Positions 1 through 64,000 of a stretch of 64,000 bases of DNA are shown here, piece by piece; position 1 is the first letter of the stretch, and the number at the start of each line of letters is the position of its first letter. The notes under the pieces were generated by a model. That model had not been told where the DNA came from, searched no databases, and saw only the letters and a list, made by a program, of their open reading frames with translations. The position numbers and the translations under genes are program-made. The DNA is from Caballeronia sordidicola (GTDB lineage: Bacteria > Pseudomonadota > Gammaproteobacteria > Burkholderiales > Burkholderiaceae). The stretch is taken from contig NZ_MTHB01000206.1 of the NCBI RefSeq assembly GCF_002220365.1, forward strand, positions 62,001 to 126,000, written 5' to 3'.

Positions 1-1626
1 TCACGTCGCCACCTTGAAGCGCGACACGCCGGTGCGCAGGCCATTGGCGGTGTGCGTGAGATCGTCGATAGCTTGCGTCGACTGGCGCAGCGACTCGGCC
101 GTTTGCTGTGCGGCTTCGGACAATTGGGCGAGCGCCTGCGTGATCTGGTCAGCGCCGGTCGCCTGCGTCTGCATGCCTTCATTGACCATCACAAAACGTG
201 GCGCGAGCGTCTGCACCTGCTGGATGATCTGCGACAACTGCCCGCCGACCTGCTGCACGTCCGTCATGCCGCGCCGGACTTCCTCGGAGAACTTGTCCAT
301 GCCCATCACGCCCGCCGCGACCGCCGACTGGATCTCCTTCACCATCTGTTCGATATCGAAAGTGGCAACCGCCGTCTGGTCTGCAAGACGACGGATTTCA
401 GTCGCCACGACCGCAAAACCGCGCCCGTATTCGCCGGCCTTTTCCGCCTCGATCGCCGCGTTCAGAGAAAGCAGATTGGTCTGGTCAGCGACCTTCGTAA
501 TGGTGGCCACCACCTGATTGATATTGCTCGCGCGCTCGTTGAGGATCGCGAGCTTGCCGTTCACCGATCCCGCAGCCTCCATCACGAGCCGCATGGTGTC
601 TTCCATCCGCGTCAGGCCCACCTGCCCTGTACCCGCCAGCAGCGCCGACTGTTCGGCCACGCCGGACACTTCGTTCATCGTGCGCACGAGGTCACGCGAC
701 GTGGCGAAGATCTCCCTCGACGTGGCGCCGATCTCCGTCGTCGTCGCGGCGGTTTCGCTTGCCGTGGCCTGCTGTTCACGGGCAGTCGCGGCAATTTCAG
801 CCACCGATGTCGTGACTTGCACCGCCGACTTCTGCGCTTGACCGACCAAGCCGGTCAATTCATCGGTCATGCGGTTGAATCCCGCTCCCAGCGCGCCGAA
901 TTCGTCCCCGCGCTCCAGTTGCAGGCGCTGCGACAGGTCGCCGGTGCGCATCGCATCGACGACCTCTACCAGGCGCTGCATCGGCACGGCGATCGCCCTG
1001 AGCAGCAGGAACCCGGCCCATGCCGCCACCAGGAAGGTCACCAGCACTACCACGAACAACGTGATCTCAGCCTTGCTGACGGACTCGCGAATGCTCTTCG
1101 ACGAGCTCATCTGCTGCTCGTTGTTGTGCTCAACGAGTGCCCGAACCACGGTCCGGCCGGTTTCCCAGACCGGAGTGAGCTGGGTGTTGAAGGCCGCTGC
1201 GGCAGCCGCCTTCGACGCCGGCAGATCAGCCAGGATCTGCTCCTGGATCGGCGCGTAGAGGGAACGTTGCTGCTTGAAATCGGTGAAGAGACGGCGGTCG
1301 GTGTCTTCAAAGACCGTGGCCGCGTACTGGTCGATCAGCTTGTCGAGTGAGTCGCGAGTTTCCGCAATGCGCTGGGTGTCGCGACGAACCTGGTCCGGCT
1401 CGCTATCGATAAAAATAAGCCGCTGGGTCACCGTGTAGTTTTCAAACCACGCCGCACGGATAGTCGTCGCGAGGTAGACACCCGGCGACGAATCTTCTTC
1501 CTGGCTGCGTGCATCCCGGTCGATTGTGCCAAGCAGGATGTATGAACAGACGGCCATGACCAACATCAGCGCGAGAATCACGCCAAAACTCACAAGAATC
1601 CGATTTCGAATGGTTAACTGCTTCAC
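1..1626 (-). CDS. wspA: Methyl-accepting chemotaxis protein, WspA-like
   Basis: This 541-residue inner-membrane chemoreceptor has a first membrane segment at about residues 9-32, a periplasmic sensor region to about 187, a second membrane segment at 188-209, a HAMP linker at 211-263, and a cytoplasmic signalling hairpin. The hairpin tip carries the conserved DQTNLLSLNAAIEAEKAG region. The N-terminal half (RNRILVSFGVI, DSSPGVY, IRAAW) and the tip resemble, from memory, Pseudomonas WspA, the receptor of the surface-sensing Wsp pathway that drives c-di-GMP synthesis. There is no C-terminal CheR-docking pentapeptide. The start is GTG, preceded by an AAAAGG ribosome-binding site, and the stop is the first codon of the window, so downstream wsp genes cannot be seen. 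A generic MCP is the alternative reading. Confidence 0.9.
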   Translation of the reverse strand: MKQLTIRNRILVSFGVILALMLVMAVCSYILLGTIDRDARSQEEDSSPGVYLATTIRAAWFENYTVTQRLIFIDSEPDQVRRDTQRIAETRDSLDKLIDQYAATVFEDTDRRLFTDFKQQRSLYAPIQEQILADLPASKAAAAAAFNTQLTPVWETGRTVVRALVEHNNEQQMSSSKSIRESVSKAEITLFVVVLVTFLVAAWAGFLLLRAIAVPMQRLVEVVDAMRTGDLSQRLQLERGDEFGALGAGFNRMTDELTGLVGQAQKSAVQVTTSVAEIAATAREQQATASETAATTTEIGATSREIFATSRDLVRTMNEVSGVAEQSALLAGTGQVGLTRMEDTMRLVMEAAGSVNGKLAILNERASNINQVVATITKVADQTNLLSLNAAIEAEKAGEYGRGFAVVATEIRRLADQTAVATFDIEQMVKEIQSAVAAGVMGMDKFSEEVRRGMTDVQQVGGQLSQIIQQVQTLAPRFVMVNEGMQTQATGADQITQALAQLSEAAQQTAESLRQSTQAIDDLTHTANGLRTGVSRFKVAT

Positions 1627-2205
1627 GCATGAACCTTTTCAGTGGGGTTTGCAGTAGGACGGCTGCTTCAGCGCCGGCAGTGGGCGCACGGCACCCGGAT
1701 CAAAAAGGGTGCGGCGCAATTTTAAGACGGAAAACGAAACGCTTTGCGGATAAATACAGGCTTTTGTCCGACAGCGACTAGGACGGACACCGTCACCGGC
1801 CAAAGTTGTGCACAGAAATTGGGGACCACCCTGTTGACAACCTTCTGACAAACCCCGGAAAGCGTTGAACGAAAACGATTTTCGGGCGCCGCTTCAAAGT
1901 GCGCCGGGCGGCAGGATTTGATTGTTTCAGCCAGCGAAGTTGTGCACACAAACTGTTGAAGGACCTGTGGACAAGCGTGAGGTAATCTTTTTAAGTCTTT
2001 GATAAATAAGCGCAGTTTCGAATCGATCCGATTTGAACCACGCGTTGCGCGTATTTCGGCGCGTTGCCGAGCCGGCAGCGACTGGCGAGTTATCCCCAGT
2101 AATTGTGGGCAGGCTTGTTGATAAGCACGGGGCTCGACGCCTAAGTCACTGATCAGGCACGGTTTAAACTCCGTGACTCGAAAGCGTCTTGTGCGCGCGG
2201 ACGTT
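1627..2205. other. Long intergenic region with DnaA-box-like motifs
   Basis: No convincing gene lies in this stretch between the chemoreceptor start and the hipA stop. It contains five single-mismatch relatives of the DnaA box (TTATCCACA or TGTGGATAA): TTGTGCACA at 1806 and again at 1940, TGTGGACAA at 1966, TTATCCCCA at 2090 and TGTTGATAA at 2116. A short AT-rich stretch sits at about 1981-2010. The two TTGTGCACA copies lie in similar contexts (AAGTTGTGCACA). It probably also holds the chemoreceptor promoter. Whether it binds DnaA is unknown. Confidence 0.5.
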
Positions 2206-3483
2206 TCAGGGGAGACGGAACGCCGGACGTTTCGCCCGAGCGACAGGAATTGCGCCGGTGCGGCGGATCACGTCTCGAATCCGCGCGAGCAGGTCATCGG
2301 CTTTGTAGCGGTCGTCCTGGCTGAGCCGCTCGGCCACGGTCTCGAATGCCTGGTCGATGCACAGCAGGATCGCTTGCGCCTCGGCGCGTTTCAGACCCAG
2401 GCGTTCGCCGTAGGCAACGAGTTGCCCGGGCACGGGGAAAACCTTCGATTTATTCAGGTTCAGCGCCATCCGGCCATCGAGCGACGGATAGATGCCCGTG
2501 CAGACGACATCGTAGATGGGGGAGAGCCGGCGCGGCCCAGTGGGATCGGCATAGACAATGCCGATGTTCTTCATGTGCGCGTCACCATCGCGAAGAAAAC
2601 ACGACAGCGCGACACGCTCGAACAGCCGCAGCGATTGCGCGCGGAAATCGGCGCCGGTATAGACCTCCACCGCCCGCCCGATCATCTCGTAACTGCCGCG
2701 GTATTTGTCGTTGCCGGTCAGCACGCTCATGTCCTCGAAGCCAAGCGGCGTGCCGTCCGGCGCACGATCGAAACGCGCCATGACGAACAGCAGGCCGTCG
2801 TTGGAGAGCCAGAAATCAGGCACGTCGAAACCCGCCTCGCGCGCTACCGACATGCACAGGAATTCGTTGCGGGCAATCCCCGCATAGTCGTCGCCTTCAG
2901 CCTTCACGATCACCGTGGCCAGTGGCAAGGTCGCGTGTGCGTCGAGTGTCGCCACGCTGGCTGGCACCTCAGGGGCAAGCGGCACCACCGTCTTCGGCTG
3001 CACGCCTGAAATGCCTGAGCCGAGCGCATATTTGCTCACCAGCCGCTCGAACAATTGTCCCGATGGCGACGACAGCAGCTCGTCAAGCCGCTCGCCCTCG
3101 CCCTCAGGCACCGTCTGGCCGTGCAGCGCGTAGGTGAGCCTGCCGATCTGGTTTCGCCCGGCGAGGAACAGCAGGAACATGTCGCTGGGGGTGCCGAAGC
3201 GCGCCAGCCGTTCTTCGATGATGTATCGCAGGTAACCTTCCGGGCGATTCATCGCGAACACGTTCATCAGCGCGCCGCTGCTGTAGCTCTTGCGACGCAC
3301 AGGCATGGTCAGCGACACGGCCGCGTCCGGCTCGACTTCTCCGTAGTTGAAGACGAAAGTGCTCTCCTTCGCCAGCAGACCGGCCATGCCCTGGGGCGTG
3401 TGAACGTCGAGCCGGCGGATTTTGTCGAAGAGGTTTTCCAGGTCAAACGGCGCAGCAGGCATAAGCGACGACGGCGTGCTCAT
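2206..3483 (-). CDS. hipA: HipA-family serine/threonine kinase toxin
   Basis: This is the toxin of a type II toxin-antitoxin pair; E. coli HipA phosphorylates GltX and causes growth arrest. The 425 residues match the usual HipA length. The N-terminal HipA_1 subdomain is at about 40-120 (AVSLTMPV, MNRPEGYLR). The Gly-rich loop is GISGVQPK at 157-164, the catalytic loop DAHMKN at 301-306 (D301, N306), and the metal-binding Asp D325 lies in SPIYDVV, so the kinase core looks intact. The loop reads G-I-S with one serine (S159). The ATG overlaps the hipB stop as ATGA, showing translational coupling. The target here cannot be deduced from sequence. Confidence 0.93.
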   Translation of the reverse strand: MSTPSSLMPAAPFDLENLFDKIRRLDVHTPQGMAGLLAKESTFVFNYGEVEPDAAVSLTMPVRRKSYSSGALMNVFAMNRPEGYLRYIIEERLARFGTPSDMFLLFLAGRNQIGRLTYALHGQTVPEGEGERLDELLSSPSGQLFERLVSKYALGSGISGVQPKTVVPLAPEVPASVATLDAHATLPLATVIVKAEGDDYAGIARNEFLCMSVAREAGFDVPDFWLSNDGLLFVMARFDRAPDGTPLGFEDMSVLTGNDKYRGSYEMIGRAVEVYTGADFRAQSLRLFERVALSCFLRDGDAHMKNIGIVYADPTGPRRLSPIYDVVCTGIYPSLDGRMALNLNKSKVFPVPGQLVAYGERLGLKRAEAQAILLCIDQAFETVAERLSQDDRYKADDLLARIRDVIRRTGAIPVARAKRPAFRLP

Positions 3484-3770
3484 TCGTCCTCCCTGAAGAA
3501 GGAGTCCAGATCTTCGAAGACCACAGTGTCTTTCGGACGCAGGGTGAGGTCATAGCCAAGCGCGTTCGCGATCCGGCAAAGCTCATGAAGGCCGACGTTC
3601 TGTGCGCCTTCCGCATTCGTGATTGTGCGCCGGGCCACGCCCGCGCGATCGGCCAGCGTCTGTTGACTCAAACGTCGCTCACGCCGTAGCGAGCGGAGTT
3701 CCGCTGCCACACGCTCGAAATTGCTGATGGGGTCCGTGTATTTGCGAGGGTCCGTGTATTTGCGCGTCAT
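3480..3770 (-). CDS. hipB: HipB-like XRE-family antitoxin / repressor
   Basis: This 96-residue protein has a Cro/C1-type helix-turn-helix (LSQQTLADRAGVARRTITNAE) followed by a dimerisation helix and an acidic tail (FEDLDSFFREDE). It should neutralise HipA and repress the operon. The track-style longest frame begins at TTG 3779; the first ATG, at 3770, is preferred. Residues 3-14 are a direct repeat, RKYTDP twice, from a 17-bp DNA repeat offset by 18 bp (3730-3764). No strong ribosome-binding site is visible. The start codon lies inside the most downstream of four palindromic operators. It overlaps hipA by ATGA. Confidence 0.9.
   Translation of the reverse strand: MTRKYTDPRKYTDPISNFERVAAELRSLRRERRLSQQTLADRAGVARRTITNAEGAQNVGLHELCRIANALGYDLTLRPKDTVVFEDLDSFFREDE
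3730..3764. repeat. 17-bp direct repeat in the hipB 5' end
   Basis: GGGTCCGTGTATTTGCG occurs at 3730-3746 and again at 3748-3764, offset by 18 bp, so the reading frame is kept and the peptide RKYTDP is duplicated near the HipB N-terminus. It looks like a recent slippage duplication. Confidence 0.85.
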
Positions 3771-3923
3771 GATGCGCAATTGTAGGCTTTTTTTATATTT
3801 TGCGCACTATGGTGCGCATTTTTATTGGTCGGTCGTTAGCTACTTGATTGCATTGAATTGCGCATTATGATGCGCAATTCATCAAAAATAAGCAAATTTG
3901 CGCGTTAAAACGCGCAAATTTGC
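3761..3923. promoter_or_regulatory. hipBA operator array: four TGCGC-N8-GCGCA palindromes
   Basis: Four 18-bp sites with identical architecture lie at 3761-3778, 3801-3818, 3859-3876 and 3899-3916. Their centres are 40, 58 and 40 bp apart. The third extends to a near-perfect 26-bp palindrome (3855-3880). The fourth has perfect 15-bp arms, GCAAATTTGCGCGTT and its complement, around AA (3892-3923). E. coli HipB binds four sites of the same 5-N8-5 layout (TATCC-N8-GGATA). A leftward -10-like TATAAA at 3792-3797 lies just beside the second site, so repression of hipBA is the obvious inference. The first site overlaps the hipB start. Confidence 0.85.
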
Positions 3924-3983
3924 ATTCAGAATCGGGAGACAGGATCATCCATCGGACGAACTGGGCAATCCCGTCGCCAGCTA

Positions 3984-6389
3984 TCAGCTTCCGCGATAAA
4001 GCGCCGCGCTGGCCGGTGTGGACACCGCCGGCCGAGCGGGACCGCCGTTTGCGCCCTTCACACTCTTCGCACCGGTGGACGACGAAGACGACGCAGCCGC
4101 CGGATTCGCCACCCCCGGTTCCATATACCCGGGTGCACCCTTCGCATTTTGCTTCTGCCCCGGCGGCGGAGCGGATGGGGCGGTGCGCATGTCAGCAAGC
4201 ATTTGCGTACACGGCAGCGGCTTGTTGTTACTCGGCGCGATCAACGGGATCAGCGCGGCAAACGGGTTAAGCAGACCGAGCCCGACCGCCGCCGCGCCGC
4301 GCACCGCCAGCGCACCGGCATCCACGCCTACATGCGGATCCTTGAACGTCCCCTTCACATACAGGGGCGAGCGCAACGAGAACACCCGGAAACCCTTCGT
4401 GTGCGGATGAATGTTCAGGTCCATCTCCTCGGTCTTCAGATTGACGGTACCGTCCATGTTGATCACGGCGTCGTCGGTATCGAGGGCGAACACGCGCGAC
4501 TCCAGCACCCCGTTAGTCGCGACAAAATCCGCCGCGGCGCAGTTGATCTTTACATCGTGTTTGCCGAAGAGTTTTTCATAGACCGCGTTCGCCACGTTCA
4601 GCCCCGCCGCTTCCATATACAGCCGGCTGACCGTGCCATCGGTGATCAGCGTCTTCAGTTCACCGTTCATGGTTCCAGCGAGTGCCGCCGGCGAATTGCC
4701 CGTCGCCGATAACGCCGCGTCACCGTTCACTTCACCCAGCGCTGACTGCATCGTCTTGACGGTCGGCAGCAACTGCTTGAGTTTCAGATGCCGCGCCGAG
4801 GTCGAGAAGCGGCCCTGGAGCGGCTCCTTGCTACCATCGAGGTGAATAGTCGACGATAGCGTGCCGCCCGCCACGCCGAATGACAGCGGTTCGAACGACA
4901 GCACGCCGTCCGTCATCACCACGTGCGTATAGAGGTTGCTGATCGGCAGCGCCGGGTCCTTGATGATCTTGCGGCCGGTGAACTTGACGTCGGCATCGAT
5001 CGCCTTCCATCGATCCGTCTTGAACTCCTCGGTCGGCAGGGCCTTCGACGACGGTTGTTTCTCCGTGTCTCCGCGTTTCGCTTTGCTCGCGTTCGAATCG
5101 GCGCCGATGATGGGTGCGAGATCGGAGAACTGCAGCAGGTTCGATACAAGTTCGCCCGACAGCAACGGCCGCGGCTTGCGTCCGACGAACGTCAGCGAGC
5201 CGTTCAGGTCGCTGCCGCCCACGCGTCCGGTGAAATTTTCATACCTGAAGACATTGCCGTCAGCCTTGAACTGGCCGACGAGCCGCCCTTCCGTTGCATA
5301 CGGCGGCGTCGCCGGCAGCGTCACGCCAACGATCGGATACAAATGCTCGAGGCTCACACCCTGCAGCCAAAGCCGCAAGTCGAGCGCAGCGAGATGGGCC
5401 GGATCCGTCACGGTCCCGACAAACGCAATATGCGTATCGCCGATACGAACATCAGCCTGCACGGGGAACGGACGCATGGCGTCCTGCAGCGCGAGCACGC
5501 CGCCGACCTTGCCGTCGCCGGACACCGCCACGCTGTTGTATTTACCCTTCACCGACCAGCCTATGCCATAAGGCGGCACGGGCGGTTTAGGCCCTTCCTT
5601 CGTGGTAATGCTGGTGTTTGCAGAAACGCTTGCCGGGTTCGGCGCGCTCGCGTTTTCGGCAGCAGCGGCCGACGCGGCGGATGCAGCGGCGGCTTCCGAT
5701 GCTGCGGCCTTATCGACTTGCTGGTTCAGCTTGCTAGCACCGCTCTTGCCGACCATCTGGGCCGACGATTTCTGCGATGCCGCCTCCTGCTGCTTCATCA
5801 CATCGCCGATGGGAACCATCTGGCCAAGCGTATTCACGACGGCCTGCATGTCCGCTTTCGTGATCTCGTCCGCGTAGGCAATAGTGCCCTTGTCCAGCGC
5901 GATGTCATGCAGTTGAAGGTTCCACGCCGACGGTTCGCTCGACTGCTTGAACTTGAACGTCCAGTTATCGCGGTTGTCCTTGAGGCGTTCCAGATCGACC
6001 GAGGGATTCACCAGGTTGATCGATGGAATCACGATGTCATGCGCGAGCAGCGGCAGGATCCCGACCTGGAAATCGATCTCGTCCAGGGTCGCGAAAAACT
6101 TCTGTTTGGTCCAGTCGGGATTCGCGACCGTGATTTTTTCCGCCGAGAATCGCGGCCACGGGACCCAGCGGCGCCAGCCCGTTTCTCCGGGCGGGCGTTG
6201 CCAGCCGACCTTCAGGTCGCCCGTAATCTCGAACTGCCGGCCGATGGCCTGCGAGACTTTATCGTCGACCCAGGGGCGGGCCCGGTTCCAGTCGAAGGTC
6301 AGGAAAACGATCACCAGCACAGCGATCAGGACAATCAGAACCGCGATGATCCAGGCGACTGTTTTTCCGATTTTCCGGCCAAGCGCCAT
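3984..6389 (-). CDS. AsmA family protein
   Basis: The 801-residue protein has a single N-terminal membrane anchor (about residues 7-30) followed by a long periplasmic region, the AsmA/TamB-like layout now linked to bridge-like phospholipid transport to the outer membrane. AsmA features include the LKVGW..P start region, FSAEKITVANPDW and a C-terminal AsmA_2 stretch with the TVNLKTEEMDL motif. An Ala/Ser-rich low-complexity insert lies around residues 235-290, and the C-terminus is Ala/Pro/Ser-rich. The start at 6389 is chosen over an upstream in-frame ATG (6461) because GAGGGAG precedes it and the membrane anchor follows at once. Its exact lipid role is unknown. Confidence 0.9.
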   Translation of the reverse strand: MALGRKIGKTVAWIIAVLIVLIAVLVIVFLTFDWNRARPWVDDKVSQAIGRQFEITGDLKVGWQRPPGETGWRRWVPWPRFSAEKITVANPDWTKQKFFATLDEIDFQVGILPLLAHDIVIPSINLVNPSVDLERLKDNRDNWTFKFKQSSEPSAWNLQLHDIALDKGTIAYADEITKADMQAVVNTLGQMVPIGDVMKQQEAASQKSSAQMVGKSGASKLNQQVDKAAASEAAAASAASAAAAENASAPNPASVSANTSITTKEGPKPPVPPYGIGWSVKGKYNSVAVSGDGKVGGVLALQDAMRPFPVQADVRIGDTHIAFVGTVTDPAHLAALDLRLWLQGVSLEHLYPIVGVTLPATPPYATEGRLVGQFKADGNVFRYENFTGRVGGSDLNGSLTFVGRKPRPLLSGELVSNLLQFSDLAPIIGADSNASKAKRGDTEKQPSSKALPTEEFKTDRWKAIDADVKFTGRKIIKDPALPISNLYTHVVMTDGVLSFEPLSFGVAGGTLSSTIHLDGSKEPLQGRFSTSARHLKLKQLLPTVKTMQSALGEVNGDAALSATGNSPAALAGTMNGELKTLITDGTVSRLYMEAAGLNVANAVYEKLFGKHDVKINCAAADFVATNGVLESRVFALDTDDAVINMDGTVNLKTEEMDLNIHPHTKGFRVFSLRSPLYVKGTFKDPHVGVDAGALAVRGAAAVGLGLLNPFAALIPLIAPSNNKPLPCTQMLADMRTAPSAPPPGQKQNAKGAPGYMEPGVANPAAASSSSSTGAKSVKGANGGPARPAVSTPASAALYRGS

Positions 6390-6495
6390 AGTGGCTCCCT
6401 CTATTTTATTTGAAACACCGAGCAGCACGTCGCGTGCCCGGCGATGATACCGGCAAGCCATGCCGGGCAGGACCTTGCCCGATCAGGGCTCACAC

Positions 6496-6570
6496 ACGAC
6501 GCACCCGCACGACGCACCCGCACGACGCACCCGCACGACGGACCCGCACAACGGACCCGCACAACGGATC
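6496..6570. repeat. 13-bp tandem repeat, about 5.7 copies
   Basis: The unit ACGACGCACCCGC is present three times exactly (6496-6534), then as ACGACGGACCCGC, ACAACGGACCCGC and a partial ACAACGGATC. The unit is not a multiple of three and lies between the asmA-like gene and fetA, so copy-number change would not alter a protein. It sits about 70 bp upstream of the fetA ATG. Confidence 0.9.
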
Positions 6571-6638
6571 TAAGGATCGCCTGAGCAGCGTTGATTTATG
6601 ATTGCGCTCCGAGATCATTCCCCGAGCCTGTCTTCGCC

Positions 6639-7319
6639 ATGTCCAAGCAAGCCGACACGCCTTTGATTGACGCGACAGCGCTCACCCGCCGCGATCCCGT
6701 GCGCGACGTCGTCTTGCTGCACCCCACTACGTTCAGCTTGTCCGCAGGCCAGCGCGCGGTCATCACCGGGCCGTCGGGCTCAGGCAAGAGCGTGTTCCTG
6801 CGTGCGCTTGCGCTGCTCGATCCTGTCGATGACGGTGTGATCCAGTGGCGCGGGAAGACCATCGCGCGCACGGATATTCCGGCGTACCGGCGGCGAGTGG
6901 CTTACATTGCACAACGCCCGGCCATGCTCGACGGCAGCGTGGAAGACAACCTGCGCTACCCGTTTTCGCTGAAGGTGTATCGCGACGTGCGCTTCGATCG
7001 TGAGCGAGTGATCAAGCTGACCCGCCGGGCAGGCCGTGAAGCCGATTTCCTCGATAAACGCGCGAGCGAGCTATCGGGTGGCGAAGCCCAGGTTGCCGCG
7101 CTGATACGCGTGTTGCAAGTTGACCCCGACGTGCTGCTGCTCGACGAACCGACGGCGTCACTCGATCCTGCATCCGCGCTGGAAATAGAAGCGCTCGTCG
7201 GTGCCTGGTTCGGCGATCGCCGGGGCGAACGCGCCAGCATCTGGGTGTCGCACGATCCGGCACAGGCGAAACGTGTGGGCGAGCGCCAGCTCGTCATGAC
7301 CGCGGGTACTCTGTCATGA
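6639..7319 (+). CDS. fetA: ABC exporter ATP-binding protein, FetA-type
   Basis: A 226-residue ABC ATPase with Walker A GPSGSGKS (44-51), signature LSGGE (145-149) and Walker B VLLLDEP (165-171). With the next gene it forms a FetAB (YbbLM) transporter; in E. coli this pair has been linked to iron efflux and oxidative-stress resistance. The ATG at 6639 is preferred over an upstream in-frame TTG (6591) because homologous sequence begins there. The stop overlaps the fetB start (ATGA), so the two are translationally coupled. The substrate is inferred from family only. Confidence 0.9.
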   Translation: MSKQADTPLIDATALTRRDPVRDVVLLHPTTFSLSAGQRAVITGPSGSGKSVFLRALALLDPVDDGVIQWRGKTIARTDIPAYRRRVAYIAQRPAMLDGSVEDNLRYPFSLKVYRDVRFDRERVIKLTRRAGREADFLDKRASELSGGEAQVAALIRVLQVDPDVLLLDEPTASLDPASALEIEALVGAWFGDRRGERASIWVSHDPAQAKRVGERQLVMTAGTLS

Positions 7320-8128
7320 GCGGATATCAGAGCCTGAGCCTGCTCGACATTGCGATCGCTGCGGCGTTGATCGTGGTGAACGGGGCGTTATCGGTTGCGC
7401 TGAAGCTCGATCTGGAACGCAAGCTGGCGTGGGCGGCGGTGCGCAGTGTCGTGCAATTGCTGGCAATCGGGTACGTGCTCGGTTGGGTCTTCCAGTTTTC
7501 GCGCTGGTACGTCGTATTGCCGCTGATGGCATTGATGACACTGATAGCGGGACTGTCGGCGTCGAACCGCGGAAGGCGCACGTACCTGGGGCAGCGGGTG
7601 GATAGCGTCGTGTCGATCTGGGTGAGTTCGTGGCTCGTGGCCGCGGTGGGATTGTTCGTCGTGATCCGGATTCATCCGTGGTATGAGCCGCAATACGCCA
7701 TACCGATCCTCGGCATGATCCTCGGCAATACGTTGACGGGCGTCTCGCTGGGCATCGAACGGATGACGGAGGAACTGACGGCGGGACGAGGGGCGGTGGA
7801 GATGTCGCTCGCGCTCGGTGCAACGCGGTGGGAGGCGGCGCAAGGGCCGGCGCGCCAGGCCGTGCGTGCGGGCATGATCCCGACGTTGAACCAGATGACG
7901 GTAGTAGGACTGGTGAGCCTGCCGGGCATGATGACGGGGCAGGTGCTGGCGGGGCAGTCGCCACTGCAGGCGGTTCGTTATCAGATCGTCATCATGTTTT
8001 TTATCGCGGCCTCATCGGCGCTGGGAACGGTGGGCGCAGTGTTATTGACCTACCGGCGGCTCTTCTCGCCGGAACACCGGTTCATGGCGTCAAAGCTCGT
8101 GGAGAGGGAGAAGCCGAAGCGCGGATGA
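7316..8128 (+). CDS. fetB: ABC exporter permease, FetB-type (UPF0014)
   Basis: The 270-residue protein is very hydrophobic, with about six or seven membrane segments, and carries the UPF0014 family hallmarks ILGMILGNTLTGVSLGIERM and ATRWEAAQGPARQAVRAGMIPTLNQM followed by GLVSLPGMMTGQVLAG. It is the permease partner of the upstream ATPase. It ends 53 bp before the convergent hybrid-kinase stop; no clear terminator is visible between them. Confidence 0.92.
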   Translation: MSGYQSLSLLDIAIAAALIVVNGALSVALKLDLERKLAWAAVRSVVQLLAIGYVLGWVFQFSRWYVVLPLMALMTLIAGLSASNRGRRTYLGQRVDSVVSIWVSSWLVAAVGLFVVIRIHPWYEPQYAIPILGMILGNTLTGVSLGIERMTEELTAGRGAVEMSLALGATRWEAAQGPARQAVRAGMIPTLNQMTVVGLVSLPGMMTGQVLAGQSPLQAVRYQIVIMFFIAASSALGTVGAVLLTYRRLFSPEHRFMASKLVEREKPKRG

Positions 8129-8181
8129 AAGACGCGGACGAAGCGGACGACTGAGCACCTGCGAAGGCCCGCGAAATATGA

Positions 8182-10122
8182 CTATGTCCCGCCCGGCCGC
8201 CTGGCCAAGGCGTGAATCAGCGACTCCAGCCGGGCAAAGTCGACAGGCTTTGTCAGGTGATCCAAAAAACCGGCATCGCGGCATCGGCGGATATCTTCGT
8301 CCATGCCATAACCGGTGATGGCTACCGACGGTTTACCAGGTTGCAAGTCGGTCCACGCGCGGGCGACCTCGAGCCCGCTGCCATCGGGCAGGCCGATATC
8401 GCTCACCAGCAGATCGAACGTTTCGCCCCGTGCCAAAGCAAGCGCTTCGGCGACCGTAGTGGCAACGCCGACCTGATGTCCGAGCACCTCCAGCACCTGA
8501 GCCATGGCGGACGACGTGTATTCGTTGTCCTCGACGAGCAGCACCTTCAACGACCGCACAATCTCATCCGGGTCCTGCGCGGCGCGCGGCGACGTTTCAT
8601 CTTCCGCCCCGGCCTTCACGAGCGGCAAGGTCAGCGTGAACCGGGCTCCCTTGTCGCGCCCATCGCTCTGGGCCGTCAGCGTTCCGCCATGCTTCAACGC
8701 GAGTGTGCTGGCAATGGCCAAGCCCAGCCCCAACCCCCCGAACGCCCGGGTGATGGAGTCATCGGCTTGTTCGAACGCCGAAAAAATCCGCGGCAACGCT
8801 TCGGCGCTAATCCCGATACCGCTGTCGGCAACCGAAATCGCGATGGTCGACGCATCCGGATTCCACATCCGAACCGCGATGCGCCCGCCCGCCGGTGTGA
8901 ACTTCACCGCGTTCTTCATCAGGTTCCAGACGATCTGCTGCAAGCGCGCGGCATCGCCGAAAACCAGCGTGGACGTAGCGCCCAATGTTGTTTCCAGCTT
9001 CAGGCCCTTGCCGCGCAGATCGGACTCCGACATATCGAGCGCGCTCGACATCAGCGTCTCCAGCACCACATTCGCAAAGTTCAGCGAAAGCTTGCCGCGC
9101 GCGATACTGGTCAAGTCGAGCAGATCGTCGATCAAGCGCGCCTCCAGCTCCACATTGCGCCGGATCAGTTCGAGCGTTGCCTGGGCGTCGGGCGGCAGTG
9201 CGTGACGTATCTCAAGTAATCGCACGGCGGCGACGATCGGTGTAAGCGGCGTACGCAATTCGTGCGACAACACCGCAAGAAAATGATCCTTCGCCCGATT
9301 CGCGGTCTCGGCCTGTTCCTTCGCCACCCGCAAGGCATCGGCGGCCATGTGCTCTTCGGTGACGTCGCGGATGATCTTCGAATAGCCGATCAGATCGCCG
9401 TTATCGGCACGAATCGCTGTCGTCACGCCCGACGCGAAGAACGAGCGCCCGTCCTTGCGCCAAAGCCAGCGGTCGTCGTTCGCACTGCCGTCGACTTGCG
9501 CCGTCTCCAGTTCCTGCGCGAATACATTGATGTCGCGATCTTCCTGGCCGTAGAACACTTCGGCGGACTGGCCGATCACATCCTGCGCCGCGAACCCGAG
9601 AATTCGCTCCGACGCCGCGTTCCACGTCCGGATCCTGCCCTCCTGATCGAGCGTGATGACCGCGTAATCCTTCAGCGCATCCACCAGCAAGCGGAAGTGC
9701 GTTTCCGTCTCCCGCAGCGCGCGTTCGACCGCAATACGCTGCTGGCGCTCGGTGCTTTCCGTCAAGGCGCGCCGCACGACGGCAGGCAGCCGTTGCAGGC
9801 GCTGCTTCAGGACATAGTCGGTGGCGCCGCGCTTGAGCATGTCGACGGCATGCTCCTCGCCGAGCACGCCGGAGACGAAGATGAACGGCGTATGCGGGAC
9901 GCGCTCGCGAGCGATCGCCAACGCTTCGACGCCGGAGAACACCGGCATCACGAAGTCCGCGAGGATCACATCGAAGCTGGACATCTCGAGCGCCGCTATG
10001 AAACCCTGCTCCGTGTAGACGATTTGCACGTCGACCTTATAGTCGGCGCGCTCCAACTGGGTCAGGGTCAGTTCCGCGTCGAGCGCGTTGTCTTCTACGA
10101 GAAGCAGGTGCAAGGGCTGCAT
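8182..10122 (-). CDS. Hybrid sensor histidine kinase (REC-PAS-HisKA-HATPase-REC)
   Basis: About 646 residues. An N-terminal receiver (phosphoacceptor D56 in DVILADFVMP) is followed by a PAS domain (about 140-258), a HisKA domain with H287 in HELRTPL, an ATPase domain (NLMKNAVKF, DSGIGIS, GGLGLGLAI) and a C-terminal receiver (LLVSDIGLPDGSG). No membrane segment is present, so it is cytoplasmic and receives input through its own receiver. It is the last gene of the bphO-bphP-regulator cluster, suggesting it lies downstream in phosphotransfer from the phytochrome. Start chosen at 10122 where the receiver begins; an in-frame ATG at 10182 is possible. No output domain is attached. Confidence 0.88.
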   Translation of the reverse strand: MQPLHLLLVEDNALDAELTLTQLERADYKVDVQIVYTEQGFIAALEMSSFDVILADFVMPVFSGVEALAIARERVPHTPFIFVSGVLGEEHAVDMLKRGATDYVLKQRLQRLPAVVRRALTESTERQQRIAVERALRETETHFRLLVDALKDYAVITLDQEGRIRTWNAASERILGFAAQDVIGQSAEVFYGQEDRDINVFAQELETAQVDGSANDDRWLWRKDGRSFFASGVTTAIRADNGDLIGYSKIIRDVTEEHMAADALRVAKEQAETANRAKDHFLAVLSHELRTPLTPIVAAVRLLEIRHALPPDAQATLELIRRNVELEARLIDDLLDLTSIARGKLSLNFANVVLETLMSSALDMSESDLRGKGLKLETTLGATSTLVFGDAARLQQIVWNLMKNAVKFTPAGGRIAVRMWNPDASTIAISVADSGIGISAEALPRIFSAFEQADDSITRAFGGLGLGLAIASTLALKHGGTLTAQSDGRDKGARFTLTLPLVKAGAEDETSPRAAQDPDEIVRSLKVLLVEDNEYTSSAMAQVLEVLGHQVGVATTVAEALALARGETFDLLVSDIGLPDGSGLEVARAWTDLQPGKPSVAITGYGMDEDIRRCRDAGFLDHLTKPVDFARLESLIHALARRPGGT

Positions 10123-10258
10123 GGTCAGGGCACTCAGGCGAACCGGCACGCGCGATTCTGCCGGGCAGGTCGCATCGGGCAAAACAACGAAAGGATCAGC
10201 GGGTCCAGGCCGCTACGCCGGGCACCGTGCAGGAGGAATACGCCAGTGTGCACCAGAA

Positions 10259-10723
10259 TCATTGCGGCGCGGACTGACGGCGAACGCGCATCGACCCGGG
10301 CGGCGGCTCGTTGAGCACGGCCCAAAACACGCCGAGATCAGCAATCGCCTGCACAAATTCGTTGAACTCGACCGGCTTCACCACATAAGCGTTCACGCCG
10401 AGCGCGTAGCTGCGCACGAGATCCTGCTCCTCGCGCGACGACGTCAGCATGACTACCGGAACCGCCTTCAGCGTTTCATTGGAACGGATGGTTTCAAGCA
10501 CTTCCAGACCGTCGATTTTCGGCAGCTTCAAGTCGAGCAGGATGACTGCGGGGTTACCTGGAGTGCGTACGCTCCACTCGCCTTCGCAACGCAGGTAATC
10601 GATTGCTTCCTGGCCATCGCGCGCCACGATCACTTCGTTGGCAAGCTGGCTTTTGTCGAGCGCCACGAGTGTCAGTTCGAGATCGCTGGGATTATCTTCG
10701 ACAAGCAAAATGGGTTTCAGCAT
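10259..10723 (-). CDS. Single-domain response regulator, Rcp1-type
   Basis: This 154-residue CheY-like receiver has the acidic pocket (VEDNPSD), phosphoacceptor D64 in ILLDLKLPKIDG, the Thr of VVMLTSS and the Lys of YVVKP. The sequence style (LVEDNPSDLELTLVAL, inserted YLRCEGEW) is that of Rcp1 regulators, which accept phosphate from phytochrome kinases. It lies 80 bp downstream of bphP on the same strand. It has no DNA-binding domain, so the signal must pass to another protein, possibly the next gene's N-terminal receiver. Confidence 0.92.
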   Translation of the reverse strand: MLKPILLVEDNPSDLELTLVALDKSQLANEVIVARDGQEAIDYLRCEGEWSVRTPGNPAVILLDLKLPKIDGLEVLETIRSNETLKAVPVVMLTSSREEQDLVRSYALGVNAYVVKPVEFNEFVQAIADLGVFWAVLNEPPPGSMRVRRQSAPQ

Positions 10724-10803
10724 AGTCCGATATGACGGGTTGAGATAGAAGGTGGCGGGATCAGTCGCTCGTAATAGCCCGGTAATCAGTCAAGCATGCA
10801 CAT

Positions 10804-13287
10804 TCAGTTCTGCGGTGCCGGCGGTGCCGGCGGTGTCGGCGGTGTCGGATTAAGCAGTTTGCCGGCGCCGGGTTCGGTTTCGGTGGCTTCGGCCCTGAAC
10901 ACCTTCGGCAGCGAAAAATGGAACGCGGCGCCCTCACCTTCTCGGCCCTCGGCCCAGGTTCTGCCGTCGTGCCTCTCGATGATCCGGCGCACGTTCGCGA
11001 GGCCAATGCCGGTGCCGTCGAACTCTTCAGCGCGATGCAGGCGCTGGAACACGCCGAACAGTTTGTTCACGTATTTCATATTGAAACCGACGCCATTGTC
11101 CCGCACGCTGACAATGTATTCATCGGCTGTCGATTGGGCCGACAACTCGATTCTCGCTGATTCCCGTGTACGCGTATATTTCACCGCGTTCGAGAACAGA
11201 TTACGCAACGCGATCTGCAGGAACGCCGGATCGCCGGTCACCGTTGGCAGCTCCGGAATAATCCATTCCACCTTTCGGTTCGCTGTCTCGGCGCCAAATT
11301 CCTGCGCGACCGATCTCACCAACTGGTTCAGGTCGACGCTCACCGGACGCAGCGCGGCACGGCCCATTTGCGAAAACGTGAGCAGATCGTCGACAAGCAC
11401 ACCGGCGAAACGCGCCGACTCGAGCATGTTGTGGAGGAAGCGCTTGCTGCGCTCGGACAGTTTGTCGCCATCGCTTTCCCGCAGCAAATCCCCATAGCCA
11501 GCGATATGCCGCAGCGGTGCGCGCAAGTCGTGCGAAACGGAATACGAAAACGCCTCAAGCTCCTTGTTCGTGCGACGCAGTTCGTTCGCGAGCTCCGCCA
11601 GTCCTTCCGCGTGGCGCAGCACGATGTTGAGCATGCCCAGCCGAAATTCACCCGCAATCTCCAACTCCACCGCGTGCCAGCGAATCGAGCGGTTGCGCAC
11701 AGTCTCGAGCCACGGCGCAAAATCCTTGCGTGGTGCCACGCTGCCGTTCTGGCTCGACACGCGTTTGACCGGCTCACCCGCCCATGTGATCGTGCGCGTG
11801 GTTTCGGGACGGAACCAGATGACGTAGTTGCGAAAAATCTGTGAGATTGGCACGGCCAGGATGCCGCTCGCGGTGTCCGTGTGACGCGACGCACGCGGCC
11901 ACGCTTGCGACAGCGCGTCGGTTGCATAGACGCCCGACGTGCTGGACGACAGCCACTGCGAGAGCGCGAGCACAGTGTCCTGGTCCGGCGTGGAACCTAT
12001 CAGCGTTGCTTTCCCGTCCACCACGATCGCGGCGCCCGTCGATCCGGCGAAACACAGCAAATCGTCAGGCGCCGATTTCAGAGCGGAAAGATAGTCGTCT
12101 TGCTCGGCCAGGGAGCCCATCAGACGCGACATCGTGCGTCGTAACCTTAGCAAATACGCCGTCTCGGCCCGCTCCTCCTTCGCCTCGATCTGCAACGAAA
12201 CGATCTGCCCAAGATGCTCGATAGCGACGCGCACCTCGAACGGCACGAGACGCGCGTCATGGTCATGGCATGAAATCAGGCCCCACAGCTGTCCGCGCAC
12301 GACCAGCGACACCGACATCGACGCATACGTGCCCATGTTGCGCATGTACTCGAGATGGATTGGCGAAAAGCTGCGCAGCGCGGCATAAGAGAGGTCGGTG
12401 GGGCGGCCGGTCGCGGGGTTCATGGCGGGTACGAGTCGCGCGGCCTTCGCCTGCGCGTTCGCGACCAGCCTCACGCGTTGCTTCACATACAAAGCGCGTG
12501 CCTGGCGGGGGATATCGGAAGCGGGGAACAACTGGTTCAGGAACGACGCGTACCCGTCTTCGATATGCTCTGACAGCACTTGGCTGCGGCCCTCGTCGTC
12601 GAATTTGTAGAGCAGCACGCGGCCGAAACCCGTCATCGCGCGCACTTCTCGCACAGCGAGGTCACCGAGTTCGGTCAAGGTCTCAACGTCCTGCAGGCTG
12701 CGCGTGAATGTGCGCACCAGGGGATACATTGATGCAAACACGTCTGCATTCGAATGCCGTGCAACTTCGAGTTCAACAATCAGGTTGCCGTCGTGCCGAT
12801 GCATCGTGATGTCGAGTTCAGGACCGTCTACAGCCGCGGCCAAATGGTCCTGCACACCTTCGCGCGGGCTGAAGAACGGGTTCTCCATCACGCCGACATA
12901 GAGCGGCGTTTCGTCCAACATGGCCGTGGCCGCGGCATGTGCGACTCGCGCCGCAGCGGCCGCGCCGATCACCACGTCCACCGGCTCGCCCAGCAATTGC
13001 TCTACTGGACAGCCCACGAGCGTCCCGACATTTTCGCTGGCCTGGATAATGGTAAGCGTGCTGGAGAGGCACAGCAGATAACCGTGCGGCTGGATACCGC
13101 CGGGAATATGGATTGGTTCGGCGTCGCACTGCGCATTCGCCGCGCCCGCCGTAAATGCCCGGTGGGCCGGCTCTGCGCCGGGTGACGCAGGTGTAGTTCC
13201 GTCCACATCCGGATTCCACGCATCGCGATCATCCTGCGCGCGCATGGCGGCCGGATCCGGCGACACTGGCTCTGGCCCGCTGCTCAT
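10804..13287 (-). CDS. bphP: Bacteriophytochrome histidine kinase
   Basis: A red/far-red photoreceptor of about 827 residues: PAS-GAF-PHY photosensor, then HisKA and HATPase. The likely biliverdin-attaching Cys is C54 (NAQCDAEPIHIPG). The GAF motif PASDIP is at 255-260 and SPIHLEYMRNMG follows near 308. The kinase has H586 in SHDLRAPL, NLFSNAVKYT and DNGVGF. In the PHY tongue the usual PRxSF reads PRKDF (519-523). The C-terminus ends in a Pro-rich tail encoded by 9-bp repeats. Start 13287 follows a GGGGGG tract and overlaps the bphO stop as ATGA; an upstream ATG at 13302 is the alternative. Confidence 0.94.
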   Translation of the reverse strand: MSSGPEPVSPDPAAMRAQDDRDAWNPDVDGTTPASPGAEPAHRAFTAGAANAQCDAEPIHIPGGIQPHGYLLCLSSTLTIIQASENVGTLVGCPVEQLLGEPVDVVIGAAAAARVAHAAATAMLDETPLYVGVMENPFFSPREGVQDHLAAAVDGPELDITMHRHDGNLIVELEVARHSNADVFASMYPLVRTFTRSLQDVETLTELGDLAVREVRAMTGFGRVLLYKFDDEGRSQVLSEHIEDGYASFLNQLFPASDIPRQARALYVKQRVRLVANAQAKAARLVPAMNPATGRPTDLSYAALRSFSPIHLEYMRNMGTYASMSVSLVVRGQLWGLISCHDHDARLVPFEVRVAIEHLGQIVSLQIEAKEERAETAYLLRLRRTMSRLMGSLAEQDDYLSALKSAPDDLLCFAGSTGAAIVVDGKATLIGSTPDQDTVLALSQWLSSSTSGVYATDALSQAWPRASRHTDTASGILAVPISQIFRNYVIWFRPETTRTITWAGEPVKRVSSQNGSVAPRKDFAPWLETVRNRSIRWHAVELEIAGEFRLGMLNIVLRHAEGLAELANELRRTNKELEAFSYSVSHDLRAPLRHIAGYGDLLRESDGDKLSERSKRFLHNMLESARFAGVLVDDLLTFSQMGRAALRPVSVDLNQLVRSVAQEFGAETANRKVEWIIPELPTVTGDPAFLQIALRNLFSNAVKYTRTRESARIELSAQSTADEYIVSVRDNGVGFNMKYVNKLFGVFQRLHRAEEFDGTGIGLANVRRIIERHDGRTWAEGREGEGAAFHFSLPKVFRAEATETEPGAGKLLNPTPPTPPAPPAPQN

Positions 13288-13883
13288 GCCGTTGCCCCCC
13301 ATCCGGTGCGGACCTCGCCGAGCCAGCCGTGCAAGCCGTCGAACGTGGCGATCGCGGCATGCACCGCCTCGTCGTACTGCTCAGGCGGCACGTTCGCGCT
13401 CGCGGTCTCGCGAAACGCTTTCCACATGCTGCCCGTGCGCACTCCATAACCTTCGAAATAAGCGTTGCCGGAGCCGCTTTGCAGACCGAACAATGTCGCG
13501 ACGTGCGGCGCGATGAAGCGCCCTCCAAGCGTGGAGCCCTCCATCACGTACATGGAACCGAACACGCGGCCGATGCTGTCCATTGCAGGCAGCTGTTCAA
13601 TTTTTGTCACCCCGTTCGCGCGATTGGTGTCGCCGGTCAAGAGCGCCAGGTCCGACGCAAGCAGCGACGCCTTGCGACGCCCTTCGAAAAAGTCGCGCAG
13701 ACGCGCAGGCATAAAGGCCGCCGCCGCTTCCTCCCACGGCGCGACGTATCCGTAAAAGCCCTCGAGCAAGGCCACATACTCCTCCCGCGGCCACTCAAGA
13801 CGCATCAGGTCCAGTGCGTTTTCCAGCCGCGTATGACACTCGGCAGTTTCGTTTTTCAGACGGGACAGGAGGTCGTATTGCAT
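13284..13883 (-). CDS. bphO: Biliverdin-producing heme oxygenase
   Basis: This 199-residue bacterial heme oxygenase opens heme to biliverdin, the chromophore of the phytochrome encoded next. The proximal heme ligand is probably H17 (AECHTRLE), and the distal helix region is SIGRVFGSMYVMEGSTLGGRFI. Length and layout fit BphO. Its stop overlaps the bphP start, so both products are made together. Release of iron is a by-product. The ribosome-binding site is weak (AATGGATC). Confidence 0.93.
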   Translation of the reverse strand: MQYDLLSRLKNETAECHTRLENALDLMRLEWPREEYVALLEGFYGYVAPWEEAAAAFMPARLRDFFEGRRKASLLASDLALLTGDTNRANGVTKIEQLPAMDSIGRVFGSMYVMEGSTLGGRFIAPHVATLFGLQSGSGNAYFEGYGVRTGSMWKAFRETASANVPPEQYDEAVHAAIATFDGLHGWLGEVRTGWGATA

Positions 13884-14259
13884 GATCCATTCAATAGGTT
13901 TTCCGCGGGTTTGCCGCGTGAATGCCGCAATGTTGACCCGGGCGCCAGATACCGGACGCCGGTAACCATGCGGGGCCGGGTACGGCGTTGCTACTGGCCC
14001 CTGGTGGCTGCGGCGTGGTCCGGCACAGCTTTACGGCCGGAGGCATCAAACGCTCCTCGCTCGCCGCCCCAAGCGTCGGCATCGATTACCGATACACAGT
14101 CGTACGCACGCAAAAATGGTAGAAACAACTGCAGCCGGTAGGAGTGAACGCCTTTCTCAGCTTGGCTCGCACATGGCCGTGCAAGTTCTCCGATACCGCG
14201 CGCCCATTCTACGCAAGAGGCGCTTTGTTGACCACGGGCGACAATCGGCGCCTCCCTTG
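13884..14259. other. Intergenic region upstream of bphO
   Basis: No gene is supported in these 376 bases. The stretch should contain the promoter of the phytochrome operon. A 90-residue leftward frame (13991-14263) overlaps the upstream gene's end, has no ribosome-binding site and no recognisable features, so I treat it as chance. Confidence 0.5.
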
Positions 14260-14574
14260 TCAACGCTTGCGCTTGCTGCCCTGGTCCGTGCGGCCGCCGG
14301 TTTGCGTGCGCTCCTGATACTCAGCGCCGCCGCGGCGGTCCGTGTCCTGCAGCCCACGTTCCAGGTCTTCGTGCGCCTGCTCGCCAACCTCACGCGGTTC
14401 ATCTTCCTGCTGAGAGGAAGGACTTTGATCGGTCTCATGCGGCAGCGGCGCGAGCGCGCCGTCATCGTGTTTTTGCTGCGCCGGATGTTTGCTTTCCAGT
14501 TCACGTCCGTCCTGCGCCGGACCTTGGCGCGTGCCGTTGGCGGCGTCGGGTGATTGCTTGCTCTGCTGTGTCAT
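14260..14574 (-). CDS. Small highly charged hydrophilic protein next to ligD
   Basis: A 104-residue protein made almost entirely of Gln, Glu, Asp, Lys, Arg, Ser and Pro, with no hydrophobic core, so it is probably disordered. It starts with MTQQSKQSPDAANG after an AGCGAGG ribosome-binding site, 44 bp past the ligD stop on the same strand, which makes it the third gene of the ku-ligD operon. The C-terminus is basic (GSKRKR). I do not recognise its function. A charged disordered protein in a repair operon could bind DNA or repair proteins, but this is inference. Confidence 0.7.
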   Translation of the reverse strand: MTQQSKQSPDAANGTRQGPAQDGRELESKHPAQQKHDDGALAPLPHETDQSPSSQQEDEPREVGEQAHEDLERGLQDTDRRGGAEYQERTQTGGRTDQGSKRKR

Positions 14575-14618
14575 TGCAACCTCGCTGTGATGCTCTATGC
14601 GGTGATCTTTACCTTCGC

Positions 14619-17546
14619 TCACTTGATATCGAGCCGCTTCTTCATGGACGCTGTGATGCGTTGCCGTGTGTTCGCGTACTGGCTCCACGGATCGGTTTTG
14701 AGCACGTCCAGGCGCTCATGCAGATTGCCGACATTCCATTGATCGCCGGCGGTGGTGGTATCGAGTTCGTCCCAGCCGATAGGAACCGACGCTCCCATCC
14801 CCGGCCGAGCGCGCAGCGAAAACGCGGCGACCGTGCTCGACCCCCGGTTGTTGCGCAAGTAGTCGACGAAGATCTTGTCCCGGCGATTCTGCTTGCCCAT
14901 CTTCGCGGAGAAATACTTGGGCAGCGTGCTGGCCATATGCTGCGCGACCGCCTGTGAGAACCCTTTCACTTCGTCCCAGCCGGCCTGCGGCGTAAGCGGA
15001 ACGACCACATGCAGGCCCTTGCCGCCGCTCGTCTTACAGAAGGATTCAAGACCGAGTTCCGTCAGCAACTCACGCGTGAGGCGCGCGGCCTCCTGCATCC
15101 GGTCCCAGCCGAGGCCTTCGCCTGGATCAAGATCGAAGACCATGCGGTCGGGCTTCTCGAGTTTGGCCGCAAGCGCATTCCAGGTGTGCATCTCGATCGT
15201 GCCCATTTGCGCCGCGCCCACCAGCGCGCCGACGCTTTCTATCGTGATGAGCGCCGGATGACCAGGATCGATGCCCGGATGCTGCTTGACGTTCGGAATG
15301 GTCAGCTTCTCGCTGTGCTTCTGGAAGAACAGCTCGCCGCCGATATCCTCCGGCGCACGCACCAGCGACACCGGCCGGTCTTTGAGATGCGGCAGCATCC
15401 ACGGCGCGACGGACTCGTAGTAAAGGGCGAGATCGAGCTTGCAAGTACCCGTCGAGGGGTCGATCACACGATCGGGATGACTGATCTTCACGCCTGCTAC
15501 AAGCTCCGTACCAGCGGGATTGCGCGTGGCTTTCTTAGCGACGGTCTTCGCTGCTGTTTTCGTTGCTGTCGTCCCGGGACCCGGCTTGGATTTGCCATTC
15601 TGTTTCGCCGTATCGGTGGTCTTTGCCGAGGTTTTTTTCGTCGCCGTTTTCACCGTACGAAGCACTTTCGCCGCACTTTTCACCGCCGTTTTCTTCGCTG
15701 GCTTCTTGTTCTTATCGTTGTCATTGTCATTGTCCAACGCAACCTCCTTCGTCGATCTCGGCATTTCCTTGACGATCTCACGCGCCGGTTTGTCGTCCCT
15801 CAGGCTGACGAACGAGGCTTGCCGCACGATCCGCTCCGACGTCCATTCAGCGAAATTGCATTCGGCGACAAGTTCCGGCTTGACCCAATGCACGGGTGTT
15901 CGGCTACGCTCTTTCGGCGCACTGGCGAACGGCATTGTCTTGACCTCGCGTGCATCGAGTTGCTTTTTGACATCGCGTAGAGTCGATGCATCGAAGCCGC
16001 TGCCTACCCGCCCCGCGTATTGCAGCTTGCCGTTCGTGTCATGAACGCCGAGCAATAACGCACCGAACTGCCCACGGCTGCCCGACGGCTCCGAATACCC
16101 GCCGATCACAAACTCCTGCCGGCGCCGGCATTTAAGCTTGACCCATGCGTTGCTGCGCCCCGGCGTATAAGTGCTGTCGCGCCGTTTGCCGATAATCCCC
16201 TCCAGCGCCATGTCGCAAGCGCTCTTCAGCAGGTCATCGACGTTGAATTCGAAATCCTCGGAGAAGCGCAGCGCGTCGTCATCGACCGGTTCCAGCAGCG
16301 CCTTCAGGATCGCTCGCCGCTGCACCAGCGGCACGCCGCGCAGGTCATAACCGTTCAGGTAGGGGATATCGAAGAAATAAACGGCAATATCTTGCGGACG
16401 ATTGGCGTCGAAGGCGTTCTGCAGTTTCTGGAAGCTGGGGAGGTCGTTGTCGTCGAGCACGACCGCCTCGCCGTCGAGCCACGCGCTATCGACATCGAGC
16501 TGACTCAGCGCCTTGACCTGACGGCTGAACTTGCTGGTCCAGTCATGGCCGTTGCGCGTGAAGATCTGCGTGGATTTCGCTTTCGATGCAGCCTGGCGAT
16601 CGATGCGCACGAGAATCCGATAACCATCGAACTTGATTTCATAGGACCAGTCATCGCTCGATGGCGCGGTGTCCACGAGGGTCGCGAGTTGTGGCTTCAT
16701 GGTTGCAGGAAGCCTGGCACGTACAGCGTCCTGGATCGCGGGATTGTCTGCAAGGGTTCGCAGCGATTCCCCGCTCCGGTTCGCCACGATATCCGGCCGC
16801 GGCCGCTCAGGGCGTGTGCCTTGATCCTTCACGGCAGGCCGCTTCGGCGGTGGCGCGGCCTTCGTGGCACCGCTCGTCGTTTTGCTGGTCTTGGCAGCGG
16901 TCTTCCGCTCGGCCCTTTCGCGTACTTCACCGTTCTTCGTGCGTGCTCCGAGCGAATCGCTCATCACGCTGCCGGGCTGCTTGAGCAGCACGTCGTAGTC
17001 GGCCTCGTTGCGAGCTTCGTCGTCGCGTTCCTTGATCAGCAACCATTGTTCTTTGTCGCCGTTGCCGCGCATGTTGCTGCGCACGAGCGTCCAGCCACCG
17101 TGGAGCTTGTCGCCGTGCAGGACGAACTTCAGCTTGCCCTTCGCATACGTTTCACGGGCTTCGTCGATACTGCCGGCCTGCGGCTCCCAAGTCCCGCGAT
17201 CCCAAACGATCACGCTGCCCGCGCCATAGTTTCCCTCGGGGATACTGCCTTCGAACGAGCCGTAATCGATAGGATGATCTTCCACGTGCACGGCCAGCCG
17301 TTTCACCGAAGGATCGAGACTCGGCCCTTTCGGTACGGCCCAGGACTTGAGCGTGCCGTCGAGTTCGAGACGGAAGTCGTAATGAAGACGCCGGGCATCG
17401 TGTTCCTGGATGACGAACGACAGTGCGCTCTCCCGAGCCTTTTTCGCCACGCGCCGGGCCTTGGCCTTTACAGCCGCCTGGCCGGATGGCTCAGGCGTCT
17501 GGTTGAAGCGCCGCATGCGCTGGTAGGTTTCAAGTTTATCGGCCAT
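14619..17546 (-). CDS. ligD: Multifunctional DNA repair ligase D (NHEJ)
   Basis: LigD joins double-strand breaks with Ku. The 975 residues carry three domains in the order phosphoesterase, ligase, polymerase. The N-terminal 3'-phosphoesterase has EHDARRLHYDFRLE and HPIDYGSFEG. The ligase active-site lysine lies in YEIKFDGYR, and ligase motif IV is EGIIGK. The C-terminal primase-polymerase has FDLDPG, TSGGKGLHVVVPL and FVDYLRNN. A Lys/Ala/Thr-rich linker of roughly 70 residues joins ligase and polymerase. Start 17546 (MADKLETYQ) is preferred to an upstream ATG at 17588. Ku is encoded 107 bp upstream. Confidence 0.95.
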   Translation of the reverse strand: MADKLETYQRMRRFNQTPEPSGQAAVKAKARRVAKKARESALSFVIQEHDARRLHYDFRLELDGTLKSWAVPKGPSLDPSVKRLAVHVEDHPIDYGSFEGSIPEGNYGAGSVIVWDRGTWEPQAGSIDEARETYAKGKLKFVLHGDKLHGGWTLVRSNMRGNGDKEQWLLIKERDDEARNEADYDVLLKQPGSVMSDSLGARTKNGEVRERAERKTAAKTSKTTSGATKAAPPPKRPAVKDQGTRPERPRPDIVANRSGESLRTLADNPAIQDAVRARLPATMKPQLATLVDTAPSSDDWSYEIKFDGYRILVRIDRQAASKAKSTQIFTRNGHDWTSKFSRQVKALSQLDVDSAWLDGEAVVLDDNDLPSFQKLQNAFDANRPQDIAVYFFDIPYLNGYDLRGVPLVQRRAILKALLEPVDDDALRFSEDFEFNVDDLLKSACDMALEGIIGKRRDSTYTPGRSNAWVKLKCRRRQEFVIGGYSEPSGSRGQFGALLLGVHDTNGKLQYAGRVGSGFDASTLRDVKKQLDAREVKTMPFASAPKERSRTPVHWVKPELVAECNFAEWTSERIVRQASFVSLRDDKPAREIVKEMPRSTKEVALDNDNDNDKNKKPAKKTAVKSAAKVLRTVKTATKKTSAKTTDTAKQNGKSKPGPGTTATKTAAKTVAKKATRNPAGTELVAGVKISHPDRVIDPSTGTCKLDLALYYESVAPWMLPHLKDRPVSLVRAPEDIGGELFFQKHSEKLTIPNVKQHPGIDPGHPALITIESVGALVGAAQMGTIEMHTWNALAAKLEKPDRMVFDLDPGEGLGWDRMQEAARLTRELLTELGLESFCKTSGGKGLHVVVPLTPQAGWDEVKGFSQAVAQHMASTLPKYFSAKMGKQNRRDKIFVDYLRNNRGSSTVAAFSLRARPGMGASVPIGWDELDTTTAGDQWNVGNLHERLDVLKTDPWSQYANTRQRITASMKKRLDIK

Positions 17547-17653
17547 CGGCAGGTCGCTTTTCGTAGTGCGTATAGATGGGTGAACCAACGATGGGGAACC
17601 AACGCGCGACGCATCGCATGACGCATCACATGACGCAACGCGCGCCGACGGGT

Positions 17654-18571
17654 TTAAGCGCGTTTGCGGCGCGTTGTTGTCTTGCGTGCGGGTCTGGCCG
17701 CGGGTTGCGCGGCGTCGGCGTCAGCCGTGCCTTCCTCGGTGCTGCCGGTGGTTTTGGCGCCGCGTCTCGTCGGCTTACCCTTCTTCAAGCTGCGCTTGAG
17801 GAGTTCGGACAAATCGAGGATCTCCGCCGACGCCTTGCGTGGCGCGCCTTCTTCGACCTCCGACACCTCCTCCGTTTTCCCTTCCTTAACCTTCTTGTTG
17901 ACGAGCGCCATGATGTCTTCGCGGAACGTGTCGTGATAGTCGTGCGGGTTCCACGTATCGCTCATGTCATCTATTAATCGCTGCGCCATCTCCAGTTCTT
18001 TCGGCGATACCCCCGCCTTCTTCGAGTTTTCGTCCGGGAACTTGAAGTCATCGAATTCGCGCACTTCATCGGCCCAGCGCAACGTGTTGAGCGCCAGCGC
18101 AGGACCCACCGGAATCAGCGCAGCCAGATGTTGTTTGTTGTGCAGCACCACGTTCGCTATCCCGACTTTCCCCGACGCCTTCAACGCGTCGCGCAGCAAC
18201 GCATACACTTTCTCGCCCTTGCGATCAGGCGCGAGGTAATAAGGGGTATCGAGGGAGAGAAACGAAATGTCAGGGGCTTCGACAAACGCGAGAATGTCCA
18301 CGGTCTGCGTCGATTCCGGATTGGCCGAGCGAATCTCGGCGTCGCTCATCACGACGTATTTGCCCTTCTCATACTCGAAGCCACGCACGATGTTGTCACG
18401 CGTGACGTCCTTACCCGTGTTCTTGTTGAATTGCTTATAGCCGATGGGGTCCATCGAGCGCTTGTCGAGCAGATTGAAGCCGACCTTCTCCGACTGCGTC
18501 GCCGGATAGAGCTGCACGGGGACGTGCACCAGCCCAAAGCTGATCGCGCCTTTCCAGATCATGTGTGGCAT
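17654..18571 (-). CDS. ku: Ku protein (NHEJ end-binding)
   Basis: The 305-residue homodimeric Ku binds DNA ends and recruits LigD. Typical bacterial Ku features are MIWKGAISFGLVHVPV at the N-terminus, then GYKQFNKNTGKDV, a central Ku core (VGIANVVLHNKQHLAALIP), and a C-terminal region ending in a long Lys/Arg/Thr tail (about residues 255-305). That basic tail is the part of bacterial Ku known to bind DNA and help LigD. Start 18571 follows GGAAAGG and is chosen over ATG 18628. First gene of the NHEJ operon. Confidence 0.95.
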   Translation of the reverse strand: MPHMIWKGAISFGLVHVPVQLYPATQSEKVGFNLLDKRSMDPIGYKQFNKNTGKDVTRDNIVRGFEYEKGKYVVMSDAEIRSANPESTQTVDILAFVEAPDISFLSLDTPYYLAPDRKGEKVYALLRDALKASGKVGIANVVLHNKQHLAALIPVGPALALNTLRWADEVREFDDFKFPDENSKKAGVSPKELEMAQRLIDDMSDTWNPHDYHDTFREDIMALVNKKVKEGKTEEVSEVEEGAPRKASAEILDLSELLKRSLKKGKPTRRGAKTTGSTEEGTADADAAQPAARPARKTTTRRKRA

Positions 18572-18773
18572 CGCGAATGACCTTTCCGATAGCCGCTCTG
18601 ACGGCGTGACAGGATGAACGATTAACATGCGCCGAGAGACGCATGGCCGTTATCACGTTGCAGAAAACGTGCCAGATGGGATAAGCGCGCGCCGGCTTAG
18701 GCTGATGCTTTGCAACCCAAGCAGCGCGGCCTCGAACCCCAGGTGCGAAAAATCAGCCTCGCCGTGGGAGACT

Positions 18774-19358
18774 CTATTTGCGGCTCGCGCTGATCGTGAG
18801 CTTTGTGCCGTCGCTGAGTGTGACGTTCTTGTCGGCGCCGCCGGTGGGCATGGTGAAATGGACTAGCTGGCTGAAGAAGTTATCGGTGGGACATTGAAGC
18901 TTCTTGCCTCCCACGGTAACGGCGCTCGCCGGGCGCGGCGCGTGGCCCTGGAAACTCAACTGGACGTCGGCGTCCCCGCTATTGGCGACCACCGCCGCGA
19001 AACGGATCTTCACCTGACGCACCGTCGTACCGCTTGCGTTGCGGATGGAGTCCACGTCCGGACATGCATCCGGGACGCTCTGCGAACCGCCGGCAGGCTT
19101 GCTTTGCCATGTGAAGTCATCCGTCTGGCCCGAGCGGATCGTGCGCGTTTCCTGCGCGCTGCCCCAATTCTTCGACGCCATCTTCACTGTATATTTGATC
19201 GGCCCGTCGTTGGCGACTTCCGACAGCACCTTGATGCTGGGCGTCGCGTGAGCTGCCGGTTCAACCACGCAAGCTAGCAGCGCCATCACAGCGCCCGCAG
19301 CAATCCAACGACCTTGCGAAGAACCGCCAACCTGAAAAAAACCCGAACGATCGATCAT
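18774..19358 (-). CDS. Predicted exported protein of unknown function
   Basis: A 194-residue protein with a signal-type hydrophobic segment (IAAGAVMALLACVVEPAAHA, ending about residue 38) and a probable AxA cleavage site, so it is likely periplasmic or secreted. The mature part contains two Cys in DACPD and one in QCPTDN and many beta-type stretches; no domain is recognised. Start 19358 follows a GGAGGGG ribosome-binding site. It is on the same strand as ku but about 200 bp upstream, so shared transcription is uncertain. Similar proteins exist in Burkholderiaceae, from memory. Confidence 0.75.
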   Translation of the reverse strand: MIDRSGFFQVGGSSQGRWIAAGAVMALLACVVEPAAHATPSIKVLSEVANDGPIKYTVKMASKNWGSAQETRTIRSGQTDDFTWQSKPAGGSQSVPDACPDVDSIRNASGTTVRQVKIRFAAVVANSGDADVQLSFQGHAPRPASAVTVGGKKLQCPTDNFFSQLVHFTMPTGGADKNVTLSDGTKLTISASRK

Positions 19359-19533
19359 GCGAAAAACCCCTCCGTTTGCAGCCGTCACGCCGGGCGTACA
19401 GCAACGGCGCCGGGGTGGCCGCGCCGCGCGTGTGGCGGGATCAGTCTAGCGCGACGCGCGCCACGGGTTTCTCATGGGAAACCCGTGGCGCGCGCTGCTT
19501 GCAATGGATTGGCCGATCGAGACTCCCGGCGAA

Positions 19534-20550
19534 TCAGAAGCCCGTCAGCACCAGTTTGCCGATCGCACGCCCTTCTTCCAGCAGGCGGTGCGCCTCCCGC
19601 AGGTTCGTTGCGTTGATCTTGCCGAGGTCGCGGCCAAGCGTGGTCTTGACCGTGCCTGCGTCGATCAGTCGCGCCACTTCAGTCAGCAGCTTGTGTTGTT
19701 CGAGCATGTCCGGCGTGCCGAACATCGAGCGTGTGAACATGAACTCCCAATGGAACGCGGCGCTTTTCGCCTTCAGCAATTCGACGGGAATCGGCTTGTT
19801 GTTTTCGACGATCGAGCAGATGCCCCCTTGCGGTGCAATGACAGCGGCGGCGGCGGGAAAGTGCTTGTCCGTGTCATTGAAAATCAGCACGTAGTCGACT
19901 TGCTCGAAACCTGCGTCCTTCAGTTGCTTGGGCATGTCGCCGAAATGGTCGACGATGTGATCCGCGCCGAGTTGTGTCGCCCACTTCGCCGACTCCGGCC
20001 GCGACGCAGTCGCAATCACCTTCAGCTTCGCGACTTTTTTCGCAAGCTGGATGCCGATCGACCCCACGCCGCCCGCGCCGCCCACGATCAACACGGACTT
20101 GCCGGCGTCATGCCCTTGCGCCGATACCCCCAGCCGGGCGAACAGGGCTTCCCATGCGGTGATCGTGGTGAGCGGCAAGGCTGCGGCGTGCGAGAAATCG
20201 AGCGATTGGGGCTTGACGCCAACAATACGTTCATCGACCAGATGGAACTCGCTGTTCGTACCTGGCCGCGTGATGCTGCCGGCATAAAACACGGGGTCTC
20301 CCACGTTGAACAGCGTCACGTCCGGACCGACCGCTTCGACCACGCCCGATGCATCCCAGCCAAGAACACGCGGCGTGTCTTCGACCTTGTCCTTCGGCGC
20401 ACGCACTTTCGTATCGACGGGGTTCACGCCGATCGCCTCGACCTTCACCAGGAGGTCACGGCCGGTCGGCGTCGGTTTGTCGATCTCGACGTCCATCAAC
20501 GATTCCGGATTCGAGATGGGCAGGTAACGGGTCAGGGCAATCGCTTTCAT
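19534..20550 (-). CDS. Zinc-type alcohol dehydrogenase / quinone oxidoreductase family protein
   Basis: A 338-residue medium-chain dehydrogenase/reductase. The N-terminal GroES-like part has DLLVKVEAIGVNPVDTK, and the NADPH-binding motif VGGAGGVGSIGIQLAK follows. It lacks the Cys/His ligands of true zinc alcohol dehydrogenases and matches the ZADH1/YhdH-like quinone-reductase class (GWDASGVVEAVG, NDTDKHFPA). The substrate is unknown; quinones or enones are usual. It is divergent from a LysR regulator 121 bp away, which is likely its regulator. The start has a good GGAGC ribosome-binding site. Confidence 0.9.
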   Translation of the reverse strand: MKAIALTRYLPISNPESLMDVEIDKPTPTGRDLLVKVEAIGVNPVDTKVRAPKDKVEDTPRVLGWDASGVVEAVGPDVTLFNVGDPVFYAGSITRPGTNSEFHLVDERIVGVKPQSLDFSHAAALPLTTITAWEALFARLGVSAQGHDAGKSVLIVGGAGGVGSIGIQLAKKVAKLKVIATASRPESAKWATQLGADHIVDHFGDMPKQLKDAGFEQVDYVLIFNDTDKHFPAAAAVIAPQGGICSIVENNKPIPVELLKAKSAAFHWEFMFTRSMFGTPDMLEQHKLLTEVARLIDAGTVKTTLGRDLGKINATNLREAHRLLEEGRAIGKLVLTGF

Positions 20551-20671
20551 GAAAAAGCTCCGTAAGGGGGTTCAGGCGTTGCTTGTGCAATGCATGGACC
20601 CGATGTTAAGGGCTTTCAGCTTCGCGCGAAACCGTCATAATTGCTGAAACATTTTATTGATAATCACGAAG

Positions 20672-21631
20672 ATGACGAAAATCGACGTTCAGAGCAACTT
20701 ACCCTATAAGGCACAGCTCGATTTGCTGGACGTCGCGCTGTTCGTACGGTCGGCGGCTTTATCGAATCTGTCTGCGGCGGGACGGGAATTCGGATTGTCT
20801 GCCGCCGTCGCGAGCGCCCGGCTCGCCCAACTTGAACGGCAGCTTGGCGCGCGGCTTTTGCATCGGACAACACGGCGCATCAGTGTCACGCAGGAAGGCG
20901 AGATTTTCATCGAGCACGCCCGCGCATTGCTCGACGCCGCCGATGCGGCCCGCGCTTCGGTCGGACGCGCGTTCGAGCAACCGCAGGGACGTTTGCGCGT
21001 GACCATGCCGTCCTCGCTCGGGCGTCAGCATGTATCGCCGGCCATTCCTGAATTCCTGCGCCGCTATCCGGGCGTGAGCCTCGACTTGCGCCTGACCGAC
21101 CAGGTAGTCGATCTCGTCGATAAAGGCATCGATCTGGCAGTGCGTATTGGCGCGTTAAAGGATTCGACGCTCGTCGCGAGAAAACTCGCCAGCAACCGGC
21201 GCGTGCTGTGCGCGTCGCCGACGTATCTCGCTGAGCATGGCACGCCGCGCCACCCCGCTGATCTTGCGCAGCACGAGTGTGCGATTCTGTCAGGGCAACG
21301 AGACTGGGCGTTCGTCACGCCGACTGGGACTATTGATGTGCGCGTGTGCGGCCGGCTAGATACGGACAACGGCGAAGTCATTCGCGATGCGTTACTTGCC
21401 GGGTTTGGTATCGGGTTGAAATCGACGTGGAGCGTGGCGCCGTTCCTGCACAGCGGCGAACTGGTGACCGTCCTCGATAGCTATCCACTCGCGGAAACGG
21501 TGGCGATCTGGGCGGTGTACCCGAGCCGCGCATTCGTGCCACCGAAAACGACGGCGTTCATCGATTTCCTGAGCGGGCATTTCGGCGATCCGCCGTACTG
21601 GGATGTCGATCCGCGAAGAGTGATGCGGTAG
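20672..21631 (+). CDS. LysR-family transcriptional regulator
   Basis: About 319 residues: an N-terminal winged helix-turn-helix (NLSAAGREFGLSAAVASARLAQLERQLGARLLHRTTRR) and a C-terminal substrate-binding domain (GRLRVTMPSSLGRQHVSPAIPEFLRRYP). The start could also be TTG 20657; ATG 20672 is preferred. Divergent orientation next to the oxidoreductase gene is the classic arrangement for a LysR regulator and its target, and the 121-bp gap is long enough for the shared operator. The inducer is unknown. Confidence 0.92.
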   Translation: MTKIDVQSNLPYKAQLDLLDVALFVRSAALSNLSAAGREFGLSAAVASARLAQLERQLGARLLHRTTRRISVTQEGEIFIEHARALLDAADAARASVGRAFEQPQGRLRVTMPSSLGRQHVSPAIPEFLRRYPGVSLDLRLTDQVVDLVDKGIDLAVRIGALKDSTLVARKLASNRRVLCASPTYLAEHGTPRHPADLAQHECAILSGQRDWAFVTPTGTIDVRVCGRLDTDNGEVIRDALLAGFGIGLKSTWSVAPFLHSGELVTVLDSYPLAETVAIWAVYPSRAFVPPKTTAFIDFLSGHFGDPPYWDVDPRRVMR

Positions 21632-21813
21632 TCGTCATCCCGTAAATGCAAATAGGAATTTACGTATTCTTTAAATTTTGGTGCAACCGGAGTATTGCAT
21701 TGCAACGACGAATTGCAGCGGGCTCGATCGGCGCGTCTGCGCCCTTTGGCAATTCATCTGCGCTGTCCTCGAGTTTGTGGTTTTTCAGCCAACAACGCTT
21801 ATAAATTTTGGGT

Positions 21814-21832
21814 GTACAAATATTACTTGTAC
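21814..21832. promoter_or_regulatory. Candidate brnTA operator, GTACAA-N7-TTGTAC
   Basis: Perfect 6-bp inverted arms GTACAA (21814-21819) and TTGTAC (21827-21832) flank a 7-bp spacer 28 bp upstream of the brnT ATG. It lies just downstream of a -10-like TATAAA (21800-21805) with TTGTGG (21775-21780) at a long 19-bp spacing. BrnA antitoxins repress their own operons by binding palindromes near the promoter, so this is the best candidate site. Confidence 0.55.
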
Positions 21833-21859
21833 TCACCGTTTTTTGGGGGTACATTATTC

Positions 21860-22165
21860 ATGGGCATTTCGTATAACGTCCCAAAGAGTGAAGCAAATAT
21901 CCAAGAGCGAGGCCTGTCGTTCGAAGCGGTCCGCGATTTTGTCATGTCGAGTGCATTGATCGTCGAAGATTGTCGCAACATTTATGTCGAGCGCAGGTTT
22001 CAGGCTCTCGGTTTAATAGCCGATCGCCTGCACATGCTGGTATTCACGCCACGTGGCAACAGGATTCACGTTATTAGTCTACGGAAGGCGAACCTTCGCG
22101 AGGTAAAGCGGTATGAGCAAGCAGAACAAGGAAGAAGTGCTGGACGAGAACCCCGAATGGGGTGA
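21860..22165 (+). CDS. brnT: BrnT-family ribonuclease toxin
   Basis: A 101-residue BrnT-like toxin, an RNase of the RelE-like fold in the studied Brucella case. Family features include the PKSEANIQERGLSFEAV N-terminal stretch, the central VERRFQALGLIADR segment and the conserved RKANLREVKRYEQ helix. The ATG at 21860 follows a GGGGGT ribosome-binding site. It overlaps brnA by 53 bp in another frame, and the toxin is first, as is usual for brnTA. The surrounding DNA is AT-richer than its neighbours, hinting at horizontal gain. Catalytic activity is not proven by sequence. Confidence 0.85.
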   Translation: MGISYNVPKSEANIQERGLSFEAVRDFVMSSALIVEDCRNIYVERRFQALGLIADRLHMLVFTPRGNRIHVISLRKANLREVKRYEQAEQGRSAGREPRMG

Positions 22166-22406
22166 GGCGGAATTCGCGCGTGCACGACCGGCGTCGGACG
22201 TTTTGCCGGAGCTGTACGGGCACGAGCGAGCCACGGAAATGCTGCGCCCGCGCGGACGACCGAAGCTGGAAAATCCGAAGTTACCCATCAAATTGCGCAT
22301 CGATCCGGACGTGGTCGACGCTTATAAAGCGCAAGGCGAAGGCTGGCAAACGCGAATGAATGCCGCGTTGCGCGACTACGCGAAATCGCACGGATTGATG
22401 CGTTGA
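22113..22406 (+). CDS. brnA: BrnA-family antitoxin
   Basis: A 97-residue antitoxin. The C-terminal half has the BrnA signature LRIDPDVVDAYKAQGEGWQTRMNAALRDYAKSHG, a ribbon-helix-helix type DNA-binding part. The N-terminal acidic half would cover the toxin. A basic RPRGRPK stretch precedes the fold. It starts inside brnT, so the two are translationally linked. It should repress the pair through the palindrome upstream. Confidence 0.88.
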   Translation: MSKQNKEEVLDENPEWGEAEFARARPASDVLPELYGHERATEMLRPRGRPKLENPKLPIKLRIDPDVVDAYKAQGEGWQTRMNAALRDYAKSHGLMR

Positions 22407-22413
22407 ACCATGG

Positions 22414-22447
22414 GTGAGTAATGGCGCGCCATTCAGCGCGCCCTCAC
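22414..22447. terminator. GC-rich hairpin between convergent brnA and P450 genes
   Basis: Perfect 7-bp arms GGCGCGC (22423-22429) and GCGCGCC (22436-22442) with a CATTCA loop; outer arms GTGAG and CTCAC extend the stem past a TAAT bulge. There is no U-tract on either strand, so termination is only suggested by its place between convergent genes. Confidence 0.4.
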
Positions 22448-22454
22448 ACCGTCT

Positions 22455-23672
22455 TTACCCCACCCTTACCGGCGCCTTCACAAACCCTCGAAACCGCGCC
22501 CGGAACGCGCGCACCGGCTCGCCCGCAAGTCCGTAATCCGGGAACCGCACAGTAAATCGCCCGATCGCAATACGCGCCTCCAACCGCGCCAGCGACAACC
22601 CCGCGCACTGATGAATCCCGAACCCAAACGCAAGATGCCGATTCGGCTCGCGGCCGATATCGAAACAACCGGCCGCCTCAAACTGCTCCGGATCGCGATT
22701 CGCCGCCCCGATGCACAACGTCACCGGCGTCCCACGCACGACCGGTACCCCGGCAATATCCGTATCCGCCGTCGCGATCCGGTTGCCGAGCTGGTTCGAG
22801 CTTTCGTAACGCAAACACTCCTCGATCGCACTCTCAATCAACGCCGGGTCGGCCAATAACCGCGCCCGCTGCTCCGGCCATTGCGCCAGTAGCACGATGC
22901 CGTTGCCAATCAGATTCGTAGTCGTCTCGTGCCCCGCGTTCAGGATGAAAATGCAGTTATGCAGCAGTTCAGCCTCGTCCAGGCGCTCTCCGTCGGCTTC
23001 GCTTTGAATCAGCCGCGTGAGCACGTCATGCTGTGGGTCGCCTGGATGCGCGCGGCGCCGAGCAACCAGCGTCACCAGATAATCGATGAAATCCGCTACC
23101 GCGCGATTACCCCGCGCTTCCTGTTCCGGGTTGAGCGCGGGTTCCAGCGCGCCGAGAATCGCTAGCGACCAGTCACGCAATGGCGCGCGTTCATCGTGCG
23201 GCACGTCGAGCAGATTGCCGATCACTTCAACCGGAATCGCCGAAGCGAAATCATCGATCAAATCGATCTCACCGCGTGCTGCAGCCTGGTCGAGAAGATC
23301 GTCGATCAGACGCACAAGACCCGGCTCCATTGCCGCGATCGCACGCGCCGTCAGCGCTCCCGCGATCAGTTTGCGCACGCGCGTGTGCCGCGGCGGATCG
23401 TTGAATACGAGGCTCGTCGTGTGATGCGCGAAAAGCGCAGTATGGACGCCATACTTCGGGCCAAATTCAACGGTCTTGTCCGAACTGAAGGTTTTCGGAT
23501 CGCGATACACGGCCTGAACGTCCCGATACCGCGTGAGAAACAGCGAGCCATCGGGCATTGTCTTGATCGGCTCCGTGGTGCGCAGCGCGTCGTAGACCGG
23601 ATACGGGTCAGCGTAAAACGCGACGTCGAGCTTGCGCAGATCAAAGTCGAGCGCGCGTTCGGTCGGGGTCAT
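22455..23672 (-). CDS. Cytochrome P450 monooxygenase
   Basis: A soluble bacterial P450 of 405 residues. The oxygen-binding I-helix is NAGHETTTN, the ExxR motif lies in EECLRYESS, and the heme ligand is C356 in FGFGIHQCAG. The layout resembles the CYP107/CYP109-like soluble group, but the family cannot be fixed without a database. Start 23672 (MTPTERALDF) follows GGAG. No ferredoxin, ferredoxin reductase or biosynthetic partner is nearby, so it probably relies on generic electron donors. Substrate unknown. Confidence 0.92.
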   Translation of the reverse strand: MTPTERALDFDLRKLDVAFYADPYPVYDALRTTEPIKTMPDGSLFLTRYRDVQAVYRDPKTFSSDKTVEFGPKYGVHTALFAHHTTSLVFNDPPRHTRVRKLIAGALTARAIAAMEPGLVRLIDDLLDQAAARGEIDLIDDFASAIPVEVIGNLLDVPHDERAPLRDWSLAILGALEPALNPEQEARGNRAVADFIDYLVTLVARRRAHPGDPQHDVLTRLIQSEADGERLDEAELLHNCIFILNAGHETTTNLIGNGIVLLAQWPEQRARLLADPALIESAIEECLRYESSNQLGNRIATADTDIAGVPVVRGTPVTLCIGAANRDPEQFEAAGCFDIGREPNRHLAFGFGIHQCAGLSLARLEARIAIGRFTVRFPDYGLAGEPVRAFRARFRGFVKAPVRVG

Positions 23673-23813
23673 GCGGGTCTCCGTCGTTTGATCGACAGCC
23701 ATCATAGCGGCGCGGCGCGCACGTCCGCCATCGGTCGGGACCATTACAATGACAGGTCTCGCACTGCAGCTCTCGATTGTTCCCACCGCTATTTTTCTCG
23801 CTCTCCACCCGTC

Positions 23814-24656
23814 ATGAACCTTGTCATCCAAAGCCTCGATCCGATCGCCGAGTCCCATCTGAAACCGCTCATGGCCCTCGCGCGCTCGCAGCAAAGCGAA
23901 CACGCGGACGGCGGCCGGGTATTGCGGCTGCGCGACGCGGATCCGCTGCAGCGTCCGGATATCGATGCGTATTGCGGCGCGCATCGGCTGGATTACGCGT
24001 TTATCGACCCGGCGCTGCGCCTGAATGATTTCGGCCTCGTCGCCATGGACATGGATTCGACGTTGATCACGATCGAGTGTATTGACGAGATCGCCGATTT
24101 TTGCGGGTTGAAGTCACAGGTCGCGGCGATTACCGAAGCGTCGATGCGCGGCGAGATCAAGGACTTCAACGAGAGCCTGACGCGGCGGGTTGCGCTGCTG
24201 AAGGGTCTGGAAGCAAGCGCGCTGGAACGGGTTTATGACGAACGGCTGCGCTTGTCGCCTGGCGCGGAAATCATGCTCGCGGGGGCAAAGGCGGCGGGAC
24301 TGAAAACCCTGCTGGTATCCGGCGGTTTCACGTTCTTCACCGAGAAGCTGAAGGCACGCCTCGGGCTTGATTTCACGCACGCGAACACGCTTGAAATAGT
24401 CGATGGCAAGCTGACCGGGAAGGTCACCGGCGAGATCGTTAATGCTGAAGTCAAAGCGCGCACACTGCGTGAAACCTGCGCGCAACTGGGTATTGATCCG
24501 CAGCGGTCTATCGCGATGGGCGACGGGTCGAATGATCTGAAGATGATGGCGGAAGCAGGGTTGTCGGTGGCGTTCCGGGCGAAGCCGGTGGTGCGTGAAG
24601 CGGCAGGACTGGCGTTGAACTTCGTGGGACTGGACGGGTTGCTGCGGTTGTTTTGA
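23814..24656 (+). CDS. serB: Phosphoserine phosphatase
   Basis: This enzyme dephosphorylates phosphoserine in the last step of serine synthesis. The 280 residues contain the HAD motif I DMDSTLI with nucleophile D79 and general acid D81, the ECIDE cap segment, motif II SGGF and motif IV GDGSNDL. An N-terminal region of about 70 residues precedes the catalytic domain, as in other proteobacterial SerB. It is divergent from the P450 gene and followed by a hairpin. Confidence 0.95.
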   Translation: MNLVIQSLDPIAESHLKPLMALARSQQSEHADGGRVLRLRDADPLQRPDIDAYCGAHRLDYAFIDPALRLNDFGLVAMDMDSTLITIECIDEIADFCGLKSQVAAITEASMRGEIKDFNESLTRRVALLKGLEASALERVYDERLRLSPGAEIMLAGAKAAGLKTLLVSGGFTFFTEKLKARLGLDFTHANTLEIVDGKLTGKVTGEIVNAEVKARTLRETCAQLGIDPQRSIAMGDGSNDLKMMAEAGLSVAFRAKPVVREAAGLALNFVGLDGLLRLF

Positions 24657-24673
24657 GCGGGCTCGGATCTCGA

Positions 24674-24712
24674 GAAAAGGGCTAAAGAAAAGGGCTAAAG
24701 AAGAGGGCCAAG
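24674..24712. repeat. 13-bp tandem repeat downstream of serB
   Basis: GAAAAGGGCTAAA occurs at 24674-24686 and 24687-24699, followed by a diverged third copy GAAGAGGGCCAAG that runs into the terminator-like hairpin. It is a short slippage-type repeat in the 3' region of serB. Confidence 0.75.
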
Positions 24713-24733
24713 TCTGAGACTCGGCCCCGTTTC
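24705..24733 (+). terminator. Probable serB terminator
   Basis: GGGCCAAGT and ACTCGGCCC form an 8-bp stem with one mismatch and a CTGAG loop, followed by CGTTT. The U-tract is short, so termination is plausible but not strong. It also faces the convergent metC end. Confidence 0.5.
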
Positions 24734-24744
24734 GATCAATGGCT

Positions 24745-25941
24745 TTACCCCTTTAACCCCGCCAACGCCCGTTCCAGATCCGCCTGCAGATCCGCCTGAT
24801 CTTCCAGCCCGATATAAAACCGCACCAGCACGCCCTCATGCGGCCAGTCGCCGGCGGTGCGCATCGATTTGATGTCGTACGGCATGGCGAGACTATTCGC
24901 ACCGCCCCAGCTCCAGCCGATCGCGAAATTTTCCAACGCCTCGACGAAGGTATCGATTTGCGCCGGGCTGTAGCGTTTGTCGAAGACCACGGAGAACAGT
25001 CCGCCTGCCCCCGTGAAATCGCGTTTGAAGAATCCATGGCCCGGGCAATCCGCCAATGCCGGATGCAACACCGCCGAAATTTCCGGCCGCGTCTTGAGCC
25101 AGTGAGCGAGCGCGAGCGCTGTCCGGTCGTGAGCGTCAAAGCGGATTTGCATGGTCGGCAGACTGCGCAGCACGAGCGAACAGTCGTCCGAAGACACGCC
25201 TATGCCCATGCGCATGCGCGCGCTCTTCAATTTCATGTGGATGGCTTTGTCGGCGGTAATCGTCGCGCCCATCAGGATGTCGCTCGCACCGGACTGGTAC
25301 TTCGTCAGCGCCTGCACCGAGATATCCACGCCATGCTCGAAGGGTTTGAACGCGAGACCGGCCGAATAAGTATTGTCGATAGCGCTCAGGATCTTGCGCG
25401 CTCGCGCGACCTTCGTGATCGCCGGCACGTCCTGCACTTCCATGGTCACCGAACCCGGCGCTTCGAGCCAGATCAGCTTGGTGTTCGGCCGGATCAGCGC
25501 GTCAATGCCCGCGCCGATCAGCGGATCGTAATACGTCACTTCCAGGCCGAAATCCGCCACGAGCCAGTCGGCGTGCTCGCGATTCGGTGAGTACGCGTTG
25601 TCGGGAATCATCACGTGATCGCCGGACTTCACCAAGCCGAAGTACACGTTCGATATAGCCGATAAACCCGAAGGCTGCAGCAACGCATGCTTGCCACCCT
25701 CGATCACCGCCAACCGTTGCGCCAGCGCAAGCGACGTGGGGGTTGCGTGCAGGCCATAGCGCCACTGACTGTCGTCGCTCCAGACGAGCGCTCGCATGGC
25801 AGCGAGATTCGGGAAGACCACGGTCGACGCCCGTGCAACCGGAACCGAGAACGAATCGAAACCGGGGCTGAGCTGATCGTCCGGATGAACGATACGGGTC
25901 TGCAAGCTGCGCGCGCTAGACGAATTGCGGGAATCGGTCAT
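24745..25941 (-). CDS. metC: Cystathionine beta-lyase
   Basis: This pyridoxal-phosphate enzyme converts cystathionine to homocysteine, pyruvate and ammonia in methionine synthesis. The 398 residues fit MetC, with LQPSGLSAI near 88-96, SAIDNTYSAG near 186, the PLP lysine K214 in ALTKYQSGASDIL, and the C-terminal AIGWSWGGANSL stretch that marks the beta-lyase branch. Other members of the Cys/Met PLP family are possible but less likely. It is a single gene with the lipoprotein terminator just upstream. Confidence 0.93.
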   Translation of the reverse strand: MTDSRNSSSARSLQTRIVHPDDQLSPGFDSFSVPVARASTVVFPNLAAMRALVWSDDSQWRYGLHATPTSLALAQRLAVIEGGKHALLQPSGLSAISNVYFGLVKSGDHVMIPDNAYSPNREHADWLVADFGLEVTYYDPLIGAGIDALIRPNTKLIWLEAPGSVTMEVQDVPAITKVARARKILSAIDNTYSAGLAFKPFEHGVDISVQALTKYQSGASDILMGATITADKAIHMKLKSARMRMGIGVSSDDCSLVLRSLPTMQIRFDAHDRTALALAHWLKTRPEISAVLHPALADCPGHGFFKRDFTGAGGLFSVVFDKRYSPAQIDTFVEALENFAIGWSWGGANSLAMPYDIKSMRTAGDWPHEGVLVRFYIGLEDQADLQADLERALAGLKG

Positions 25942-25969
25942 GAGTGTCCTGCTTGTTCGAGGCTATAAG

Positions 25970-26001
25970 AAAAAAGCGTCATCGCGAGAAGCCGATGACG
26001 C
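25970..26001 (-). terminator. Rho-independent terminator of the lipoprotein gene
   Basis: Perfect 9-bp arms GCGTCATCG (25976-25984) and CGATGACGC (25993-26001) flank an 8-base loop. On the leftward strand the stem is followed by six T residues, the canonical form. It separates the lipoprotein gene from metC. Confidence 0.88.
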
Positions 26002-26030
26002 CGTATTACATCGAACGGCGAGTTTGTGTT

Positions 26031-26687
26031 TCACTCGCCGATCGTTACGTTGCTGGTTCCGCCCAACGCGCGGCCTGCGGCCGGCGCAGCGGGCGCAGGC
26101 GCGGGCTCAAGCGAAGGCGCGGCTGATTGCGGCGCCTTCGGTGCAACCGCTCCAGCGGCAGCAGCAGGCACAGCACCAGACCCGACGGGCTTGAGGTCGA
26201 AGGGCAACGGATTGGAATCATCGGCGTTCATGCGTTCGCCCGACACACTGCCGTCGGCTGCAAACTTGCCGACCCAGTTCCCGGTGATATGCGTGCCGTC
26301 ATTCGACTCTTCGATCTCGAGCGTATCGCCGTCACGGTCACCCGCGACCAAAATCACCGTCGACGCTCCCGCGAGCCGATATTCGCCGTGCACGCCCGTG
26401 CGTTCATCGGTTTTTGCGCCAAGCTTCATTTCAATCTGCTTGTCGCCGAGCGTGCCGACATAGGTCGGGAATCGCGCATACGCCGGATTCGGCGTCAGTG
26501 GTTTGGCAGGCGGTAGCGCCAGCGTTTCAATTGCTTCAGCCGTACCCGGTGCCTGCAGGCCCAGATCGCCCGGCGTAGCCGCTGCGCGTGCCGCCGACAC
26601 GGCTCGGGAGCCGTCGGGCGGCATGGTCGAATTGCAGCCGGCGAGCAAGAGCGCTGCCGCCACCGCCGCCACTTTCATTTGCGTCAT
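26031..26687 (-). CDS. Predicted lipoprotein of unknown function
   Basis: A 218-residue protein with a lipoprotein signal (MKVAAVAAALLLAGCNS; lipobox LAGC), so it is lipid-anchored in the cell envelope. The central part (YARFPTYVGTLGDKQIEMKLG to VSGERMN) looks like a small beta-rich domain, perhaps calycin-like, and the C-terminus is Ala/Pro-rich. Start 26687 follows AAGGAGAGG. The gene follows bktB by 26 bp? No: it lies downstream of bktB on the same strand with a 26-base gap, so it may be cotranscribed. Function not recognised. Confidence 0.8.
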   Translation of the reverse strand: MTQMKVAAVAAALLLAGCNSTMPPDGSRAVSAARAAATPGDLGLQAPGTAEAIETLALPPAKPLTPNPAYARFPTYVGTLGDKQIEMKLGAKTDERTGVHGEYRLAGASTVILVAGDRDGDTLEIEESNDGTHITGNWVGKFAADGSVSGERMNADDSNPLPFDLKPVGSGAVPAAAAGAVAPKAPQSAAPSLEPAPAPAAPAAGRALGGTSNVTIGE

Positions 26688-26713
26688 CGAATAGTTTCCT
26701 CTCCTTACCCTGC

Positions 26714-27901
26714 TCATACGCGTTCGAAAATTGCCGCGATGCCCTGCCCGCCCCCAATGCACATTGTCACCAGCGCATAACGTCCACCCACGCGCTGCAG
26801 CTCGTACAACGCCTTCACGGTGATCAGCGCGCCGGTTGCCCCGATCGGGTGGCCGAGCGAAATGCCCGAGCCGTTCGGATTGACCTTCGCGGGGTCCAGC
26901 GCCAGCTCTTTGGATACCGCGCAAGCCTGCGCCGCAAACGCTTCGTTGGCTTCGATCACATCGAGGTCCCCGACGCTCAGGCCCGCGCGCTCTAATGCCT
27001 TGCGTGTGGCCGGAATCGGGCCAATGCCCATGTATTTCGGATCGACGCCCGCGTGCGCATACGAGACCAATCGCGCAAGCGGCTTCAAGCCACGCGCTTC
27101 AGCCGTACCCCGTTCCATCAGCACGACGGCGGCGGCCGCGTCGTTGATGCCCGACGCATTGCCCGCGGTCACCGTTCCGTTTTCCTTCGCAAACACGGGC
27201 TTGAGCTTCGTGAAATCCTGGAGCGTGGCGTTCAGACGGACGTGCTCGTCGGTATCGAAGACAATGTCGCCCTTCTTCGATGCCTGCGTGACGGCAAGAA
27301 TCTGTTCCTTGAAATAACCCGCTTCGATAGCCCGCGCCGCGCGCCGATGGGATTCGAGCGCGAGCTCATCCTGCATCTCGCGCGAGATACCGTATTTGGC
27401 GGCGACATTTTCCGCCGTGACGCCCATGTGGATGGCATCGAAGGGATCGTGCAGCGCGCCGAGCATCATGTCGATGAGACGTGCGTCGCCCATGCGCTGT
27501 CCGAAGCGTGCCGCCGGCGCGAGATACGGCGCGCGGCTCATGCTTTCCGCGCCGCCGCCGATGGCGATATCGGTGTCACCAAGCAGAATGGATTGAGCGG
27601 CCGAGACAATAGCCTGCAGGCCCGAACCGCACAAGCGATTGACGGTCAGCGCGGGCGCGTGGTGCGCCACGCCGCCGTTCACCGCGGCGACGCGTGCCAG
27701 ATACATGTCCTTGGGTTCGGTCTGGATCACATTGCCGAACACCACATGGCCAACCTCCTCGCCCGACACGTTCGCTCGCGACAAAACCTCCCGCACCACG
27801 CGCGCACCGAGATCCGTCGGGCTGAAGTCCTTCAGCGCACCGCCGAAATCGCCAATTGCGGTCCGCACGCCGCTGACCACCATCACTTCACGCTGCGCCA
27901 T
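26714..27901 (-). CDS. bktB: Beta-ketothiolase (acetyl-CoA acyltransferase), BktB-like
   Basis: This 395-residue thiolase condenses or cleaves acyl-CoAs. The nucleophile is C91 (VNRLCGSGLQAI), and the C-terminal motifs are NPNGSGISLGHPIGATGA (His) and CIGGGQG (second Cys). It is a second thiolase besides phaA in the same neighbourhood; in Cupriavidus necator BktB sits near the pha genes and makes longer beta-ketoacyl-CoAs such as 3-ketovaleryl-CoA for copolymers. The specificity here is inferred. It follows rimO by 74 bp. Confidence 0.9.
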   Translation of the reverse strand: MAQREVMVVSGVRTAIGDFGGALKDFSPTDLGARVVREVLSRANVSGEEVGHVVFGNVIQTEPKDMYLARVAAVNGGVAHHAPALTVNRLCGSGLQAIVSAAQSILLGDTDIAIGGGAESMSRAPYLAPAARFGQRMGDARLIDMMLGALHDPFDAIHMGVTAENVAAKYGISREMQDELALESHRRAARAIEAGYFKEQILAVTQASKKGDIVFDTDEHVRLNATLQDFTKLKPVFAKENGTVTAGNASGINDAAAAVVLMERGTAEARGLKPLARLVSYAHAGVDPKYMGIGPIPATRKALERAGLSVGDLDVIEANEAFAAQACAVSKELALDPAKVNPNGSGISLGHPIGATGALITVKALYELQRVGGRYALVTMCIGGGQGIAAIFERV

Positions 27902-27975
27902 GAAAGCTCCTTCGTCTCAGTTGTTTTGTGCTTTGTGCAAACCGCCGCGCCGAGCGTGACATCACAATCTAATGC

Positions 27976-29367
27976 TCAGACTTCGCCCCACAGGTCGTGG
28001 CCATCGGCGCCGGTGATTTTCACCGACACGAAATCGCCCGCCTTGTAACGCTTCGACGCCTTCTTCGCCGGCTCGATATACACCACGCCGTCAATCTCTG
28101 GCGCATCCGCCGCGGTTCGGCCGACACCGCCTTCGTTGCTCAGTTCATCGACGAGCACTTTCAGCGTCTTGCCGATCTTGCGTTTCATGCGTTGCGCCGA
28201 CAACTCTTCGGCCAGTTCCATGAATCGTGCACGACGGTCCTCGCGTACTTCGTCAGGCAGCGCGCCGTCGAGTTCGTTCGCCGTTGCCCCTTCAACCGGC
28301 GAATACGCGAAACAGCCGACCCGATCCAGATCGGCGATACGAAGGAAGTCCAGCAGCGTTTGAAATTGTTCTTCGGTTTCACCCGGGAAGCCCGCGATAA
28401 ACGTGCTCCGGATAGTCAGGTCCGGGCACATCGCGCGCCACTTCTGCACGCGCTCGAGCACCTTCTCGGCGTTCGCCGGGCGCTTCATGCGCTTGAGCAC
28501 TTCGGGGTGCGCGTGCTGGAACGGAACGTCCAGATACGGCAGCACGTGGCCCTTCAACGGACCTTCGGCCATCATAGGAATGACTTCGTCCACGCTTGGG
28601 TACGGGTACACGTAATGCAGGCGGACCCATGCGCCATATTGCACCGCGAGCTCACCCAACGCGCCGACAAGGTCCGTCATGCGCGTCTTGATCGGCTTGC
28701 CGTTCCAGAAACCGGTGCGATATTTGACATCGACGCCATATGCGCTCGTGTCCTGCGAAATCACGAGCAGTTCCTTGACGCCGGATTTGAACAGGTTTTC
28801 GGCTTCGAGCATGACGTCGGCCACCGGCCGCGACACCAGGTCGCCGCGCATGGACGGGATGATGCAGAACGTGCACCGGTGATTACAGCCTTCCGATATC
28901 TTCAGATACGCGTAATGCCGCGGCGTCAGCTTGATGCCGGCAGGCGGCACGAGATCGATGAACGGGTCGTGAGGTTTGGGCAAATGCAGATGCACGTGGC
29001 TCATCACCTCGGCCGTCGCGTGCGGCCCGGTCACGGCCAGCACTTTCGGATGCACTTCCTGGATCAAGCCCGTTCCGCTCGCGCTCTTCTTCGCACCCAG
29101 ACAACCGGTCACGATCACCTTGCCGTTCTCGTGCAGCGCCTCGCCGATCGCGTCGAGGCTTTCCTGCACGGCTTCGTCGATAAACCCGCAGGTGTTGACC
29201 ACGACGAGATCGGCGCCGTCGTAAGAGCCGGAAATCTCGTACCCTTCCGCCCGCAGTTGCGTGATGATCTGCTCGGAGTCGACCAAGGCTTTTGGGCAAC
29301 CGAGCGAAACAAACCCGACTTTAGGGGCCGAAGCGCTCGGCACGGCGGGGGAAATGGTCTGCGACAT
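27976..29367 (-). CDS. rimO: Ribosomal protein uS12 methylthiotransferase
   Basis: This radical-SAM enzyme adds a methylthio group to an aspartate of ribosomal protein S12. The 463 residues have the N-terminal MTTase cysteines ([22 protein letters not shown]), the radical-SAM motif CNHRCTFC (CxxxCxxC), and a C-terminal TRAM domain. The [12 protein letters not shown] signature separates RimO from MiaB. It sits between dusC and bktB on the same strand. Confidence 0.96.
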
Positions 29368-29484
29368 AGGTGGGTCCGGCGTATAGCGGTGACAATGGCG
29401 ACAAATGGGGACGGTGCGGCAAGGCCAAGGGGTCCGGTGTCCATAAGGACCAAACCCCGGACAGCGTCTCGCGCACGCAACCGC

Positions 29485-30537
29485 TTATTGTACCGCGCTG
29501 GCGACGGTACAGCCGGTCACGCGGCGAGGCGTTGCCGCATCAAACAGGCCGAGGGCCGCGGGTTGATCTGCCGGGATCAAGTCCTTGACCGCCAGAGCGT
29601 CCTCGATCACTTCAAGAATTTCGTGCGAATCATGCAGGCGCCGGATGGCTGCGTGCAGCTCGGCAGCCTCGGGCCAGGTCCGCTTGAGATAGCTGAGCCA
29701 CATCTTGACGCGTCCGTGCTCGTGACGCACCCCGACACGGATTTGCAGTTTTCTCAGGTAATCGGCGAGTTGGCCCAGCACGGCCGCCCATTCCTCGCCC
29801 GAAGGCGCCGGGTCCATCAGTCCGCGGATTCGCAAAGCCAGGAACGGATCAGAGACAGCGCCGCGCCCGATCATCACGTCCGCGCAGCCGCTGACCGCCC
29901 GGCATCGCTCCCAGTCGGCCACTGTCCAGACTTCTCCATTGGCCACGACTGGCACGTCCACGGCAGCGTCGATACGCGCGATCCACTCCCAGTGGGCCGG
30001 CGGCCGGTAGCCATGGTCACGCGTTCTGGCATGCACGACAAGGGAGGCAGCGCCGCCTTCCGCCAACGCCGTGGCACAGTCGATCGCGAGCGAAGTATCG
30101 GACACGCCAAGCCGCATTTTTGCTGTCACGGCGATGCCGGCAGGCACCGCTGCGCGAACTGACGCAACGATCCGGTTCAGCTGTTCCGGGTGCGCCAGAA
30201 GCATCGCGCCGCCACCGTGCCGGTTGACTATTTTGGCGGGGCAGCCGAAGTTCAGATCGATTCCATGCGGCGAGAGACTGGCCGCCTGGGCCGCATTCAG
30301 CGCCATCCATTCAGGATCGCTGCCGAGCAACTGGATCACCATCGGCGTGCCGCTGGATGTATGGCCTCCGTGGAGGACTTCGGGCGTATCTCTCTCGTAG
30401 ACACTTCGGGGAAGCACCGAGCCCGTCACCCTGACGAATTCGGACACGCACCCGTCGAATCCGCCTGTGCTGGTCAGCACGTCACGCAGTACGTAGTCCG
30501 CAAGCCCTTCCATGGGCGCAAGAAGCAGCCGGCTCAT
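29485..30537 (-). CDS. dusC: tRNA-dihydrouridine(16) synthase
   Basis: A flavin enzyme of 350 residues that reduces uridine in the tRNA D-loop. The start LLLAPMEGLADYVLRDVLT, the GIDLNFGCPAKIVNRHGGGAMLL motif with the catalytic Cys, and AKMRLGVSDTSLAIDCA are diagnostic of DusC. It reads MSRLLLAPMEG after a start overlapping nothing; rimO is 117 bp downstream. Uridine-16 specificity is assigned by resemblance. Confidence 0.93.
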   Translation of the reverse strand: MSRLLLAPMEGLADYVLRDVLTSTGGFDGCVSEFVRVTGSVLPRSVYERDTPEVLHGGHTSSGTPMVIQLLGSDPEWMALNAAQAASLSPHGIDLNFGCPAKIVNRHGGGAMLLAHPEQLNRIVASVRAAVPAGIAVTAKMRLGVSDTSLAIDCATALAEGGAASLVVHARTRDHGYRPPAHWEWIARIDAAVDVPVVANGEVWTVADWERCRAVSGCADVMIGRGAVSDPFLALRIRGLMDPAPSGEEWAAVLGQLADYLRKLQIRVGVRHEHGRVKMWLSYLKRTWPEAAELHAAIRRLHDSHEILEVIEDALAVKDLIPADQPAALGLFDAATPRRVTGCTVASAVQ

Positions 30538-30962
30538 ACGAGAACGGCGCCTGAGTTGCTTTTGCGGATTTTACGGTTATCCGAGCGAGGCAAAGCTGAC
30601 TTTCGAAGCGACGGGCGTAGTGATATGGGACATGTCGTGGTCTGGCGAAGTGAATGCCGAGCGGCGCTTTGAGCACCGGAGAGGCACGAAGCGAACGAGC
30701 ACAGAGGCGCGCTTTCGGCAGTTGGCGTCGCCCCTCGAAAGCAGGACAAAAGACGCTTGAAAAGGCGAGATACGCCGCAGCATCCGCCACAGAGCGAGAT
30801 ATTCACCTTGGGCGCTGTGCTGCAAGCGGATATTGTACCGTGAGCCACACGTGCTCGAATGCCAGGTGCCCAACCTTGACCCGTGCGTTGACCCGCGCGG
30901 CTTTCCCAGCCGTCGCAAGTCCTGCGAACCGCCCGCGGCTCCAGACGCCGCGCCGGCCCAGC
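30538..30962. other. Intergenic region between dusC and phaR
   Basis: No gene is supported in these 425 bases. Overlapping frames on both strands (for instance leftward 30577-30918) are Arg/Ser/Cys-rich, lack ribosome-binding sites and look like chance. The area should contain the dusC promoter and the end of the phaR transcript, but no U-tract terminator was seen. Confidence 0.5.
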
Positions 30963-31580
30963 TTACTTCTTCTCGGGCGTCCCGGCCGGCGCAGTAGCTG
31001 GCGTTGCGGTCGTCGTCGCCGCCCCAGCCGTAGCCGGATTCGGGAACGGGAACGTATTGAACATCGACTTCGCCTGGGTCTGCATCTGCTCCTGCATCTG
31101 CACGAACATGTTCTTCGATTGCTCGATATAGCTCGTCATCATCCCCTGCATCATGGGCGCCTGCATGTTCATGAACTGTGACCAGATTTCCGGATTGAGC
31201 GGCACCGCATTGCCGTCGATCAGTCCCTTAGACTGGTCCGTGAGCTTGTGCTGGATATCGATGAACGCCTGGATATTCTTCTCCAGATACGTGCCCATCA
31301 TGCCCTGCATCGCGTTGCCGTAGAAGCGGATGATCTGCGAAAGCATAACCGATGAAAACATCGGCAAGCCGCCGCTCTCTTCTTCCAGAATGATCTGCAG
31401 CAGGATGCTGCGCGTCAGGTCCTCGGCGGACTTGGCGTCCATCACCTTGAACTCTTCCTGGTCGAGCACGAGCTGTTTGACGTCGGAAAGCGTGATGTAG
31501 GTGCTGGTTTCGGTATCGTAGAGCCGGCGATTCGGATATTTTTTTATGAGTCGTTCGGCGGATTTCTTTGTAGTGGTCAT
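30963..31580 (-). CDS. phaR: Polyhydroxyalkanoate synthesis repressor
   Basis: A 205-residue regulator with the PHB/PHA accumulation DNA-binding domain at about 8-70 (LIKKYPNRRLYDTETSTYITLSDVKQLVLD) and the PHB accumulation domain after it (GLPMFSSVMLSQIIRFYGNAMQGMM). PhaR binds both polymer granules and promoters such as phaP, releasing repression as granules form. The C-terminus is Gln/Met then Ala/Thr-rich. It is last in the pha gene order, 174 bp after phaB, with an AAAGGCG ribosome-binding site. Confidence 0.95.
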   Translation of the reverse strand: MTTTKKSAERLIKKYPNRRLYDTETSTYITLSDVKQLVLDQEEFKVMDAKSAEDLTRSILLQIILEEESGGLPMFSSVMLSQIIRFYGNAMQGMMGTYLEKNIQAFIDIQHKLTDQSKGLIDGNAVPLNPEIWSQFMNMQAPMMQGMMTSYIEQSKNMFVQMQEQMQTQAKSMFNTFPFPNPATAGAATTTATPATAPAGTPEKK

Positions 31581-31754
31581 GTAACGCCTTTAAACGCAAA
31601 ACTCAAACTGTGCCGACGGACTCCGCGTGATAGAAAGCGACGCAAGCCGCCGGTTCGTAGTTGGTGCCGGTAGTCCGGCAACCAGTCCCAACGTCCCGAC
31701 CCGACGCGGGACGCGCGGCGCGCACAGCTTCATGGCGCGCCGCGTGAATCACCC

Positions 31755-32495
31755 TCAACCCATGTGCAAACCGCCATTCAGCGAGAAGTCGGCACCCGTC
31801 GAAAAGCCCGATTCCTCCGATGCCAGCCACGCCACGATCGAGCCGATCTCCTCCGGCCGCCCAAGCCGGCGAACCGGAATGGTCGCGACGATCTTCTCCA
31901 GCACATCCGGGCGGATCGACTTCACCATGTCCGTCCCAATGTAGCCCGGCGAAATGGTGTTAACCGTCACGCCCTTGGTCGCCACTTCCTGCGCCAGCGC
32001 CATCGTGAAGCCGTGAATGCCCGCCTTCGCGGTGGAATAGTTGGTCTGGCCGAACTGCCCTTTCTGACCATTCACCGACGAAATATTGATCACGCGTCCA
32101 AAACCACGCTCGACCATGCCGTCGATCACCTGCTTCGTCACGTTGAAGAGGCTCGTCAGGTTGGTATCGATCACCGCGGTCCAGTCTTCGTGCGTCATCT
32201 TGCGGAACACGACATCGCGCGTGATACCCGCGTTATTCACCAGGATGTCGACTTCGCCGACTTCGGCCTTGACCTTGTCGAAGGCGTTCTTGGTCGACTC
32301 CCAGTCGCCCACGTTGCCTTCCGAGGCGATGACGTCATAACCCAGCGCCTTTTGCTCTTCGAGCCATTTGACCCGGCGCGGCGAATTCGGTCCACAGCCC
32401 GCGACGACCGTGTAGCCATCCTTATGGAGCCGCTGGCAGATACTCGTACCAATGCCGCCCATGCCGCCCGTCACATACGCTACTCGTTTCGTCAT
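31755..32495 (-). CDS. phaB: Acetoacetyl-CoA reductase
   Basis: This short-chain dehydrogenase makes (R)-3-hydroxybutyryl-CoA using NADPH, the second step of PHB synthesis. The 246 residues have the nucleotide motif TGGMGGIG (9-16), NNAG (87-90), and the catalytic S140, Y153 and K157. The sequence closely follows the classic PhaB pattern (KRVAYVTGGMGGIGT and ISSVNGQKGQFGQTNYSTAKAG). phaA lies 91 bp upstream. Confidence 0.96.
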   Translation of the reverse strand: MTKRVAYVTGGMGGIGTSICQRLHKDGYTVVAGCGPNSPRRVKWLEEQKALGYDVIASEGNVGDWESTKNAFDKVKAEVGEVDILVNNAGITRDVVFRKMTHEDWTAVIDTNLTSLFNVTKQVIDGMVERGFGRVINISSVNGQKGQFGQTNYSTAKAGIHGFTMALAQEVATKGVTVNTISPGYIGTDMVKSIRPDVLEKIVATIPVRRLGRPEEIGSIVAWLASEESGFSTGADFSLNGGLHMG

Positions 32496-32586
32496 TGCTC
32501 GCTCCGTTTATCGTTATGCGCGCTTGGCGAGCCGGTCTTGCTGCTGACCTGTATCGCCGCGCGCTGTGCTCTCGCACACTGTCTCC

Positions 32587-33768
32587 CTACGGCCGCTCTA
32601 CTGCGAGCGCCACGCCCATACCGCCGCCGATACACAGCGACGCCAGTCCTTTCTTCGCATCGCGTTTCTGCATTTCATGCAGCAGCGTGACGAGAATCCG
32701 GCAGCCGGACGCACCAATCGGATGACCGATCGCGATTGCCCCGCCGTTCACGTTGACCTTCGACGTATCCCAGCCCATCTGCTGATGGACGGCCAGCGCC
32801 TGCGCTGCAAATGCTTCGTTGATTTCCATCAGGTCGAGCTCCGACGCGGACCAGCCCGCGCGTTCCAGGCAACGCCTGGATGCCGGCACCGGACCCATGC
32901 CCATCACCTTGGGATCGACGCCCGCATTCGCGTACGCCTTGATGCGCGCGATGGGCGTGAGGCCCAACGCATCGGCCTTTTTTGCCGACATCACGATCAC
33001 TGCCGCCGCGCCATCGTTAAGACCGGAGGCGTTCGCCGCGGTCACGGTGCCTTCCTTCGAGAACGCCGGTTTCAGGCCGGACAGCGATTCGGCTGTCACC
33101 CCATGACGCACGAATTCGTCGGTGGCAAATCGCAGCGGCTCGCCTTTGCGTTGAGGAATTTCAACGGGCACGATTTCATCGTTGAAACGGCCCGACTTCT
33201 GCGCCGCTTCTGCCTTGTTCTGCGACAGCGCCGCAAACGCATCCTGCGCTTCACGCGTAATGCCGTATTCCTTCGCGACGTTTTCCGCCGTGACGCCCAT
33301 GTGGATCGAGTTGAACGCGTCCCACAGGCCGTCCACGATCATCGAATCGATCAGCTTCGCGTCGCCCATGCGGAAACCATCGCGCGAGCCCGGCAACACG
33401 TGCGGCGCCGCGCTCATGTTTTCCTGGCCGCCTGCGATCACGATGTCGGCATCACCCGCGATAATCGCGTTTGCCGCCAGCATCACGGCCTTCAGGCCCG
33501 ATCCGCACACCTTGTTGATGGTCATGCCCGGCACCGAGCTGGGCAAGCCTGCCTTGATCAGCGACTGGCGCGCCGGATTCTGGCCGGAGCCCGCCGTGAG
33601 AACCTGGCCGAGGATCACTTCGCTGATCTGCTCGGGCTTGAGGTTCGAACGCTCGAGCAATGCGCGAATCACGATTGCGCCCAGATCGGGTGCGGCGATC
33701 TTCGCCAGCGACCCGCCGAATTTGCCGACGGCCGTCCGTGCGGCCGATACGATCACTACGTCTGTCAT
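32587..33768 (-). CDS. phaA: Acetyl-CoA C-acetyltransferase
   Basis: The thiolase condenses two acetyl-CoA to acetoacetyl-CoA, first step of PHB synthesis. The 393 residues have nucleophile C88 ([12 protein letters not shown]), the His motif [10 protein letters not shown] and the second Cys in CIGGGMG. Start 33768 ([15 protein letters not shown]) follows AAAGGAAA and is chosen over an upstream in-frame start at 33900. It is separated from phaC by 305 bp. Confidence 0.96.
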
Positions 33769-34073
33769 TTCAGTTTCCTTTGAGAATCGAAAGTGGTAGC
33801 CCGGCTTTAGCCGGCTGACTGCGTGGCCGGCTGGATGCGTGTTCGCGCTTGCCCCTTGTTTGCCTGCAGGGTTTCCACCTGGTGCGGGCGACGCTCTCAA
33901 CAGCGCTGGCTTTACGGTTACTTCGGGTTTATTCAGGTTTCAGCAAATGCAATAAAACGCTACGTCGGCTACTGTTGACCGGTCACGCCCGAAATGCAAT
34001 CGGGTCCGATCCGCATGACCCGCGTTGGCCGTCACTCAAAAGATCATTCAGCCGTGCAGGTCACGCAAAAACT
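33769..34073. other. phaC-phaA intergenic region
   Basis: No gene is seen in these 305 bases. A short hairpin (AGCCCGGC TTTA GCCGGCT, one bulged base) lies at 33798-33816 close to phaA, on the transcript between phaC and phaA. There is no U-tract, so it is more likely an mRNA stability element than a terminator. A separate phaA promoter may lie here but none stands out. Confidence 0.45.
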
Positions 34074-36071
34074 TCATTGATCCCGCTGCAAGACATAACG
34101 TCCCGGCGCCGGCTCGATCACCGGGAAATCATCGGATCCCAGGTTTGCTTTCGGCTTCACTTTCTTGCCGGCATGACCATCGAGCCATTGCGTCCATGTC
34201 GGCCACCAGCTACCCGGATGCTCGGTCGCGCCTTCAAACCATGCATCGGGATCCTCAGGCAGGGTTTTATCGGCGTTATCGAGAAGCCAGAAACTGCGCT
34301 TGTTCTTCGACGGCGGATTGATCACACCCGCAATGTGTCCCGATGCCCCGAGCACAAAGGTCTGCGGCCCGGTCAGCAAAGGTGCGGACGCATATGCCGC
34401 CGTCCACGGCACAATGTGATCCTCGCGCGATCCATACAAAAACGTCGGCACGTCGATCTTCGACAAATCCACCCGCTCACCGCACGAAGTCAGATCGCCC
34501 GGATTACGCAGGCGATTTTCCAGATACGTGTTACGCAGATACCAGACGAACATCGGGCCTGGCAGATTGGTTGAATCGCTGTTCCAGTAAAGCAGGTCGA
34601 ACGCCTGCGGCGTACGGCCCTTCAGGTAATTGTCCACCACGTAGTTCCACACCAGATCGTTCGGGCGCAGATACGAGAACGTGTTGGCGAACTCGACACC
34701 GCGCATCAGCGCAGGCGGGTTGCCGTTCTTGCCGCCAATGGTCTGCTCGCGCGTCTGCACATGCTGCTCATCGATAAACACGTCGAGCACGCCCGTGTCA
34801 GAAAAGTCGAGCATGGCGGTCAGCAGCGTCATGGATGCGACCGGATGTTCCCCACGCGCGGCCAGCACGGCCAGAGCGGTTGCGAGCATCGTGCCGCCCA
34901 CGCAGAAGCCGAGCGTGTTGATCTGCTCGCGGCCGCTGATCTGCTTGACTACATCGATAGGCGTAAGAACGCCTTCATCAATGTAATTGTCCCAGGTCTT
35001 GTGCGCGATCGATGCATCCCCATTACGCCACGAGATCATGAAAACCTGGTGGCCCGCGTCAAGCGCATGGCCGACGAGCGAGCCTTCCGGCTGCAGGTCG
35101 AGGATGTAGAATTTGTTGATGCATGGCGGCACGATCAACAGCGGCCGCTCTCTCACGGTCGCGGTGTGCGGCGTGTACTGGATCAGTTGCAGCAGGTCGT
35201 TCTCAAACACGACCGAGCCTTTCGTGGTTGCAATGTTCTTGCCGACCACAAAACCCGATTCATCGCTTTGCTGGATCTTGCCGCGCTGCATGTCGGCGAG
35301 CAAATTCATCATGCCCTTTTGCAGGCTCTCGCCACGGCTCTCGATCAGCGCCTTCTGCGCATCCGGATTCAACGCAATGTAATTGCTCGGCGATGCCGCT
35401 GCCGCCCACTGCTGTACAGCGAACCTGATTCGTTCGCGGGTCTTGTGATCGCCTTCGACAGCTTCCGCAAGCTCCTGCAGATAACGCGCGTTCAGCACAT
35501 ACCATGCAGCGGCGAATGCGAACCCGGGCGCGGATTGCCACGCGGGCGCGCTGAAGCGGCGGTCTTTCAGCGTCGCCAGGTCGATGCTTTGCTCACTGGC
35601 CTGCTTGATGAGTTCCCCGGCGTCGCGCGAGAAACTGGACTGCAGTTCCTGCAGGCGCTGCGGCGGGATAGCGGCAGTCGGAATGTTAGGCATTGCGGGC
35701 ATCGCGAACGGCAATTGTCCGCTTCGGCCACCACCGCTGTTACCGCCATTGACGCCCGGGAAACCAGGAAACCCCGGGAAACCCGGGAAACCACCCAGCG
35801 CCGCAAACGGATTAACTGGTGCTGATCCTGCCGATTCCGTATGTCCCGGATTCGCCTGGGCGGCAAGTTTTTGCCACTGGGCCGGGTCGGCTACCGCGCG
35901 CCATGTGTTGAGCCATTGCTCGAACATCTTTTGCACTGCGGCTGGATCCGCGGCGGGCATACCCATACCAAGAGACGCACCCGGCGCACCCGGTGCGTCA
36001 GATGTTGCCTTGGCAGCGGATGGCCTTGATGAACCCGGTGATGATGAAGATGAAGATCTGGAGGCAGCCAT
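34074..36071 (-). CDS. phaC: Class I poly(3-hydroxyalkanoate) synthase
   Basis: This enzyme polymerises (R)-3-hydroxyacyl-CoA into PHB on granules. The 665 residues include the catalytic Cys C390 in the lipase-like box GFCVGG, with D550 (SREDHIVPW) and H578 (GASGHIAGV) completing the triad. Spacing matches the Cupriavidus enzyme (C319, D480, H508), so the N-terminus is about 70 residues longer. The extra part is Ser/Gly/Ala/Pro-rich with repeated GFP units near residues 94-106, encoded by 9-bp repeats. Start 36071 has no strong ribosome-binding site. Confidence 0.96.
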   Translation of the reverse strand: MAASRSSSSSSPGSSRPSAAKATSDAPGAPGASLGMGMPAADPAAVQKMFEQWLNTWRAVADPAQWQKLAAQANPGHTESAGSAPVNPFAALGGFPGFPGFPGFPGVNGGNSGGGRSGQLPFAMPAMPNIPTAAIPPQRLQELQSSFSRDAGELIKQASEQSIDLATLKDRRFSAPAWQSAPGFAFAAAWYVLNARYLQELAEAVEGDHKTRERIRFAVQQWAAAASPSNYIALNPDAQKALIESRGESLQKGMMNLLADMQRGKIQQSDESGFVVGKNIATTKGSVVFENDLLQLIQYTPHTATVRERPLLIVPPCINKFYILDLQPEGSLVGHALDAGHQVFMISWRNGDASIAHKTWDNYIDEGVLTPIDVVKQISGREQINTLGFCVGGTMLATALAVLAARGEHPVASMTLLTAMLDFSDTGVLDVFIDEQHVQTREQTIGGKNGNPPALMRGVEFANTFSYLRPNDLVWNYVVDNYLKGRTPQAFDLLYWNSDSTNLPGPMFVWYLRNTYLENRLRNPGDLTSCGERVDLSKIDVPTFLYGSREDHIVPWTAAYASAPLLTGPQTFVLGASGHIAGVINPPSKNKRSFWLLDNADKTLPEDPDAWFEGATEHPGSWWPTWTQWLDGHAGKKVKPKANLGSDDFPVIEPAPGRYVLQRDQ

Positions 36072-36216
36072 ATCCGCGTTTGACCTAAGCGTCCCGAGAG
36101 ACTGAGTTGCTGATGCAGGCGTGACGTGGAGCCGCGTCGTCGTGATCGTAGTGCCGGGCTGCTAAACGCCCGACCGCGATGATGTGACCTTGCTACGCCG
36201 TGCGCTTTTGTGAAAC

Positions 36217-36246
36217 ATTCTTGCTCCACGGTGCGAGGCGTGTCAA
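36217..36246 (-). promoter_or_regulatory. Sigma-70-type promoter of phaC
   Basis: On the leftward strand TTGACA (36246-36241) is followed by 18 bases and AAGAAT (36222-36217). From memory the Cupriavidus phaCAB promoter has TTGACA-N18-AACAAT, which matches closely. It lies about 145 bp upstream of the phaC ATG, leaving a long leader. Confidence 0.7.
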
Positions 36247-36282
36247 TGCGTCGCCTTGATTTTGACGCAGTGCGATATTTTT

Positions 36283-36340
36283 TTCATCATCGTTTTCCCG
36301 ATGTGACGCGATGATGAACGTCAAGAATTGTTGCGCAACA
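36283..36340. promoter_or_regulatory. Palindromic elements upstream of the phaC promoter
   Basis: The perfect palindrome TGTTGCGCAACA (36329-36340) and a 10-bp inverted repeat with a 16-base spacer (36283-36318) lie 40-120 bp upstream of the -35 box. PhaR or another regulator could bind here; the TGC..GCA content fits PhaR's reported taste for TGC-rich sites, but this is inference. Confidence 0.4.
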
Positions 36341-36461
36341 TAAATCACGCCCGCAGCGGCCAGTGACACGTTTTACGGGCTCAGCAAAAAGCGTGCGCTT
36401 GGCATAGGCAAACATCAGGTCAGGCGGTTCGAGCAGGATCTGCGCTGGTCGTGTTTGTGAT

Positions 36462-37364
36462 CTAGTCTGCGAGCCAGATCATCGCGGCCATGCGCCCCGT
36501 TGTCCGGTCCCGTCGATACGAATAGAACCGGTCTGCGTCAGTCATCGTGCAAAACGTCCCGCCGTGGACGTTCTCGGGCGGCACACCGGCCCGTTCCAGG
36601 CGCAAACGGGCGAGCGCATGGAGATTGGCGAGATATTTGTGTTTCTCTTCACGCCTGGCGAAAGCGGCAAAGGTTGCATCGCGACAGGCAGGATCGGCCG
36701 CAGCGATAAACGCGTCGAGCACATCCTCACCTACTTCGAACGCCACCGGGCCAATCGCCGGACCGAGCCATGCGTGCAACTTACCGGGCTGGGCGCCCGC
36801 AAGATGCGCGACCCGCTCCGCCGTCTTTTCCACGATTCCAGCCGCCAGTCCACGCCAGCCTGCGTGCGCTGCGCCAACGGCGCGGCCGGCTGCATCGCAG
36901 AAAAGCACCGGCAGGCAGTCCGCGATCATGACAACGCATACGACTCCCGCCCGGTCGGTCACCGCTGCGTCGGCCTTGACCGCCGACGAGGGAGAACCAG
37001 CGCAGCGGTCGATCACCGCACCGGCATCCTCGATCTGTACGCCATGCACCTGCTCGAGCCATGCAACCGGGGCGCCAGCGAGTTCCACCACGCGGCGGCG
37101 ATTTTCCATCACGGCGTCGGGTACGTCGCCCGTATGCAGGCCGAGGTTGAGACCGCCGCGAACATTCGCACCGCCATACGGCGTGGCGCTCACGCCCCCA
37201 TTGCGTGTGGTCGCGAGCGCCTTCACTCGCGGCGAAACCGCATTGGGACCGCCGGACCAGCCGGGCCAAAGGCAATCATCGTGGCGAAGCGGCGGGTAAG
37301 CCGAAAATTTCGCGGTGAAGTCAGCCGCCAAATCGATCTCGGATGGGCTCACCATTGGCGTCAT
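36462..37364 (-). CDS. pgeF: Peptidoglycan editing factor / YfiH laccase-domain protein
   Basis: A 300-residue DUF152 (YfiH/LACC1) protein. The metal-site histidines lie in [23 protein letters not shown] and the [13 protein letters not shown] segment has the conserved Cys. Family members cleave or oxidise purine nucleosides, and E. coli YfiH edits misincorporated serine in peptidoglycan precursors. The ATG overlaps the rluD stop (ATGA), matching the usual rluD-yfiH pairing. The main cellular role here is inferred. Confidence 0.92.
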
Positions 37365-38611
37365 TCCTCGTCATCATCATCGTCATATTCGATTGGCTGC
37401 GACTCGTCCCAGCCACCGCGCGCCTGAACGCCGCCATCGTCTTCATCGATGAAATCCGCATCCTCGGGATCGAGATCCGTCGCTTCGTCGCGACCCAGGC
37501 CCAATTCTGCCGCCAACGCTTCAATATCCTCCGGCACATCCGCGCGCCAGCTGATCTCGCGACCCGTGGTCGGATGAATCAGCCCAAGCCGCCAGGCATG
37601 CAGCGCCTGGCGATTGAACCCGTCCGGCAGCGGCTGCACCGAACGCTTGCCACGCGCGTGGCCGTAGATGGGGTCCCCCAGCAACGGATGGCGGATATGC
37701 GCGCAATGCACGCGGATCTGGTGTGTGCGGCCGGTATCGAGATCGCAGTGAACCGCGGACACCGGCTGGTTGTTCCACATCGCGCGGTCGATGGTGCGGT
37801 AGTGCGTACGGGCGTATTTCCCCGATGCGCTCTCCACCACCGCCATGCGCGTACGATCGCGCGGATCGCGGCCAATCGGGGCGTCGATAGTGCCTTCGTC
37901 CGGCATCGTCCCCCATACCAGCGCGACATAGCGGCGTTTCACCGTGCGTGCCTGCAACTGGCGCGTCAGGATCGTCTGCGCTTCGAGCGTGCGCGCCACC
38001 ACCATCAGCCCCGACGTCTCCTTGTCCAACCGATGCACGATACCCGCGCGCGGCAAGCCGGCGGCGGCATCGCCGTACCGGTACAGCAAGCCGTTGAGCA
38101 GCGTGCCGCTCCAGTTGCCCGCGGCCGGATGCACGACCATGCCCGCGGGCTTGTTGATGACCACAAGCGCATCGTCTTCGTAGACTATCTCAAGCGGCAC
38201 CGGTTCCGGTGTGAACGCGAGCTGTTCGGGCAGCAAATCGGGAATCAGCGTGATCGTGGCGCCGAGTGGCACGGGCTGCCGGATCTTCGCGGTCGCGCCA
38301 TCGACCTGCACACGTTGCGCATCAATCCAGGTCTGCAAGCGGCTACGTGAAAACTCGGGAAACAGGCGCGCCATGACCTTGTCGAGACGCTCGCCGGCGT
38401 ACTCGTCGGGGACGAGGATCGTGCGCGGCGTTTCGGCGTCGGCGCGCCGCTCGTGCAGGTTGGTGGGCACGGGTTTGCCGTGAATCTCGCTTGCCGCGTC
38501 CGGCGCAGCGGCCGGTTCGGTCAAATCGTCCGGACGTGCGTCGTCGGCCGATGCGCTTGGGCTATAATCTTTGCTGCGATCTTTGGTACGACTTGTACTT
38601 GAGCGGGTCAT
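37361..38611 (-). CDS. rluD: 23S rRNA pseudouridine(1911/1915/1917) synthase
   Basis: This enzyme makes pseudouridines in helix 69 of 23S rRNA. The 416 residues have an S4 RNA-binding part ([25 protein letters not shown]), the catalytic Asp in [10 protein letters not shown], and the C-terminal GRTHQIRVH motif. N-terminal (about 60 residues) and C-terminal (acid-rich, five Asp in a row) extensions are longer than in E. coli RluD. It is divergent from bamD with 46 bp between the two start codons, as is common in proteobacteria. Confidence 0.95.
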
Positions 38612-38657
38612 TTAGACTGAAAAGCTGGGAATTAGCCAGAAAGGCATGAGCTAGAAA

Positions 38658-39542
38658 ATGCAAGCACTGATGCGAGCCGTGAATCAAGCTTTGAGAACCG
38701 TTTTGAACCCTGTCCGTCAACTGGTCCGGCTATCGTCGAACTCGTCTGTCAAGGTCATGGCGCTGGCTGCGAGTGCCGTCATTGTTGCGGGCTGCCATGG
38801 TTTGCCCGAGAAAACCGACGAAACGGCAACGTGGAATAACGGCAAATTATACTCGGAGGCGCAGGATGCGCTGACCGGCGGTGACTTCGGCAAATGTGCG
38901 AAGTATTTCGAGAACCTTGAAGGTCGCGACCCGTTCGGTCATTTCGCGCAACAAGCACAGATCAATGTCGCTTACTGCGACTGGAAGGACAGTGAAACTG
39001 CTTCGGCAGATTCGGCTATCGACCGCTTCATCAAGTTGCATCCGGATCACCCTGACATTGCCTACGCGTATTACCTGAAAGGCATGATCCACTTCAACGA
39101 CGACCTCGGTCTGTTCGGCCGCTTCTCCGGCCAAGACATGAGCGAGCGCGATCCGGTGTCGCTGCGCGAATCGTACGACGCATTCAAGGTCGTGGTCGAC
39201 AAATATCCGCAGAGCAAATATGCGCCCGATGCTGCTCAGCGCATGCGCTACATTGTGAACGCGCTCGCTTCGCATGAAGTGCACGCTGCAGATTATTACT
39301 ATCGGCGTGGCGCTTATGTCGCGGCAATCAACCGTGCGCAGCTCGCGATCCGTGAATACCGGAATGCGCCTGCAACGGAAGATGCGTTGCACATCATGAT
39401 GCTGTCGTATGGCAAGCTCGATCAGCCCCAGTTGGAAGGCGATACGAAGCGCGTTCTGGCCGCTACCTTCCCCGACAGCCCCTATGTCACCGGCAAGTCG
39501 CGCCCGGGTAAGGAAAACAAATCGTGGTGGCAGATCTGGTAA
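38658..39542 (+). CDS. bamD: Outer-membrane protein assembly factor BamD
   Basis: An essential lipoprotein of the BAM complex that inserts beta-barrel proteins into the outer membrane. The lipobox is VAGC (Cys 46) and the mature part has about five TPR-like repeats (QDALTGGDFGKCAKYFENLEGRDPFGHFAQQAQINVAYCDWK). The 294-residue reading places a 30-residue lead before the signal core; translation could instead begin at Met 34 just before ALAASAVIVAGC. It is divergent from rluD and followed by a strong terminator. Confidence 0.95.
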   Translation: MQALMRAVNQALRTVLNPVRQLVRLSSNSSVKVMALAASAVIVAGCHGLPEKTDETATWNNGKLYSEAQDALTGGDFGKCAKYFENLEGRDPFGHFAQQAQINVAYCDWKDSETASADSAIDRFIKLHPDHPDIAYAYYLKGMIHFNDDLGLFGRFSGQDMSERDPVSLRESYDAFKVVVDKYPQSKYAPDAAQRMRYIVNALASHEVHAADYYYRRGAYVAAINRAQLAIREYRNAPATEDALHIMMLSYGKLDQPQLEGDTKRVLAATFPDSPYVTGKSRPGKENKSWWQIW

Positions 39543-39936
39543 GCGTTTTTTTACGCTGAAGGTCAAGGCAACCGCTGCAACGAAAAAAGCCGCGCTCACT
39601 TGGAGCGCGGCTTTTTTTTCGAACACCTCACAGATTGAACCGAGTTCCGGACGGTTGATCTCCCGACAGCCTCCTCTTCCAAGAGACGCAAGGTGTGGTT
39701 CTCTTTGACGTGGAAAGTGCGCCTGGCGAGCGATTTCCCGCGTTTAGCCCGGACATTACAACGTGTTATCGGATGAGAGCTGTGCCCGTGTCATGGCCCG
39801 TTACACAAAGAATGAAAAATGTCCGTGAAGTACATACTATTGTGAATAGTCGGTCCTGATTCGGACAGCCTGCCGTATGCAAGATCTGGCTCGGCGAATC
39901 AAATCTGAAATGGCGTGGACAGTTGAGGTGATCATC
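39543..39936. other. Intergenic region downstream of bamD
   Basis: After the bamD terminator no gene is seen until 39937. A small perfect inverted repeat ACTATT-GTG-AATAGT lies at 39836-39850, about 90 bp upstream of the next start, and could be a regulatory site of that gene. Confidence 0.45.
39583..39620 (+). terminator. Rho-independent terminator of bamD
   Basis: Perfect 10-bp arms AGCCGCGCTC (39589-39598) and GAGCGCGGCT (39604-39613) with an ACTTG loop are followed by seven further T residues. A-tracts on the left make it able to act in both directions. Confidence 0.93.
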
Positions 39937-40398
39937 ATGAATGGGCGTAAAGCGTTCCAGCTATTGCTGGTGTTGGCGGCCCTGGGCGCGAGCGGCGCAG
40001 CCACGGCCGGCGGTTACTATCACGGCGGCGGCGGCTGGGGCGGCGGCTATCATGGCGGCGGCTATTACCACGGCGGGGGCTACTATCACGGCGGTTGCTG
40101 CGCAGGCGGGTCAATCGGAGTCTATTTTGGCCCGGGTTTTGTCGGTGGCTATCCGTATCCGTACCCGTACTACTCCGGCTACTACCCAAGCTACTATGCT
40201 TACGGCCCCGGGCCAGTCGTCGAACCCTCATTGCCGACGCAGTATGTCGAGCAAGGGCAACAAGCGGACATGGCGGGCGGTGGCGCACCGCAAGCAGCCT
40301 CTTGGTATTACTGCAGGAGGCCCGAGGGCTATTACCCGTACGTGAAGGCCTGCCCCGCAGGTTGGCAGAAGGTGCCGGCCCAACCACCCGGCGGCTGA
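39937..40398 (+). CDS. Gly/Tyr/His-rich exported protein
   Basis: A 153-residue protein with a signal peptide (MNGRKAFQLLLVLAALGASGAATAG), a mature part made of tandem YYHGGG / YHGGG units and a Tyr/Pro-rich middle (YPYPYPYYSGYYPSYYAYG), and a C-terminal segment with the pattern WYYC-x8-YYPYV-x2-CPAGW. I know this C-terminal pattern from other Burkholderia exported proteins, without a named function. Start 39937 follows GAGGTG. His/Gly repeats could bind metal, but nothing shows it does. Confidence 0.75.
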   Translation: MNGRKAFQLLLVLAALGASGAATAGGYYHGGGGWGGGYHGGGYYHGGGYYHGGCCAGGSIGVYFGPGFVGGYPYPYPYYSGYYPSYYAYGPGPVVEPSLPTQYVEQGQQADMAGGGAPQAASWYYCRRPEGYYPYVKACPAGWQKVPAQPPGG

Positions 40399-40534
40399 TC
40401 GCGCGGCGTGCCGCGTTTCGATGAGCGCAGCATGATCCGGCGCCACATTCGCGGGGCCGAGCATGGAAAAAGCACGCGCCAAGGGCTGCATAGCGACACA
40501 TGCTCACAGGCTAACGGCGGTAAACACGCCGCGC

Positions 40535-42799
40535 TCATTCGTCCTCTTGAGCCCCCGCCGCTTGCCTGTCGGAGAAGAAGGCGCGCACCACTTCCAGTTC
40601 GCGCGTGCGCTTGAACGGCGGCAGGCTTTGCCAGATGCGCCGGCCGTAGGGTTTATCGACGAGACGGGTATCGCAGATCATCAGCACGCCACGATCCGTT
40701 TCCGCGCGTATCAACCGGCCCGCGCCCTGCTTGAGCGTAATCACCGCCTGCGGCAACTGATGCACGGCGAACGGGCTCAGGCCCTTCTTGGTCAACGCAT
40801 CCAGCCTCGCCGACAACACCGGGTCATCGGGCGGCGCAAACGGCAGCTTGTCGATAACCACCAGCGACAGCGCATCACCACGCACGTCCACACCTTCCCA
40901 GAAGCTCTGGCTGCCCACCAGGATGGCGTTGCCATACGAGCGGAAGCGCTCGAGCAGTTCTGTGCGGCTGGCATCGCCCTGCACCAGCAGCGGATAGTCC
41001 CAGCCGCGCTGCTCGATCGTGTCACGCAGTCGCATCGCAATCCGATCGACCGCACGCAACGTCGTGCAAAGGAAAAACACGCCGCCCTTCGATGCCTCGA
41101 TCACGGGCAGCGCGCCATCGAAGACGGCGTCGGTGAAATTCGGCGACGACGGTTGCGGCAAGTTACGCGGAACGTACAACAGGCCTTGCGTCGGGTAATC
41201 GAAGGGACTGGGCAGCGTCATTGAACGACGCGCATTCAGGCCCATTTGCGCGGCGTAATGGGTGAAATCCCCCCGCACCGACAACGTCGCCGACGTAAAA
41301 ATCCACGCCCGCGGCACACCGGCGCGCTGCTTCGAGAAAATAGGCGCGACGGAAAGCGGCGTCTCGTGCAACTGCACCGTATGCGAGAACACTTCTATCC
41401 AGCGCACCATTTCGTTTGGATCGGCTTTCGCCGCCGCTTCAGCTTCCTCGGCTACCGCCTTTTCGACAGCAGTCGGCGGCGCGGTCCAGCCACCCAGCAA
41501 GCCCTGCAATTCTCGCGCACGGCGCAACAACGCGCCGAGCGACTCGGCCCGCTCAGCGTGCGCGCCAAGCGCCTTGGTAAGTGCGTCCAGATGCTCTTCA
41601 AGCGTGTCGAGCGCGTCGAATAGCGGGTGGTCGTCGGCAAGCTGGCCAAGCGACATGCGCACCGAATCTTCTTTAAACGCCAGTCGCACGTCGCGCGCCG
41701 CACGTTCCAGCGCAGCGCCGAGTTTCGTCCAGTCGGAGAAATCGCGGGCGTGGCTCAAGCCTTCCGCGACAGCGTCGCGGGCCAGTTCGAGAAACTGCGT
41801 GGTGGATACCGTCTCGCCAAAAAACAGCGTCGCGGTTTCGGGCAACTGATGCGCTTCGTCGAAGATGATGGTATTTGCCGTCGGCAGCAACTCGGCCATG
41901 CCGGTGTCGCGCAACATGACATCGGCGAAAAAAAGGTGGTGATTCACCACCACGATATCCGCCTGCTGCGCCTCGCGCCGCGCCTGCATCACGAAGCACT
42001 CTTTGTACTGCGGGCATTCCTGGCCGAGGCAATTGTCACGCGTAGACGTGACCATCGGCCAGACGGGTGAATTTTCGGGCACGCTCGCCAGTTCAGCTTT
42101 GTCGCCGGTGCGCGTAATCTTGGCGAACCGAATGATTTCCTGCAGATGCGACGTGTCCTGGCGCGTGGGCAAACGGCCATTGTCAGCCGTGCGTTGCAGG
42201 TAGTAGTGACACAGGTAATTCGCGCGCCCTTTGAGCATGGCGACCGACACGGGCACGGCGAGCGCGTCGCGCACGGTGGGAATGTCGCGCTGGAATAGCT
42301 GGTCCTGCAAGTGCTTCGTGCCCGTCGAGACGATCACCTTGCCGCCCCACAGCATGGCCGGCACGAGATACGCGAAGGTCTTGCCCGTACCCGTACCCGC
42401 TTCCACAATCAGCGTGTTCTCGCCCCCGTCGATTCCCGTCGATGCCGTCGCCACGCCCAGATCGCCCGCATCTTCTTCATGAACGACAGGCGCATCCGAT
42501 GGCCCGAGCTTGCGCGCGGGACGGCGTTGCGCGTCGAACATCGCGGGTTCAGGCATGGCGCGCCCGGACGCCTCCATGGCGGCCGCTACGGCGCGCGCCA
42601 TGTCGACCTGCGAAGCACGCGAGCGATAACCATCAATTTGCCGCGCCAACAAACCCTCGGCGGCAAAAATCGCGTCGAGTTCAGTGCGGCGCTTCGGTGC
42701 CAGCGTGAGCGAAAGCGTGGTGTCGGGGACACCTGCCTTCGCGGCCGGCTTCAGCACGGATTCCGCGTTCGCTGTGAGAGCATTGTCGGGTGAATTCAA
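40535..42799 (-). CDS. dinG: ATP-dependent helicase DinG / YoaA family
   Basis: A 754-residue XPD-like 5'-3' helicase. Motifs in order are Walker A EAGTGTGKT, the iron-sulfur cluster cysteines (LCHYYLQ, DNCLGQECPQYKECF), NHHLFF, DEAH in IIFDEAHQL, then QSFWEGVDVRGD and the final QGAGRLIR arginine motif. E. coli DinG resolves R-loops and is SOS-regulated; YoaA is a close relative, so the symbol is a best fit. The first codon is TTG, seven bases after AGGAA, with no ATG nearby. No LexA-like box was recognised upstream. Confidence 0.9.
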   Translation of the reverse strand: MNSPDNALTANAESVLKPAAKAGVPDTTLSLTLAPKRRTELDAIFAAEGLLARQIDGYRSRASQVDMARAVAAAMEASGRAMPEPAMFDAQRRPARKLGPSDAPVVHEEDAGDLGVATASTGIDGGENTLIVEAGTGTGKTFAYLVPAMLWGGKVIVSTGTKHLQDQLFQRDIPTVRDALAVPVSVAMLKGRANYLCHYYLQRTADNGRLPTRQDTSHLQEIIRFAKITRTGDKAELASVPENSPVWPMVTSTRDNCLGQECPQYKECFVMQARREAQQADIVVVNHHLFFADVMLRDTGMAELLPTANTIIFDEAHQLPETATLFFGETVSTTQFLELARDAVAEGLSHARDFSDWTKLGAALERAARDVRLAFKEDSVRMSLGQLADDHPLFDALDTLEEHLDALTKALGAHAERAESLGALLRRARELQGLLGGWTAPPTAVEKAVAEEAEAAAKADPNEMVRWIEVFSHTVQLHETPLSVAPIFSKQRAGVPRAWIFTSATLSVRGDFTHYAAQMGLNARRSMTLPSPFDYPTQGLLYVPRNLPQPSSPNFTDAVFDGALPVIEASKGGVFFLCTTLRAVDRIAMRLRDTIEQRGWDYPLLVQGDASRTELLERFRSYGNAILVGSQSFWEGVDVRGDALSLVVIDKLPFAPPDDPVLSARLDALTKKGLSPFAVHQLPQAVITLKQGAGRLIRAETDRGVLMICDTRLVDKPYGRRIWQSLPPFKRTRELEVVRAFFSDRQAAGAQEDE

Positions 42800-42942
42800 A
42801 GGGACGTTCCTGCTTGTGTTCCGGCTTGGTGACTCGTGTCAGCAAGCCAGGCTTGTTCTACCGTTGCCAGCGAGGCGCCAGGGGCGGCTGGCGTAAAAGT
42901 TCTTCCGGTCCGCGCATGCTTCACGTATGCATCGCATGTACG

Positions 42943-43170
42943 TCATGGATTCAAGCGCACGTCCGGTTCCAACTGCAATTGCAGCAGGATGATGGTGTCC
43001 TTCACTTTGAGCTTGCGCTTCTTCAGGCGCTTGATCTCGAGGTCGTTGATGCCGGGAACCTCAGCCATCTTGCCGATAAGACTATCCAGGCCGTGATGCT
43101 CCGCTTCCAGCTGCCCGATCCGTTCGCGGATCGTGCCTGTGTCGACTGCTGCTGCAGGATACGCATGCAT
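42943..43170 (-). CDS. YdcH/DUF465 family small protein
   Basis: A 75-residue helical protein with the DUF465 pattern: HHGLDSLIGK then EIKRLKKRKLKVKDTIILL, a short coiled coil. Homologues (YdcH) are uncharacterised. Start ATG 43170 follows GGAGG; a GTG at 43182 is also in frame. It is on the same strand as dinG, 143 bp upstream, and 75 bp after the Gln-rich protein. Confidence 0.88.
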   Translation of the reverse strand: MHAYPAAAVDTGTIRERIGQLEAEHHGLDSLIGKMAEVPGINDLEIKRLKKRKLKVKDTIILLQLQLEPDVRLNP

Positions 43171-43245
43171 ATTCGCCTCCACTGGTCGCGGCGAGCCGCT
43201 TCAGGTCACTGACGGCGTCGCCCGAGGTTGCTGTCCGGCCCCGGC

Positions 43246-44286
43246 TTACTTGGATTGCTGCTGCTGTTGCTGTTGTTGCTGCTTGAGCTCTTGCTGATGC
43301 GCCTGGTCTGCCGCGTCCTGCTGCGCCCGCTGTTGCTGCTTGGCGGCGGCTTCCTTCTGCCGCGACTGGACTTCGGCCTGATGCTCCGCAGCGTCACGTT
43401 GCTTGGCTGCAAAGCGCTCCGCCTTGTCCTCGCGGTCCTTTGCGTCCTGCACGCCGCGCGCGGCGGCATCGGCAAGTTTCTTCTGGTAATCCGCCTGCTT
43501 ACGGTCGTAATCGGCTTGGTTCGCCGCGCGCTGCGGCGCCTCCGCATTTCGCTGCGCCGCCGACAACTCGTTCTGGCGCTGCTTCTCTGCAAACGACTCC
43601 GCGCTCGCCTTCTCGTTCGCCGCGCGCTGCGGCGCCTCGGATGCGTACTGCGCCCGTTTGATCGCCGTTTGCTGGTCGCGCTGCTGCGCGTGCTGCAGAC
43701 GTTGTTCGTCGTCGAGCGCCAATTGTTCCTTGCGAATTTGCTGTGCTACTTCACGCTTCGCGTCGCGCGCTTTGTCCAGGCAGTGATTGACGAAAAAATC
43801 GCTGTAGCAATTGTGCTGCTTGACCCCATAGAGATAGTTGTTCTCCGCGCTGCGAACGTCCAACGCCTTCTGGCGCGAGGTGAAACCATTTGGATCGGCA
43901 GTGGTTTGCGCTGTGCCGGCATCGATTGCGCCACTTGCTCCAACCTGACCCGCCGCCCGGTTTGCCGGCAAGCCCGATGCAGCTTGCGCGGCAGAGTCTT
44001 GCGGGTCGCTTTCATCGAGCGGCGTCTGCGTGACCGACGTACCCGGGTTGATGGGCTTCGGTGTCTGCGCCATGACGGCCGTGCCGAACCCCGCACAGGT
44101 TAGCGCGAACAATATTGCCGCAACGGGCCGGGCGAAGGGCAAGACCTGCCGTACGATGGCAACACCGCCACCCGATGCGGCCAGACCGGTCGAGGCGAAC
44201 AAATCGACTGGAGCAGTCGGCAAAGCGGGCGAAAGGCGGGAAGTCGGCAACGTGATAGCCAGCGTGGTAGACAAGGAGACGGACAA
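43246..44286 (-). CDS. Gln-rich coiled-coil exported protein
   Basis: Long helical, highly charged protein of up to 346 residues with many Ala/Gln/Arg/Lys heptads (AEAPQRAANEK-type units) and a C-terminal run of nine Gln. It contains CYSDFFVNHCLDKARDAKREV, a Cys pair region I recognise in Burkholderia proteins of unknown function. No ATG precedes the signal-like segment (LPFARPVAAILFALTCAGFGTAVMA), so the true start is a TTG: either 44286 or TTG 44142 directly at the signal. Likely periplasmic. Function unknown. Confidence 0.75.
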   Translation of the reverse strand: MSVSLSTTLAITLPTSRLSPALPTAPVDLFASTGLAASGGGVAIVRQVLPFARPVAAILFALTCAGFGTAVMAQTPKPINPGTSVTQTPLDESDPQDSAAQAASGLPANRAAGQVGASGAIDAGTAQTTADPNGFTSRQKALDVRSAENNYLYGVKQHNCYSDFFVNHCLDKARDAKREVAQQIRKEQLALDDEQRLQHAQQRDQQTAIKRAQYASEAPQRAANEKASAESFAEKQRQNELSAAQRNAEAPQRAANQADYDRKQADYQKKLADAAARGVQDAKDREDKAERFAAKQRDAAEHQAEVQSRQKEAAAKQQQRAQQDAADQAHQQELKQQQQQQQQQSK

Positions 44287-44472
44287 GGTAGTGAAAAGCA
44301 GCTTCTACGATCCTGAAATTCTATCACCGCGCGCCGGAGCCCTCCGGCATTTATGGCAAAATGCCCCGCTTCACCAACCCGGCAAACGTGTTCGCGCGGC
44401 TTACAGTGAAATGCGAGTGAAATGCGCGGTACGAAAAGCCCTTGATGAGCCAGCAGGCTGACGCAGACCCCC

Positions 44473-46833
44473 ATGACGGAAACCGTAGCACTCAAGATTG
44501 TCCAGCGCATCGCCACCGAGTTGAATGTGCAGCCGCGGCAGGTCGCCGCTACCGTGCAGCTTCTCGATGAAGGCGCAACAGTTCCGTTCATCGCCCGTTA
44601 TAGAAAGGAAGTAACGGACAATCTCGACGACACGCAATTGCGCAATCTCGAGGAACGGCTCATCTATCTTCGCGAGCTGGAAGACCGGCGCGCCACGATT
44701 GTCCAGAGCATCGACGAACAGGGCAAGCTCACGCCTGAGTTGCGCGCAGCCGTTGAAGGCGCCGACAGCAAGCAGGTGCTCGAAGATCTGTATCTGCCCT
44801 ACAAACCGAAGCGCCGCACGCGTGCGCAGATCGCCCGTGAAGCCGGCCTGCAGCCGCTCGCGGATGCGCTCCTCGCCGACCCGGCGCTCGATCCGCAAAC
44901 AGAAGCTGCGCGTTATGTGGACGCCGAAAAAGGGGTCGCCGATATCAAGGCCGCGCTCGATGGCGCACGCGACATTCTCTCGGAACAGTTCGGCGAAACA
45001 GCGGAAATTCTCGGTAAGGTTCGCGATTACCTGTTCAAGCAAGGCAGTGTGATTTCGACTGTGGTGCTGGGCAAGGAAACCGAGGAAGGCGAAAAATTCC
45101 GCGACTACTACGACTACTCGGAAACCATCCGTACGGTCCCCTCGCACCGGGCGCTCGCGCTTTTTCGCGGGCGCAATGCCGGCGTATTGATGGTGAAGCT
45201 GGGACTGGGCGAGGAGCTCGACGCGCAAGTGCCGCATCCAGGCGAAGCGCTGATCGCACGCCACGTAGGTATCGCGAATCAAGGCCGGCCGGCCGATAAA
45301 TGGCTGTCCGACGTGTGCCGCTGGTGCTGGCGCGTGAAGGTTCAGCCGAATATCGAAAATGATTTGCTGACGAATTTGCGCGAAGAGGCCGAAGCTGAAG
45401 CCATTCGCGTGTTTGCGCGCAACCTGAAGGATCTTTTGCTTGCCGCACCGGCAGGTCCGAAAGCCGTGATCGGCCTCGATCCCGGCATGCGTACGGGCGT
45501 AAAAGTGGCTGTGGTCGATCGCACGGGCAAGCTGCTCGCCACCGACGTGATTTACCCGCACGAACCGCGCCGCGACTGGGACGGCTCGCTTGCCAAGCTC
45601 GCACGGATCGCCGCGCAGACGCAGGCTGAGCTGATCAGTATCGGCAACGGCACCGCGTCACGCGAGACCGACAAGCTCGCGAGCGAATTGATCGCGAAAC
45701 ATCCTGAACTGAAGCTGCAGAAGATCGTGGTGTCCGAAGCGGGAGCATCAATTTATTCGGCGTCCGAACTGGCATCGAAAGAGTTTCCTGACCTCGACGT
45801 CACGCTGCGCGGCGCAGTATCTATCGCGCGGCGTCTGCAGGATCCGCTCGCGGAACTCGTCAAGATTGATCCGAAAGCGATCGGGGTCGGCCAATATCAG
45901 CACGACGTCAATCAACGCGACCTCGCCCGCTCGCTCGATGCGGTAGTCGAGGATTGCGTGAACGCGGTCGGCGTGGATGCCAATACAGCATCGGTTGCGC
46001 TGCTGGCGCGCGTATCGGGACTGAACGCGACGCTGGCGCGCAATATCGTCGATTTCCGCGATGCCAACGGACCGTTTGCATCGCGTGATCAATTGAAGAA
46101 AGTGCCACGTCTCGGCGATAAAACCTTCGAACAAGCCGCCGGATTCCTGCGCATCAACAATGGCGTGAATCCGCTGGACCGCTCGTCGGTACACCCGGAA
46201 GCCTATCCGGTGGTCGAACGGATCCTGTCCAAGATCAAGAAGCACGCCGCCGATGTCATGGGCAAGCGTGAAGCCTTGGCAGGCCTGTCGCCGGCAGAAT
46301 TCGTCGACGAACGATTCGGTCTGCCGACGGTGCGCGACATCCTCGCGGAACTGGAAAAGCCGGGCCGCGATCCGCGTCCGGAGTTCAAGACGGCCACGTT
46401 CCGCGACGGCGTCGAGAAACTCTCCGACCTCACGCCGGGCATGATCCTGGAAGGCGTGGTCACGAACGTGGCGGCTTTTGGTGCTTTCGTCGATATCGGC
46501 GTGCATCAGGATGGATTGGTGCACGTATCGGCGATGTCGACCAAGTTCATCAAGGACCCGCACGAGGTGGTGAAAGCCGGGCAAGTGGTGAAGGTGAAAG
46601 TGCTGGAGACGGACGTGAAGCGCCAGCGGATCGCGCTGACCATGCGTCTGGACGATGACTTCGCGGCCGATGGCACGGCGCCGGCCCAACAACAGCCACG
46701 CGGCGCGCAAGACCGTCGTGGTGGCTCAGGGGGTGGTGGCAGTGCCCGCGACGTCCGGGGCAATAACGCCGGCAAGCGCGAACCGGAAGCGGCCAGCGCG
46801 ATGGCTGCGGCGTTTGCCAAGTTGAAGAAGTAA
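44473..46833 (+). CDS. tex: RNA-binding transcriptional accessory protein Tex
   Basis: A 786-residue Tex/YhgF protein: an N-terminal helical region ([25 protein letters not shown]), a YqgF-like nuclease-fold domain ([24 protein letters not shown]), helix-hairpin-helix segments and a C-terminal S1 domain ([28 protein letters not shown]). It binds nucleic acid and affects transcription. A Gly/Arg/Asp tail follows the S1 domain. It is the only rightward gene among its neighbours and ends at a strong hairpin. Confidence 0.95.
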
Positions 46834-46853
46834 ATGAGCGACACTGCTCGATG

Positions 46854-46887
46854 AAATGGAAAACGGCAATCGGGCCGTTTTCCATTT
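46854..46887. terminator. Strong hairpin between convergent tex and kup
   Basis: Perfect 14-bp arms AAATGGAAAACGGC (46854-46867) and GCCGTTTTCCATTT (46874-46887) flank a 6-base loop. The arms' own A/T runs provide short U-tracts on both strands, so it may stop both convergent transcripts. Confidence 0.75.
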
Positions 46888-46959
46888 GACAATCTTAAAG
46901 GCTCAAGCCGGGCAACGCGTACGGCATAGTCTCAAACACAAACCACCGCACGCCTCCCA

Positions 46960-48852
46960 TCAAATCTCGATCTTCGTCCCCAACTCGACCACCCGGTTCG
47001 CGGGAATACTGAAGAAATCAGTCGGCTTGGCGGCATTCTGATGCATCCACGCAAACACCCGCTCGCGCCACACCGACATACCCGGCAACTGCGTTGGCAC
47101 AACCGTTTCCCGTGCCATGAAGAACGACGTATCCATGAGTTCGAACGTCATGTCATGAGTTCGGCCGATCTCGTTCAGCACCGCCTTCACATCGGGCGTT
47201 TCGTTAAAACCGTACTGTGCTTTTACGAGAAAGAGGCCCCCGCCCGCGTCCTTCACTTCCACACGCTTGTCGTCATCGACATACGGCACATCGCGCGTGA
47301 CGAAATTCAGGAAAATGGTCCTCTCATGCAGGACCTTGTTGTGCTTCAGGTTGTGCAACAGGCTAACGGGCACGAGCGTGTCATTGCCGGTCAGATAGAT
47401 TGCAGTACCCGACACCCGATGCGGCGGATGCGCGAGCAATCCCTGCAGGAACGGCATCAGCGGAATACCGTCGGCGGCGGTCCGGTCCTTGACGATCATG
47501 CGACCCTTGAACCACGTCATCAGCAGGAAAAACAGCACGCCGCCAATACCCAGCGGCAGCCAGCCGCCCTGCTCGATCTTGAGCAGGCTGGCACCGAAGA
47601 ACCCGACATCGACGATAAAAAACACGCCGATGATCGCGCCCACCAGAAACTTGTTCCAGCCCCACAGCTTGGTCATCACGACCGACGCGAGAATGGTCGT
47701 GACCAGCATGGTCGCGGTGACGGCAAGCCCGTATGCGGCTGCGAGGTTTTCAGAGCTTTTGAAGCCGATCACAATGCACAGGATGACGAACAACAGCATC
47801 CAGTTCACGACCGGAATATAGATCTGCCCAATCGCCAGATCCGACGTATGCAGAATCTTCATGCGCGGCACATAGCCAAGCTGGATTGCCTGGCTAGTCA
47901 GCGAATACGCGCCTGAAATGACGGCTTGGGATGCGATCACCGTCGCTACAGTCGACAGGATCACCAGGGGCAAGAGAGCCCATGCCGGCGCCAGCAGAAA
48001 GAACGGGCTTTCGGCGGCTTCCGGAGAGTGCATCAGCAAAGCACCCTGGCCGAAATAATTAAGCACCAGCGAGGGCATGACGAGGCCATACCACGCGAAG
48101 CGAATGGGCTTGGCGCCGAAGTGCCCCATGTCGGCATACAGCGCTTCTGCGCCGGTCAGCACCAGCACGACTGACCCGAGCACGATATACGCCTGCAGCA
48201 CGTGGGCAGCCATGAACGAAAACGCGTAATACGGATTCAACGCAATCAGCACGCGCGGCATTTGCACAATGTGATACACGCCAAGCACGGCCAGCGTCAG
48301 GAACCACAGCACCATGATCGGGCCGAAGAGCTTGCCGACCACCGACGTACCGCGGCGCTGAATCCAGAAAAGCATCACGAGAATGACGATGGTGATGGGG
48401 ATCACCCATTCAGACAGCGCCGGTGAGACGATTTCCAGCCCTTCCACCGCCGAGATCACCGACATGGCCGGTGTAATGACAGCGTCGCCGTAAAACATGC
48501 ATGCCCCGAAAATGCCGAGCATCATCAGCACGCCGGTTGCACGTCCAGACCCCTTCAATGTGCGCAATGCAAGCGTCATCAGCGCGAGCACCCCGCCTTC
48601 GCCGTTGTTGTCGGCGCGCATCACGAACAGGACGTACTTGATGGAGACCACGATCATGATCGCCCAGAACAACAGCGAGATGACCCCGAGGATGGAAGCG
48701 TCGCTCAGTTCAATACCGTGCGACTTGCTGAAGGCCTCTTTCAACGCGTACAACGGGCTGGTGCCGATATCGCCGAACACTACGCCGATTGCGGCGAGTG
48801 CCAGGGCGGGCAGCGGCTGTTTGCGCTCGTGCGCGTGAGTCGTATTGTTCAT
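46960..48852 (-). CDS. kup: Low-affinity potassium uptake transporter Kup
   Basis: The 630-residue KUP/HAK/KT transporter imports potassium with protons. Family marks are [16 protein letters not shown] near the start, [20 protein letters not shown], and about 12 membrane segments to residue 440, then a cytoplasmic tail of nearly 190 residues ([21 protein letters not shown], then [20 protein letters not shown]). It has its own upstream gap and is convergent with tex. Confidence 0.96.
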
Positions 48853-49165
48853 AAACGCGGGAAGCCGTCCGAAACGGAAAAAACGAACGCCATTCTAACG
48901 TTGCGTGCGGCGCCCGACCGGCCTGTTGCGATACCGCTACGACCGGAGCGAGACGGAAGTTTAGCATTGCGGCAAAGCCTCGAAAGTGCATGCGCGGCGC
49001 TTTCCGGCTTTACCTGCTTTAACTGCTTTAACTGGCAAAAAGTAAAAAAAACGCCGTTCGATCGCACCGGATAGGCGAATCAAACGGCGTTTCGTTTCAG
49101 TTTCGTTCTGCTGCGTATCTACTAATACGCTCGCGCGCACGACTTGAGCACGCTCATGACTTGAA
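48853..49165. other. Intergenic region between kup and the phosphoribosyltransferase
   Basis: These 313 bases hold the terminator of the phosphoribosyltransferase transcript (annotated separately) and presumably the kup promoter. No gene is seen. Confidence 0.55.
49043..49092 (-). terminator. Rho-independent terminator of the phosphoribosyltransferase gene
   Basis: Arms AAACGCCGTT (49049-49058) and AACGGCGTTT (49083-49092) form a 10-bp stem with a 24-base loop that can pair further inside. On the leftward strand the stem ends in eight T residues. Confidence 0.85.
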
Positions 49166-49726
49166 TCAGCCGCGCTCGTCCTGAACACCGCGCTTGATCC
49201 AGGCACCGAGGTTGTGCGGGCGGACAGTGTCCCACTCTTCGAACGGTTGATGAATCCACGGGTTCGTTTCGAGAAACTGTACATGGTAGTCGGGCTTCAC
49301 TTTGGAGCAACCCTTGTACCAAAGCACCGCGGAACGCACTGCTGTGACCGCAGGATAACGTTCCTTCAGGTGCTGCTGCACGCGCGAAAGCGTCACGCCG
49401 GAGTCGACCAGGTCGTCCACGAGCAGCACGTTGCCTGACAGCTCGCCGCGCGTCATGGTGATGTATTGACCGATATCGAGTGTGCCCTGCTCCGTGCCAG
49501 CCGCCTCGCGATACGAACTCGTCGCCAGGATGGCAAGCGGCAGGTCATAGATGCGCGAAAGCTGGTCACCGACCCGCAGGCCGCCGCGTGCGAGGCACAG
49601 GATATTGTCGAACTTCCAGCCCGAGTCATGCACGGTGAGCGCGAGCAGTTCGATCAGCCGGTGATATTCGTCCCAGCCTACCCACAGGTTCCGGTCGTCG
49701 TTGCGCGGATCTTTCATCGCGATCAT
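49166..49726 (-). CDS. Phosphoribosyltransferase family protein
   Basis: A 186-residue type I phosphoribosyltransferase. The PRPP-binding signature NVLLVDDLVDSGVTL and a hydrophobic LCLARGGLRVGDQLS segment are clear. The base substrate (xanthine, guanine or hypoxanthine) cannot be told by eye. It lies downstream of purA, supporting a purine salvage role, but a terminator separates them. An internal ATG at 49717 is an alternative start. Confidence 0.88.
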   Translation of the reverse strand: MIAMKDPRNDDRNLWVGWDEYHRLIELLALTVHDSGWKFDNILCLARGGLRVGDQLSRIYDLPLAILATSSYREAAGTEQGTLDIGQYITMTRGELSGNVLLVDDLVDSGVTLSRVQQHLKERYPAVTAVRSAVLWYKGCSKVKPDYHVQFLETNPWIHQPFEEWDTVRPHNLGAWIKRGVQDERG

Positions 49727-49746
49727 GGTGAAACTCTTTTAAATAT

Positions 49747-49760
49747 GTACAGCACTGTAC
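49747..49760. promoter_or_regulatory. Palindrome GTACAG-CA-CTGTAC upstream of the phosphoribosyltransferase
   Basis: A perfect 6-bp inverted pair 20 bp upstream of the start codon, between the purA terminator and the gene. It may be an operator, or a small hairpin near the ribosome-binding site. No regulator is known. Confidence 0.35.
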
Positions 49761-49774
49761 GTCTGTTGATTATG

Positions 49775-49802
49775 CAAAAGTGGCCGCTGATTCGCGGCCA
49801 CT
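49775..49802 (-). terminator. Terminator of purA
   Basis: Perfect 9-bp arms AGTGGCCGC (49779-49787) and GCGGCCACT (49794-49802) with a TGATTC loop. The leftward strand continues TTTTGC after the stem, a short U-tract. Confidence 0.75.
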
Positions 49803-49829
49803 CTGGTCGATGCTACACGTCCGGTCTAA

Positions 49830-51206
<1,377 letters not shown>

Positions 51207-51350
51207 TTACCTATGTTCGCGGAAGGTTCCGAGTTTTTCCCGGTATTTGCGAACGCGTATCGATTTTTCATCGATCGGATCTGGCAGGAATTTTGTCTGC
51301 GGTTTGCCGCCATGTGTCGATAAAAAATCCACCGGCAAACTGCAAAACCG

Positions 51351-52502
51351 CTAGGAACGGGCCTCTACGACCCACTTTCCATCCCGCTCGACCAGTACAC
51401 GATCGAACGCGAACTCGTCGAGATCATGGTCGTGGCCGGGCAACGCCTGGATCACCACTTCGCCCGCATCGCGCAATTGCGCGACTGCCGCGAGCAGCGG
51501 TTCGTCATGCTTCCACGGAGCGAGTACCGCGCTGCCGCGGGCATCGACGGGGGAGATACGGGCGACTTCGCGCAGGTCGAGCGAAAAACCCGTCGCCGGG
51601 CGCGCACGGCCGTAGACCTGGCCGACATCGTCGTAGCGACCACCCCGCGCCACCGCGTTCGGCACGCCGTCAACGTACGCCGAGAACATCACGCCGCTGT
51701 GGTACGCGTAGCCGCGCAGATCGGCGAGATCGATCATCAGCTCGGCGCCGTTCGCTTGGGCCGCGAGGAACGCGAGGTCGTCCAGCGCCCGGCTGATCAC
51801 CGGAAGATTCGGCAGCCGAGCTCGCGCTTCGTCGAGCACGGAAGCGTCGCCATACAGCGAAGGCAACAGGCGCAACGCGTCCCGGGTGACAGCGCCGAGC
51901 TTGGCTGTCAGTTCGTTCAGGCGCGGCACGTCCTTTGCACCCAGCGCGTCGAAAAGCGCTTCGCCGAGCGCCGCCGCAGCCGGCTCCAGATCCAGCAACG
52001 CTGACAGAACACCCGCGTGGCACAGGTCGAGGCGCACTTTATCGAGGCCGCTCAGACGCAGCGAATCCAGCATCAGTTGCTGGATCTCGAGATCCGCTTC
52101 CAGTCCCGCATGGCCGTAGATTTCCGCGCCAATCTGGATCTGCTCGCGGGTCGCGTGCAGACCGCGCGGGCGCGTATGCAGCACATTGCCCGCGTAACAA
52201 AGGCGCGTCACGCCCTGCCGATTCAGCAAATGCGCGTCAATACGCGAGACCTGCGGCGTAATGTCGGCACGCAGGCCGAGCGTGCGGCCGGACAACTGAT
52301 CGACAAGTTTGAACGTGCGCAGGTTCAGGTCGCTGCCGCCGCCGGTGAGCAACGACTCGAGATACTCGAGCATGGGCGGCATGACAAGTTCGTAACCGTA
52401 CGAACGAAAACGGTCGAGCAGCCGACGGCGCAATTCTTCAATCTTGCGAGCCTCGGACGGCAAGACGTCGGCGATATTCTCGGGAAGTAACCAGGTGGAC
52501 AT
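51351..52502 (-). CDS. hisZ: ATP phosphoribosyltransferase regulatory subunit
   Basis: HisZ is a class II histidyl-tRNA-synthetase-like protein that forms a complex with short-form HisG and controls histidine synthesis; it has no catalysis of its own. The 383 residues have [21 protein letters not shown] at the start, [38 protein letters not shown] and a truncated C-terminus without the anticodon-binding domain. Start 52502 follows AGGAA and is chosen over an ATG at 52562. It implies a short HisG elsewhere. Confidence 0.93.
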
Positions 52503-52641
52503 CAATGCGTTTCCTACTGAGCGTTTGAGCGCGGCGGTGATGATTGCCACGGGTCTGCACAAGCTTTGAATCTATGGGCGACTGGAGACTGCGAGTCGAC
52601 CCGCTTTGAATTTTCGGGGTGCACGCGTCACGTTGCAAGCA

Positions 52642-52833
52642 TCACGTAGCAATAATCAGCAGGATAACGCCAAGCACCATGGCGATCAGTCCGCCGATCC
52701 GAATCTGGTGCGGCGGCCGTTGCGCGATCCGGCGGAACGTGTCGCGCCAGGAGTTAGGGAAGACGAACGGAAACATCCCCTCAATAATCAGCATCAACGC
52801 AATCGCGAGCAGTAACGATGCAGCCATATCCAT
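52642..52833 (-). CDS. DUF2065 small membrane protein
   Basis: A 63-residue protein with two membrane segments (LLLAIALMLIIEGMFPFVF and IRIGGLIAMVLGVILLII) joined by a basic loop (NSWRDTFRRIAQRPPHQ). This is the YjeT/DUF2065 family, which in many proteobacteria is encoded between hflC and purA, as here. Function unknown; a link to the HflKC-FtsH complex is suggested only by position. Confidence 0.9.
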   Translation of the reverse strand: MDMAASLLLAIALMLIIEGMFPFVFPNSWRDTFRRIAQRPPHQIRIGGLIAMVLGVILLIIAT

Positions 52834-52877
52834 TCGATTGAAGGCGCCACGGCTCTCGCCGCGACGCTTGGGACAAC

Positions 52878-53792
52878 TCAGCGCTTGCGCGCGAGCGCCG
52901 GGGTGGTGGCATCGGCACCGCTCGGCGCAGCACCATTCGGGCTGCGCATGAAGCGGAAGAAATCGCTGCTCGGATCGACGACCATCACGTCGCCGGCATT
53001 GAAGGTCTTTTTATACGCTTCGAGGCTTTGATAGAACTGGTAGAACTGCGGATCGACGCCGTATGCATCGGCGGCAATGGACGCAGCTCGGCCATCGCCC
53101 TCACCCTTGATGGTCTGCGCTTCCTTGTAGGCATCGGCGAGAATGGCTTCCTGCTGGCGCTCCGCGCTCGCTTTCAGCGCATCGGCGTCGGCCGTCCCCT
53201 TCGCACGTTCCTCGGCCGCCGCTTGCTGACGCGCCGCGATCATGCGTTTGTAGACCGAATCGGCCACCGCCGGCGGAAAGTCGATGCGTGTCAGTTGCAG
53301 GTCGACGAGCTCCACACCGAACGCCGCTGCCGGCTGCTCGATCGCCTTCTGCGCTTCGCTTGCGATAGCCTGCTGCTCACCGAGCACATCCGTCAGCGAA
53401 CGCTTGGTGAACGACGACGTCAACGCCGTGCGCGTGAGCGCGGCCAGCCGGTCCTGCGCCGTCTGCGTGTTCTTCTCGTTGCTTTCGAACAGCTTGAGCG
53501 GGTCGGCCACGCGATACTTGATGACCGTATTCACGATCACCTCGTTCTTGTCCGACGTATTGAAGCGGTCCGAGCCTGCTTCGTCGAGCGTGAGCGTACG
53601 AGTGTCGATCAGCGTCAGCGTCTGGAACGGCGGCGGCAGCTTGAAATGAAGGCCGGGCGTAACAAGCGTGGGCGTGCCGCCGCCATGTGCGGTGATCACA
53701 CCTGCATGGCGTTCGTCGACCACGAACATCATGGACGAGCCGATGAACAACACGACGACCACGGCGACTACGAGCGCAATAATTCGATTCAT
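52878..53792 (-). CDS. hflC: FtsH protease modulator HflC
   Basis: A 304-residue SPFH-domain protein with an N-terminal membrane anchor (IIALVVAVVVVLFIGSSMMFVV) and a periplasmic SPFH body (FVVDERHAGVITAHG) and a helical tail. HflC with HflK forms a large ring that modulates FtsH. Start 53792 follows GAGGAGC and is preferred over ATG 53807. Ends with a short Ala/Arg tail. It follows hflK by 11 bp. Confidence 0.95.
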   Translation of the reverse strand: MNRIIALVVAVVVVLFIGSSMMFVVDERHAGVITAHGGGTPTLVTPGLHFKLPPPFQTLTLIDTRTLTLDEAGSDRFNTSDKNEVIVNTVIKYRVADPLKLFESNEKNTQTAQDRLAALTRTALTSSFTKRSLTDVLGEQQAIASEAQKAIEQPAAAFGVELVDLQLTRIDFPPAVADSVYKRMIAARQQAAAEERAKGTADADALKASAERQQEAILADAYKEAQTIKGEGDGRAASIAADAYGVDPQFYQFYQSLEAYKKTFNAGDVMVVDPSSDFFRFMRSPNGAAPSGADATTPALARKR

Positions 53793-53803
53793 GATCGCGC
53801 TCC

Positions 53804-55300
53804 TCATTGCGTGTCGTCTTCGCGCGAACGCGAACGGAACGCATCGCGCGAGCGCGATGGATCACCCGACGACTGCGCGGACGCGCCCGAGGCGGCAGCG
53901 GAAGCTGCCGCGCTGGCGGGAGCGGCGGACTGCGCAGTCACGGCCGAAGCCGCCGATGCGCTTTCGGCGCGTGCATCCTGCGTGATAGTCCCTCCGATCA
54001 CGCCAGCAGGCGCAGCGCCGACCGGCTGATTCGCGCCCGAAGGCACCGTCCCTGCCGCGACCCCTGACGCGCCCGGAGGCACCGTCCCAGCAGCGGCTGC
54101 GTTCGCGTTCTGGCGGTTTGCCTCGACGAGTTTGTCGAGCGGCAGGTACACCACATTGTTCGAGCTCTTGCTGTCGACGAACACTTTCGTCGCACGCGAA
54201 TAGATCTGCTGCATTGTGTCCAGATACATGCGTTGACGAATCACTGCCGGCGCCTTCGAATATTCTGCGTAGACCTGCTTAAAGCGCTCGGCATTGCCTT
54301 GCGCCTGCGAAACGACCCGGTTGCCATAGCCCTTCGCATCGTCGATCATGCGCGCCGCGTCGGTCTTCGCACGCGGCAACAGTTGATCTGCGTAGGCTTT
54401 CGCGGTGTCCACCGCGCGCTCGTTGTCCTGGCGCACCTTCGCTGCATCTTCAAACGCCGGCTGAACCTGCGCCGGCACCTGCACGCTCTCGATGGTCACG
54501 CCGGTCACCTGCAAGCCCGTCTTGTACAAATCGAGCGATGCCTGGATGGTGTCGACAAGCCTTGCGCGCAATGCTTCGCGATCCTTGAAAAGCAGGTCGT
54601 CGGTGCTGTGCGTACCCGCGATCTCGCGAATCGCGGCTTGCGCCGATTCCGTCACGTTCTGATCAGGATCGACATTGCGAAACAGATAGTCGGTGGCCGA
54701 CTTGATCTGATACTGCACGGCAAAGCGCACGTCGACGATATCCGCGTCGTGCGTCAGCAGCGATGCATCACGAACGTTGGCCTGGGTCACGGTGTTGTTG
54801 CGCCCGACTTCGACCGAACGGATCTGCGATGTATTGACGATTTCGTGCGACTCGAACGGATACGGCAGACGCCAGTGAATGCCCGCATCCGCCGACTCTT
54901 CATACTTTCCGAAGCGCGACACGACACCCACGTTGCCATCCTGTACGACGAATACGCCACTGCCCACATAGATTGCGATCAACACGCCGACAACAATGCC
55001 CATGCCGATCTTGGCGCCGCGGCCGTTGTCCGCACGCGGACCGCCGCCTGCCGGTTTCTTGCCGAACAAGCCCGCTAGCTTCTTGTTGAAGTCGCGCCAC
55101 ATTTCGTCGAGATCCGGCGGGCCTTCACCATCCTTGTCCTTCGATGGACGCTTTTGTTCCTGCGGACGCTTCTGGTCCTGGCTTTTGCCGTCGCCATTGC
55201 CGTCGCCCCGCCCCCAGCGCGGATCGTTGATCGAAAAGACGGCATGCGAAAGCTGCCGGTTACTCCGCTCGTTGTAGTCGTTCACTCGGTGATTCACCAT
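53804..55300 (-). CDS. hflK: FtsH protease modulator HflK
   Basis: The 498-residue partner of HflC. It has an N-terminal Gly/Asp/Lys-rich cytoplasmic part ahead of the membrane anchor (KIGMGIVVGVLIAIYVGSGVFVV, near 97-119), then an SPFH domain (GVVSRFGKYEESADAGIHWRLPYPFE). The C-terminus is unusually long, Ala/Ser/Gly-rich, with repeated AAGTVP(P/S)GA units, ending in a Ser/Arg/Asp stretch. Same-strand order hflX-hflK-hflC is the standard one. Confidence 0.95.
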   Translation of the reverse strand: MVNHRVNDYNERSNRQLSHAVFSINDPRWGRGDGNGDGKSQDQKRPQEQKRPSKDKDGEGPPDLDEMWRDFNKKLAGLFGKKPAGGGPRADNGRGAKIGMGIVVGVLIAIYVGSGVFVVQDGNVGVVSRFGKYEESADAGIHWRLPYPFESHEIVNTSQIRSVEVGRNNTVTQANVRDASLLTHDADIVDVRFAVQYQIKSATDYLFRNVDPDQNVTESAQAAIREIAGTHSTDDLLFKDREALRARLVDTIQASLDLYKTGLQVTGVTIESVQVPAQVQPAFEDAAKVRQDNERAVDTAKAYADQLLPRAKTDAARMIDDAKGYGNRVVSQAQGNAERFKQVYAEYSKAPAVIRQRMYLDTMQQIYSRATKVFVDSKSSNNVVYLPLDKLVEANRQNANAAAAGTVPPGASGVAAGTVPSGANQPVGAAPAGVIGGTITQDARAESASAASAVTAQSAAPASAAASAAASGASAQSSGDPSRSRDAFRSRSREDDTQ

Positions 55301-55332
55301 TAGACAGCCGGGTCAATGCAAATCGGAACAGA

Positions 55333-56613
55333 TCAGTGCCCGTGCTCGGGGACCTTGCGGTCATCACTTTCGTCGGCTGACCGGTGGTCTTCCGGTAGCG
55401 TGGTTCCGTCGTCGGATGTGCTATCCATGGACTCCGGCACGATTGTGCCGTCCGGAAGTTCCGTGTACTCGTTGTTATCTTTGGGTTCGGAAGCCGCAAA
55501 TTCGGCGATGGCGGCGCGCAGCGCGTCAAGTCCCTGACCGTTTCGCGCGCTTAAAAAGACGCGCAAAATATTACCATACTCGTCCCTTTCAACCGCTTCG
55601 CCACGGGCCGCCAGCTCAGGCACCGCGTCGATCTTGTTGAAAACGAGGATCTGCGCAATGCCGTCGGCGCCGATGCTGGTCAGCACCTTGTTCACCTCGT
55701 CGATCTGGTCCAGCCGCACCATGCTCGATGCATCCACCACGTGCAGCAGCAAATCTGCCTGAACGGTTTCTTCAAGCGTCGCACGAAAAGCCGCGACCAG
55801 CTGGTGAGGCAGGTCGCGAATGAAACCGACCGTATCCGACACCACGGCCTGCCCCGCTTCCTCGCTGAGATAAACCCGGCGGGAAGTAGTGTCGAGCGTG
55901 GCGAACAACTGGTCCGCCGTGTATGCCTGCGCTTTCGTCAACGCGTTGAACAGTGTGGACTTGCCCGCGTTCGTATAGCCAACGAGCGACACCGATGTAG
56001 TCCGGTTGCGCCCGCGCTGGCGGCGTTGCGTGCCATGCTGACGCTGCAGCTTCTTCAGCTTCGCCTTCAGCGCCTTGATCCGCTCGCCAATCAAACGGCG
56101 GTCAGTTTCAAGCTGCGTCTCACCCGGGCCGCGCAAACCGATACCGCCCTTTTGCCGCTCAAGGTGAGTCCACGCACGAATCAATCGCGTGGACAAATAG
56201 GTGAGCTGCGCGAGTTCGACCTGCAGCTTGCCTTCATGACTGCGGGCACGCTGCGCGAAAATGTCGAGAATGAGACTGGTCCGGTCAATCACACGCCGAT
56301 CCAGCGCCGTTTCCAGATTGCGCTGCTGCGCGGGTGCTAGGGCGTGATTAAAAATGACAAGTTCCACGTCGTTGGCAACGCAGGCGAGGCGCAGCTCTTC
56401 GACTTTGCCGCTGCCTACAAACATCTTGGCATCGGGGCTGGAACGACGACCGGTCAGGGTGACGGCGGGATGAGCACCCGCACTTTGTGCGAGCAGACTG
56501 AGTTCTTCGAGACTGGCATCGAAATCGATTTTTCCGAAGTCGACGCCGACAAGCGCTGCGTTGATCAAATCAATATTTTCATTTTGAAGCGACCGGTGAA
56601 TCAGCACGTTCAT
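55333..56613 (-). CDS. hflX: Ribosome-associated GTPase HflX
   Basis: A 426-residue GTPase that splits stalled ribosomes under stress in E. coli. The N-terminal HflX domain (QSAGAHPAVTLTGRRSSPDAKMFVG, GSGKVEELR) precedes the G domain: G1 GYTNAGKSTLFNAL, G3 DTVGFIRDLP, G4 NKID. The C-terminus has an acidic tail. It follows hfq by 29 bp and reads into hflK after 32 bp. Confidence 0.96.
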   Translation of the reverse strand: MNVLIHRSLQNENIDLINAALVGVDFGKIDFDASLEELSLLAQSAGAHPAVTLTGRRSSPDAKMFVGSGKVEELRLACVANDVELVIFNHALAPAQQRNLETALDRRVIDRTSLILDIFAQRARSHEGKLQVELAQLTYLSTRLIRAWTHLERQKGGIGLRGPGETQLETDRRLIGERIKALKAKLKKLQRQHGTQRRQRGRNRTTSVSLVGYTNAGKSTLFNALTKAQAYTADQLFATLDTTSRRVYLSEEAGQAVVSDTVGFIRDLPHQLVAAFRATLEETVQADLLLHVVDASSMVRLDQIDEVNKVLTSIGADGIAQILVFNKIDAVPELAARGEAVERDEYGNILRVFLSARNGQGLDALRAAIAEFAASEPKDNNEYTELPDGTIVPESMDSTSDDGTTLPEDHRSADESDDRKVPEHGH

Positions 56614-56642
56614 TCATGCCGTGACACCGGGCGCAACGAGGT

Positions 56643-56879
56643 TTAGGGCGTCTCTGCATCCGGGTGGAAATTCACCGGACGCGCCGGTACGACCGTCGAA
56701 ATGGCGTGCTTATAGACCATCTGGGTAACCGTATTCCGGAGCAACACGACGTACTGGTCGAACGATTCAATATTGCCTTGCAGCTTGATGCCGTTGACCA
56801 GGTAGATCGATACAGGCACATGCTCTTTTCGCAGTGCGTTCAAAAACGGGTCTTGTAACAATTGCCCTTTGTTGCTCAT
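56643..56879 (-). CDS. hfq: RNA chaperone Hfq
   Basis: A 78-residue Sm-like hexamer that pairs small RNAs with mRNAs. The Sm1 region is [42 protein letters not shown] and the Sm2 motif [10 protein letters not shown]. Start 56879 ([11 protein letters not shown]) is chosen over an upstream frame from 56945. The C-terminus is short, as in other beta-proteobacteria. It is the head of the hflX-hflK-hflC run. Confidence 0.97.
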
Positions 56880-57030
56880 AGCAAACTCCGTATTATTTTT
56901 GCAGGTTGACGTGATTGCGACGAAGAAAAAGAGATCCGTCGTCAATCGCTACACTATAGCCGATTTTCATTTTCACACCAGCGCGCCACGGCCGTGGAAA
57001 ACCCGGCGAAACGCTTGGTGCACGCGGGAT

Positions 57031-58368
57031 TCAGCCTTTGTCCGCGTAAGGGTTCGCGCTTGAACGGAACTCTATGCGCAATGGAGTCCCCACGAGCCCA
57101 AAAGTTTCTCTGAAGCGGCCTTCGAGGTAACGTTTGTAGGTGTCGGTGATCGCGTCGAGGGCATTCCCATGGACGACAATGATCGGCGGGTTCTGTCCAC
57201 CCTGGTGCGCATAACGAAGCTTCGGACGAATCGGTCCGCGGCGGCGCGGCTGCTGAAATTCGACCGCGTCGATCAACGCGCGCGTGAGCTTCGGCGTGGG
57301 CAACTTGGCCATGGCGGCGGCGTAGGCGTCATCCACCGATTTCATGAGTTGGCTGATACCCGTCTTTTCCAGCGCCGACACGTAATGGAATTTAGCAAAG
57401 TCCAAAAACTTGAGCTTGCGCGTAAGGTCTGCCTTGGTGCGCTCGCGCACATGCGAATCCAGTCCGTCCCACTTATTGACCCCTACTACCAGCGCACGTC
57501 CCTGTTCGACCACGAAGCCCGCGATATGCGCGTCCTGATCGGAGATGTCCTGCTGTGCATCTAGCAGCAGGATCACCACGTTAGCGTCGGAAATAGACTG
57601 TAACGTCTTCACCACCGAAAACTTTTCCACCGCCTCGAACACCTTGCCGCGACGACGCAACCCAGCCGTATCGATCAGGGTGTATTTGCGGCCACTTCGC
57701 TCGAAATCAACGTAGATGGAATCGCGCGTGGTGCCGGGCATGTCGAACGCGATCACGCGCTCCTCACCCACCAACGCATTGATCAGCGTTGACTTGCCGA
57801 CGTTCGGGCGTCCCACGATGGCGATTTTCACACCACGCGCCGCCTTCTCCTCGGGGTCTTCTTCCGGCTGTCCGGCATACGCTATCTCGAGCGCGTCACC
57901 GATCATTTCCGAGACACCGTCGCCGTGAGCGGCAGAGATTGCACGCGGGTCGCCGAGACCCAGTTCGTAGAAGTCGGCGGCGACCGCGCTGTACTTCATG
58001 CCCTCGGCCTTGTTGACCACGAGGAACAGCGGCCGGCCACTCTTGCGCAGATAGTCCGCAATCGCCTTGTCCTGTGGCGCAAGCCCGTTGCGGCCGTCGG
58101 TGATGAAGACGACCACGTCGGCCTCCTCCACCGCCTGGCGGGTCTGGCGCGCCATTTCGTGCAGGATGCCGTCTTTCGCGACCGGCTCGAAACCACCGGT
58201 GTCGACCACCAGATAAGGCCGGTCGCCGACCCGGCCTTCGCCATAGTGACGGTCCCGGGTAAGGCCGGGCAGGTCGGCGACGAGTGCGTCGCGCGAACGG
58301 GTCAGGCGGTTGAAAAGCGTCGATTTCCCCACATTGGGGCGCCCCACGAGGGCAATTACGGGTTTCAT
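57031..58368 (-). CDS. der: Ribosome assembly GTPase Der
   Basis: Der (EngA) is an essential 50S-assembly GTPase with two G domains and a KH-like C-terminal domain. The 445 residues show GRPNVGKST at 9-17 and again near residue 185, the DTGGF and DTAGLR G3 motifs, NKAEG and NKWDG G4 motifs, and the C-terminal [15 protein letters not shown]. Start 58368 is chosen over an upstream frame from 58488. Confidence 0.97.
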
Positions 58369-58876
58369 CAGATGGTGTTCACAGTTGAACGCAAGGCGGA
58401 TGATTCCGGCCCGGCGCGCGCCGGATAAAAGTCCGGAAACGGCGAGCCGCGAGTGTGCGTGGCCCGGCGATGTGTCGAAAATTAGCACGGTTCCAGCGGA
58501 GCGACCGCGGCGTGCAGCGATGTTCCACGTTCATGGCGTTTGAAGCGCATGTGGAACGCGCTGAGCGCTCCGCCAAACGACATGATCGATCGGGCAACGT
58601 CACCCGAAGGTGTGGACCGGTTTGCACGAATCTGCTGCCGGAATCCCGATGCCTGGTGTTGCCTATGGTTGCTTGTACTGTTGCCTTTACTGCCTGTGTG
58701 CTACATGAGTGCTGCTTGTGCGCTTATTTGCCGCACGATTATCCTTCACGCGCGGCCTTGATGAATCGATTCTATTCGCACGGCGCGGACTCAAAAAACA
58801 AAAAAGTCCGAAAAACACGAACGGCCGGCAAAGCCGGCACGTTTGTCAGAACGTTAGATCAACTCAAACCACTCAA
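58369..58876. other. Intergenic region between der and bamB
   Basis: These 508 bases contain no convincing gene; a 193-residue rightward frame (58455-59036) is Cys/Arg-rich and runs antisense into bamB. A short hairpin near the bamB end is annotated separately. The gap breaks an otherwise tight bamB-der pairing, so der may have its own promoter here. Confidence 0.5.
58800..58838 (-). terminator. Possible terminator of bamB
   Basis: GCCGGC (58824-58829) and GCCGGC (58833-58838) form a 6-bp stem with a 3-base loop. On the leftward strand T5 and T6 runs follow within 10-25 bases. Weak but correctly placed after the bamB stop. Confidence 0.45.
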
Positions 58877-60016
58877 TCAGCGCGGCCGGAAACCGTACAG
58901 GCCGCCGTCGTGCGTCAGGATAACCAGGGTATCGCCTGCCAGCACCGGCGCCGCAGTAATCGCGCTGCCATCGGTCTTGGCCCGGCCGACGAACTCACCG
59001 TTTGACGTCGAAAGGAAATGCACGAAACCCTGGTAGTCGCCAACTACGACTGCGCGGCCCAGGATAAACGGCACGCTGACCATGCGATTCTTCAGCTTGT
59101 CGTTCTTCCAGAGCGGTGCGCCGTCGATCCCGCTAAACGCGTTGACGATCGACCAGTCGTCGCCGGCGGCGACCATTTCATTGTCCTGCGCGAGGCCACT
59201 GTCGCTCGAGAATGACTTTTCCCATTGCGGACGACCCGAATTCGCATCGAAACATCCAATGCGACCCTGGAACGTCACCGCGCACGTTTCCGATCCCACC
59301 AGCGTAGGTGCACCGGTTACGTCGTTGATACGCTCGACTTCAGTCACCCCCTTCGGGAACGACACCGGCGTCTGCCAGTAGGCGTCGCCGGTCTGCAGGT
59401 TGATTGCCGCGAACGTACCGCCCGGGAAACCCGCCAGGACCGCCTGGGAAGCCGCGAACGTCATGCCGGCAGCCACACGCAAGTTGAGCGGCACAGCGCG
59501 CGCCTGGAAGATCCACTTCTGTTCACCGGTCTGCGAGTTGAACGCAATGACCTTCCCGTCGATCGTCCGGACGATGACCACGTCATTGCCGACCAGCGGC
59601 GGCGAGATGATTTCGCCCGGCGCGGTTGCTGTCCAGAGTTGCTTGCCGTCCGGTCCGAGTACGTAGACGTTGCCTTTCAGGCCACCGACCGCCGTCAGGT
59701 TGCCGTCACTGCCCACGCCGGCAGACAGATCATCTTTGAGCTTGATGCGCCACACGTCCTGCCCCGTCTTCGCATCGATCTTCGCAACAGTGCCGTTGGC
59801 GCCTGCTGCGTAGACGAAGTCACCGACTGCCACCGGCGAGAACAGATAGCGCCCGGCCTTGCCGACGCTCGCCTTCCAGGCCTGCTCCACGGTGAGAACC
59901 GGCTTGATGTCTACAAGCGGAGTCGGTACGCGGCGCTCGTCCTTGGTGGCGCAGGCGGTGAGCATAACCGTCATCGCGCAAGCGAGCGGGAGAGCGTAGC
60001 GTTTCAGAAAGGTCAT
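58877..60016 (-). CDS. bamB: Outer-membrane assembly lipoprotein BamB
   Basis: The 379-residue BamB is a beta-propeller lipoprotein of the BAM complex. The signal ends in a lipobox LTAC, and the mature part has repeated PQQ-like blades (VYAAGANGTVAKIDAKTGQDVW, IDGKVIAFNSQTGEQKW, FAAINLQTGDAYW, GRIGCFDANSGRPQWEK). Start 60016 is preferred to ATG 60031; neither has a clear ribosome-binding site. It follows yfgM in the usual order. Confidence 0.95.
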   Translation of the reverse strand: MTFLKRYALPLACAMTVMLTACATKDERRVPTPLVDIKPVLTVEQAWKASVGKAGRYLFSPVAVGDFVYAAGANGTVAKIDAKTGQDVWRIKLKDDLSAGVGSDGNLTAVGGLKGNVYVLGPDGKQLWTATAPGEIISPPLVGNDVVIVRTIDGKVIAFNSQTGEQKWIFQARAVPLNLRVAAGMTFAASQAVLAGFPGGTFAAINLQTGDAYWQTPVSFPKGVTEVERINDVTGAPTLVGSETCAVTFQGRIGCFDANSGRPQWEKSFSSDSGLAQDNEMVAAGDDWSIVNAFSGIDGAPLWKNDKLKNRMVSVPFILGRAVVVGDYQGFVHFLSTSNGEFVGRAKTDGSAITAAPVLAGDTLVILTHDGGLYGFRPR

Positions 60017-60176
60017 CGGTGGACGCAACATGAATAAGTGAAATCGGTTGATCGGTGTGCGGCGTGGTGCTCGCTAAGGTTAAGTCACCGCTGCAAACCG
60101 GTGACTTTAACCTAGTGAGCAACGCGCCTGCATAAGGACGCGGTCGGCTGGCCAGTCTTGAGGCCGGCCGTCGGCG

Positions 60177-60806
60177 CTAGCCGCCGAGTGCGTCCAGCTT
60201 GAACTGGACCAGTTGACGGGCGGACGTATCAGACTTCGGCAGCGTGTCGAGCGCGACCTTGTAAGCCGCGCGTGCGTCATCGCGCTTGCCTTCGGCCACC
60301 AGCAGGTCACCGCGACGGTCCGACACCACGCCCTTGAACGCGTCGAGCGGTGCGTCGGCGAGCACCTTCAGGCCAGCGTCATAGGATTTTTCGTCGAGCA
60401 GCAACAAAGAGAGCCGCAATTTCGCGATCTGTTTGTATTCAGCGTCTTTCGCGTGATCGGCGGCCCATTGCAGTTGCGCTTTCGCCCCTGCACTGTCCCC
60501 TGCGGTGTATAGCGACTTGGCTGCGGCCAGCGCCGTCATCTGCGCGTACGCGGTGCCGCCGAACTTGTCTTCCATGTCCGTTGCCGTTCGAGTGACCATT
60601 GCCTTGTCACTCGATGCCACCGCTTGCTGCACCTGGTCATAGAGCACGGCCGCTTCCGTCGCCTGCCTGCGCTGCCAGAAATTCCAGCCGTTCCATCCCG
60701 CCGCGACAACAAGCACTGCAAGGACAATCCAGGTCGTGGAGTTGCCCCATTTCGCCCACCAGGCTTTCAGGTTTTCAAGTGACTCTTGTTCTTCGTGATA
60801 GCTCAT
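60177..60806 (-). CDS. yfgM: YfgM/TPR-type inner-membrane protein
   Basis: A 209-residue protein with one membrane segment (TTWIVLAVLVVAAGWNGWNF, about 24-43) and a periplasmic part with TPR-like helical repeats (QQAVASSDKAMVTRTATDMEDKFGGTAYAQMTALAAAKSLY). YfgM is an ancillary SecYEG partner that helps periplasmic chaperones. Position between hisS and bamB matches E. coli. Starts MSYHEEQESLENLKAWW, a conserved N-terminus. Confidence 0.93.
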   Translation of the reverse strand: MSYHEEQESLENLKAWWAKWGNSTTWIVLAVLVVAAGWNGWNFWQRRQATEAAVLYDQVQQAVASSDKAMVTRTATDMEDKFGGTAYAQMTALAAAKSLYTAGDSAGAKAQLQWAADHAKDAEYKQIAKLRLSLLLLDEKSYDAGLKVLADAPLDAFKGVVSDRRGDLLVAEGKRDDARAAYKVALDTLPKSDTSARQLVQFKLDALGG

Positions 60807-60907
60807 GCCCTGCGTATTCCTTGACTGCTTTTATGTTCGCGCGCAACGCTGCACGCCATTGTTTCGGCCCGCCGCACGGCTTTGCCCGCCTGGTGGCGCC
60901 CGACAAA

Positions 60908-62254
60908 TCAGTCGGCGCCGTCGTCGGCGGTTGCCACCATCGCATTGATTAGAAATTCGGTCAAGTCTTCCACCGGCACCGTGGCTTGCTCGTTCTTTTG
61001 ACCCGTCGACTCGATCGATGCGCGGCGCAAGGGCTTCACGCCAACCATGCCCTGCGCCAGTTCGTTCTCGCCCAGCACCACGGCAAATGCCGCGCCGCTG
61101 GCATCGGCCTTTTTCATCTGCGACTTGAAGCTCGCCGGCGTGCCGTCGGGGCTGCAATGCAGGATGACGTCCAGGCCGGTATCGCGCAGCCGCTCGGCGA
61201 TGATAAACGCCTGCTCCCCCGCCGCTTCGCCCTGGTGGACGACGTAGATGTCGGTGCCTTCCGGCGCCGGCACCAGATCTTCTTCTTTCAGCAGTTCAAG
61301 AATGCGCTCGACCCCCATTGCCCAGCCGCATGCCGCCGTTGCCTTGCCGCCCAGTTGCTCGATCAGCGGATCGTAGCGGCCGCCGCCCGCCACCGTGCCC
61401 TGCGCGCCGAGCTTGTCGGTCACCCATTCGAACACGGTGAGATTGTAGTAATCGAGGCCGCGAACGAGACGCGGATTGATCTTGAACGCAATGTTGTTCG
61501 CCTTCAGCAAACGCTGAACACCCTCGAAGTGCGCGAGCGATTCGGACCCCAGGAAATCGACGAGCTTCGGCGCGTTCTGCGCAATCTCCTGCATGGCGGG
61601 ATTCTTGGTATCCAGCACGCGCAACGGATTGGTGTAGAGGCGGCGCTTCGATTCTTCGTCGAGTGCGTCAACATGCTGCTCGAGATAAGCGATCAATTCC
61701 TTGCGGTGCGCTGCGCGCTCTTCCGGTTGGCCCAACGAGTTGAGCTCTAGCCGGATGCCGGAAAGTCCAAGGTCGTCCCACAAGCGCTGGCACATCATGA
61801 TGATTTCAGCGTCGGTGTCCGGTCCGGCGAAGCCGAGCGCTTCCACGCCGACCTGATGGAACTGCCTGTAACGCCCCCGCTGCGGACGCTCGTGACGGAA
61901 CATCGGGCCGACGTACCACAGCCGCTTCGGGCCGTCATAGAGCAGATTGTGTTCGATCGACGCACGCACCACCGCAGCCGTATTCTCCGGGCGCAGCGTA
62001 AGCTGCTCGCCGTTGAGCGCGTCGGTGAAACTGTACATTTCCTTCTCGACAATATCCGTCACTTCGCCAATGCCACGCGTGAACAACTGCGTGGGCTCGA
62101 GGATTGGCGTACGGATCTGCTGATAGCCGTATGCGCGCAGCATCGACTTGACGGTGTTTTCGAAGAATTCCCACAACGCGGCATCCTGCGGGAGGATGTC
62201 GTTCATGCCCTTCACGCCGCTCAGTTTCTCGAGCTTTTTCTTCTGTTCAGTCAT
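60908..62254 (-). CDS. hisS: Histidyl-tRNA synthetase
   Basis: A 448-residue class II aminoacyl-tRNA synthetase. It shows KGMNDILP at the start, motif 2 around [17 protein letters not shown], the histidine A motif ([15 protein letters not shown]), the AAGGRYD-type motif ([14 protein letters not shown]) and the anticodon-binding C-terminus. It starts 6 bp after the ispG stop, so both are cotranscribed. HisZ in this window is its paralogue without catalysis. Confidence 0.97.
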
Positions 62255-62260
62255 CTGTCT

Positions 62261-63580
62261 TTAAAGTGTTTCTGCCTGCGCGGCTTCGCGCTTGCCGTAG
62301 GTCCGCGTCACGTAATCGCTGACGATTTGCTGGAAATCCTGGGCGATATGCTCGCCGCGCAGCGTCTTGACCTTCACGCCATCGATAAACACCGGGGCTG
62401 CCGGATTTTCGCCCGACCCCGGCAAACTGATACCGATATTCGCCTGCTTCGACTCACCCGGTCCATTCACGATGCAACCCATCACCGCGACGTGCATTTT
62501 CTCCACGCCAGGGAATTGATCGCGCCACTCGGGCATTGCGTTGCGCAGATACGTCTGGATCTGCGACGCCAATTCCTGGAACAACGTGCTGGTAGTGCGT
62601 CCGCAGCCGGGGCATGCGATCACCATCGGGGTGAACGAGCGCAGGCCCATGGTCTGCAGGATTTCCTGGCCGACGATCACTTCGCCGGTCCGCGCACCGC
62701 CCGGTTCCGGGGTGAGCGAGATGCGGATCGTGTCGCCAATTCCTTCTTGCAGCAGCACCGACAACGCCGCCGTCGACGCCACGATGCCCTTCGATCCCAT
62801 CCCCGCTTCGGTCAGGCCGAGGTGCAGCGCGAAGCTGCAGCGCTTGGCCAGTTCGCGATACACGGCAATCAGATCCTGAACGCCGCTTACCTTGCACGAC
62901 AGGATGATCTTGTCGCGCCCGAGGCCGAGTTCGACCGCGCGTTCCGCTGACCCGATCGCCGATTGAATCAGCGCTTCATACATCACGCTTTGCGCTTCCC
63001 AGGGGGTCGAACGGGCCGCGTTCTCGTCCATCATCCGCGCGAGCAGATCCTGGTCGAGGCTGCCCCAGTTCACGCCGATCCGGACCGGCTTGTCATAACG
63101 CGCAGCCGCTTCGATCATCTGGGCGAACTGCGTGTCACGTTTGGCTCCCGCGCCCACGTTGCCCGGATTGATCCGGTATTTCGACAACGCTTCGGCGCAC
63201 GCCGGATAGTCGCGCAACAGCGTATGACCGTTGTAATGAAAGTCCCCAACGAGCGGCACCGTCACGCCCATCCGGTCAAGCTGCTCGCGTACCGCGGGCA
63301 CCGCTGCTGCGGCTTCGGGCGTGTTCACCGTGATCCGCACCAGTTCCGAGCCGGCTTGCGCCAGTTCCTTGACCTGGATCGCCGTGCCGATGGCGTCAGC
63401 GGTATCGGTATTCGTCATCGACTGGATGCGCACGGGCGCATCGCCACCGATTGTCACGAGTTGGCCGCCCCAGCGGACGTCAACGGCGTGCGATGCGCGC
63501 CGTTTCCACGATCCGCCGAAGACTGGCTCCGACGAACAGATCTTGCTTTCAATAAGGGGGTGTTGAGCTTCGGATTGCAT
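62261..63580 (-). CDS. ispG: 4-hydroxy-3-methylbut-2-enyl diphosphate synthase
   Basis: IspG (GcpE) carries out the penultimate step of the MEP isoprenoid pathway using a 4Fe-4S cluster. The 439 residues show [33 protein letters not shown] and the cluster Cys in ACPGCGRTT and CIVNGPGE. Start 63580 (MQSEAQHPL) follows AAAGGGTC; an upstream frame begins at 63697. Functional electron donors are flavodoxin or ferredoxin, not encoded here. Confidence 0.96.
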
Positions 63581-63830
63581 CGAAAGACCCTTTGCGCCGC
63601 CGGTTATCACACGGTGACGCGTATCTGGACATAAATGAGATCGAGGACATAAAAACGGCGCCGCCACCTTTGCGACGCCTTGATGAAATCTTCGCACAAC
63701 TCCGTGTCAAGGCTGAAAATAGACCTCAAAACCTCACACGACGTGCGGCGTAATTCTTTCAAGCCCGTGTCCTGTAACCGCACGGGCTGAACCCAAATAC
63801 GAGTGCGCGCTGGCGACTCGGGACCATGAC
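63581..63830. other. rodZ-ispG intergenic region
   Basis: These 250 bases separate rodZ from ispG. They include a hairpin (AGCCCGTG 63762-63769 and CACGGGCT 63781-63788, 11-base loop) without a U-tract and a direct repeat GGACATAAA at 63627 and 63645. A TTGACA (63710-63705, leftward) could be a -35 for ispG, but no good -10 follows. A 75-residue frame here starts with TTG and is not convincing. Confidence 0.5.
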
Positions 63831-64000
63831 TCAAGGCAGCGAAAAGCGGGCGACGTTGCCCTTCGCAGGGCCAAATTTGGCCGGATCGACCGGTTGTCCG
63901 TCGAACGTCAGCGAATCGAGGCCCGCCCGATTTCCAACCGTGATCTTGAACGGTGCGTCGCCGGCCACTCGCTGCACGCTGTCAGCCTTGACCAGGCCTG
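63831..64000 (-). CDS. rodZ: RodZ, C-terminal end (partial)
   Basis: The last 56 codons of a leftward gene cut by the window edge. The visible peptide (VAGDAPFKITVGNRAG, SLTFDGQPVDPAKFGPAKGNVARFSLP then TGA) is the C-terminal DUF4115 domain of RodZ, a cell-shape protein that links MreB to the membrane. Its place immediately before ispG matches the common rodZ-ispG-hisS order. The DNA-binding helix-turn-helix and membrane parts are outside the window. Confidence 0.88.
   Translation of the reverse strand, partial: GLVKADSVQRVAGDAPFKITVGNRAGLDSLTFDGQPVDPAKFGPAKGNVARFSLP

Follow-up and report, generated by a model that had tools for sequence, protein, structure and literature searches.

Organization of the locus

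The window, i.e. the whole stretch of 64,000 nucleotides analysed here, carries on its minus strand an asmA-family gene (6461-3984), an intergenic stretch, and an operon of hipB-like (3770-3480) and hipA-like (3483-2206) genes, in that order. Four exact TGCGC-N8-GCGCA palindromes, O1 to O4, lie between asmA and this operon with spacings of 40, 58 and 40 bp. An earlier note, made from the sequence alone, had placed such sites at 3761, 3801, 3859 and 3899 and the innermost one over the hipB start codon; both statements are borne out, the ATG (3770-3768, minus strand) lying inside O1. The features of the locus are as follows:

3984..6461, minus strand: asmA-family gene, upstream of hipB on the same strand, with 67 nt between its stop codon and O4
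3892..3923, minus strand: hairpin resembling a terminator, downstream of asmA, with 14 pairs and a 4-nt loop; O4 lies within it
3899..3916, minus strand: O4, TGCGC-N8-GCGCA, the distal operator, enclosed by the longer hairpin
3882..3891, minus strand: T-rich tail of the hairpin, TTATTTTTGA on this strand
3859..3876, minus strand: O3, TGCGC-N8-GCGCA, paired with O4 at 40 bp
3801..3818, minus strand: O2, TGCGC-N8-GCGCA, covering the expected -35 position, with no good -35 hexamer
3779..3784, minus strand: predicted -10 box TACAAT (from sequence; TAnnnT here in 26 of 28 arrays)
3761..3778, minus strand: O1, TGCGC-N8-GCGCA, including the hipB ATG and abutting the predicted -10 box
3480..3770, minus strand: hipB-like antitoxin gene, 96 aa, HTH_3/HTH_31
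2206..3483, minus strand: hipA-like kinase gene, 425 aa, Couple_hipA and HipA_C, overlapping hipB by 4 nt

With PF01381, PF13560, PF13657 and PF07804 all above cut-off, the two downstream genes have the order of HipBA, namely: an HTH antitoxin gene, then a kinase gene with an N-terminal Couple_hipA and a C-terminal HipA_C domain. Both products are related in sequence to HipB and HipA of solved structure. The HipB profile matches E. coli HipB with an E-value of 0.002, other HTH proteins scoring better, and hhalign gives a probability of 93.9% for the same pair, while a plain BLASTP comparison of the two returned a spurious 5-residue match only. The HipA profile matches E. coli HipA at 2e-9, and its best matches are 7ab3 chain C (a HipA_C protein, 1e-17) and HipT(Lp) (7e-16). 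The NCBIfam HipB-type models remain below their cut-offs (42.8 vs. 71.65 bits and 22.8 vs. 79 bits) and none of the NCBIfam models matched HipA. Thus, the operon is described here as HipBA-like and not as an E. coli-type orthologue. Genome G000 contains seven HipA_C loci in all, the six further ones being L016-L021; the HTH proteins beside L018-L021 have recognition helices that, judged by eye, are quite different. An Rfam search of positions 3300-4400 matched no known RNA family.

Clustering of the sites

In 3000 shuffles of the local 284 bp, 2978 contained no exact site and 22 contained one, compared to the four observed. Shuffling the whole window 60 times gave a mean of 0.9 exact sites and never two together; the window itself has one further exact site, at 12699. 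If one mismatch is allowed, 15 sites are found in the window vs. 17.2 in shuffles, i.e. there is no enrichment, and the bare motif recurs at 157 places in the 9.75-Mb genome. It is thus the clustering, and not the bare motif, that is improbable. The earlier note had held random scatter through the genome, without relation to hipBA, to speak against its proposal: the bare motif is indeed scattered, but exact pairs occur only beside hipB among the 101 genomes surveyed below. A chance cluster is ruled out by the shuffles together with the conservation of the array.

Requiring two A/T bases on each side of the motif leaves nine places in the genome, four of which are the array and five of which fall within open frames of 155-533 codons, counted stop to stop. 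A wider HipB regulon was considered and, on this A/T-flanked minority of the 157 bare matches, rejected, since the five other sites lie inside open frames. The site on contig C55 that is identical to O1 lies, as read by eye, within what we take to be the coding sequence of PEP carboxykinase.

Conservation of the array with hipB

A HipB protein search of 101 genomes identified the window's own gene and 12 congeneric orthologues with at least 81% identity; some HipB match, weaker HTH matches included, is present in 34 of the 101. Exact site pairs with a spacing of 40 or 41 bp were found in 7 of the 13 orthologue-carrying genomes vs. 0 of the 88 others, and all 11 instances in these seven genomes are beside a hipB orthologue. 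This part of the proposal, namely operators of HipB type that have a half-site of their own, is supported: the array follows hipB. A survey of 399 genomes of the order, which included one other member of the genus, returned the own genome and a lone pair in G437.

In order to obtain a larger set, named genomes were scanned with two HipA peptide patterns, one of them DGDAHMK, which yielded 28 loci labelled Caballeronia, Burkholderia sp., Paraburkholderia or Trinickia. The comparison set (n = 30) consists of the own locus, two relatives' loci and 27 named loci; L092, at a contig end, and L025-L031 and L033-L035, which repeat named loci, were left out. The search upstream of hipB homologues that the earlier note had suggested finds the full four-site array (at most three mismatches per site) at 28 of these 30 orthologous loci: 13 in the Caballeronia group (8 Caballeronia, 2 Burkholderia sp. 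and 3 others) and 15 in Paraburkholderia. The arrays of L081 (Paraburkholderia) and L097 (Trinickia) are partial. It should be noted that the loci are related, so that counts over them are not independent. O1 and O4 are exact in 24 arrays each, O2 in 16 and O3 in 13, the latter two being often degenerate. In L094 (Caballeronia sordidicola LMG 22029), O2 reads TTTGAGC...GCTCAAA, with both arms altered alike and 12-bp arms.

The O1-O2 spacing is 40 bp in 18 arrays and 41 bp in 10, and the O3-O4 spacing is 40 bp in 23 and 41 bp in 5; this tightness is partly built in, as the array finder permitted pair spacings of 38-42 and 38-43 bp only, although a freer listing of sites gave the same pair spacing. 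The O2-O3 spacing varies from 45 to 69 bp. The O2-O3 gaps cluster at 47-48, 58 and 69 bp, approximately one helical turn apart, and helical phasing between the two pairs is possible (gap resultant 0.69, among related loci). The pairing at 40 bp described in the earlier note stands, whereas its placing of the paired dimers on the same helix face is overstated: at 10.5 bp per turn, 40 bp is 3.8 turns, or ~70 degrees off the same face. Nor do the outer sites have the longer palindromic arms, as had been claimed; the contiguous perfect arms, including the five core pairs, measure 6, 5, 10 and 12 bp in O1, O2, O3 and O4, respectively.

The array accompanies hipBA through at least five gene neighbourhoods. 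By Pfam, the gene upstream of the array is AsmA in the window and L074, an AMP-binding ligase in L079 and L082, IlvD/Edd in L084, a glycosyltransferase in L087 and L090, and a response regulator in L080; the remaining asmA and AMP-ligase loci were named by common C-terminal residues only.

The recognition-helix residues R47 R48 T49 and T51 N52 A53 E54 (RRT-TNAE) are invariant in 30 of 30 HipBs; hipB was located in the scripts by this motif, and no locus was dropped for its absence. E. coli HipB has Q and A at the positions of the two arginines, a comparison that had also been proposed, and these arginines may read the TGCGC half-site. In HipA, SG-QPK, IVK, DGDAHMKN and D325, which we take to be the catalytic motifs of HipA, are likewise invariant in 30 of 30 and align to solved HipT-type chains; the kinase is presumably toxic. 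The window HipB has a tandem duplication at 3730-3764 (18 bp, 1.9 copies, 100% match) that adds six residues to its N-terminus and is absent from the 29 further HipBs compared.

The predicted hipB promoter

The promoter scan did not pick up the TACAAT box, as there is no -35 element to go with it, and reported no minus-strand sigma-70 pair at this place; by sequence, the -35 position falls within O2 and holds no good hexamer. In 26 of the 28 arrays, a TAnnnT box abuts O1 or has O1's first T in common with it. The box is TATAAT with its last T common to O1, which is the E. coli register, in 11 of the 15 Paraburkholderia arrays, while in the window TACAAT abuts O1. The hipB ATG is 7-8 nt downstream of the box. 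From the usual distance between a -10 box and the transcript start, transcription is predicted to begin ~0-3 nt from the ATG, and the hipB mRNA should be leaderless or nearly so.

A terminator-like hairpin around O4

The hairpin enclosing O4, a feature that the earlier note had overlooked, has the structure of an intrinsic terminator: 14 pairs, 7 of them G-C, followed by the tail TTATTTTTGA, 67 nt past the asmA stop. A pattern scan of the stretch found three terminator-like patterns, two of them on the plus strand, against a mean of 1.3 per shuffle. The RNA fold of the O4 hairpin has an energy of -21.9 kcal/mol and a z-score of -5.6. O2 in the window, too, is more stably folded than its composition would predict (z -4.4), so that z-scores of hairpins prove nothing by themselves; what carries the argument is the length of the arms and their covariation. 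On the plus strand, O2 (3801-3818) is followed by TTTTTATTGG and scores terminator-like.

Covariation was analysed in the 21 loci where asmA (13) or an AMP-ligase gene (8) ends 15-130 nt upstream. For the ten outer O4 pairs beyond the core, 80.0% of cells are paired vs. 52.7% when shuffled, and outer-arm covariation is 0.680 vs. 0.219, with 0 of 500 shuffles as high and slid controls at or below 0.202. O3, taken as a control in the same 21 loci, gives 40.5% paired both observed and shuffled. The O4 arm sequences beyond the core differ among loci, with complementarity kept. When eight outer pairs are counted, 73 of 104 cells are paired in the Caballeronia group (45.5 expected) and 70 of 120 in Paraburkholderia (47.2 expected), while the outer pairs of O1-O3 are near expectation, the largest excess being 41 vs. 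35.8.

At least six of the eight outer pairs are formed at O4 in 15 of the 28 arrays, compared to 2, 1 and 1 arrays for O1, O2 and O3. By neighbourhood, such long O4 arms are found at 8 of the 13 asmA loci, at 7 of the 8 loci with a close AMP-ligase gene and at none of the 7 others, a group that includes L079, whose AMP-ligase gene ends 246 nt upstream; the difference (15/21 vs. 0/7) gives a Fisher value of 0.0014 with relatedness ignored. The AMP-ligase neighbourhood with long arms is in Paraburkholderia, and, judged from gene neighbourhoods alone, the long arms may have had separate origins.

The T-rich tail is less uniform. The 15 nt that follow the O4 core contain at least 7 T in 12 of 13 Caballeronia-group loci, the exception being L074, and in 3 of 8 AMP-ligase loci. 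In L074, a separate GC-rich terminator is present, the O4 arms are short and few T follow; L084 likewise combines a separate terminator with short arms, and in L075 a separate terminator occurs alongside long arms. Short arms are found at 6 of the 21 asmA and close AMP-ligase loci (L070, L071, L073, L074, L076 and L091), with a strong separate terminator in L074 only. In L090 and L087, a same-strand glycosyltransferase gene ends ~82 and ~125 nt, respectively, before O4; the arms are short and no other terminator was found at either locus. Mismatches within the long arms comprise 4 G-U and 4 A-C, giving no sign that the RNA is selected. From its sequence features, O4 is best read as a predicted operator nested in an intrinsic terminator. 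Our search of the open-licence literature brought up neither this array nor any HipB operator that lies within a terminator.

Relation to known systems

The window array is a sibling of that of E. coli hipBA, whose operator half-site is given as TATCC-N8-GGATA in excerpts of two papers (PMC3376134, PMC3920265). The E. coli K-12 sequence has four exact TATCC-N8-GGATA sites at -134, -106, -67 and -39 from the ATG, with spacings of 28, 39 and 28 bp, and its TATAAT overlaps O1 by one base. Both systems thus have four 5-N8-5 palindromes in two pairs upstream of hipB, a -10 box at O1, and an HTH antitoxin gene ahead of a HipA kinase gene. They differ in half-site (TATCC vs. TGCGC), in spacing (28/39/28 vs. 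40/58/40), in the upstream gene, and in the position of O1, which begins 39 bp before the ATG in E. coli and lies over it here. E. coli HipB also has a C-terminal tryptophan, whereas the window HipB lacks it and ends in REDE.

Other HipB-type systems were compared by published description. In the excerpt consulted, Caulobacter HipBA1 and HipBA2 have several palindromic operators as well, three per hipBA promoter (PMC8545095) vs. four here; this comparison is by description, not sequence. Legionella HipBST, as described in part of its report, resembles the window in that sites of 18 nt recur ahead of the HTH antitoxin gene, but has three of them, with 6-nt repeats and 53-bp gaps, and its kinase is split into HipS and HipT (PMC10653801). 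The TGCGC half-site is new within the open-licence literature consulted. The earlier note had regarded a new half-site as remarkable in itself; going by these partial descriptions, the E. coli and Legionella (6-nt repeat) operators differ from one another too, and since HipB-type systems differ in their operators as a rule, a new half-site is expected variation. For O4, the closest parallel that we found is in the DNA uptake sequences of Neisseria and Pasteurellaceae, which an excerpt describes as co-opted for intrinsic terminator stems (PMC1852404). There, too, a motif with another job makes the stem, but uptake sequences are genome-wide repeats, while O4 is one repressor's operator at one locus.

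A model for the array

Computation directly gives the four sites, shows that they are conserved with hipB, and yields the pair geometry and the covariation of the O4 arms. On this basis, the four palindromes are very probably docking sites of the operon's own repressor, and a private HipB autorepressor array is a well-supported prediction. From these we infer HipB binding, repression, cooperativity, the transcript start and termination as follows. Bound at O1 and O2, HipB dimers or HipA-HipB complexes would cover the -10 box, the transcript start and the -35 region, and thereby block RNA polymerase; O3 and O4 would form a second pair that strengthens repression, as suggested by E. coli. On the minus strand, O4 would be the GC-rich heart of the longer hairpin with its T-rich tail, which may end asmA transcription and insulate hipBA from asmA read-through. 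We assign a probability of roughly 78% to this model as a whole, i.e. HipB autorepression through two 40-bp operator pairs, with O4 doubling as the asmA terminator.

Two other readings concern what the sites do at hipB. The earlier note saw possible translational or transcription-elongation control in the fact that O1 overlaps the start codon, and this overlap is indeed present in all 28 complete arrays. The -10 box abutting O1 explains it better: with TAnnnT at O1 in 26 of 28 arrays, the transcript would start inside O1 and leave the upstream half of the palindrome outside the mRNA, and RNA folds weakly at O1 (z -1.3). Since the predicted start is within ~3 nt of the ATG, O1 would act on DNA and not on translation, and we regard such control of hipB as very unlikely. 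That a regulator other than HipB binds the sites is, in our estimate, slightly less probable still; the neighbours are ordinary chromosomal genes, as it would allow, but the array moves with hipBA across at least five neighbourhoods, exact pairs are absent from the 88 genomes without a hipB orthologue, and the A/T-flanked copies elsewhere in the genome, five in number, sit in open frames.

A more serious challenge is that the O4 arms are an extended DNA palindrome and no terminator. Such a palindrome could strengthen HipB binding, form a cruciform, or stem from a quasi-palindrome that replication has made perfect by template switching. The equal rarity of G-U and A-C mismatches, which leaves no RNA signature, is consistent with it, as are the few T after the core at 5 of 8 AMP-ligase loci and the short arms at 6 of 21 asmA and AMP-ligase loci and at L087 and L090. 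However, the O4 arms vary while their complementarity stays, unlike a protein site; O1-O3, as palindromic at the core, show no such perfection of the arms; and long arms are confined to loci where asmA or the AMP-ligase gene ends close upstream, on the Fisher comparison above, which ignores relatedness. We therefore consider an extended DNA palindrome possible but doubtful. Going beyond O4 as operator and terminator in one, HipB on O4 might alter asmA termination, as a roadblock or as an aid, and asmA read-through might dislodge HipB and loosen hipBA repression, so that the antitoxin would sense upstream transcription, the fusion having arisen separately with asmA and with the AMP-ligase gene; we offer this as a speculation that is probably wrong.

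Taken together, the 28 HipB arrays form a natural series with a fixed pair spacing, a variable gap between the two pairs and constant recognition-helix residues; the series is suited to tests of HipB cooperativity against operator geometry. The predicted nesting of an operator in a terminator is the point of interest that is added to the array: if it is true, the operators of a repressor can be put to use by a neighbouring gene as well.
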